A stretch of 28,537 bases of DNA from a virus: positions 1 through 28,537 of IMG/VR virus record IMGVR_UViG_3300046167_000230; one strand, written 5' to 3'. A program made the translations under genes and the position numbers. Within the stretch, counting starts at the first letter, position 1. Each line of letters opens with the position of its first letter. Positions 1-28,537 of this stretch are shown here, piece after piece. The notes below the pieces were generated by a model, which ran no database searches, was not told where the DNA came from, and was given only the letters and a program-made list of their open reading frames with translations.

Positions 1-220
1 CCCAGACCTCTTTGGAGGAGGAGAAGAAGGAGAGCTTAATCTCTCAGCCTCCGCTAACTTCAGTAGAAAGTGGGGATGGTATGGAAGTGTAGACCATCTT
101 GCAGGAGGTGATGTTAGTAGGTACGATACTATCACTATGTTACCCTTATCCCAATGCCTTACTAAACTTGTATATGACAAGGAGAAGAGTGATGTAGAAA
201 AAAAATTATTGAAGCATTAG
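1..220 (+). CDS. Tail assembly chaperone, C-terminal part (-1 frame continuation of the gene at 28018)
   Basis: Partial gene entering from the left edge. The frame starting at base 2 is open to the stop at 218-220 and encodes about 72 residues, including a KWGWYGSVDHLAGGD segment and an LSQCLTKLVYDKEKSD segment, which look like a conserved tail-chaperone C-terminus. If the window ends are joined, this frame is -1 relative to the gene at 28018-28537. The 0 frame of that gene (codons from base 3) stays open only to the stop at 90-92. Two proteins sharing an N-terminus is the classic G/GT tail chaperone arrangement upstream of tape measure genes. The last codons (from about 194) are made of a sequence that recurs twice more downstream as the 5' end of the cassette repeats. 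Family assignment rests on position and the frameshift architecture, not on a search. Confidence 0.7.
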   Translation, partial: PDLFGGGEEGELNLSASANFSRKWGWYGSVDHLAGGDVSRYDTITMLPLSQCLTKLVYDKEKSDVEKKLLKH

Positions 221-277
221 GTTTGTTAATTATTTTGTTTATATATTAGCGGTATAGAAATCAAAACAACTATTATA
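194..277 (+). promoter_or_regulatory. Promoter-leader repeat, copy 1
   Basis: First of three nearly identical segments of about 80 bases running from GTAGAAAAA to just before a start codon. It contains TTTG (about 221-224) and TATATTAG (242-249), which match the Bacteroidota -33 and -7 elements loosely (16-base spacing, one mismatch in TAnnTTTG). The leader ends in AATCAAAACAACTATT with no Shine-Dalgarno sequence. The upstream part of this copy overlaps the last codons of the tail chaperone gene. Confidence 0.7.
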
Positions 278-436
278 ATGGATTTAAGAAAACTTACAAC
301 TGAAAGACTTGAGCAGTTAATTTCAATCAATAAACAAAAGTCAACTCAAGCGATTTATCAAAATTCAAAGGATGAATTAGCTAAAGCGAGAGAAACATTC
401 CAAAAAGCGTTAGACTGTAAATTAAAAAACGCTTAA
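278..436 (+). CDS. Small hypothetical protein, cassette 1 (52 aa)
   Basis: An ATG directly after the first promoter-leader repeat opens a 52-codon frame ending in TAA. The product starts MDLRKLTTERLEQLISINKQ, is rich in Lys, Gln, Ala and Glu, and should be almost entirely helical. There is no membrane segment and no motif that I recognise. It has its own promoter upstream and its own hairpin terminator at 456-480, so it is an independent transcription unit wedged between tail chaperone and connector genes. Function unknown. Confidence 0.7.
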   Translation: MDLRKLTTERLEQLISINKQKSTQAIYQNSKDELAKARETFQKALDCKLKNA

Positions 437-455
437 TTAGATACATTGAACTAAG

Positions 456-480
456 CCCCTCTTCTGAGGGGTTTTCTTTT
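456..480 (+). terminator. Intrinsic terminator of cassette 1
   Basis: Perfect 6-bp stem CCCCTC / GAGGGG (456-461 with 466-471), tetraloop TTCT, followed by TTTTCTTTT. Confidence 0.9.
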
Positions 481-560
481 GTAGAAAAAAATTATTAAAA
501 CATTAGGTTTGTTAATTATTTTGTTTATATATTAGCACTATAGAAATCAAAACAACTATT
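481..560 (+). promoter_or_regulatory. Promoter-leader repeat, copy 2
   Basis: Second copy of the repeat, starting one base after the terminator T-run. It carries the same TTTG and TATATTAG elements and the leader AATCAAAACAACTATT, and ends at the ATG at 561. It differs from copies 1 and 3 at a few bases only. Confidence 0.75.
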
Positions 561-791
561 ATGAAAACCTTTAAAGAACTTTACCAACAGGGCAACGAAT
601 ACAGATGCGATGACTACAACCTAAACTGCGAGATTGTAGATGTTAGATTCTCAAAAACAGGAAGAGTCTCAGCAAAAGTTAAAAATGAGGAGGGTGGTGA
701 GTTTTGGACAACCTCAGTAAGTCCCGACAAAGTAGTAGACTACTTACACTCTAATAAGACCAGCGTAACTTCAAACTTCACAATAAAGTAA
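561..791 (+). CDS. Small hypothetical protein, cassette 2 (76 aa)
   Basis: Product of 76 residues starting MKTFKELYQQGNEYRCDDYN. It alternates short charged strands (CEIVDVRF, RVSAKVKN, EFWTTSVS) and is probably a small beta-rich soluble protein; no known motif seen. Start is fixed by the leader repeat ending at 560. It is flanked by its own promoter and a UUCG-capped terminator, so it is the second unit of the three-cassette tandem array. The proteins of the three cassettes are not visibly related to one another although their flanks are nearly identical. Confidence 0.75.
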   Translation: MKTFKELYQQGNEYRCDDYNLNCEIVDVRFSKTGRVSAKVKNEEGGEFWTTSVSPDKVVDYLHSNKTSVTSNFTIK

Positions 792-798
792 TAACAAG

Positions 799-823
799 CC
801 CCTCTTCGGAGGGGTTTTCTTTT
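799..823 (+). terminator. Intrinsic terminator of cassette 2
   Basis: Stem CCCCTC / GAGGGG (799-804 with 809-814) closed by a TTCG tetraloop, then TTTTCTTTT. Same stem as cassette 1 with a more stable loop. Confidence 0.9.
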
Positions 824-906
824 GTAGAAAAAAATTATTGAAACATTAGGTTTGTTAATTATTTTGTTTATATATTAGCAGTATAGAAATCAAAACAACT
901 ATTAAG
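824..906 (+). promoter_or_regulatory. Promoter-leader repeat, copy 3
   Basis: Third copy of the repeat, immediately after the cassette 2 terminator, with the same TTTG and TATATTAG elements and AATCAAAACAACTATT leader, ending at the ATG at 907. Confidence 0.75.
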
Positions 907-1128
907 ATGCAAGTTTCAATATTAAAAGATGGTGGTGTTAAATATACAAGGTATTACATTTTTGAAAAGCCTAATGATTTTAGAATTCCAGATAATTATC
1001 CATTATTTTTTGAGGGCGATAAAATTAACAAAAGACCATTAGACCAAGCAAAAAGAATCTTAAAAAAAGATGGCTTTAAACTTTTAAAAGTTTATAATAG
1101 TGGTAAATGGTTTGAATATGTTTTATAA
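907..1128 (+). CDS. Small hypothetical protein, cassette 3 (73 aa)
   Basis: Product of 73 residues starting MQVSILKDGGVKYTRYYIFE, basic and aromatic-rich, with a LDQAKRILKKDGFKLLKVY helix-strand segment and a C-terminal GKWFEYVL. It probably folds as a small alpha/beta domain, but I do not recognise a family. Expression unit as for cassettes 1 and 2: promoter repeat upstream and a terminator 15 bases after the stop. Confidence 0.75.
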   Translation: MQVSILKDGGVKYTRYYIFEKPNDFRIPDNYPLFFEGDKINKRPLDQAKRILKKDGFKLLKVYNSGKWFEYVL

Positions 1129-1143
1129 CATATTATGAAAAAT

Positions 1144-1169
1144 CCCCTCTTCGGAGGGGTTTTCTTTTT
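1144..1169 (+). terminator. Intrinsic terminator of cassette 3
   Basis: Stem CCCCTC / GAGGGG (1144-1149 with 1154-1159) with a TTCG loop and a T-rich tail. It separates the cassettes from the tail operon that starts at 1202. Confidence 0.9.
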
Positions 1170-1183
1170 AAACACCTTTCGCT

Positions 1184-1204
1184 CATAGAGGTTATCTTAT
1201 TATG
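1184..1204 (+). promoter_or_regulatory. GGTTAAC-type motif at start of tail operon
   Basis: CATAGAGGTTATCTTATTATG. One of five similar sequences found at the head of late gene blocks (others near 8328, 10302, 11995 and 26582). Here the motif ends with the ATG of the next gene. Role is inferred from position only. Confidence 0.4.
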
Positions 1205-1666
1205 AGTTTCTACGACATTACAACAAAGATTAGAGAACACCTCATTGCTAACTCTCAGGTCAACACAGTTACTGAGGGTGATATCTTTGAGGTTGACCTC
1301 AACAAGCAGACTATATTCCCTCTCTCTCACATTATGATAAACAATGTGACATTCAACGATATTGGCATCACTTACAATATGAGCATCTTGTTTATGGATG
1401 TAGCAGATGTAAGTAAGGATGACCCAAGAGAAGAGGCAGAGATATTCTATGGTGTTGACAATAGACACGACATTTTAAACACACAACTTCTGGTAGCTAA
1501 CGACCTTGTATCACATCTCAAAAGAGGTGACTTGATGCAAGACAAATACCAACTCAACGGACAACCTACCTGTGAGCCTTTTGAAGATAGGTTTGAGAAC
1601 CTATTGGTAGGTTGGAATCTAACCCTATCTATTGACATAGCAAATACCATTACCACTTGTCCATAA
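1202..1666 (+). CDS. Probable tail completion / terminator protein (154 aa)
   Basis: First gene of the tail operon. The 154-residue product starts MSFYDITTKIREHLIANSQV, has a central IFPLSHIMINNVTFND segment and ends with a strand-rich FENLLVGWNLTLSIDI. Length, fold pattern and position directly before an HK97-gp10-like gene fit a phage tail terminator (gpU-like) or head-tail joining protein, which caps the tail tube and joins it to the head. No catalytic motif is present. Its stop overlaps the start of the next gene by 10 bases. The exact role is inferred from synteny and could be exchanged with the next gene. Confidence 0.55.
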   Translation: MSFYDITTKIREHLIANSQVNTVTEGDIFEVDLNKQTIFPLSHIMINNVTFNDIGITYNMSILFMDVADVSKDDPREEAEIFYGVDNRHDILNTQLLVANDLVSHLKRGDLMQDKYQLNGQPTCEPFEDRFENLLVGWNLTLSIDIANTITTCP

Positions 1667-2253
1667 GCACTAAACATATGAAGCAAGTGCTTGAGCAGTT
1701 TGGTAACAGGGTTGTGAAAGCTGCGAAGTTAAATCTTGGTGCTACTCGCACTATTACCTTTAACGATGGTAAGAAGCGTAGAAGGAGACAAGTGTTCTCA
1801 GGTGACCTAAAGGATAGCATAGACTTCAACCTATTAGTCAAGCAGAATAGAAATACTAAAGGGCAGTTTCAAAGTGGCTTTAACTACGAGATGTTCTTTG
1901 AGATGTTAGACTACGGTCAATACATTGATGAGGGTGTTGATGGTGTTAAGTACAAAGTACAAGGAGGCTCAAGATTTGGCTTTACCAACAAGTACCCTAA
2001 TATGGGTGCTATAAGAAGGATGGTAACCAACAACAAGTTTAAGCTACGAGACTTCAAGACAGGAAAGTTTATACCTAAGACAAAAGCTAATATAGATAGT
2101 GCTACTTTTTTGGTATCACGAAGCATATACAGAAAGGGTATACCTAAGAGCAACTTCTTTACTGCACCATTTGCGTTAGAGTTTGAGAGGTTACCCCTTG
2201 AGATTTTGAGAGGCTTAGATGATGATTTAGATAACATATTACGAGACTTATAA
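1657..2253 (+). CDS. HK97 gp10-like head-tail joining protein (198 aa)
   Basis: Basic 198-residue protein. An early helix MKQVLEQFGNRVVKAAKLNL is followed by a KKRRRR run near residue 40, a LKDSIDF strand and a FFEMLDYGQYIDEGVDG segment. The pattern helix, then 'L..SI.F', then 'Y...ldyG.YvdeG' is typical of HK97-gp10-like tail completion proteins, which act at the neck. It overlaps both the upstream gene and, within two bases, the downstream gene, consistent with translational coupling. The ATG used could also be the one at 1678. No oddities. Confidence 0.55.
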   Translation: MSISTKHMKQVLEQFGNRVVKAAKLNLGATRTITFNDGKKRRRRQVFSGDLKDSIDFNLLVKQNRNTKGQFQSGFNYEMFFEMLDYGQYIDEGVDGVKYKVQGGSRFGFTNKYPNMGAIRRMVTNNKFKLRDFKTGKFIPKTKANIDSATFLVSRSIYRKGIPKSNFFTAPFALEFERLPLEILRGLDDDLDNILRDL

Positions 2254-2254
2254 T

Positions 2255-3442
2255 ATGAGTGTAATAGCACCAGACCAATTAGTAGGAGCAAGAAGCCCTA
2301 TATATGTAACATTAGCAGATACGGCAGATACTATACAATCTTTGGTAGATGCTACCTTAGAGATATATGTATGGAATGGGAGTAGAAGTAGTAGACCATC
2401 TACTGCTGACTATACTTTGTTTAGAGATGTGTTTTCATCTAAATTAAATGTATCCTTTGATATCGCACCTATGGTGAGAGAAGAGATAGGAGCAGTATAC
2501 GATACTAACCAAACGAGAACATCTCCTACAGGTGAGAAGAACAATAATATCGTATGGGTACAAGTAGACTACTCTTGGAATTATCGCACAGTAGCATCTC
2601 CTTCTGTTATAACAAACGAGACAGGAAGCACAGATATCTTCTCTGCATCTAATGGTTATCATCTATTTAGTGAGAGTACTAACTTTGAGTTCCCTTCTAC
2701 TTTCCTTAACAATACCTCAACGATATATGTAGAAGATAATGGCTATGAGATGATGCCTTTGTTTATGGGTAAGTACAACAATGAGGATATTGAATCTGTG
2801 ATTTACCAACCCGATAGCACTAACTATGAATTTGATATTACAGGATACCACGCTGATGTGCAACCAGAAGATAGGATACTTAGAATACCTATAGGTGAGT
2901 TAAGTTTAAACAATTGGCTTACAAGTGATGGGTATACAGGTTCTTCATCGGAGCGACCTATAAACATTGACAAGTGGGTATTGCAATTAGCCACATCCAC
3001 AACAATCTATGACACCATAACTGTAATAAAAGAGTGTGAGCCTAAATACACTATCAATACCATTCAGTATATTAATCGTTATGGCACTTGGGATTTTATC
3101 CACTTCTACAAGGCAAGTCAAGATAACTTTAGTGTGACTTCGGAACGCTTTAGAAAGTCTATAGGCACATCATCATCAAGTGGGTTTACCTACGACACTA
3201 CAGATAATATCTATCAGCAGTTCAACACCAATGGTAAAGTGACTACAACACTTAACACAGGGTGGGTAACTGAAGACTATAGAGAGGCTATTAAAGACCT
3301 TATGATGAGTGAGAAGATATTGCTCAATGGGTTACCTGTAAATGTAGTGACTAATTCAGTCACCTTGCAGAAGTCTATAAACGATAGAACAATCAACTAC
3401 ACAATAGAAGTAGAAGAAGCATACGATACAAGATATGTATAA
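2255..3442 (+). CDS. Tail structural protein (395 aa)
   Basis: Product of 395 residues starting MSVIAPDQLVGARSPIYVTL, rich in Thr, Ser, Asp and Tyr and poor in Lys, with alternating short strands (LEIYVWNG, IVWVQVDYSWNY, TIYDTITVIKE). This is the composition of a beta-rich virion protein. It sits between neck-like genes and a 664-residue tail protein upstream of the tape measure gene, and overlaps the next gene by 8 bases. A distal tail or tail-tip role is likely. I see no enzyme motif. Confidence 0.55.
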   Translation: MSVIAPDQLVGARSPIYVTLADTADTIQSLVDATLEIYVWNGSRSSRPSTADYTLFRDVFSSKLNVSFDIAPMVREEIGAVYDTNQTRTSPTGEKNNNIVWVQVDYSWNYRTVASPSVITNETGSTDIFSASNGYHLFSESTNFEFPSTFLNNTSTIYVEDNGYEMMPLFMGKYNNEDIESVIYQPDSTNYEFDITGYHADVQPEDRILRIPIGELSLNNWLTSDGYTGSSSERPINIDKWVLQLATSTTIYDTITVIKECEPKYTINTIQYINRYGTWDFIHFYKASQDNFSVTSERFRKSIGTSSSSGFTYDTTDNIYQQFNTNGKVTTTLNTGWVTEDYREAIKDLMMSEKILLNGLPVNVVTNSVTLQKSINDRTINYTIEVEEAYDTRYV

Positions 3443-5429
3443 AGTAGAACTCTACATTGATGGTCAAAGAGCTGACCTATTCCAAAATGAGAACATAGAG
3501 ATTAACCTAAGTGTACAAAACATTAAGGATATCTCTAAGGTCTTTGGTGACTTCACTCAAAGTTTTACTATTCCTGCCTCAGTACAGAACAACAAGATAT
3601 TTAAGCATTACTACAATGTAGATATCTCTGGTAGCTTTAATGCGAGTGTAAGGGTAGATGCTTTCATAGAGGTTAACCACAATCTATTTAGAGCAGGGGT
3701 ATTAGAGTTGGAGAGTGTACAAGTAAAGCAAGGGCAACCTTATGCGTATAGTGTAGGGTTCTTTAGCAATGTAACATCTCTCAAGGATAAGTTCGGAGAA
3801 GACCAACTTACAGACCTTGATTTGAGTGCGTATGACCATACCTATAACGATACCAATATAGAGGCAGGGTTAGATGGTTATGTGAGTGGTACGAGTAGTT
3901 CTATTATCTACCCTCTTATCTCTCCTGTAGCAAATTGGATATACGATAGTACGAGTAGTGATAGTGGTGCTAACAATATATGGTATCATAATGGTCACCC
4001 AGAACACGGTGTGTTCTACTATGATTTAAAACCTGCTATAAAGTTGCAGAAGATATTGGATGCTATAGAGAGTAAGTATAGTGTTACTTTCAATAGTGAC
4101 TTCTTTGATAGTGCTGACTTTGGTAAGTTGTTTATGTGGTGTCATAGGAGAGCAGGGTATATGTTTAAAGACCAACCTAATGGTAGTACACCTATAGCAA
4201 ACAATTTTACTGCTACAAGTAATCCAGACTTTGACATTACAACAGATGAGTACATTATTGATGCGGATAATATAACAACGGCAGATGTACAGATTACTAC
4301 GACTTCTTCCGATACTTATAAGTTGTATGTATATGTCAATGATGCACTACATACTTGGAGAGAGATTACAGGAAATGTAACGAGCCTTACCCTACAACTA
4401 CCATCTTTTACTATTGGCGATAGAGTGCAGATTAGGTTTTCACCTCCTGCGGATTGGGATGCCTCTACAATTACTATAGATACTATAAGTGCTTATTTTA
4501 GAATAACACCAACAACAGGTGTAACGGCTACAAGAACTACTGCTCAAAGCTATACATCGGATGTGGTTATTAGTGACCAAATGCCAGAGCAAAAGATTAG
4601 TGACTTTATAGGAAGCCTTGTTAGAGCTTTCAACTTGGTTATCGTTCCCACAGGAAACGGACAATACGATATAGAACCCTTAGATGATTGGTATGCAGAA
4701 GGCACTACAAGAGAGATTACAGAATATGTGGATACGGAAGAGGTCAATATCAATAAACCACAACTCTATCGTAGAATCAGTTACAAGTATAACGAAACAG
4801 AGGCAATCTTAGGTGAACAATATAGACTACAGAATGATATCGGCTATGGTGATTTACGAGCCGACTTCACATTTGATGGCGAAGAGTTTGATGTTGAAGT
4901 GGGCTTTGACCATATGCTCTTTGAAAGATTAGATGACTTGGATAATGGTCTAAGTGAAATCAATGTAGGCAAAACCATCACAAGAGAGTTAGAGCCTTAC
5001 ATTGGTAATCCTTATATCTTCTATGCATCAGGTACTATAACCGTAAGTAGTGATGATGAGAGGTATGCTTATATTGATATGGGTAATGGTGAGAACGCTA
5101 AGAGTTCATTCTGGTTTGCAAGTAATGTCAACGCTATTACTGCTGCGAATGTTACCAAGACCTTGAACTTTAGTACTGAGGTAGACCCTTACTTACTGCA
5201 AGGCTTTAGTCAAGGATTGTATAATACCTATTGGAAGGATTACATTACTGACTTATACGATACGAGCAGAAGGGTATTTAGCTACAAGGCTCAGTTACCT
5301 TTGGGTATAATGTTGGCTTTGAAGGTTAATGATAAGTTGACCATAGGCGAAAGAAACTACATTATCAATCAATTAAAGTTGAACCTAACTACAGGTGAGG
5401 CTGAAATGGAACTACTCAACGATGTATAG
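3435..5429 (+). CDS. Large tail-tip protein (664 aa)
   Basis: Second largest product of the window. The N-terminus MYKVELYIDGQRADLFQNEN is followed by FGDFTQSFTIPASVQNNKIF (residues about 37-56), a segment I associate with tail-tip proteins of Bacteroidota phages. The rest is beta-rich with many Asp, Thr and Tyr, and ends LTIGERNYIINQLKLNLTTG. Position just before the tape measure gene suggests a tail-tip or baseplate-hub-like protein, perhaps binding host receptors with the product of the previous gene. Family name not assigned. Confidence 0.6.
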   Translation: MYKVELYIDGQRADLFQNENIEINLSVQNIKDISKVFGDFTQSFTIPASVQNNKIFKHYYNVDISGSFNASVRVDAFIEVNHNLFRAGVLELESVQVKQGQPYAYSVGFFSNVTSLKDKFGEDQLTDLDLSAYDHTYNDTNIEAGLDGYVSGTSSSIIYPLISPVANWIYDSTSSDSGANNIWYHNGHPEHGVFYYDLKPAIKLQKILDAIESKYSVTFNSDFFDSADFGKLFMWCHRRAGYMFKDQPNGSTPIANNFTATSNPDFDITTDEYIIDADNITTADVQITTTSSDTYKLYVYVNDALHTWREITGNVTSLTLQLPSFTIGDRVQIRFSPPADWDASTITIDTISAYFRITPTTGVTATRTTAQSYTSDVVISDQMPEQKISDFIGSLVRAFNLVIVPTGNGQYDIEPLDDWYAEGTTREITEYVDTEEVNINKPQLYRRISYKYNETEAILGEQYRLQNDIGYGDLRADFTFDGEEFDVEVGFDHMLFERLDDLDNGLSEINVGKTITRELEPYIGNPYIFYASGTITVSSDDERYAYIDMGNGENAKSSFWFASNVNAITAANVTKTLNFSTEVDPYLLQGFSQGLYNTYWKDYITDLYDTSRRVFSYKAQLPLGIMLALKVNDKLTIGERNYIINQLKLNLTTGEAEMELLNDV

Positions 5430-5553
5430 TCAATTAGGTTATCTTATTAAGGCTCTCAAGGAGACTAACGAAAGAGATGAGGATATTAGGACTGCCAAAG
5501 GCAAGTATCAATACCCTCGTACTTTTAAAGAAGCATTAGGCAAATGGCGATAG
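5422..5553 (+). CDS. Small protein between tail tip and tape measure (43 aa)
   Basis: An ATG at 5422 overlaps the end of the tail-tip gene by 8 bases, and the TAG at 5551-5553 overlaps the tape measure start by 10 bases. The 43-residue product starts MYSQLGYLIKALKETNERDE and ends KEALGKWR; it is charged and helical. The tight overlap on both sides and the absence of another frame to cover this gap argue that it is translated. Function unknown; possibly a tape measure partner. Confidence 0.6.
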   Translation: MYSQLGYLIKALKETNERDEDIRTAKGKYQYPRTFKEALGKWR

Positions 5554-7391
5554 AGAAGAACATAGTAATAGGTGCAGACCTTTCTGGTCTTGAGAGAAAG
5601 TTAGATGAACTTATTGATGCGTTAAAAGCCTCTCAAAAACAAGCAGACAAGACTGCTGAAGCAGTTAATGATATTGCTGATAGTGCTGAAGATATCGGTA
5701 AGAGTGCGCAAGAATCTAAGAAAGGTGTTAAGGCATTATCTACAGGCTTTAAAGGTTTAGGGATGGCTATGAAAGCCGCAGGTATTGGTCTTGTGATTGA
5801 GGCTTTAAACATCCTTAAAGAATTGTTTGACAATAATCAGCAAGTAGTAGACTTCTTCAATACCTCTTTCAATACTTTGCAAATAGCGTTTAGCGACTTT
5901 ACCAAATGGATTTCTGGTAGTGGGGGTAGTTCTATTGTCAATTATTTCAAGGCAATCTTTGAAGACCCTAAACAAGCCTTAAAAGATTTTGCTGATGCAT
6001 TTAAGAAAAACATACAAGAAAGATTTGAGTCATATCTTGACACATTAGGGTTCTTAGCGAGTGCAGTTAAGAAGGTGTTTAGTGGTGACTTTGCAGGAGC
6101 GTTAGAAGATGTCAAGTTAGCAGGTAAAGAGACTGTTGATGTGTTCACAGGTGTAGATGGAGCTTTTGATAAGATAGTAGACACTACTAAGAAGGTGGCT
6201 ACTGCCGTTGTTGACTACACTACGAAAACGGTCAAGGCAGCAGTTGCAATGACTGAACTCAATAAATCTGCTGAGTTAGCAGATTCCTTGTCTCAAGGTC
6301 TTATTGAGAAGTACGACTTACAAGCAGAGAAACTTAGACAAGTACGAGATGATGAACGCTTTACTATTCAAGAGCGTATCAAGGCGAATGAAGACTTAGG
6401 TGCGGTCCTAAGAAAGCAAGAAGATGAGATGTTGAAACTTGCTGAGATACGATTAGCAAAAGCGAATCAAGACCTTGCGATTGAAAAGGATAATGTAGAG
6501 TTCAAGAAAGCACAAATAGAAGCCACTAATGAACTTGCAGCAGTACAAGCACAAGTAGCAGGATTTAGAAGTGAGCAGTTGATGAATGAGATGGCTCTTG
6601 AGAGAGAGTTAGTAGACCTTGAGATAAGTAAAGCGGAGAACGCTCAAGAGGTAGCAGAGATTCAAGCAGAAGCAGCAATAGAGGCAGAGTTGAATGTACT
6701 TAAACAACTTGAACTTGAGGAGCAACTTAACCAAGAACTTTATAATAGTAGATTAGCTACATTAGAACAACAAAAAGCACTATATGCAGAGGGTACACAA
6801 TCTTATCAAGATATGGTAAGTGAGATAAATGTACTCAATGCAGAGCGTACTGCTCAAGAGGGTGAGGAGGCTCGTAAGAGACAAGACCTTGAACGACAAG
6901 TACAAGATGCAAAGGTGCAGATGTCTATGGATGCTATAAGTGCTATCAATGGTCTTGTACAAGCCTTTGCAGGTGAGAATGAGAAGGCACAAAAGAGAGC
7001 CTTTATGATTAACAAGGTTGCAGGGATAGCCAACGCAGTTATAAGCACGGCACAAGGTATTTCTAAAGCATTAGCTGAGACTACTGACCCTACACCAACG
7101 CAATCTTTTAGGTTTGCAAATGCAGCACTCGTAGGTGCTACAGGTGCAGCACAAATAGCCACCATAGCAAGACAACAATTTAGCGGAGGGGGTAGTGTAG
7201 ATACTAACATACCAGATGGTGGTGGTAGTTTTGGTAGTATGACACCTCAGTTTAATGTAGTAGGTAGTACAGGCACTAATGCAATACTACAATCACTACA
7301 ACAGAATCCTGTAAAAGCATATGTAGTAGGTAGCGATGTTACCTCACAACAAGAATTAGATAGAAATAGAATTAAGCAATCAACCTTTTAA
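5544..7391 (+). CDS. Tape measure protein (615 aa)
   Basis: Sets the tail length and is packed inside the tail tube. Order along the protein: a helical N-terminus (LSGLERKLDELIDALKASQK) with an Ala/Ser-rich coiled coil; a glycine-rich hydrophobic stretch around residues 70-90 (FKGLGMAMKAAGIGLVIEAL); a central helical region; a long coiled coil of Glu, Gln, Ala and Leu about 255-480; a second hydrophobic Ala/Gly region (GIANAVISTAQGISKAL, GATGAAQIATIA) near 505-555; and a Gly/Ser-rich tail. This is the usual tape measure layout. At about 1.5 angstrom per residue it would span roughly 90 nm, a short to medium siphovirus tail. I see no peptidase or lysozyme motif. Confidence 0.88.
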   Translation: MAIEKNIVIGADLSGLERKLDELIDALKASQKQADKTAEAVNDIADSAEDIGKSAQESKKGVKALSTGFKGLGMAMKAAGIGLVIEALNILKELFDNNQQVVDFFNTSFNTLQIAFSDFTKWISGSGGSSIVNYFKAIFEDPKQALKDFADAFKKNIQERFESYLDTLGFLASAVKKVFSGDFAGALEDVKLAGKETVDVFTGVDGAFDKIVDTTKKVATAVVDYTTKTVKAAVAMTELNKSAELADSLSQGLIEKYDLQAEKLRQVRDDERFTIQERIKANEDLGAVLRKQEDEMLKLAEIRLAKANQDLAIEKDNVEFKKAQIEATNELAAVQAQVAGFRSEQLMNEMALERELVDLEISKAENAQEVAEIQAEAAIEAELNVLKQLELEEQLNQELYNSRLATLEQQKALYAEGTQSYQDMVSEINVLNAERTAQEGEEARKRQDLERQVQDAKVQMSMDAISAINGLVQAFAGENEKAQKRAFMINKVAGIANAVISTAQGISKALAETTDPTPTQSFRFANAALVGATGAAQIATIARQQFSGGGSVDTNIPDGGGSFGSMTPQFNVVGSTGTNAILQSLQQNPVKAYVVGSDVTSQQELDRNRIKQSTF

Positions 7392-7393
7392 CA

Positions 7394-8317
7394 ATGCGAA
7401 TAGTAGAACTATTATTGGATGAAGAAAGCCTACAAGCAGGTATCCAAGCAATCAGCATCGTAGAAGCTCCTGCAATAGAAGAAGACTTCGTTGCACTTAA
7501 AGAGCAAGAGCGAGTAGAACTAAAGACAATGGATGAAGACAAGCGTTTGCTCTTGGGAGCAGCACTTGTACCTAACAAACCTATCTATCGTAGGAGTGGT
7601 GATGATGAGTATTACATCTACTTCTCACAAGACACGGTAAGAAAGGCAAGTGAGTTGTTCTTCATCAATGGTAACCAGAATAAAGCTACCTTAGAACACC
7701 AAATAGACATTACAGGACTTAGTGTTGTAGAGAGTTGGATAATAGAAGGTGAGCAAGACAAGAGTAAGTTGTATGGTATGGACTTACCTGTAGGCACTTG
7801 GATGGTATCAATGAAGGTTCATAATGATGAGGTTTGGAATGACTATGTCAAGGAGGGCAAGGTCAAAGGCTTTAGCATTGAGGGATACTTTGTAGACAAG
7901 GTAGAGGCGAGTAAGCAATCACCAGAGGAGGAGAAAGCAGAGGAGCAGTTAAATGCGATTAAGGCTATCATCAAGAAAGACTTGAGAACAAAAAAGGGTA
8001 AGCGTACTGAACTTGAGACTTACAAGGACTACCCCACTTCGGTACGCAACAATGCTAAAAGGGGTATAGAGTTGAATAAGAAGGTCAACAATAAGTGTGC
8101 TACACAGGTTGGTAAGGTTAGAGCGCAGCAGTTAGCAAAGGGCGAAGCTATAAGTGTAGAGACTATAAAGAGGATGTATAGTTACCTGAGTAGAGCAGAG
8201 GAGTATTACGATGAGGGTGACACGAAGTCTTGCGGATACATTAGTTATCTTCTATGGGGAGGTAAGAGTGCTAAGAGATGGGCAGAGAGTAAGTTGAAGT
8301 CTCTTGATAAAATCTAA
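7394..8317 (+). CDS. Prohead serine protease, XkdF / Peptidase_S78_2 type, with C-terminal extra domain (307 aa)
   Basis: Residues about 1-170 match the XkdF-like prohead protease pattern: LLLGAALVPNKPIYRR, the motif ATLEHQIDITGLSVVESWII with the probable catalytic His102, and VKGFSIEGYF with the probable nucleophile Ser161. Such proteases cleave scaffold, capsid and themselves during head maturation. An N-terminal ERVELK sequence (residues 40-44) recalls the VEL motif found in the following genes and might be a self-cleavage site (inference). Residues about 205-307 form a second, basic domain with RMYSYLSRAEEYYDEGD and YLLWGGKSAKRWAESKL, a module I have seen in phage head proteins but whose function I cannot state. 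The gene starts 2 bases after the tape measure stop. Confidence 0.85.
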   Translation: MRIVELLLDEESLQAGIQAISIVEAPAIEEDFVALKEQERVELKTMDEDKRLLLGAALVPNKPIYRRSGDDEYYIYFSQDTVRKASELFFINGNQNKATLEHQIDITGLSVVESWIIEGEQDKSKLYGMDLPVGTWMVSMKVHNDEVWNDYVKEGKVKGFSIEGYFVDKVEASKQSPEEEKAEEQLNAIKAIIKKDLRTKKGKRTELETYKDYPTSVRNNAKRGIELNKKVNNKCATQVGKVRAQQLAKGEAISVETIKRMYSYLSRAEEYYDEGDTKSCGYISYLLWGGKSAKRWAESKLKSLDKI

Positions 8318-8327
8318 CAATAACAAA

Positions 8328-8349
8328 CACTAATAGTTAACATACTATG
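8328..8349 (+). promoter_or_regulatory. GGTTAAC-type motif before the internal-protein block
   Basis: CACTAATAGTTAACATACTATG, ending with the ATG of the next gene. Member of the five-copy motif set seen at late block starts. It lies in a 29-base gap after the protease gene. Confidence 0.4.
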
Positions 8350-8691
8350 CAAAGAGTAGAAAAAATCTGGCAGGAGTTATCTGCACAACCTCAAGAAGTT
8401 GAATTAGCTAAAGCGGATGACATTTTAAGAGGTGTATCTTCTTTGGCTACATTATTCTTGAACTCAAGAAACCAACTGCAAAATGCAGGTTTTGATGCCT
8501 TACAAGACTACGATAAAGTAGAAGCAGGTGTTAAGGAGCAAGAGAGAGCGATTAACGACTTTAAAAGTGCTGCTAAAGAACTTGGTATTGACTTACCTAA
8601 TGAGGTAAAAACTGCTGAGAAAGACTTACAAGACATTTCAACAGGCTTGGGTAGAGCCAAGAAGTTAGCAACTGAAGCATCAAAAATGTAA
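8347..8691 (+). CDS. Leader-bearing small helical protein 1, candidate capsid internal protein (114 aa)
   Basis: The first 13 residues MQRVEKIWQELSA are nearly identical to the starts of the proteins at 9616 and 9861 (MKQVEKIWAELSA). The leader ends in QEVELA at residues 17-21. The body is a helical, charged, Ala/Lys/Glu-rich sequence with a KELGIDLPNEV segment that is recognisably shared with the next gene (KELGIEPPAEI). There is no cysteine or enzyme motif. Position between prohead protease and capsid genes, plus the shared leader, suggests a protein packaged into or built with the prohead core and processed by the protease. That role is inference; the paralogy is directly visible. Confidence 0.7.
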   Translation: MQRVEKIWQELSAQPQEVELAKADDILRGVSSLATLFLNSRNQLQNAGFDALQDYDKVEAGVKEQERAINDFKSAAKELGIDLPNEVKTAEKDLQDISTGLGRAKKLATEASKM

Positions 8692-8692
8692 T

Positions 8693-9016
8693 ATGAAAAG
8701 AATATCCCTAAATAAGGTGATGGCTAAATTAGCCGAAGAGCAAACTACCGAGAAGGTGGAACTTGGAGTAGTTGATGACATAAAAGATGCTATTCGTAGA
8801 GGTCAAGAGATTGAAGGTATGCTTAGTCGTGAATTGAATAAGTATAATGGTCTTTTAAGAGCAGCAGGTCAATTTAACAGACACTACAACGATTTAATAA
8901 GCAAGTCTAAAGAGTTAGGTATAGAACCACCTGCTGAAATCAAGAAACTAAAAGACATAGCTGATGGCTTTGAGAAAAAAGGTCAAGCGATAAAGAAAGT
9001 ATCAAATTTATTTTAA
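8693..9016 (+). CDS. Leader-bearing small helical protein 2, candidate capsid internal protein (107 aa)
   Basis: Starts 1 base after the previous stop. The N-terminus (MKRISLNKVMAKLAEEQ) has diverged but keeps the same layout: an amphipathic leader and then EKVELG at residues 20-25, followed by VVDDIKDAIRR, comparable to ADDILRG and VQDILQD in the paralogues. The body contains SKELGIEPPAEIKKLKDI, matching the KELGID.P.E. segment of the upstream protein. Predicted all-helical and soluble, with a basic C-terminus (KKGQAIKKVSNLF). Probably a duplicated member of the same family; function not known. Confidence 0.7.
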   Translation: MKRISLNKVMAKLAEEQTTEKVELGVVDDIKDAIRRGQEIEGMLSRELNKYNGLLRAAGQFNRHYNDLISKSKELGIEPPAEIKKLKDIADGFEKKGQAIKKVSNLF

Positions 9017-9019
9017 GAT

Positions 9020-9616
9020 ATGAAATCACAAGAAACATTAAGCAAGATTATGGAACTGCTTAACCTACAAGATGAGGTGAAGTTGGAGTCTATGAAATTG
9101 GAGAACGGCACGGTAATAGAAGCCGAAGCATTTGAGCCTAACCAAGAGGTATTCATCGTAACTGAAGATGAGCGTATCGCTCTACCTATCGGTGAGTACG
9201 AGATGGAAGATGGTCGTATCCTCGTAGTAGCTGAAGAAGGTGTTATCGCTGAAATCGGTGAGGCTAAAGAAGAAGAAGCACCAGAAGAAGCACCTGCTGA
9301 AGAACCTGCTCAAGAAGAAGAGGTAGAACAAGCAGAAGAAGAGAAAGAAGAAGAGATGGCTTACGCTACTAAGGAAGAACTTACTGCTGCTATGGATGAA
9401 CTCAAAGGTATGATTGATGAAATCAAGTCTATGATGTCACCTAAAGAAGAGGAGATGAGTGAAGAGGTAGTTGAAGAGCAAGTAGAGATGTCTACTGATG
9501 AACCTGCTGCGAAGCCTATCAAGCACAACCCAGAGACTAAGACACCAAAGATGCACAAGTTTGCTGAAGGTGGAAGAAAAGACACACTAAGTAGAATCTT
9601 TGACAAGTTAGGATAA
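9020..9616 (+). CDS. Acidic scaffold-like head assembly protein (198 aa)
   Basis: N-terminal helix MKSQETLSKIMELLNLQ, then EVKLE at about 19-23, then a beta-rich domain (EVFIVTEDERIALPIGEYE, RILVVAEEGVIAEIG) up to residue 80. A very acidic Glu/Ala/Pro tract (about 81-112) and a coiled segment (LKGMIDEIKSMMS) follow, and the tail ends KDTLSRIFDKLG. An acidic, low-complexity, coiled protein encoded between the prohead protease and capsid genes is the usual signature of a scaffold or prohead core protein. The start-site leader is only distantly like those of its neighbours. The stop overlaps the next ATG by one base. Confidence 0.65.
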   Translation: MKSQETLSKIMELLNLQDEVKLESMKLENGTVIEAEAFEPNQEVFIVTEDERIALPIGEYEMEDGRILVVAEEGVIAEIGEAKEEEAPEEAPAEEPAQEEEVEQAEEEKEEEMAYATKEELTAAMDELKGMIDEIKSMMSPKEEEMSEEVVEEQVEMSTDEPAAKPIKHNPETKTPKMHKFAEGGRKDTLSRIFDKLG

Positions 9617-9864
9617 TGAAGCAAGTAGAAAAGATATGGGCTGAATTATCTGCTAAAGAGCAGAAGGTAGAACTTGCTATGGTTCAAGACATATTGCAAG
9701 ACTATAAGACTATGCAAAAAAAATTAGATGCTATGTCTAATACCGCTGCTCGTAGAGCAAGAGATTTTGATGAGGTTATGAAAATGGCTGCTAAAGTAGG
9801 TGTTGATATGGATGCTAAATTTAAAGCAGCAGGTAAATTCTTTAAGAAATTAGAAAAGTTATGA
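9616..9864 (+). CDS. Leader-bearing small helical protein 3, candidate capsid internal protein (82 aa)
   Basis: Begins MKQVEKIWAELSAK, identical over 14 residues to the protein at 9861, followed by EQKVELA (residues 15-21). The remaining 60 residues are strongly basic and helical (KTMQKKLDAMSNTAARRARDF, KAAGKFFKKLEKL), a composition suited to contact with packaged DNA. It overlaps the neighbouring genes by 1 and 4 bases. The shared leader on different bodies points to a targeting or processing signal, not a catalytic domain. Confidence 0.7.
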   Translation: MKQVEKIWAELSAKEQKVELAMVQDILQDYKTMQKKLDAMSNTAARRARDFDEVMKMAAKVGVDMDAKFKAAGKFFKKLEKL

Positions 9865-10232
9865 AGCAGGTAGAAAAGATATGGGCAGAGCTTTCTGCTA
9901 AAGCACAAGAAGTAGAAACTCCTCAAGAATCTACTGAACTATCCGAAGAGAAGGTTGAGTTGGCAGGTATTATGGATGACCTAAAAGGTCAAATGAAAGA
10001 GGCTAATATGGATGCTATTCGTGGTATTGATATGGTACACGATGCTGAAAAACTTTTTGACAAATCAGTTAAAAAACAAAGAGCGTTAGTTTCTCAATTT
10101 AACAAGGGATTGCAGTACGCAAAAGAATTAGGTCACGATGGAGCGATTGCTGACCTAAACAAAGCTATTGCACAAGCAGAAGAAAACTTGAAATCTACTT
10201 TAGATATGATTTCTAATTTAAGCGGATTTTAA
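9861..10232 (+). CDS. Leader-bearing small helical protein 4, candidate capsid internal protein (123 aa)
   Basis: Begins MKQVEKIWAELSAK as in the previous gene. In this copy an acidic insert (ETPQESTELSEE) separates the leader from the KVELAG junction (residues 31-36). The body runs GIMDDLKGQMKEANMDA to SNLSGF, helical, with AKELGHDGAIADLNKAI corresponding to the KELGID segment of the paralogues. Last gene before a strong terminator at 10254, so this transcription block ends just before the capsid gene. Confidence 0.7.
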   Translation: MKQVEKIWAELSAKAQEVETPQESTELSEEKVELAGIMDDLKGQMKEANMDAIRGIDMVHDAEKLFDKSVKKQRALVSQFNKGLQYAKELGHDGAIADLNKAIAQAEENLKSTLDMISNLSGF

Positions 10233-10253
10233 TCAACCACTACAATACTATAA

Positions 10254-10280
10254 GGGAGGGCATTGCTCTCCTTTTTTTTT
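10254..10280 (+). terminator. Terminator after the internal-protein block
   Basis: Seven-pair stem GGAGGGC / GCTCTCC (one G-T pair; 10255-10261 with 10265-10271), loop ATT, then nine T. Confidence 0.92.
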
Positions 10281-10301
10281 GCAGAAAACTAACACCTACA
10301 A

Positions 10302-10324
10302 CATTAGTTAGTTAACCTTATAAG
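10302..10324 (+). promoter_or_regulatory. GGTTAAC-type motif upstream of the capsid gene
   Basis: A TTAGTTAGTTAACCTTATAAG stretch in the space between the terminator and the capsid gene, 35 bases before the ATG. Member of the five-copy late block motif set. Confidence 0.4.
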
Positions 10325-10358
10325 ATTTAGAATAATCAACTTTAAAAAGAAATAGAAA

Positions 10359-11279
10359 ATGGCAACATCAATTACTACAACTTACGCAGGTGAGTTCGCA
10401 GGGAAGTACATCTCCGCTGCATTATTGAGTGCTGATACCATTGAAGGTGGTGGTATCACCGTTAAGCCAAATGTCAAGTATAAAGAAGTAATGAAAACTC
10501 TTTCTACTAACGCATTGGTAAAAGACGCTGCTTGTGACTTCGCTGATGGTTCAACAGTTACACTAACAGAGCGTGTATTAACTCCAAAAGAGTTTCAAGT
10601 AAATCTGCAAATTTGCCGACAAACACTAAGGTCGGATTGGGAAGCTGCTGAAATGGGCTACTCTGTCTTTGATACATTGCCTCCTTCATTTGCTGACTTT
10701 GTTATCGGTCACATCGCTGCTAAAGTAGCACAAAAGACTGAAGAGACAATCTGGCAAGGTGATGATGGAGATGAAGGTGAGTTTGATGGCTTTACTGCTC
10801 TATTGGCTGCTGATGGTGATGTTATTGATGTAGTAGGTACTACGGTAACTGCTGCTAATGTAATTGATGAGTTGGGTAAAGTAGTTGATGCTATCCCTAC
10901 TTCAGTTTACGGAAAAGAGGACTTGTACATCTATGTATCTCAGTCTATCGCTCGTGCTTATGTTCGTGCTTTAGGTGGATTTGGTGCATCAGGTTTAGGT
11001 GCTAATGGTGTGAACAACGCAGGTACTACTTGGTTCAATGGTGGTGACTTAGCGTTTGATGGTGTGAAGTTATTTGTTTGTTCTGGTATGCCAGACAACG
11101 ATATGGTAGCTGCACAGAAGTCTAACTTGTTCTTTGGTACAGGTTTATTGAGCGACCACAACGAAGTGAAGCTAATTGATATGGCTGACCTTGATGGTTC
11201 TCAAAATGTTCGCGTGGTAATGCGTTTTACGGCAGGTGTTCAAATCGGTATCGGTGCAGACATCGTTTACTACACTTAA
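10359..11279 (+). CDS. Major capsid protein, HK97 fold (306 aa)
   Basis: 306 residues starting MATSITTTYAGEFAGKYISA. Features seen: an acidic beta-hinge-like region VTLTERVLTPKEFQVNLQIC, DFVIGHIAAKVAQKTEETIW (a long spine-helix candidate), a SVYGKEDLYIYVSQSIARAY segment and a C-terminal DLDGSQNVRVVMRFTAGVQIG, the usual end strand of HK97-type capsid proteins. It is the only gene between two strong terminators, consistent with high-level separate expression. There is no long N-terminal delta domain, in line with a separate scaffold at 9020. The A-rich leader just before the ATG (AAAGAAATAGAAAATGGC) is almost the same as that of the next gene. Identification is by pattern and context. Confidence 0.85.
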   Translation: MATSITTTYAGEFAGKYISAALLSADTIEGGGITVKPNVKYKEVMKTLSTNALVKDAACDFADGSTVTLTERVLTPKEFQVNLQICRQTLRSDWEAAEMGYSVFDTLPPSFADFVIGHIAAKVAQKTEETIWQGDDGDEGEFDGFTALLAADGDVIDVVGTTVTAANVIDELGKVVDAIPTSVYGKEDLYIYVSQSIARAYVRALGGFGASGLGANGVNNAGTTWFNGGDLAFDGVKLFVCSGMPDNDMVAAQKSNLFFGTGLLSDHNEVKLIDMADLDGSQNVRVVMRFTAGVQIGIGADIVYYT

Positions 11280-11306
11280 TAGGTAGTTTAGTTTAGTTAA
11301 TAATTA

Positions 11307-11340
11307 GGGCAGGTAGGCTGATGCTTGTCTGCCCTTTTTT
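11307..11340 (+). terminator. Terminator after the capsid gene
   Basis: Long stem of 12 pairs with four G-T pairs, GGGCAGGTAGGC / TGCC-side partner (11307-11318 with 11323-11334), 4-base loop, then six T. Confidence 0.9.
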
Positions 11341-11358
11341 AATAAAAAAGAATAGAAA

Positions 11359-11898
11359 ATGGCTTGTGATTTAACAAAAGGTCGTGCTTTACCTTGTAGA
11401 GAATCGGTAGGTGGTCTTAAAGCAGTTTACTTTGTAGACTTCGGAGACTTAGGAACACTTACTCTTTCTTCGGATGAGGTAACTGATATGACAGGAACAT
11501 TCTCTGCCTACAAGTATGAGCTTAAAGGCACATCAAGTGTAGAGCAAACGATTAACGCATCTCGTGAAAATGGAACAGTATTCTTTGACCAAGCGGTTAC
11601 TCTTTCTTTGCCTCAGTTGAGCAAGGAGGATAACAACGAAATCAAGTTATTGGCATACGGAAGACCTCACATTATTGTTGAGGATTATAACGGAAATGCT
11701 TACTTGGTAGGTCGTGAACACGGAGCAGATGTTACAGGAGGTTCTATAGCCTCTGGTGCTGCTATGGGTGATATGAGTGGATACTCTCTAACATTCAACG
11801 CTATGGAGCGTACTGCTGCAAACTTTCTTGCAGGTTCTGCTGATGGTGACCCATTTGCAGGTATGACTTCTGCTACAGATACTATTGTTACCTCGTAA
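11359..11898 (+). CDS. Probable major tail tube protein (179 aa)
   Basis: 179 residues starting MACDLTKGRALPCRESVGGL. This N-terminus (Cys, L-T-K-G-R, P-C, GGLK.vYF) is typical of tail tube subunits in Bacteroidota siphophages. The body is beta-rich with KYELKGTSSVEQTINASREN and TVFFDQAVTLSLPQLSKE, then GYSLTFNAMERTAANFL near the end. Tail tube proteins polymerise as hexamer rings around the tape measure. The gene is unusual in lying far from the tape measure and chaperone genes, right after the capsid gene. It has its own leader (AAAAAGAATAGAAAATGGC) and its own terminators on both sides. Confidence 0.8.
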   Translation: MACDLTKGRALPCRESVGGLKAVYFVDFGDLGTLTLSSDEVTDMTGTFSAYKYELKGTSSVEQTINASRENGTVFFDQAVTLSLPQLSKEDNNEIKLLAYGRPHIIVEDYNGNAYLVGREHGADVTGGSIASGAAMGDMSGYSLTFNAMERTAANFLAGSADGDPFAGMTSATDTIVTS

Positions 11899-11914
11899 TA
11901 AAGTAGTATCTTTG
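11885..11914 (+). promoter_or_regulatory. Consensus promoter at the end of the tail tube gene
   Basis: TTG (11885-11887), 19 bases, then TATCTTTG (11907-11914), a full match to TAnnTTTG. The expected transcript would start near 11920 and meet a terminator 30-60 bases later. It could read into the portal block only by passing that terminator. Confidence 0.55.
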
Positions 11915-11950
11915 TAAGACCTACGACATAGGTGTTTTGGTTTTGGGATA

Positions 11951-11982
11951 GGGTAGCTCTTCGGGGTTACCCTTTTCTTTTT
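11951..11982 (+). terminator. Terminator after the tail tube gene
   Basis: Nine-pair stem GGGTAGCTC / GGGTTACCC (two G-T pairs; 11951-11959 with 11964-11972), TTCG loop, then TTTTCTTTTT. Confidence 0.92.
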
Positions 11983-11994
11983 CATAACACTTAC

Positions 11995-12019
11995 CTCTAT
12001 TAGTGGTTAACCTATTATG
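11995..12019 (+). promoter_or_regulatory. GGTTAAC-type motif at start of portal block
   Basis: TATTAGTGGTTAACCTATT followed at once by the ATG of the next gene. The best-preserved member of the five-copy motif set, lying 13 bases after a terminator. Confidence 0.45.
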
Positions 12020-12349
12020 CATATTGTAACCACAACAGATAAGAAGATATACTTTGTTCCAAGAGCGTTTGATACAAGCGTTTCGGTAAAGATTACTGAT
12101 GAGGAGACAAACACTTCTTCTACTGAATCGTTAACTGCTACGCAAGAGGCTAATTACTTGCATATCACACCTACCTATACATTTGAGCAGGATAGATACT
12201 ATACCATTAGAATCACAGGAACTAACGAGATATATAGAGGTAAAGTGTTCTGCACTAACCAAACGGACTTAGAGAAGTTTAGTATCAACAATGGTGAGTT
12301 CACTCACTATGAGGATACTGATAATGATAATCAATACATTTACCGATGA
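12017..12349 (+). CDS. Small beta-rich structural protein upstream of portal (110 aa)
   Basis: 110 residues starting MHIVTTTDKKIYFVPRAFDT. Strand-rich pattern (SVSVKITDEETN, YYTIRITGTNEIYRGKVFCT) like an immunoglobulin-like or small decoration domain. The stop overlaps the portal start by 4 bases. It is the first gene of the block after the terminator at 11951. I do not recognise a named family; a minor virion or head decoration role is plausible. Confidence 0.55.
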   Translation: MHIVTTTDKKIYFVPRAFDTSVSVKITDEETNTSSTESLTATQEANYLHITPTYTFEQDRYYTIRITGTNEIYRGKVFCTNQTDLEKFSINNGEFTHYEDTDNDNQYIYR

Positions 12350-13200
12350 GTAATATACGAATCGTTAACCTCGCCTCACATACAACCCCTGCGGTAGTTG
12401 AAGACAATCGTAAGGAGTGGGTAGCGTATGGCGAAGACAACAACTACTTCCAATACCTTATTGATAGGTACAATGGTAGTGCGACAAACAATGCTATCAT
12501 CAATGGTATGACCGAGCTTATGTACGGCAAGGGATTATCTGCGACTGATGCCTCTCGTAAGCCAGAGGCGTATGCTCAAATGATGAGCCTATTCAAGCGT
12601 TCTTGTTTGCGTAAGGTAACCTTTGACTTAAAAGCATTAGGTCAAGCAGCGTTCCAAATCATTTACAATAAGGATAAGAGTAAGATTGTACAGGTAGCAC
12701 ATATGCCTATAGAGACACTACGCTTTGAGAAGATGAATGAAGATGGTGAGGTATGTGGGTACTACTACTCTAAGGATTGGACAAAGATTCGTAAGAGAGG
12801 GTATGAGCCAACAAGAATACCTGCCTTTGGTCACGGAGAGAAGGGAGATGCTTTAGAAATCTATTGTATCAAGCCTTATCGTTCTGGGTTCTACTACTAT
12901 TCTCCTGTAGACTATCAAGGAGGTATTCCTTATGCTGAATTAGAGGAGGAGGTAGCAAACTACCACATCAACAACATTAAGAACGGTCTAAGCCCTTCTA
13001 TGTTGATTAACTTCAACAACGGTGTGCCTACTGAGGAGGAGAGAGAACTTATAGAGCGTAGAATCATTCAAAAGTTTAGCGGTACTTCTAATAGCGGTAA
13101 GTTTATCCTTGCGTTTAACGATAATAAGGAGATGGCTGCAAGTATTGAGCCTGTACAACTATCGGATGCGAGTGAGCAATACCAATTCTTAGCAGGATGA
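12346..13200 (+). CDS. Portal protein, N-terminal part (frameshifted)
   Basis: 284 residues starting MSNIRIVNLASHTTPAVVED. It contains KEWVAYGEDNNYFQYLIDRY, YNGSATNNAIINGMTELMYGK, the DLKALGQAAFQIIYNK segment and a stem-like LIERRIIQKFSGTSNSG, as in portal proteins of Bacteroidota phages. The frame ends in QFLAG-stop at 13198-13200, in the middle of the conserved portal core. The next frame continues with ESMRKLMVAHRVTSPMLMGI. A single extra base near 13193-13197 explains the break: with one G removed the sequence would read QFLADESMRKL. The portal forms the dodecameric ring for DNA entry, so an inactive gene would be lethal. Confidence 0.85.
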   Translation: MSNIRIVNLASHTTPAVVEDNRKEWVAYGEDNNYFQYLIDRYNGSATNNAIINGMTELMYGKGLSATDASRKPEAYAQMMSLFKRSCLRKVTFDLKALGQAAFQIIYNKDKSKIVQVAHMPIETLRFEKMNEDGEVCGYYYSKDWTKIRKRGYEPTRIPAFGHGEKGDALEIYCIKPYRSGFYYYSPVDYQGGIPYAELEEEVANYHINNIKNGLSPSMLINFNNGVPTEEERELIERRIIQKFSGTSNSGKFILAFNDNKEMAASIEPVQLSDASEQYQFLAG

Positions 13201-13204
13201 GAGT

Positions 13205-14128
13205 ATGCGTAAGTTGATGGTAGCCCATAGGGTTACTTCACCTATGCTTATGGGTATTAAAGACCAAAGCGGTTTAGGTAATAATGCTGATGAGTTGAAG
13301 ACTGCAAGTCTACTCTTTCACAACACGGTTATACGACCTTTCCAAGAGATGATTTTGGATGCTATAGATGATATCCTTGCTTACAATCAAATAAGCCTAA
13401 ACTTATACTTCAAGACATTACAACCTTTAGAACTCCAAGCAGATATTACTGAGGAGCAAAGAGAAGAACTTAGCAAGGTTGAGGATTGTTGTACAACGGA
13501 GTTGAAAGAGGATTCTCGCCCTTTTCTTGATGACAAGTTAGCCCACGAGATGTTAGATGCATTGGCTGACTTGGGTGAGGAAGAGCCAGAAGGCTATGAA
13601 CTCGTTGATGCAGAAATTGTAGGCGATGATGAACCTGAAGACTTTGATGTAGAGAACTACCTCAACGGACTTACTGAATTATCAGCAAAACAAGATAGCA
13701 CTCAAGATGGGGACATCTATAAGGTGAGATACAAGTATGTGAAGGGTACTAAGAAGACTGCTAAAGGCAGTTCTCGTACTTTCTGTAAGACTATGCTATC
13801 TCAAGGAAAATTGTACCGCAAAGAGGACATTGGTATGATGAGTGCAAGAGGTGTTAACAAGAGCTTTGGACACAAGGGTAGAAACTACTCTCTATTTAAG
13901 TACAAGGGAGGAGTAAACTGCTACCATAGATGGGAGCGTAGAATCTACAAGAAGAAGTTGAAGAAGAACGGAGAGCCTTACGGTGGCGATGCACTACGAG
14001 GTACGAGATATGTTAATGTTAACCAAGCGGTAAGAGAAGGATTTAAGCTACCTAAAAACCCTAAAGAGGTTGCAGTAGCACCAATAGATATGCCAAGACA
14101 AGGGCATCACCCTAATTACAAAGGATAA
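13205..14128 (+). CDS. Portal protein, C-terminal part with extra domain (frameshifted)
   Basis: The +1 frame is open from 13193; the first ATG is at 13205. It starts MRKLMVAHRVTSPMLMGIKD, the typical portal segment in which HRVTSPML is highly recognisable. An acidic region follows (residues about 90-155). The C-terminal domain of about 140 residues is basic, with SSRTFCKTMLSQGKLYRKED, GVNKSFGHKGRNYS and YKGGVNCYHRWERRIYKKK. This end domain is a separate module, possibly MuF-like by its GG.NC.H motif, but I am not sure. Whether the two halves are made as one chain by recoding, as two polypeptides, or are joined in an error-free sequence cannot be told here. Confidence 0.85.
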   Translation: MRKLMVAHRVTSPMLMGIKDQSGLGNNADELKTASLLFHNTVIRPFQEMILDAIDDILAYNQISLNLYFKTLQPLELQADITEEQREELSKVEDCCTTELKEDSRPFLDDKLAHEMLDALADLGEEEPEGYELVDAEIVGDDEPEDFDVENYLNGLTELSAKQDSTQDGDIYKVRYKYVKGTKKTAKGSSRTFCKTMLSQGKLYRKEDIGMMSARGVNKSFGHKGRNYSLFKYKGGVNCYHRWERRIYKKKLKKNGEPYGGDALRGTRYVNVNQAVREGFKLPKNPKEVAVAPIDMPRQGHHPNYKG

Positions 14129-14628
14129 TGGCAAAAGTATTATTTATAAAGAGAGATGACATTGTACGCAATAGCGTACTCTCTGGTAATGTAGATAGCG
14201 ACAAGTTCCTACAATTCATTGAGATTGCTCAAGAGATACACATACAAAACTACTTAGGCACTAAGTTGTACGATAAGTTGCGTACTGATATTATTGCGAA
14301 TACACTTCCTGCTGCTTATGCTACGCTATTGGATGACTATGTACAACCGATGTTAATACATTGGGCTATGGTTGAGTATTTACCTCACGCTGCCTACACG
14401 ATAGGTAACGGTGGTGCGTATAAGCATACTGCTGAGAATAGCATAGCAATGGAGAAGAACGAAGTAGACTTCTTAACCAACAAGCATAGAGACATTGCAG
14501 AACACTATACTCGTAGGTTTATTGACTTTATGGCTTTTAACAATTCTACTTACCCCGAATATAACACGAATAATAACGATGATGTACACCCAGACAAAGA
14601 TGCAGTCTTCAATGGATGGCAACTCTAA
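14128..14628 (+). CDS. Head-tail adaptor, DUF6712-like (166 aa)
   Basis: 166 residues starting MAKVLFIKRDDIVRNSVLSG. The order 'D.DKF...I..AQ...I...LGT.LYDKL', 'YV.PmLi.WA..EyLP...Y.ig..G...' and a C-terminal helix with DIAEHYTRRFIDFMAFN matches the DUF6712 family of connector-like proteins found next to portals in Bacteroidota phages. It is probably a gp6-like adaptor between portal and tail. It starts at the last base of the portal gene, so expression is coupled to it. Confidence 0.65.
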   Translation: MAKVLFIKRDDIVRNSVLSGNVDSDKFLQFIEIAQEIHIQNYLGTKLYDKLRTDIIANTLPAAYATLLDDYVQPMLIHWAMVEYLPHAAYTIGNGGAYKHTAENSIAMEKNEVDFLTNKHRDIAEHYTRRFIDFMAFNNSTYPEYNTNNNDDVHPDKDAVFNGWQL

Positions 14629-14704
14629 GAAACGCTACAAAGTCAAAGAGGTTAACTTAAAGAAGCTCAAGAGGCTTGTAAAAAAATTAGAATCTAATGA
14701 GTGA
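14582..14704 (+). CDS. Small basic protein (about 40 aa)
   Basis: Short frame overlapping the adaptor gene at its start and the next gene by 8 bases at its end. The conserved-looking part is KKRYKVKEVNLKKLKRLVKK, a very basic amphipathic helix. I chose the ATG at 14582; the ATG at 14612 would give 30 residues and less overlap. No family recognised; the charge suggests a nucleic-acid or membrane-surface contact. Confidence 0.55.
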   Translation: MYTQTKMQSSMDGNSKKRYKVKEVNLKKLKRLVKKLESNE

Positions 14705-15545
14705 TTTAGAAGGCTACGGAAAAATATATGAGACGACCTATTGGGGTGATGGTAGAGATAATACTATTGATTGGGGTATAGTCTACAAGAACTTAGGTGC
14801 AGATAGTACAGATGCAGACTATCAAGCGGTATTGGATAGAGCAACTGCTTTAGGATACCAAGCCCCACAATCAGACCAACAAGAGTTGCAGAATACATTA
14901 GTTACATCTTTAAAAAGTGCAGGTGTATGGGATAAACTTGATTTATTTTATGTGTTTGCATCGGATGGTGATAGTGATTTTGCTACATTAAATTGGAAAG
15001 CACCAAGTACCTTTCAAATATCAAAAGTCAGCAGTCCTACATTTACTACAGATGTTGGTTTTAGTGGTAATGGCACAAGTTCCTACCTTGATACAGATTA
15101 CACACCAAGTGATGATGGAAATAACTACACTCAAGATGCTGCATCCTTTGGTTTTTTTATTAGTAGTTTAGGAAGTTCAACATCAAGTGCGTTGAGTGAT
15201 TTTGGTTCTCCCGATGTGGCTAATAGGTCTTGGTACAGAAGGAGTGCAGATAGATTTTATTTTAACTCTTCTCAATTTGTTCAAAGAACTGCGTATAGTG
15301 CAAATGTTTTTGTTCACGCTAATAGGTCAACGGCAAGTAATACTCAAATAATACATAACGGAGTTACTAAAGATAACAATACAGAACACGATTCAACAGG
15401 CTTACCTATTGCATCATTTACTGCATTTAAGAGAAGCACTTCTTTTGCAGATTCTACTTTAGGTATTGCTTTTGTTGGTGGTGATTTAAGTTCTGAAGCC
15501 TCCGATTTTTATGATGCCATAAACACATATCTAACTGCTATATGA
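14697..15545 (+). CDS. Virion surface / receptor-binding candidate (282 aa)
   Basis: 282 residues starting MSDLEGYGKIYETTYWGDGR. An N-terminal part contains TDADYQAVLDRATALGYQAP, followed by a LamG-like or lectin-like Ser/Thr/Asp/Asn-rich beta domain: VWDKLDLFYVFASDGDSDFA, ATLNWKAPSTFQISKVSS and FSGNGTSSYLDTDYTPS. This composition is common in structural proteins of marine flavobacterial phages. Position after head-tail genes and before lysis genes suggests a tail fibre or other surface protein that meets the host. The binding target cannot be read from the sequence. Confidence 0.6.
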   Translation: MSDLEGYGKIYETTYWGDGRDNTIDWGIVYKNLGADSTDADYQAVLDRATALGYQAPQSDQQELQNTLVTSLKSAGVWDKLDLFYVFASDGDSDFATLNWKAPSTFQISKVSSPTFTTDVGFSGNGTSSYLDTDYTPSDDGNNYTQDAASFGFFISSLGSSTSSALSDFGSPDVANRSWYRRSADRFYFNSSQFVQRTAYSANVFVHANRSTASNTQIIHNGVTKDNNTEHDSTGLPIASFTAFKRSTSFADSTLGIAFVGGDLSSEASDFYDAINTYLTAI

Positions 15546-15754
15546 TAGTTTTGAAAGCAACACAAGAGCAATATGATGCTTTAGATGGTTATAGAAACGG
15601 AGACAACCTTTTGAAGTTTGCAAAGGATGGAAATGATAATTGGATTGTTGGTTTACAAGTATTAACTGACTCAGCATTTGAAGCAATACACGAGCAATTG
15701 AATGAATTGCAACGCATTAAATATGTCCCAATACCTGATTCAAATGAACTATAA
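15542..15754 (+). CDS. Small hypothetical protein (70 aa)
   Basis: Overlaps the end of the surface protein gene by 4 bases (ATGA). 70 residues starting MIVLKATQEQYDALDGYRNG, with a FAKDGNDNWIVGLQVLTD strand pair and a C-terminal LNELQRIKYVPIPD. The tight coupling suggests a partner or chaperone of the surface protein, as for tail-fibre assembly proteins, but the family is unknown to me. Confidence 0.65.
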   Translation: MIVLKATQEQYDALDGYRNGDNLLKFAKDGNDNWIVGLQVLTDSAFEAIHEQLNELQRIKYVPIPDSNEL

Positions 15755-15905
15755 CGAAAAGAATTACATACCCTCACGCACCTCTCCTAAAGGTGATAGA
15801 AGAGGTTGTCTATGTTGGGAAACCTCAACCTACTCTATAGAGTGTTGTGATGGCTCAGTAAGAGCGCAAGGTGTTGGTAGTGTTTACTTTACCGATGAAG
15901 ACTAA
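15744..15905 (+). CDS. Small Cys-rich protein (53 aa)
   Basis: The likely start is the ATG at 15744, which overlaps the previous gene by 11 bases; ATGs at 15702 and 15723 are in frame but overlap more. The core is RRGCLCWETSTYSIECCDGS followed by VRAQGVGS, with four Cys in two pairs (CxC and CC), suggesting a metal site or disulphides. The last base of the stop codon is the first base of the amidase ATG. Short Cys-rich proteins of this kind recur next to fibre genes in flavobacterial phages; function unknown. Confidence 0.6.
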   Translation: MNYNEKNYIPSRTSPKGDRRGCLCWETSTYSIECCDGSVRAQGVGSVYFTDED

Positions 15906-16304
15906 TGAGACACATCAACAAGGTTATAATTCATTGCTCTGCAACTCCAGAAGGTAGAGACTGTATCCTTAGATACTATACGCCAATGGCATATCAAACG
16001 AGGGTGGAGTGATATCGGTTATCATTATGTGATTTTGATTAACGGTACTATCCAAGAGGGTAGACCTGTAGAGAGAGCAGGAGCGCATTGCAAAGGGCAT
16101 AACACTAATAGTATTGGTGTTTGTTATGTAGGAGGTGTTGATGAGGATATGAAGCCTAAAGACACCCGAACTGCTGCACAAAAGATAGCTATGCAAAAGC
16201 TCTTACTATCTCTTACGGATACTTACGAGGGTATCACTATTCACGGTCACAATGAATTTAGCAGTAAGGCTTGTCCATCATTTGATGTTCAAACGGAATT
16301 ATAA
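15905..16304 (+). pseudogene. N-acetylmuramoyl-L-alanine amidase (Amidase_2 endolysin), frameshifted
   Basis: The 5' frame MRHINKVIIHCSATPEGRD has the amidase start with its zinc-ligand His in IIHCSAT. After codon 19 it leaves the family and stops at 16010-16012. The +1 frame from 15963 continues with VSLDTIRQWHIKRGWSDIGY, then YHYVILINGTIQEGRPVE, GAHCKGHNTNSIGVCYVGG, ITIHGHNEFSSKACPSFD and stop at 16302-16304. The expected zinc-site His and Cys-containing end are all present, so one extra base (for example the T at 15962) is enough to explain the break. Intact, it would be a T7-lysozyme-like enzyme of about 132 residues that cuts the peptide stem of peptidoglycan. A shorter product could start at GTG 16029 but would lack the first zinc ligand. 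Confidence 0.8.
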
Positions 16305-16315
16305 TTGTAAGTAAG

Positions 16316-16468
16316 ATGAATACTACAGATTTAAAAGTATATTTGATGAATGTCTCTACGATGGCAATATCATTTAGCAATTTAGAAGCGACTTTAAAGA
16401 TCGTGTTATTGATTGCCTCAATCGGATATACTGCCCAGAGATGGTATCTAATGAATAAAGAAAACTAA
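16316..16468 (+). CDS. Small membrane protein, holin candidate (50 aa)
   Basis: 50 residues starting MNTTDLKVYLMNVSTMAISF, with one clear membrane segment (LEATLKIVLLIASIGYTA) and a polar charged end (QRWYLMNKEN). It lies between the amidase and a second holin-like gene, and short one-segment proteins with this N-terminus are common in flavobacterial phage lysis regions. It may be a holin, antiholin or amidase helper. Confidence 0.6.
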   Translation: MNTTDLKVYLMNVSTMAISFSNLEATLKIVLLIASIGYTAQRWYLMNKEN

Positions 16469-16585
16469 ATGAACATCACCCACGACAACGATAGCTTAGA
16501 TAGCTTTATCCAAGACCTTACAGACACCCAACAACCTACTTGCAACATTGACAACCCTGAAGACTGCGAAGCCTGTGGTAGTTAA
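16469..16585 (+). CDS. Small acidic Cys-tail protein (38 aa)
   Basis: Starts at the base after the previous stop. 38 residues starting MNITHDNDSLDSFIQDL; the end is CNIDNPEDCEACGS with three Cys. No signal peptide or membrane segment. Its place between two membrane protein genes suggests a lysis-linked role, but this is only position. Confidence 0.5.
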   Translation: MNITHDNDSLDSFIQDLTDTQQPTCNIDNPEDCEACGS

Positions 16586-16697
16586 GTGGTGCAGTATTGA
16601 ACCAAAGGAATGTACTTGTAAAAAAGATTGTAATGAACCCACTAATAACAAAACTGCTCGGAAAAGGCGCACAGGACACGATAGAAGCCGTTTCTAA
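16548..16697 (+). CDS. Possible overlapping Cys-rich small protein
   Basis: Frame open through the gap between the Cys-tail gene and the holin gene. Possible starts are TTG 16548 and GTG 16575. It contains VVKWCSIEPKECTCKKDC, four Cys in a compact pattern that looks selected, and then a basic end that overlaps the holin gene in another frame. With no ATG and large overlaps, its existence is uncertain. Confidence 0.35.
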   Translation: MTTLKTAKPVVVKWCSIEPKECTCKKDCNEPTNNKTARKRRTGHDRSRF

Positions 16698-16998
16698 TGT
16701 TGTGGATAGGTATGTATCCACTCCCGAAGAGAAAGAGGCTGTAAGAGCCTCTATTGAAGCCGAGATAAGTTCAAGGTGGAAAGCTGATATGGGGAGTGAT
16801 AGTTGGCTCTCTAAAAATGTACGACCATTAACCCTAATTGTAGTGGTAGCCTTTCTGGTTATTATGACCTTCTTTGATGGTCTTGGTTGGGTAGAAGTTG
16901 ATAGTGCTTGGATACAACTATGGAATATGTTAAGTGTAACGGTTGTAGGAGGTTACTTTGCAGTACGCTCTTTAGATAAGAGAGGTAAGGTTAAGTAG
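16633..16998 (+). CDS. Holin, 3TM/GTA-holin-like (121 aa)
   Basis: The ATG at 16633 is preferred over the in-frame TTG at 16597 because the family start is MNPLITKLLGKGAQDTIEAV. The N-terminal half is amphipathic and acidic (TPEEKEAVRASIEAEISSRW), then the polar SWLSKNVRPL and two membrane segments: LIVVVAFLVIMTFFDGLG and LWNMLSVTVVGGYFAV. The basic end RSLDKRGKVK faces the cytoplasm. This arrangement fits the phage '3TM holin' group, which opens the inner membrane for the amidase. Confidence 0.75.
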   Translation: MNPLITKLLGKGAQDTIEAVSNVVDRYVSTPEEKEAVRASIEAEISSRWKADMGSDSWLSKNVRPLTLIVVVAFLVIMTFFDGLGWVEVDSAWIQLWNMLSVTVVGGYFAVRSLDKRGKVK

Positions 16999-17015
16999 TT
17001 TAGAATCATTCTAAA
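16999..17015 (+). repeat. Perfect palindrome after the holin gene
   Basis: TTTAGAATCATTCTAAA: two 8-base arms around one central base, starting directly after the holin stop. It may be a protein-binding site. A second perfect inverted repeat CTTGTG-TT-CACAAG is at 17037-17050. Confidence 0.6.
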
Positions 17016-17078
17016 TAGCCTCTGCTCTTAAGACTGCTTGTGTTCACAAGTGGTTAATAAAAGAAAGTGTTTTAAGTT

Positions 17079-17107
17079 GGTGGGGTAACCCACCTTTCTT
17101 TTTTTTT
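17079..17107 (+). terminator. Terminator of the late region
   Basis: Stem GGTGGG / CCCACC (17079-17084 with 17089-17094) closed by a GTAA tetraloop, followed by TTTCTTTTTTTTT. Confidence 0.92.
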
Positions 17108-17222
17108 ATATATATATTATATATAGAGATATATTATATATAGTAGTTATTTAATATATAGATATATAGATATAGACCTATAGGTCTATTATAATATATA
17201 GAGATATAGATATATTATATAT
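17108..17222. other. Extreme AT-rich spacer, candidate replication origin
   Basis: About 115 bases made almost only of A and T, with repeated ATATATTATATATAG and GATATA units. One GC-containing island is a perfect palindrome, ATAGACCTATAGGTCTAT (about 17174-17191). No gene is possible here. It sits between two terminators and between the late and replication modules, the place expected for a DNA-unwinding element or origin. This is inference: no initiator boxes were recognised. Confidence 0.5.
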
Positions 17223-17247
17223 AGAGGCACTCGCCTCTTTTTTTTTA
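17223..17247 (+). terminator. Second terminator, after the AT-rich spacer
   Basis: Stem AGAGGC / GCCTCT (17223-17228 with 17233-17238), loop ACTC, then about nine T. It shields the promoter downstream from anything transcribed through the AT-rich stretch. Confidence 0.9.
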
Positions 17248-17252
17248 TCTCT

Positions 17253-17307
17253 TTGTTGTATGTAAATAATTTTGTGTACATTCGTAACAAATCAAAACAT
17301 TTACAAA
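17253..17307 (+). promoter_or_regulatory. Early promoter of the replication module
   Basis: TTTG/TTG (17252-17258) and TACATTCG (17277-17284) with 18-21 bases between, then a leader with AAATCAAAACATTTA, the same leader element seen in the three cassette promoters and at 23106. This promoter shows that the gene downstream must start after it. Confidence 0.65.
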
Positions 17308-17472
17308 GTGGATAAAACACCAGAACAACTACAGGAGATATTTGAGTGGTATGCTCAATGGTTATCAAGAGATGCAGAAAACCCTGAAGAACTTATAGAG
17401 TGGTTATGCGACAACCTTAAACCAAAAGCATTAGAAACCATAGTGCGTACATACGAATCCAATAACAATTAA
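17308..17472 (+). CDS. Small acidic helical protein (54 aa), GTG start
   Basis: The GTG at 17308 is chosen because the in-frame GTG at 17272 lies inside the promoter, and the leader aligns with other promoters that have the start codon at this place. The product begins MDKTPEQLQEIFEWYAQWLS, is acidic and helical, and ends with TIVRTYESNNN. First gene of the replication operon. No family recognised. Confidence 0.65.
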   Translation: MDKTPEQLQEIFEWYAQWLSRDAENPEELIEWLCDNLKPKALETIVRTYESNNN

Positions 17473-17476
17473 TCCT

Positions 17477-17665
17477 ATGTCATCATTTAAAGACCAATAC
17501 TTAGACTTGTGTGAAGCAAGAGTTGAAGCTCTTGAGACAGAACTCAATCATTTAAAGAACTTCATCATTAGAGACTTCTCTCGTAGGGAGATAGATGCTG
17601 ATAGTGTCTTAGCAATGTTTAACGCTTACAAGAAAGCCCTTAATGAAACACAAACCGAGATATAG
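17477..17665 (+). CDS. Small coiled-coil protein (62 aa)
   Basis: 62 residues starting MSSFKDQYLDLCEARVEALE; a heptad-like ARVEALETELNHLKNFI stretch suggests a coiled coil, then DADSVLAMFNAYKKALNETQ. Starts 4 bases after the previous stop. No motif that would give a function. Confidence 0.6.
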   Translation: MSSFKDQYLDLCEARVEALETELNHLKNFIIRDFSRREIDADSVLAMFNAYKKALNETQTEI

Positions 17666-17840
17666 TGTATCCGAGTATCCAGAAACATATGAAATCAACG
17701 AAATCACCAAGCAAGACCACTTTTACCTACACTTTGGATTCTACGATGACCGAAAGGTCTGGGGAGCAAGAAGTGAGTCAAGACTCGCCAAGTACCACCA
17801 ACAAGAAATTGACACCTCCTTATTATCACGGAAAGTATAA
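17643..17840 (+). CDS. Small hypothetical protein (65 aa)
   Basis: The frame MKHKPRYSVSEYPETYEINE then ITKQDHFYLHFGFYDDRKVW has balanced aromatic and charged residues and reads like a genuine protein. The competing frame from GTG 17665 gives a Ser/Thr-rich, low-information N-terminus over the same bases. I therefore assign 17643-17840 to this gene and start the DUF3310 gene later. It overlaps both neighbours. No family recognised. Confidence 0.5.
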   Translation: MKHKPRYSVSEYPETYEINEITKQDHFYLHFGFYDDRKVWGARSESRLAKYHQQEIDTSLLSRKV

Positions 17841-18063
17841 AGGCATTGAAGCCTTTGATGTGTGTATGGACTTTGCAAGAGATTCCTATAACATTGGTGT
17901 GGCTATCGCCTACCTACTTAGAGCAGGTAAGAAACCTAACAATCCTATTGTTAATGATTTGCTCAAAGCCATAGACCACATAGAAAAAGAACTTGAATAC
18001 ATAGGTTATGATTGTGAAAGAGCTGACTCTACATTTGACACTACCGAAGACCGTAAGTCTTAA
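17809..18063 (+). CDS. DUF3310 family protein (about 84 aa, TTG start)
   Basis: Core PPYYHGKYKGIEAFDVCMDF, YNIGVAIAYLLRAGKKPNN and LLKAIDHIEKELEYI match the DUF3310 pattern (H/Y..gg.E..d......f..G.a.KY..RagkK....DL.KA..yl..e). This family of small phage proteins is sometimes linked to nucleotide metabolism, but its role is not settled. The open frame goes back to GTG 17665, but the TTG at 17809, just before the conserved PPYYHG, is the more likely start because another coding frame occupies 17643-17840. If 17665 is used, the protein has 132 residues. Confidence 0.7.
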   Translation: MTPPYYHGKYKGIEAFDVCMDFARDSYNIGVAIAYLLRAGKKPNNPIVNDLLKAIDHIEKELEYIGYDCERADSTFDTTEDRKS

Positions 18064-18397
18064 TACGCTATACGCAGGTAAGCATTGGACATTTAGAAAA
18101 AAGAAGAAAGATGAGTATAAGAAAATCATTGAAAAAGAATTGGCTCGTTACGACCACCATATTGCAAAGGGTATGTCTATCTATATTAGGTACAATGCTC
18201 GTACCGATGTGGACAATAATGTACTTGTGTCAAAATTTGTTGCTGATACTCTCGTTGCTAACGGATGGATTGCTGATGACTCTCCTAAACATTATAACAG
18301 GCTCACTATCGTTTTTGACTCTACGGTTGAAAAGAATTATTGTGAAGTTGAAATTAGACTAAGAGATGCTTATGAAAGAGATTTTAATAGCTTGTGA
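18008..18397 (+). CDS. RusA-like Holliday junction resolvase (129 aa)
   Basis: 129 residues starting MIVKELTLHLTLPKTVSLNT. Signature features are the SLNTLYAGKHW start, RTDVDN with Asp67 and Asp69, LVSKFVADTL, and GWIADDSPKH with Asp90 and Asp91, the acidic residues that bind metal in RusA-type enzymes. A role in resolving branched DNA during replication, recombination or packaging is expected. It overlaps the DUF3310 gene by 56 bases and the methyltransferase gene by 32 bases. Confidence 0.8.
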   Translation: MIVKELTLHLTLPKTVSLNTLYAGKHWTFRKKKKDEYKKIIEKELARYDHHIAKGMSIYIRYNARTDVDNNVLVSKFVADTLVANGWIADDSPKHYNRLTIVFDSTVEKNYCEVEIRLRDAYERDFNSL

Positions 18398-19019
18398 GGA
18401 ATCTCAAGCAATAACAAAAGCCTTTAGAGAATTAGGCTACAACGCTTATAGTTGTGATTTGTTGCCGTGTAGTGGAGGACATCCAGAGTGGCATATTCAA
18501 GGGGATGCATTCCAAGAAGCATATAGCGGTAAATATGATATGATGATTGCTCACCCACCTTGTACTTACTTGGCGGTTAGCGGTGCGAGATGGTTGTATA
18601 ACAAGGATGGTTCAAGAAATGAAGAGCGATGGCAAAATCAAGCAGAGGCTTTAGATTTTGTTCGTGACCTAATGACCGCACCAATTAAGCATATAGCAAT
18701 AGAGAATCCTATTAGCGTTATCTCATCACAAATTAGAAAGCCTGACCAAATTGTTCACCCATATATGTTTGGTGACAAGGCAAGTAAATCTACTTGCTTT
18801 TGGTTAAAGAATCTTCCTAAACTTGAGCCTACAAACATTGTAGAGAAGGGAGAGTTTATTGAATTTATAAGCAAGAAGGGAGTTAAGAAAAGACAACCTA
18901 AATGGTATTATGAAGCATTAAAAAATGCTAAGACTCCAGAAGAAAGAAGAACACTAAGAAGCAAAACCTTTCAAGGAATGGCTGATGCTATTGCTGAACA
19001 ATGGTCTTGTGTACTATAA
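18366..19019 (+). CDS. DNA cytosine methyltransferase-like protein (217 aa)
   Basis: Rossmann-type start MKEILIACEESQAITKAFRE (motif I-like), then YDMMIAHPPCTYLAVSGARW with PPC at residues 64-66 and HIAIENPISVIS with Glu113-Asn-Pro. PPC and ENP would correspond to motifs IV and VI of C5-cytosine methyltransferases, in which PC and ENV are usual. At 217 residues it is shorter than classical C5 enzymes and has no clear target-recognition domain. No partner restriction gene is seen. A self-protection role against host restriction is likely but not shown. The second ATG (18372) is equally possible as a start. Confidence 0.7.
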   Translation: MLMKEILIACEESQAITKAFRELGYNAYSCDLLPCSGGHPEWHIQGDAFQEAYSGKYDMMIAHPPCTYLAVSGARWLYNKDGSRNEERWQNQAEALDFVRDLMTAPIKHIAIENPISVISSQIRKPDQIVHPYMFGDKASKSTCFWLKNLPKLEPTNIVEKGEFIEFISKKGVKKRQPKWYYEALKNAKTPEERRTLRSKTFQGMADAIAEQWSCVL

Positions 19020-19037
19020 ACATTTTTATTAACTTTG
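19007..19037 (+). promoter_or_regulatory. Consensus promoter upstream of SSB-like gene
   Basis: TTG (19007-19009), 20 bases, TAACTTTG (19030-19037): full match to the Bacteroidota TTG / TAnnTTTG promoter. Expected start of transcription about 19043, 19 bases before the ATG. Confidence 0.7.
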
Positions 19038-19061
19038 AACTATTAACTAAATTAAATAGAT

Positions 19062-19604
19062 ATGACTAAAGCATCAGTCGTTAAGGACATCAAGTCCGCA
19101 GGTCAGCCCTACGAAGGGCAGTACGGAACTCTATATGGGTTCTATGTAACATTTGAGAACGGAGACAATGGGAAGTACAATTCCAAGTCCGAGCATCAAA
19201 CAAAGTTTGTAGTAGGTGAAGAGGCTACTTACGAATACATTGGTAGAGAGTATCAAGGTAAAACCTACTACACGGTTAAGCCTGTAAACCCTCAGTTTGC
19301 AAATGTAACACCATCTTCTAATGGTAGTGCATCTGGTAAGACTACTGCTCATTCATCAAAGGATGAGATAATTGTTAGACAAACGGCATTAAAAGCAGCA
19401 GCAGAGTTAGGTGGTACACCTCAACAAGTTATTGCGAATGCACAGACCTTTGCAGATTGGGTGATGAAGAAAGCGGAGCTTCAAACATCTCAAGAGCAAC
19501 ACTTTGCAGGAAGGCAGAAAGACCAAACGCTTGAAGAAGCAAAAGTAGCTTTAGAGCGTAAATCCCAACCACAACCTGTGGCTGATGAAGGTTTACCTTT
19601 CTAA
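19062..19604 (+). CDS. ssb: Single-stranded DNA-binding protein-like (180 aa)
   Basis: The N-terminal half (residues 1-80) is strand-rich like an OB fold: YGTLYGFYVTFENGDNGKYN, KFVVGEEATYEYIGREYQGK, TYYTVKPV. It is followed by a flexible Ser/Gly linker, a helical part (IIVRQTALKAAAELGGTPQQ) and the acidic end ADEGLPF. A C-terminal tip of acidic residues plus PF is the hallmark by which bacterial SSBs bind partner proteins. The fold is not a standard SSB sequence, so this is an assignment by architecture and by position before the helicase gene. It has its own promoter and a terminator at 19624. Confidence 0.6.
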   Translation: MTKASVVKDIKSAGQPYEGQYGTLYGFYVTFENGDNGKYNSKSEHQTKFVVGEEATYEYIGREYQGKTYYTVKPVNPQFANVTPSSNGSASGKTTAHSSKDEIIVRQTALKAAAELGGTPQQVIANAQTFADWVMKKAELQTSQEQHFAGRQKDQTLEEAKVALERKSQPQPVADEGLPF

Positions 19605-19623
19605 AAAGATACCTATATTTGAA

Positions 19624-19647
19624 GGGGGCGCATTGCGCTCCCTTTTT
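19624..19647 (+). terminator. Terminator after the SSB-like gene
   Basis: Eight-pair stem GGGGGCGC / GCGCTCCC (one G-T pair; 19624-19631 with 19635-19642), loop ATT, then five T. The promoter-like TATATTTG at 19614-19621 lies directly before it. Confidence 0.88.
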
Positions 19648-19662
19648 AACTCTTGAAACACT

Positions 19663-20583
19663 ATGTCAAAAATATCTTATGCCGATGTGTTCGGTAAACT
19701 TGATGATGTCCGAATGGGCAAGATTGAAGAAGGCATCAAGTTCGGTCAATGGAATCTTGACCAATACCTCCGATTCAAACGAGGTAATTTCAATGTAGTT
19801 CTGGGACACGCTAATGTGGGTAAGACTTCAGTCACCTTATATCTAATGCTCTTACAAGCAATAAGGAATGATATAAGATGGTTGGTGTTTAGTTCCGAGA
19901 ACACACCTGTATCTCTCATTAAAAAGGTTAGCGAGTTCTTCTTAGGTAAGCCTATAAACCAAATAGAAGAAGATGAGTTTATGATGGCTCAAGACCTTAT
20001 CCAACGATACTTTGTTATTATTGATACGGATAAGAAGATGTACACCTATGCTGAGTTGTTAGAGGAGGCTACAGACATCTACCACGAAGAAGGCTTTGAT
20101 GGTTTTATGATTGACCCTTACAACTCGCTATCAAAGGACAAGGAGATGTACAAAACACTTGGAGGTCACGAGTACGATTATGAGGTAGCTACCCACTTTA
20201 GGAATTGGGCAAAGCAACACAATGTAAGTATATGGCTATGCGCTCACGCAGTTACTTCTGCCTTGCGTATGAAACACCCACAAGGACACGAGTATGCAGG
20301 TATGCCTATACCACCAAGCGCAGCAGATATTGAGTCGGGGGGTAAGTGGGTGAACCGTGCTGATGACTTTATAGTCATACATCGTTATAAATCTCACCCT
20401 ACCGAATGGATGTACAACCATATCATTATCTCTAAGGTAAAAGAGGTAGAAACAGGAGGTAGACCTACACCTTTGGATGAACCTGTAAAATTTCGTAGCT
20501 TACCAAATAATGTAGGCTTTGAGATACACGGAGAGAATCTCATTAGCAAGAAAGAAAAAGAACAAGGACAAATGCCTTTTTAG
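19663..20583 (+). CDS. DnaB/RecA-like replicative helicase ATPase (306 aa)
   Basis: Walker A GHANVGKT at residues 48-55 and Walker B-like DGFMIDPYN with Asp151. Further features are WLVFSSENTP (catalytic Glu candidate in SSEN), WLCAHAVTSAL, ADIESGGKWVNRADDFIVIH and NHIIISKVKEVETGG near the end. This is the RecA-core pattern of DnaB-type hexameric helicases without an N-terminal primase-binding domain. Most likely the phage's replicative helicase or helicase-like recombinase. The C-terminal QGQMPF may resemble an SSB-like tip. No primase or polymerase gene accompanies it. Confidence 0.82.
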   Translation: MSKISYADVFGKLDDVRMGKIEEGIKFGQWNLDQYLRFKRGNFNVVLGHANVGKTSVTLYLMLLQAIRNDIRWLVFSSENTPVSLIKKVSEFFLGKPINQIEEDEFMMAQDLIQRYFVIIDTDKKMYTYAELLEEATDIYHEEGFDGFMIDPYNSLSKDKEMYKTLGGHEYDYEVATHFRNWAKQHNVSIWLCAHAVTSALRMKHPQGHEYAGMPIPPSAADIESGGKWVNRADDFIVIHRYKSHPTEWMYNHIIISKVKEVETGGRPTPLDEPVKFRSLPNNVGFEIHGENLISKKEKEQGQMPF

Positions 20584-20919
20584 ATGGATGACTTACAAGA
20601 AGATTACCAATGGGTAAGGGGAGGTAGTAAGAGCATAGCATTGCTTTGGTTGAGACAAAAGAACTCCGACCTAATGCAGATAGCTAACGCACTAAAACCT
20701 CAAGACCTAAACAATGATTACGAGATGGATATATTCCTTGACCTTATGTCTATCTATGGTGCTATCAATAGTGCTATAGATATGGTTGAGGATGTACAAC
20801 AAAAGGTCTGGGAGGCAGAAGCGAAGAACGCAGACTTGAAGCTCACCATAAGGCATCTATCCTCTAAGGTTACTGAATACGAAAAACGATTAGATAATTT
20901 AAACGAACACCTAAAATGA
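20584..20919 (+). CDS. Coiled-coil protein in replication operon (111 aa)
   Basis: Starts at the base after the helicase stop. 111 residues starting MDDLQEDYQWVRGGSKSIAL; the N-terminal part is helical and the C-terminal half is a coiled coil (QQKVWEAEAKNADLKLTIRH then KVTEYEKRLDNLNEHLK). It overlaps the next gene by 4 bases. Might be a helicase loader or partner by position; no sequence evidence for a specific role. Confidence 0.65.
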   Translation: MDDLQEDYQWVRGGSKSIALLWLRQKNSDLMQIANALKPQDLNNDYEMDIFLDLMSIYGAINSAIDMVEDVQQKVWEAEAKNADLKLTIRHLSSKVTEYEKRLDNLNEHLK

Positions 20920-21353
20920 TTGCAAACGAATTACACCTACAGGAAGAGTATGACAACTATGTCATCTTTAACAAGATTAACCCTAACCGAGAGCATAGAA
21001 ATGTGATGGCAAGGTTTGCCTTTATGGTTGCAGCGAGAGACATCTACAACACCTTGCAGATAGCGAGAGTGATGAAGAAGAATCACGCTACGGTGATATG
21101 GGCTTGGAAGAACCACGATACTAACATCAAGTTTGACAAGCAGTACCTTAGTTACTACAACCAGAGTTGTGACATTATTGATAAGATACGCAACGATGAA
21201 GAGCAGAGTGAGGAGATGTCCTTGCGTAAAGAGAATGCTAAATTGAGGGAAAGGTTAATAAATGTTAGGGAAGATTTGATAAAAGCTCGTAAAGAGTTGT
21301 ATATTAGGGATGAAGAGATTAACCGCCTAAAACAATATGAACTTAGCGATTGA
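20916..21353 (+). CDS. DnaA domain IV-like DNA-binding protein with coiled coil (145 aa)
   Basis: Residues about 25-70 (NREHRNVMARFAFMVAARDI, QIARVMKKNHATVIWAWKNH) resemble the DNA-binding domain IV of DnaA, where the helix-turn-helix ends in D/NHATV/STV. The NHATVIWAWK motif is especially close. The rest is a long charged coiled coil (MSLRKENAKLRERLINVRED). There is no AAA+ domain, so it is not a full DnaA. A replication initiator or origin-binding role is likely given its place beside the helicase gene. Confidence 0.65.
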   Translation: MIANELHLQEEYDNYVIFNKINPNREHRNVMARFAFMVAARDIYNTLQIARVMKKNHATVIWAWKNHDTNIKFDKQYLSYYNQSCDIIDKIRNDEEQSEEMSLRKENAKLRERLINVREDLIKARKELYIRDEEINRLKQYELSD

Positions 21354-21507
21354 CATAGCACCCCTATACGGATTATTACTTGGAGTAAACTATTGGAACT
21401 CCGAGTTAGATGATGACTATGAGAATCCCAAGTACCACTCTTTGCAGTTGTGCTTTGGGATTTTTGCTATTATAATTACTTGGGCTACTGAAAGAGAAGA
21501 GCAATGA
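21337..21507 (+). CDS. Small membrane protein (56 aa)
   Basis: 56 residues starting MNLAIDIAPLYGLLLGVNYW, with a hydrophobic N-terminal segment, an acidic loop (SELDDDYENPKYHS) and a membrane segment LQLCFGIFAIIITWA. It overlaps the previous gene by 17 bases and the next by 4. Likely an inner membrane protein of unknown role. Confidence 0.6.
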   Translation: MNLAIDIAPLYGLLLGVNYWNSELDDDYENPKYHSLQLCFGIFAIIITWATEREEQ

Positions 21508-21893
21508 ATCTACTACACTTACTTGCTGAGTATCACAAGGAGTGGCTAAAGATGGCACACAAGTTTGGCGCAGGAGACTACGCTGAAGACATCGTGCAAG
21601 AGATGTACATACGCTTGAATAAGTATATAGACAAGCCAGAGCGTATAATGTACAAGAACCAACCCAACAAGTTATTCATATGGGTTACCCTTCGGAATAT
21701 GGTTCGCACCTTCCAAAACAAGAAAGACTTAATGGTATACACAGGTGATATGGTTGAGTACGATATTGCAGAGGAAGAGTACGACCTTATCCAAGCACAA
21801 GGCTTTGAAAAGATAATTGACAAGGTATGGGATATAATGAAAGACCAACATTGGTACGACCATAAGATGTTTGAAATCTACCACACCACCTAA
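21504..21893 (+). CDS. RNA polymerase sigma-like factor, N-terminal part (frameshifted)
   Basis: 129 residues starting MNLLHLLAEYHKEWLKMAHK. AEDIVQEMYIRLNKYI and NKLFIWVTLRNMVRTFQNKK fit sigma-70 region 2 (the 'aeDi.Qe.fl.l.k.i ... wl..i..n...d..R.k' pattern). The frame ends after FEIYHTT at 21891-21893, where region 4 should begin. The region 4 helix-turn-helix (SMRDIEKETGISLFSIFDTL) is encoded in the +1 frame directly downstream, so one extra base near 21891 would account for the split. A phage sigma factor would redirect host polymerase, possibly to late genes. Confidence 0.65.
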   Translation: MNLLHLLAEYHKEWLKMAHKFGAGDYAEDIVQEMYIRLNKYIDKPERIMYKNQPNKLFIWVTLRNMVRTFQNKKDLMVYTGDMVEYDIAEEEYDLIQAQGFEKIIDKVWDIMKDQHWYDHKMFEIYHTT

Positions 21894-21894
21894 T

Positions 21895-22038
21895 ATGTCA
21901 ATGAGAGATATAGAGAAGGAAACAGGCATAAGCCTCTTCTCCATTTTTGATACACTAAGAAAATCTAAAGAGTATGTCCACGAAAAAATCAAAGAAGACT
22001 ACGAAGACTACCAGAACGGTGAAAGCGAAAGAATCTAA
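21895..22038 (+). CDS. Sigma-like factor, C-terminal helix-turn-helix part (47 aa)
   Basis: ATG at 21895 in the +1 frame relative to the upstream gene. The product begins MSMRDIEKETGISLFSIFDT: helix, ETGIS turn, recognition helix, as in sigma-70 region 4 or related HTH proteins, then KEYVHEKIKEDYEDYQNG. It reads as the natural continuation of the sigma-like gene. It may be translated alone. Overlaps the next gene by 65 bases. Confidence 0.6.
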   Translation: MSMRDIEKETGISLFSIFDTLRKSKEYVHEKIKEDYEDYQNGESERI

Positions 22039-22402
22039 AGGTTTAGGTGATGATATTGAGAAAATCACTAAAGCTACAGGAATCAAGAAGGTAGTAGACA
22101 CCTTTGCAGAACTTACAGGTATAGACTGCGGATGTGATGCAAGGAAAGAAAAACTCAACAAGTTGTTCCCTAAGAAGACTCAACCTCTATGCTTAGAGGG
22201 GAGTGAGTACAATTACTTAAAGGAGTTCTTTGCAGAGTTTAAGGGTAGGGAGTTAAGACCTCGTTACCACGAGCAACTATCAAGAATACACTCAAGGATA
22301 TTCCAACACAAGTTCTATATCCCTTGTACTTGTAACCCAAGAGAATGGAAGAGGCATATAGATGAGTTAAGAAAGGTATATGACCAATACGAAGCTGAGT
22401 AA
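21974..22402 (+). CDS. Conserved-looking hypothetical with Cys motif (142 aa)
   Basis: 142 residues with a very basic N-terminus (STKKSKKTTKTTRTVKAK), then GLGDDIEKITKATGIKKVVD, TGIDCGCDARKEKLNKLFP and YIPCTCNPREWKRHIDELRK. The pairs CGC and CTC suggest a zinc or metal site. I have seen similar proteins in Bacteroidota phages after sigma-like genes, but the function is not known to me. Confidence 0.65.
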   Translation: MSTKKSKKTTKTTRTVKAKESKGLGDDIEKITKATGIKKVVDTFAELTGIDCGCDARKEKLNKLFPKKTQPLCLEGSEYNYLKEFFAEFKGRELRPRYHEQLSRIHSRIFQHKFYIPCTCNPREWKRHIDELRKVYDQYEAE

Positions 22403-22613
22403 GTTACTATTAGCTTGGTTGACCTCTCAAGGTCATAAGGTTTTAGAATATGAAGAGAGTAAAGGTATTGCTACAAGATTCGGAAACGAGAAGTATCGCT
22501 TTGACATTAGTGGTTCTTTTGATGGTATTAGGGTTACTTACGATTCTGGGGTTTTCTACTTCTACGATGGTGAGCAGTTAATCAAAGAGACAAATCTAAA
22601 TGAGTTTCATTAA
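22380..22613 (+). CDS. Small hypothetical protein (77 aa)
   Basis: 77 residues starting MTNTKLSKLLLAWLTSQGHK; a helix, then strands (VLEYEESKGIATRFG, YRFDISGSFDGIRVTYDSG, VFYFYDGEQLIKE). Probably a small alpha/beta or beta-rich protein. Overlaps its neighbours on both sides by 23 and 14 bases. No known family. Confidence 0.65.
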   Translation: MTNTKLSKLLLAWLTSQGHKVLEYEESKGIATRFGNEKYRFDISGSFDGIRVTYDSGVFYFYDGEQLIKETNLNEFH

Positions 22614-23079
22614 AGGAGATATTGGTGAGAGCCTATGGTGTACCCATCTTGAGAACAAGGGACACTACAACATAACTACTGCACCTAAGAAGAAGTTCTA
22701 CGATTGGGATGTGAGAAGTGAGTTTAGCAATCGCCATTATACCTTTGAGGTAAAGTACGATAGTAAGGCTTATTGGTGGGCTAATAGAAGAGGCACTCCA
22801 GAAGAGCCTAATCTTTACATAGAGTTCAAGAACACAAACAAAGATGAAGACTCAGGTATCCGAGCCTCTAAAGCGTTGTACTATGTGTATATGCTTGTAA
22901 GAGATGAATCAGTTACTGCCTTTGTATTTGAGCGCAAGGGACTCTTAAAACACTTAGAAGATATAACCTATAAGGTGGTAGGCAATTCAGCTACAGGAGA
23001 TGATAATGCATTAGGATGGATACCACCACTTAGTGCTTTAATTACTCAAGATTGTTTTATTCAAGAAATAATTTTGTAG
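22600..23079 (+). CDS. Putative PD-(D/E)XK nuclease (159 aa)
   Basis: GDIGESLWCTHLENKGHY at the start gives the conserved Glu10 of nuclease helix 1. FYDWDVRSEF (Asp35, Asp37) and YTFEVKYD (Glu50, Lys52) form the D ... E-x-K core of PD-(D/E)XK nucleases. A resolvase-like or restriction-like endonuclease is likely. The rest contains a long strand-helix region ending in PPLSALITQDCF. Substrate unknown; it could process phage or host DNA. Confidence 0.6.
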   Translation: MSFIKGDIGESLWCTHLENKGHYNITTAPKKKFYDWDVRSEFSNRHYTFEVKYDSKAYWWANRRGTPEEPNLYIEFKNTNKDEDSGIRASKALYYVYMLVRDESVTAFVFERKGLLKHLEDITYKVVGNSATGDDNALGWIPPLSALITQDCFIQEIIL

Positions 23080-23127
23080 AGTGTTAAGAATTTTGTTTAT
23101 ATTAGCACAAATCAAAACACTATTATT
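23073..23127 (+). promoter_or_regulatory. Promoter with shared leader, middle of early region
   Basis: TTTG (23073-23076), 21 bases, TATATTAG (23098-23105), then a leader with AAATCAAAACACTATTATT before ATG 23128. Same -7 octamer and leader as the three cassettes at 194-906, so the four probably share regulation. Confidence 0.7.
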
Positions 23128-23262
23128 ATGTCAAAGAGTAAGTTCACTACTAAAGAGAACATCATCTACGGAGGTACTTGTTACCTATTAGTTACCCTTG
23201 CAGTATTCGCTATGGTAGCCTTTTACGAATTTGTTGAATCACTTTTTAATCTACCTGTATAA
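23128..23262 (+). CDS. Small membrane protein (44 aa)
   Basis: 44 residues starting MSKSKFTTKENIIYGGTCYL, with one membrane segment (YLLVTLAVFAMVAFYEF). First gene behind its own promoter. The stop overlaps the next start (TAATG). A small inner membrane protein expressed early; possible superinfection-exclusion or host-takeover role, but only by analogy. Confidence 0.65.
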   Translation: MSKSKFTTKENIIYGGTCYLLVTLAVFAMVAFYEFVESLFNLPV

Positions 23263-23660
23263 TGGATTACTTAGATAGAGAGTTAGCAAGTCACCAATAC
23301 TATCAAGATGCTACCTGTGATAATTGTGGGGGGTGTCTTATAGAAGAGTATTTTGATTGTCATTGTGAAGAAGAAGAAGATGACTATATTGAGAACCAAA
23401 TAAATTACCAGACGATGATGACACATAGTCAAGCAATACTACAAGCACAGATAGCCTTTGAAGAAGCGTTAAGCGACAAAGAGGCGATTGACCAACTCCT
23501 ACACATAGATGCACAGATGTATCAAAACACAGGAAGTGAAACAAGCAAGGCAGAGATGCTATCTATACGCAGAGCCTCTGCTTTCATTTATAGATTAATC
23601 AAGAGCATTGACCACGACAAAGGTCAACGCTTTATTCAAGGAATGGGGTTAACCCGATAA
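23262..23660 (+). CDS. Zinc-ribbon-like hypothetical (132 aa)
   Basis: 132 residues; Cys at about 19, 22, 25, 33 and 35 (CDNCGGCLIEEYFDCHC) suggests a zinc knuckle. An acidic patch EEEEDDY and a helical domain (MMTHSQAILQAQIAFEEALS, IRRASAFIYRLIKSIDHD) follow. The start overlaps the previous stop by one base. No known family; a protein-protein or nucleic-acid adaptor is possible. Confidence 0.65.
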   Translation: MDYLDRELASHQYYQDATCDNCGGCLIEEYFDCHCEEEEDDYIENQINYQTMMTHSQAILQAQIAFEEALSDKEAIDQLLHIDAQMYQNTGSETSKAEMLSIRRASAFIYRLIKSIDHDKGQRFIQGMGLTR

Positions 23661-23673
23661 AACAATCACACTT

Positions 23674-24486
23674 ATGTCAAAGTTAATTACAATGCTCAAC
23701 GGTGAGCAGCACAAACAAGATTGGCTCGTAGAACAAGCAGCCAACGATGACTTCTACTACGGCTACTTAGGAAAGGTAGCATTCAGTAGTTCCAACATTA
23801 AGAAACTTCTGGACTCTCCAAGAACCTACTACAATCTTATGCAGTACGGTGAGGAGACCAATAGCCAAGCCCTCATAGATGGTAGGCTTATTCATATGAT
23901 GGTGTTAGAACCTCATAAGATTAACGAACTCGTATTCGCAGATGTTACCACTAAGAACACTAAGAAGTGGCGAGAGATGAAAGCTGAGTACCCTGCGCAT
24001 ATGTTGTTTACCCAAAAGGAAAAGCAGAAAGCAGAGAAACTTACTGAGGCACTATTCAAGAACCACCAAGCAGTAGAACTATTAAGAGACTCTACCTTTG
24101 AGGTTGGTGCAGTAGATGACACCATAGAGGGATACCCCTTTAGAGCAAAGGCAGATATCCTAAAGAACGATGGTACTATCATTGACCTGAAAACAACTTC
24201 GGATTTAAGGAATTTCGTGTACTCATCTCGCCATAAATATTCTTATGATGTTCAAGTGTACATCTATTGTAGGCTATTCAATGTTGACTACACTAAGTTT
24301 AAGTTCTTGGTGATAGACAAGCTAAGTTGTGATGTAGGGGTGTACACGGTAAGTGAGGACTTCTACAATAAAGGTGAGGAGAAAGTATTGTATGCCCTTC
24401 AGCAGTATCACGAGTTCTTTGAGAACAGACCTCTGGAGGAGATACAAGAGATGGTTAATAACTACACAATACAAGGAGAGTTATGA
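23674..24486 (+). CDS. RecE-like PD-(D/E)XK exonuclease, DUF3799-like (270 aa)
   Basis: 270 residues. VAFSSSNIKKLLDSPRTYYN and ALIDGRLIHMMVLEP (His74) form the N-terminal pattern. YPFRAKADILKNDGTIIDLK gives Asp161, Asp171 and Lys173 of the PD-(D/E)XK core, then YDVQVYIYCRLF with the conserved Gln194. This is the 'exodeoxyribonuclease VIII, PDDEXK-like' family, which digests one strand from double-strand ends. No separate Redbeta/RecT annealing protein is recognisable, although the SSB-like protein at 19062 may help. Confidence 0.8.
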   Translation: MSKLITMLNGEQHKQDWLVEQAANDDFYYGYLGKVAFSSSNIKKLLDSPRTYYNLMQYGEETNSQALIDGRLIHMMVLEPHKINELVFADVTTKNTKKWREMKAEYPAHMLFTQKEKQKAEKLTEALFKNHQAVELLRDSTFEVGAVDDTIEGYPFRAKADILKNDGTIIDLKTTSDLRNFVYSSRHKYSYDVQVYIYCRLFNVDYTKFKFLVIDKLSCDVGVYTVSEDFYNKGEEKVLYALQQYHEFFENRPLEEIQEMVNNYTIQGEL

Positions 24487-24623
24487 TATTCAAGGTAATA
24501 AGGACAAAAGCCATTCAGTACCTCTTTGATACCATTGAGGATGCCAGAGAATGTAGAGAGCGATTAATGGATATGGGGTATGAGAATATCTCCATAGTTG
24601 TAGAACAGGAAGATTTACCATAA
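24483..24623 (+). CDS. Small hypothetical protein (46 aa)
   Basis: ATG overlaps the exonuclease stop (ATGA). 46 residues starting MIFKVIRTKAIQYLFDTIED, with a strand-helix-helix-strand plan (DARECRERLMDMGY, ISIVVEQEDLP). Probably translationally coupled to the exonuclease. Function unknown. Confidence 0.65.
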   Translation: MIFKVIRTKAIQYLFDTIEDARECRERLMDMGYENISIVVEQEDLP

Positions 24624-24630
24624 GGAATAG

Positions 24631-24687
24631 AGGGAGGGGATTTTTATTAATTTAATAAGTGAATTGGTTATTCAGCGAACCCTCCCT
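24631..24687 (+). repeat. Long-range inverted repeat in a leader
   Basis: AGGGAGGG (24631-24638) and CCCTCCCT (24680-24687) are perfectly complementary around a 41-base AT-rich loop, which contains a smaller GGTT / AACC pairing (24666-24669 with 24678-24681). Only three T follow, so it is not a strong terminator. It may be a structured leader of the small gene array. Confidence 0.5.
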
Positions 24688-24691
24688 TTAA

Positions 24692-24718
24692 CCTTTAACA
24701 CCAAAGAGAGATGAAAAC
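24692..24718 (+). repeat. Start-module repeat copy 1
   Basis: CCTTTAACACCAAAGAGAG then ATGAAAAC. The same module precedes the genes at 24711, 24956, 25156, 25396 and, in shorter form, 25744; a remnant without ATG is at 25333-25350. Confidence 0.75.
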
Positions 24719-24959
24719 ACCAATGCAAAAATTAATTGACCAAGCAATTCAACGCTCAAGAGAACTTTCCGAAGAAGGAAGATTACTTGAATCGTTGGCA
24801 GTTGATTATATTATTGACTTAGCAAAAGCACAATCAATGCTTGAGAAAGAGAAAGAGGTGATTATGGATGCTTATTGGGAGGGAGGTCAAGATATACCGA
24901 TACACCCACATAGAGCAGAAGAATATTTTGATAAAACATTTAAAACCAAAGAGAGATGA
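24711..24959 (+). CDS. Small hypothetical protein, array gene 1 (82 aa)
   Basis: 82 residues starting MKTPMQKLIDQAIQRSRELS, helical, with MLEKEKEVIMDAYWEGGQDI and HRAEEYFDKTFKTKER. The last six residues (FKTKER) come from the start-module repeat that also starts the next gene. The stop TGA overlaps the next ATG. Function unknown; this kind of small helical protein is common in the early regions of Bacteroidota phages. Confidence 0.7.
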   Translation: MKTPMQKLIDQAIQRSRELSEEGRLLESLAVDYIIDLAKAQSMLEKEKEVIMDAYWEGGQDIPIHPHRAEEYFDKTFKTKER

Positions 24960-24963
24960 AAAC
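24937..24963 (+). repeat. Start-module repeat copy 2
   Basis: CATTTAAAACCAAAGAGAG then ATGAAAAC. It encodes the end of array gene 1 and starts array gene 2 (stop and start overlap as ATGA). Confidence 0.75.
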
Positions 24964-25159
24964 AAAAGTAGTACACTCACAAAGTAAAAATGCTTGGAAT
25001 GTAGTGAATACGGAATTGGGCGGCAAGTATAAGATTGCAAAAATCCCTTATCCACAATACGATAATGATATTTTGAACACAAGGTGGAAGCACGAAGCAT
25101 TGGAAATTGCTATGCACATATCAAAATCAATGGAAACCTTTAAAACCAAAGAGAGATGA
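24956..25159 (+). CDS. Small hypothetical protein, array gene 2 (67 aa)
   Basis: 67 residues starting MKTKVVHSQSKNAWNVVNTE, strand-rich at the start (KYKIAKIPYP) and helical at the end (HEALEIAMHISKSMETFK). It also ends in FKTKER from the repeat. The body is unlike gene 1, so the shared end is due to the repeat and not to paralogy. Confidence 0.7.
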   Translation: MKTKVVHSQSKNAWNVVNTELGGKYKIAKIPYPQYDNDILNTRWKHEALEIAMHISKSMETFKTKER

Positions 25160-25163
25160 AAAA
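25137..25163 (+). repeat. Start-module repeat copy 3
   Basis: CCTTTAAAACCAAAGAGAG then ATGAAAAA; it joins array genes 2 and 3. Confidence 0.75.
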
Positions 25164-25305
25164 TTACTATTGGATAAGTTTTAAAATGAGTAAAAGTGAT
25201 GATAAAATAGAAAGATGTTACTCTAACACTTACCAAACAACTAAACAATGGAATGAGTACTTTGAGAGAAAGTGTGGTGGTGTTTATAAATGGTGGCGTG
25301 AATAA
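25156..25305 (+). CDS. Small hypothetical protein, array gene 3 (49 aa)
   Basis: 49 residues starting MKNYYWISFKMSKSDDKIER and ending GGVYKWWRE; polar with many aromatic residues. Start is set by the repeat module. Single Cys residues at positions 21 and 40. No family recognised. Confidence 0.6.
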   Translation: MKNYYWISFKMSKSDDKIERCYSNTYQTTKQWNEYFERKCGGVYKWWRE

Positions 25306-25332
25306 TTTTTATTATAGCTAACCCCTAACAAC

Positions 25333-25350
25333 CCTTTAACACCAAAGAAA
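25333..25350 (+). repeat. Start-module repeat, remnant
   Basis: CCTTTAACACCAAAGAAA without the ATG that completes the other copies. Directly followed by the operator-like repeats, so it may be a damaged copy from which the repressor leader evolved. Confidence 0.55.
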
Positions 25351-25380
25351 AATAGGCGCAACCTATTAAAAATAGGCGCA
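25348..25380 (+). promoter_or_regulatory. Twin operator-like repeats upstream of the repressor gene
   Basis: AAAAATAGGCGCA occurs twice, at 25348-25360 and 25368-25380 (20-base period). The first is part of an inverted repeat AATAGG-CGCAA-CCTATT. Located 15 bases before the start of an XRE-type gene, this is the usual place for an autoregulatory operator. Binding is inferred. Confidence 0.55.
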
Positions 25381-25401
25381 TAAAACCAAAGAGAGATGAA
25401 A
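25379..25401 (+). repeat. Start-module repeat copy 4
   Basis: CATAAAACCAAAGAGAG then ATGAAAG, at the start of the repressor-like gene. Confidence 0.7.
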
Positions 25402-25644
25402 GTAATCTATAACAAAGTAGATTGGAATAGAGGAAAGCAACTCAAGTTAGCACGAGAGTATAGAGGCTATACGCAAACCAAACTTTGCAAAGAGGTGGAA
25501 GGATTGAACCAAAGTAATTTGAGCAACTTTGAAGGAGGCTTAAAGACCATAAGCCAAGACACTTTGTTTAAGGTTATGGAAGTTTTGAATTTCCCTATAC
25601 AATGGCTTGATAAACCAACGCCTAAATTTGAAATAGATATTTAA
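25396..25644 (+). CDS. XRE-family HTH regulator (82 aa)
   Basis: Helix-turn-helix of the lambda-repressor type around residues 14-55: RGKQLKLAREYRGYTQTKLC, then EGLNQSNLSNFEGGLKTISQ and DTLFKVMEVLNFPIQWLD. The QSNLSNFEGG part with the conserved Asn-Glu-Gly pattern is typical. There is no C-terminal dimerisation or peptidase domain, so it resembles Cro or small antitoxin/repressor proteins. It has operator-like repeats upstream and a structured terminator downstream. No integrase is found, so its role may be lytic timing or immunity and not classical lysogeny. Confidence 0.8.
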   Translation: MKVIYNKVDWNRGKQLKLAREYRGYTQTKLCKEVEGLNQSNLSNFEGGLKTISQDTLFKVMEVLNFPIQWLDKPTPKFEIDI

Positions 25645-25649
25645 GAGAT

Positions 25650-25723
25650 GACCCCACCCCTTACCCATAAGAACAAGGCGAAGTAGGTTCTGCAAAGTAC
25701 ACGCAGTTAATGGGGTCTTTTTT
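25650..25723 (+). terminator. Structured terminator after the repressor gene
   Basis: Seven-pair outer stem GACCCCA / TGGGGTC (25650-25656 with 25711-25717), followed by six T. The 54-base loop holds smaller pairings (AGAAC with GTTCT, CTGC with GCAG), making it more complex than a simple terminator. Confidence 0.75.
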
Positions 25724-25725
25724 AA

Positions 25726-25746
25726 CCTTTAACACCAAAGAGAATG
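25726..25746 (+). repeat. Start-module repeat copy 5 (short)
   Basis: CCTTTAACACCAAAGAGA then ATGAG, a slightly shortened copy before the membrane protein gene. Confidence 0.7.
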
Positions 25747-25869
25747 AGTGAAAGAGAAAAATCCACAAAGATTCTATTCTACCTTTTAGTGTTTACGATT
25801 TGCATATTTGCTCTAAGCGTTCTGGCTTTAGCTTATGTTTATGCACACCCTACAATCAGTTTAAGATAA
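25744..25869 (+). CDS. Small membrane protein (41 aa)
   Basis: 41 residues starting MSEREKSTKILFYLLVFTIC, with one membrane segment (ILFYLLVFTICIFALSVLAL) and a short outside tail. Start set by the repeat module. Unknown function; likely an early inner membrane peptide. Confidence 0.6.
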   Translation: MSEREKSTKILFYLLVFTICIFALSVLALAYVYAHPTISLR

Positions 25870-25873
25870 AATT

Positions 25874-26029
25874 ATGTATATAAAATTTATTAAAGGAAAA
25901 GGAGTTGGAACAGGAAGAGTATTTGATTATTACAAATGCTCTGAATTTATATTAATTAGCTTGTACCTATTTCATATTAGAATATGTCCAAGCAAAGAGG
26001 TTTACGACAATTTAGACCAATGTGGTTAG
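25874..26029 (+). CDS. Small hypothetical protein (51 aa)
   Basis: 51 residues starting MYIKFIKGKGVGTGRVFDYY, with a hydrophobic middle (FILISLYLFHIRI) and a polar end KEVYDNLDQCG. Short, no homology I can name; the ORF follows a 4-base gap after the membrane peptide gene. Existence is moderately likely. Confidence 0.45.
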   Translation: MYIKFIKGKGVGTGRVFDYYKCSEFILISLYLFHIRICPSKEVYDNLDQCG

Positions 26030-26069
26030 TATTAATGCTAACCCCCAATAAACACCATAAAGTAATACA

Positions 26070-26153
26070 ATGACCTGCAACTGCACTAAGCCTATGACAA
26101 TTATAGAACTATGCCTTAGAGATAGGGATGAAAACGGAATAGAGAATGATTAA
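26070..26153 (+). CDS. Very small protein (27 aa)
   Basis: MTCNCTKPMTIIELCLRDRD then ENGIEND and stop, which overlaps the next ATG by 8 bases. A CxC pair near the start. Too short to trust alone, but it fills the gap and is coupled to the next gene. Confidence 0.35.
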   Translation: MTCNCTKPMTIIELCLRDRDENGIEND

Positions 26154-26343
26154 AGCATACCTTCGCAAGACACGACACATACGAGAAGTACAAAAGTACC
26201 TTGATATGTTAATGATAGATAACATCAACCTATCTATACAAGCAAGTAGATTCGGATGGACTCCAGAACTACAACACCAATTAACCAACTCAGCATTACT
26301 TATACGCAAGTACCAAAGAAGACTGAGGCTAATTAAATTCTAA
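26146..26343 (+). CDS. Small basic helical protein (65 aa)
   Basis: 65 residues starting MIKAYLRKTRHIREVQKYLD, Arg-rich and helical throughout, ending LIRKYQRRLRLIKF. Its stop overlaps the start of the next gene by one base. Possibly a DNA-associated or packaging-related helper by composition and by its place before terminase genes; not shown. Confidence 0.6.
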   Translation: MIKAYLRKTRHIREVQKYLDMLMIDNINLSIQASRFGWTPELQHQLTNSALLIRKYQRRLRLIKF

Positions 26344-26588
26344 TGAGTGATACAGGTAAGAGTGCTAATGTACTCATCAATCGTAACAACCTAAACAACC
26401 TCTTTGAACTCCTCGTACAAATACATATGAGAGGACAACTATCAAGAGATGAACAAGCCTTCGTAAAGAACTTCATAGAACTACCTGAAGCACCTACACG
26501 AGAGAATAGACAAGCTCGTAGAGCCAACACTCAAACCATTAAGAAACTCTTTAGAGAAGAGGCTAAGAAACGAAAGGAAGATAAGTAG
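26343..26588 (+). CDS. Small helical protein (81 aa)
   Basis: 81 residues starting MSDTGKSANVLINRNNLNNL, then ELLVQIHMRGQLSRDEQAFV and a basic tail (ENRQARRANTQTIKKLFREE, then KKRKEDK). Coupled to the previous gene. The basic C-terminal helix suggests nucleic acid contact. No family recognised. Confidence 0.6.
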   Translation: MSDTGKSANVLINRNNLNNLFELLVQIHMRGQLSRDEQAFVKNFIELPEAPTRENRQARRANTQTIKKLFREEAKKRKEDK

Positions 26589-26603
26589 GTTAACATACTA
26601 AAG
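26582..26603 (+). promoter_or_regulatory. GGTTAAC-type motif upstream of terminase genes
   Basis: AAGTAGGTTAACATACTAAAG, overlapping the end of the preceding gene, 15 bases before the TerS ATG. Member of the five-copy motif set. Confidence 0.4.
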
Positions 26604-26617
26604 TAGAATTGTATAGT

Positions 26618-26914
26618 ATGCCGTTCAAAGCAGGACAAGAAAAGAAAGGTGGTAGAACAAAGGGTACACCCAATAAAACCACTAACAAGATTAGAGAAGC
26701 CTTTACAAAGCTCGTAGAGGATAACTTAGAGAATATGACCAATTGGTTAACTGAGGTTGCAGTAGACAACCCAGAGAAGGCTCTAACGATACTCAACCAA
26801 ATGGCGGAGTATACCACTCCCAAACTCGCAAGGGTTGAGAATAAGATAGAAACCGATGAGGAGATTAACGAAGTCAAAATAGAGATTGTCAAGCGTAGCG
26901 ATAAAAACGAGTGA
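26618..26914 (+). CDS. Terminase small subunit (98 aa)
   Basis: ATG 26618 chosen over in-frame TTG 26609. Starts MPFKAGQEKKGGRTKGTPNK; the basic GGRTKGTPNKTTNKIREAF motif and short all-helical body (NMTNWLTEVAVDNPEKALTI, QMAEYTTPKLARVENKIETD) match phage TerS-like proteins of Bacteroidota phages. It recognises the genome for packaging. It ends inside the TerL start, overlapping by 29 bases. Confidence 0.7.
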   Translation: MPFKAGQEKKGGRTKGTPNKTTNKIREAFTKLVEDNLENMTNWLTEVAVDNPEKALTILNQMAEYTTPKLARVENKIETDEEINEVKIEIVKRSDKNE

Positions 26915-28040
26915 GATATTTGAGAAGAACTATAACGCACCTACCAAGATTGTAGTAAATCAAGGAGGTACTCGTTCTGGTAAAACATACTCACTACTTC
27001 AACTCATCATTGTATTGGCTTTATCCGAGAAGGGTAAGGTCTTTACTATTGTGCGTAAATCTCTACCCTCTCTCAAGATGACTGCGATGAGAGACTTTAT
27101 TGAGATACTAACTAATATGAACTTGTATGATGAGAAGTATCATAACAAATCCGAACACATATATAGGCTTAACGGCAACATCATTGAGTTCGTGTCACTT
27201 GACCAACCTCAAAAGAAACGAGGCGCAAGACGGCACTATTTATTCTGTAACGAAGCAAACGAACTTACTTGGGAAGACTTCTTCCAACTACTCGTTAGAA
27301 CCACAGACAAGATATACATTGACTACAACCCCTCCGATGACTTCCATTGGATATACGACAGGCTACTCACGAGAGATGATGTCACCTTTATCAAATCTAC
27401 TTACTTGGATAATCCTTTTCTGGATAATAGTATTGTGGAGGAGATTGAGAGACTACAATCTACTGATGAAGATTACTGGCGTATATACGGATTGGGAGAA
27501 AGGGGTCAAAGTAAAGCTACAATTTTTACATTTATGGAAGAGGAGATACCCGAACAGGCTAAATTCCTCTCCTACGGTATGGACTTTGGTTTTACTAATG
27601 ACCCGACTACTCTCGTTGGGGTCTACCATCACGATAATAACATTTTTGCAAAAGAACTTCTATACGAAACGAACCTAACGAATAGGGATATTAGTGAGAA
27701 GTTAAAAGCATTGGGGATAGATAGAAGAGCAGAGATATTTGCAGATAGTGCAGAACCTAAATCCATAGAAGAACTCTACAGGATGGGTTGGAATATCAAG
27801 CCTACTAAGAAAGGTGCTGATAGCATCAATGCAGGTATTGATATGCTCAAGAGGTATAAGCTACATATCACAGGTGCTAACTTTGTCAAGGAGATGAGAA
27901 ATTACAAGTGGGTAGAAGATAAGAATGGTAAGCTACTCAATAAACCTATTGATGCGTTTAACCACGCTATAGATGCGTTGAGGTACGCAACATATAATAA
28001 ACTAAGCAGACCGAACTATGGTAGATATGCAGTCAGGTAA
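26886..28040 (+). CDS. Terminase large subunit, Terminase_3-like (384 aa, TTG start)
   Basis: ATPase domain: Walker A GGTRSGKT at residues 27-34, Walker B-like HYLFCNEANEL at about 117-127. Nuclease domain: YGMDFGFTNDPTTLVGV near 230, FADSAEPKSIEELYRMGW and INAGIDMLKRYKLHI, then PIDAFNHAIDALRYAT near the end, where acidic residues bind metal. It drives DNA packaging and cuts concatemers. No ATG exists near the start; TTG 26886 gives a normal N-terminus (MSSVAIKTSEIFEKNYN), so a TTG start, coupled to TerS, is probable. Confidence 0.93.
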   Translation: MSSVAIKTSEIFEKNYNAPTKIVVNQGGTRSGKTYSLLQLIIVLALSEKGKVFTIVRKSLPSLKMTAMRDFIEILTNMNLYDEKYHNKSEHIYRLNGNIIEFVSLDQPQKKRGARRHYLFCNEANELTWEDFFQLLVRTTDKIYIDYNPSDDFHWIYDRLLTRDDVTFIKSTYLDNPFLDNSIVEEIERLQSTDEDYWRIYGLGERGQSKATIFTFMEEEIPEQAKFLSYGMDFGFTNDPTTLVGVYHHDNNIFAKELLYETNLTNRDISEKLKALGIDRRAEIFADSAEPKSIEELYRMGWNIKPTKKGADSINAGIDMLKRYKLHITGANFVKEMRNYKWVEDKNGKLLNKPIDAFNHAIDALRYATYNKLSRPNYGRYAVR

Positions 28041-28537
28041 GGAGGTAAAGGTTATACTTCCAGAGAACGCAAGAGAACTCACGGTAGAGCAGTACCAAAA
28101 GTTCCTAAAGGTAGAAGGTGATGAAACCTTTATGACCCTCAAGGCTCTTGAACTATTTGCTAACATACCATTGAAGGTAGCCTATGCAATGAAAGCAGAG
28201 GACATCTTAGACATCTCTCAGCACATATTATCTATCGTAGGTGGTAAGCATCCACTTGTAAAGAGATTGTCCTTTAGAGGCAAGGAATATGGTTTTGTAC
28301 CCAACCTTGAAGAGATGAGCTTTGGTGAGTATATTGATTTGGATAGCTACCTAAGTGATATGCAACAACTGCATAAGACCGTAGGAGTATTGTATAGACC
28401 TATTGTAAAGGAGAAGGGTGACCTGTATGAGATAGAACCTTACAAGGGTACTGATGGCTATGCAGACTTTCCATTAGATGTAGCTTTAGGTGCTACGCTT
28501 TTTTTTTATCGTTTAAGCAACAAATTATTGAAGGATA
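28018..28537 (+). CDS. Tail assembly chaperone, N-terminal part (runs off the window end)
   Basis: Starts at ATG 28018 (or 28027), inside the last codons of TerL, and has no stop before the window end. The product begins MVDMQSGKEVKVILPENARE, has LTVEQYQKFLKVEGDE and DILDISQHILSIVGG, and near the end PLDVALGATLFFYRLSNKLL. When joined with the window start, the 0 frame stops at 90-92 (about 203 residues from 28018) and the -1 frame stops at 218-220 (about 246 residues). A run of nine T at 28499-28507 offers a U-UUU-UUU slip site. The protein would help fold or position the tape measure. Family assignment by architecture. Confidence 0.75.
   Translation, partial: MVDMQSGKEVKVILPENARELTVEQYQKFLKVEGDETFMTLKALELFANIPLKVAYAMKAEDILDISQHILSIVGGKHPLVKRLSFRGKEYGFVPNLEEMSFGEYIDLDSYLSDMQQLHKTVGVLYRPIVKEKGDLYEIEPYKGTDGYADFPLDVALGATLFFYRLSNKLLKD
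28499..28507 (+). other. Candidate -1 frameshift slippery site
   Basis: Nine consecutive T, read in the 0 frame as CTT TTT TTT TAT. A -1 slip of two Phe tRNAs on T-TTT-TTT (28500-28506) keeps perfect pairing and leads into the frame that continues past the join to the stop at 218-220. A missing T in the assembly would look the same. Confidence 0.55.

Follow-up and report, generated by a model that had tools for sequence, protein, structure and literature searches.

The variable internal proteins of phage T4 carry a short N-terminal propeptide (the capsid-targeting sequence or CTS, 10–19 residues); one of these proteins, IPI, is injected and inhibits a type IV restriction enzyme (PMC9026906; PMC3012670). 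In the T-even phages these proteins are diverse and the CTS alone is conserved (PMC9026906; PMC3012670); those of T4 are basic (PMC9026906). In phage P1 the first 30 residues of DarB suffice for virion targeting, and no N-terminal sequence common to the Dar proteins was found (PMC9024508). The head proteins of SPN3US and other phiKZ-type phages have N-terminal propeptides of 20–24 up to 254 residues, which are cut by the prohead protease (PMC10052503).

The DNA analysed here (the whole stretch, hereafter the window) is a 28,537-base virus record with genes for a terminase, a portal, a capsid protein, a scaffold-like protein and an XkdF-type protease. Small proteins made of a conserved leader and a variable body are encoded between the protease and capsid genes, and this interval can be read, with a probability of roughly two in three, as a rack of capsid-targeted cargo genes whose leaders would be removed by the protease and whose exchangeable bodies would be internal to the virion. 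A feature of the T4 type, a short conserved N-terminal propeptide common to otherwise unrelated proteins, was found here; as with IPI, IPII and IPIII, the proteins behind it are small and fast-varying, and they are encoded among the head genes. Removal of the propeptide by the prohead protease has been shown in T4 and is predicted in the present case. T4 uses gp21 as its protease, whereas the sole Pfam match of the protease in the window was PF14550 (XkdF/S78_2). Unlike in T4, the predicted cut falls after V-E-L, the leaders fall into five or more slot-specific classes with a fixed order, and the bodies are built on one helical-hairpin plan and are mobile between leader classes; their median net charge is 0, against the basic proteins of T4, and the genome record has 28.5 kb, against ~169 kb. 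The leader proteins gave no Pfam or PHROG match to internal proteins and no sequence match to T4 proteins; since the protease is also of another family, the parallel with T4 is one of working and not of descent.

The P1 proteins DarA and DarB share with the leader proteins an N-terminal targeting signal and a virion-internal location, both of which are predicted here, and DarA is believed to be processed; however, DarB is very large (250 kDa), and PMC9024508 describes no cassette exchange. None of the searches made here matched a protein named Dar. N-terminal propeptides on head proteins, with removal by the protease predicted in our case, are likewise found in SPN3US and phiKZ, but these are giant phages with paralogous large E proteins, and PMC10052503 describes no interchangeable small bodies. 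The Nonlabens phages P12024L and P12024S have a homologous protease and capsid protein and a putatively homologous scaffold region, with VKM and VKL sites at equivalent places; in contrast, their protease and scaffold are fused and no leader-bearing cargo genes lie between this fusion and the capsid gene.

The viral record and its head genes

The isolate relatives of the capsid and protease were the Nonlabens (Persicivirga) phages P12024L/S, and the terminase was nearest to that of Parabacteroides and Bacteroides phages, a kinship that points to a host probably belonging to Bacteroidota; the phage is marine. When genome contigs were searched with the capsid protein no match was obtained, and thereby no prophage or cultured host; a search of 50,697 phage records with the 9861 protein (proteins of the interval are named after the first base of their genes) also gave no match, and thereby no cultured host.

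The protease scored 54.5 bits against PF14550, for which the gathering score is 24, and thus belongs to this family. Its residues ~213–301 form a separate C-terminal domain (phrog_2859), without a Pfam name, that is common to head-region proteins of haloviruses, Vibrio phages, Synechococcus phage S-CBS4 and Pseudomonas phage PaBG. The tblastn match to the protease stops at about residue 200 in several relatives (L011, L020, L021; L-numbers denote related viral contigs or loci), so this domain may be missing or altered in them. Residues 25–137 of the 9020 protein matched the C-terminal part of phrog_24921 (E=6.8e-5), a family annotated as unknown that comprises the P12024 protease–scaffold fusion; the acidic composition and position of this protein fit a scaffold, and we infer that it acts as one. 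The portal gene consists of two reading frames (12346–13200 and 13205–14128) which match consecutive parts of a single 560-aa portal family, phrog_33693, indicating a break in the frame of the portal, near 13,200, in the record analysed. An Rfam search found nothing.

Leader-bearing genes in the window

Four small leader proteins (8347, 8693, 9616 and 9861) surround the scaffold-like 9020 protein between the protease and capsid genes (Table 1). A sequence-only reading of the window had placed here a family of proteins with a common leader and a VEL junction. All four reading frames were recovered, each starting with ATG and nearly abutting or overlapping its neighbours, and their translations put leaders and junctions where that reading had them; the ERVELK stretch that it reported near the N-terminus of the protease is present as well. 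The 9616 and 9861 proteins do begin with the same 14 residues; of the 42 bases that encode these, 5 differ between the two genes, each without changing an amino acid, a pattern indicating that selection acts on the protein sequence. Across the window proteome (8,047 residues), an occurrence of [KREQ][VI][EK]L within the first 45 residues is confined to the four leader proteins, the protease (residue 40), the scaffold (residue 19) and one protein of the tail region (residue 3). Four further points had gone unremarked: the 8693 leader is of another class, an extra class (MKQGKTEKAVFAKLSTEKVEL) occurs in relatives, the 9020 protein has a leader-like N-terminus of its own (EVKLES), and one leader class can acquire bodies from another.

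Table 1. Features of the protease–capsid interval, by position in the window (↓, predicted cut)
Feature	Position	Strand	Remarks
Prohead protease, XkdF/Peptidase_S78_2	7394..8317	+	Domain at residues 42-165; Pfam PF14550, E=1.5e-14
Putative protease self-cleavage site, ERVEL↓K	~7508-7525	+	Residues 39-44, immediately preceding the domain
Slot A leader, MQRVEKIWQELSAQPQEVEL↓A	8347..8406	+	Conserved in 7 distinct proteins, with 5 body families behind it
Slot A body	8407..8691	+	Helical, KELGID; 100% aa identical in L084, 99% in L056/L060
Slot B leader, MKRISLNKVMAKLAEEQTTEKVEL↓G	8693..8764	+	20-nt stretch 8745-8764 common to leader C of L029
Slot B body	8765..9016	+	KELGIE; body with 100% identical DNA behind leader C in L029
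Acidic scaffold-like protein	9020..9616	+	Leader-like N-terminus, MKSQETLSKIMELLNLQDEVKL↓ES; further VEM↓S site
Slot D leader, MKQVEKIWAELSAKEQKVEL↓A	9616..9675	+	
Slot D body	9676..9864	+	KVGVD; shortest, 62 aa
Slot E leader, MKQVEKIWAELSAKAQEVETPQESTELSEEKVEL	9861..9962	+	Acidic insert; MKQVEKIWAELSAK...SEEKVEL↓AG
Slot E body	9963..10232	+	Predicted two-helix hairpin, turn at KELGHD; relatives in L084, L027
Intrinsic-terminator-like hairpin	10252..10280	+	Ends the cassette
Major capsid protein	10359..11279	+	Right border of the cassette; phrog_11320, E=2.2e-50; phrog_1623 (virion structural), E=1.4e-11

A fixed order of slots in related viruses

More than 100 related IMG/VR contigs were found with capsid, leader and body queries. 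Because the leader classes differ, a single leader alignment was unsuited to scanning the collection, and slot-wise alignments were used instead. The 46 complete, dereplicated intervals gave a common plan, consisting of slots A, B and C, the scaffold, and then D and E (or F in one clade), with any slot able to be missing; up to five leader-bearing genes are present in fixed order between the protease and capsid genes, and an E-type gene precedes a D-type gene in one interval. Every slot is marked by a conserved leader of its own, with K-V-E-L↓(A/S/G/N) at its end: MQRVEKIWQELSAQPQEVEL in A, MKRISLNKVMAKLAEEQT-EKVEL in B, MKQGKTEKAVFAKLSTEKVEL in C, MKQVEKIWAELSAKPQKVEL in D, MKKVESIWAELSAKAQEV...ELSEEVKVEL in E and MKALTKLWSEM...QEVKL in F. 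Among loci with both borders present, no leader proteins were found outside the interval. In L101 a small non-leader ORF (MAVTNVDTTHTVSNISNPPTRI...) lies 460–32 bases before the capsid gene, after the last leader gene. A compact clade of 15 loci (L055, L062, L066, L068, L070, L075 and others), in which the capsid protein is ~80% identical, has the scaffold alone in the interval; the cargo is thus dispensable in some lineages.

The sequence-only reading had envisaged one common leader copied onto new bodies. This part has to be given up, since several slot-specific classes exist in a fixed order and bodies move between them. Its modular view, in which a fixed leader and a varying body meet at a VEL boundary that is probably a cleavage site, now has strong support from more than 100 contigs, from DNA breakpoints at VEL and from the matching sites in protease prodomain and scaffold.

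Exchange of bodies at the VEL junction

When 147 distinct leader proteins were cut after the last VEL-like site and their bodies grouped at 40% identity and 70% coverage, 88 body families were obtained, of which 33 had more than one member; 12 of these 33 occurred behind at least two leader classes (85, 30 and 11, respectively, in an earlier set). Conservation of the leader relative to the body holds in homologues: for proteins of the same slot with different bodies (1,930 pairs), leaders were 87% identical per position and bodies 9%, and for the same body in different slots (23 cross-slot pairs) the values were 37% and 87%. Free shuffling of slot labels in the earlier set rendered ~25 multi-slot families out of 30, compared with the 11 observed; slot fidelity is therefore considerable and exchange is constrained.

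DNA homology between copies of a body begins at the VEL codons or at most ~20 nt from them and ends just past the stop codon, continuing further where the next gene is the same. Breakpoints flank the body on both sides, with little homology outside it, in L011/L018, L043/L021 and L029/L013. From the 8693 body through the spacer after it into the first part of the scaffold gene, the window matches L029 at 100% identity; in L029 this body is preceded by leader C, and a 20-mer (ctaccgagaaggtggaactt, 8745–8764) is common to leader B of the window and leader C of L029; from these two observations the 8693 gene looks like the product of a deletion between B and C leaders, in which one body and one leader would have been lost. 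In L023 (3423–3881) and L038 (238–723) the same body stands behind leaders C and E and the terminator-like hairpin is kept downstream in both, so the exchanged unit can include the 3′ hairpin. The window also encodes, at 23674–24486, a PD-(D/E)XK nuclease-like protein (DUF3799, E=8e-21), a predicted phage recombination nuclease that could assist short-homology exchange.

Turnover and selection

Comparison of L045 with L046 showed 98.6% identity for the capsid gene, 95.9% for the protease, 92.7% for the scaffold and 94–98% for the leaders, while all three bodies aligned no better than shuffled sequences (baseline 68.7%, maximum 72.1%). The pattern was much alike in L060/L061, L020/L021, L010/L012 and L095/L096, and 13 of the 16 pairs with a capsid DNA identity ≥0.94 have no body family in common. 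The dN/dS ratio was 0.06–0.20 for leaders and mostly 0.02–0.31 for bodies within families, including copies on different leaders. Bodies are under purifying selection; the low ratios, even across leaders, indicate that they are functional and that the exchanges are not assembly chimaeras.

VEL-type sites in protease and scaffold

Placing the cut at V/I/L-x-L fixes L at P1 and makes the junction logo circular in part; in this logo, P3 was V in 101/112, P2 was E in 93/112 and P1′ was A, S, G or N in 104/112. Independently of the cut rule, all clades with leaders have VEL, IEL, IKL, VKL or IQL immediately before the catalytic domain of the protease; the leaderless compact clade has FEF or VEF there, its prodomain site being mostly HKFEFK. 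At the leader-like position, the scaffold N-terminus of most clades has EVKLE, EIKLE or EVKVEM; sites of the form VEM↓S or VDL↓S follow further along. In the compact clade the scaffold reads EVKVEM↓AT, a shifted site type. In the P12024 protease–scaffold fusion, a leader-like helix (KKPTKFEQFMQLFAED) lies between NEVKM↓S and AAVKL↓GEV, and these paired sites are placed as would be needed to free the protease and scaffold parts. The recurring sites are good circumstantial evidence, though no proof, of cleavage after VEL.

Fold and composition of the bodies

The KELG(I/H)(D/E) segment first seen in the window proved to be real: in its strict form ([EDK][LMV]G[IVML]) it was found in 60 of the 88 body families, compared with 4.1 ± 1.9 in shuffles (maximum, 10 families). 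A looser form lies mostly 30–45 residues from the C-terminus, and most bodies follow a helix-[ED]LG[IV]D-helix pattern. The AlphaFold2 model of 9861 (mean pLDDT 82.7; block means mostly 85–97 over residues 41–120) has a leader helix at residues 2–17, a helix at 21–90, a turn at the motif and a helix at 93–121; a second model, of the L056 body, was all-helical at moderate confidence. Foldseek matches (Rop, ferritin, AvrRps4 hairpin) were generic helical hairpins, none with E <0.1, and the PDB-sequence profile search rendered mainly designed bundles and coiled coils; Pfam and PHROG body matches (DUF6468, ferritin, GCN5L1, tape measure, baseplate hub) were rejected as scattered, weak coiled-coil hits. 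Pfam, PHROG, fold and PDB-sequence searches linked no body to a known anti-defence protein. The bodies contain one Cys in 15,133 residues, whereas the rate elsewhere in the window predicts ~102; this depletion is suggestive at most, because other helical virion proteins show it too (the probable tape-measure protein has no Cys in 615 residues).

Discussion

The leader/body modularity, the exchange at VEL, the recurrence of the site in protease and scaffold, and purifying selection are direct observations. They can be accommodated in a scheme in which a slot-specific amphipathic leader would dock each protein to the scaffold or core inside the prohead. During maturation the XkdF-type protease would cut after V-E-L (consensus K-V-E-L↓A/S/G/N) and, in the same step, process the scaffold and its own prodomain. 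What stays in the head would be a small two-helix protein, poor in cysteine, which would probably exit with the DNA. Bodies are swapped between leaders and phages at the presumed cleavage-site boundary, so that cargo could be replaced without disturbing targeting. That the leader proteins are capsid-targeted, protease-processed precursors we consider highly probable, and it seems reasonably probable that the mature bodies stay in virions. The great speed of their turnover suggests that, once mature, they work on the host during infection, in counter-defence or takeover, like T4 IPI; that the bodies are injected proteins of this kind is put forward only tentatively, and any part in anti-defence is speculation. 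The helical-hairpin pattern that the bodies share would go equally well with a structural role in the core.

Such a role is the substance of the main alternative, in which the leader proteins would be accessory scaffold or core subunits that aid head building and disappear, by degradation or loss, as the head matures; their bodies would be coiled-coil filler that drifts or is exchanged. Leader genes flank the scaffold gene, one hairpin plan runs across the bodies, and T4 IPIII also affects head assembly (PMC9026906). However, discrete body families under strong purifying selection would be needless for filler, it is odd, if structural fit matters, that phages whose capsid genes are 98.6% identical have had every body replaced, and the compact clade manages without leader proteins; we therefore hold this explanation to be unlikely. 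Leaders might instead be uncleaved docking tags for the scaffold, with the VEL junction merely a linker that tolerates recombination. Short DNA homology at some junctions, such as the 20 nt common to the window and L029, could alone explain a breakpoint; yet there is almost no DNA homology at several other breakpoints, V-E-L is kept in the protein where the DNA is not, and the motif, in a form that depends on the clade (VEL, IEL, VKL or IKL), recurs in the scaffold and ahead of the catalytic domain of the protease. This makes the uncleaved tag improbable.

Assembly chimaeras, the remaining explanation, would have put leaders on the wrong bodies, and every relative is an uncultured IMG/VR contig. 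Against this, the same body occurs on different leaders with a synonymous divergence of up to 0.7 and a conserved protein; for B_83/C_112, pS was 0.69 and pN 0.04, which cannot be due to a chimaera at one locus. The contigs and samples are many and independent, and the VEL junctions are in frame throughout. Chimaerism was rejected on the synonymous divergence, and the chance that it accounts for the exchanges is minimal.

A constant CTS in front of a varying protein was already known from T-even phages (PMC3012670). The sequence-only reading knew of no description of the present arrangement, and none was found in the open-access literature searched. As far as that literature shows, what is new is the presence of several leader classes in fixed slots in small phages with an XkdF protease, together with the common hairpin plan, the cross-class exchange of bodies at the presumed cleavage site and the very fast turnover. 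If the reading is true, ~88 candidate injected proteins would be available as a catalogue for counter-defence tests, and the leaders would be natural short signals for loading proteins into small phage heads. Head delivery of cargo by cleavable leaders would extend beyond large myophages, and small phages would have a cassette system that holds targeting and cleavage site constant while renewing the cargo within the time in which capsid genes diverge to 98.6% identity. It is conceivable, though we would not wager on it, that a large group of small marine phages has a fixed multi-slot rack in the virion head, in which slot-specific leaders dock the cargo, the protease site doubles as a recombination boundary and a common pool of at least 88 injected, exchangeable hairpins makes up a quickly renewable anti-defence arsenal.
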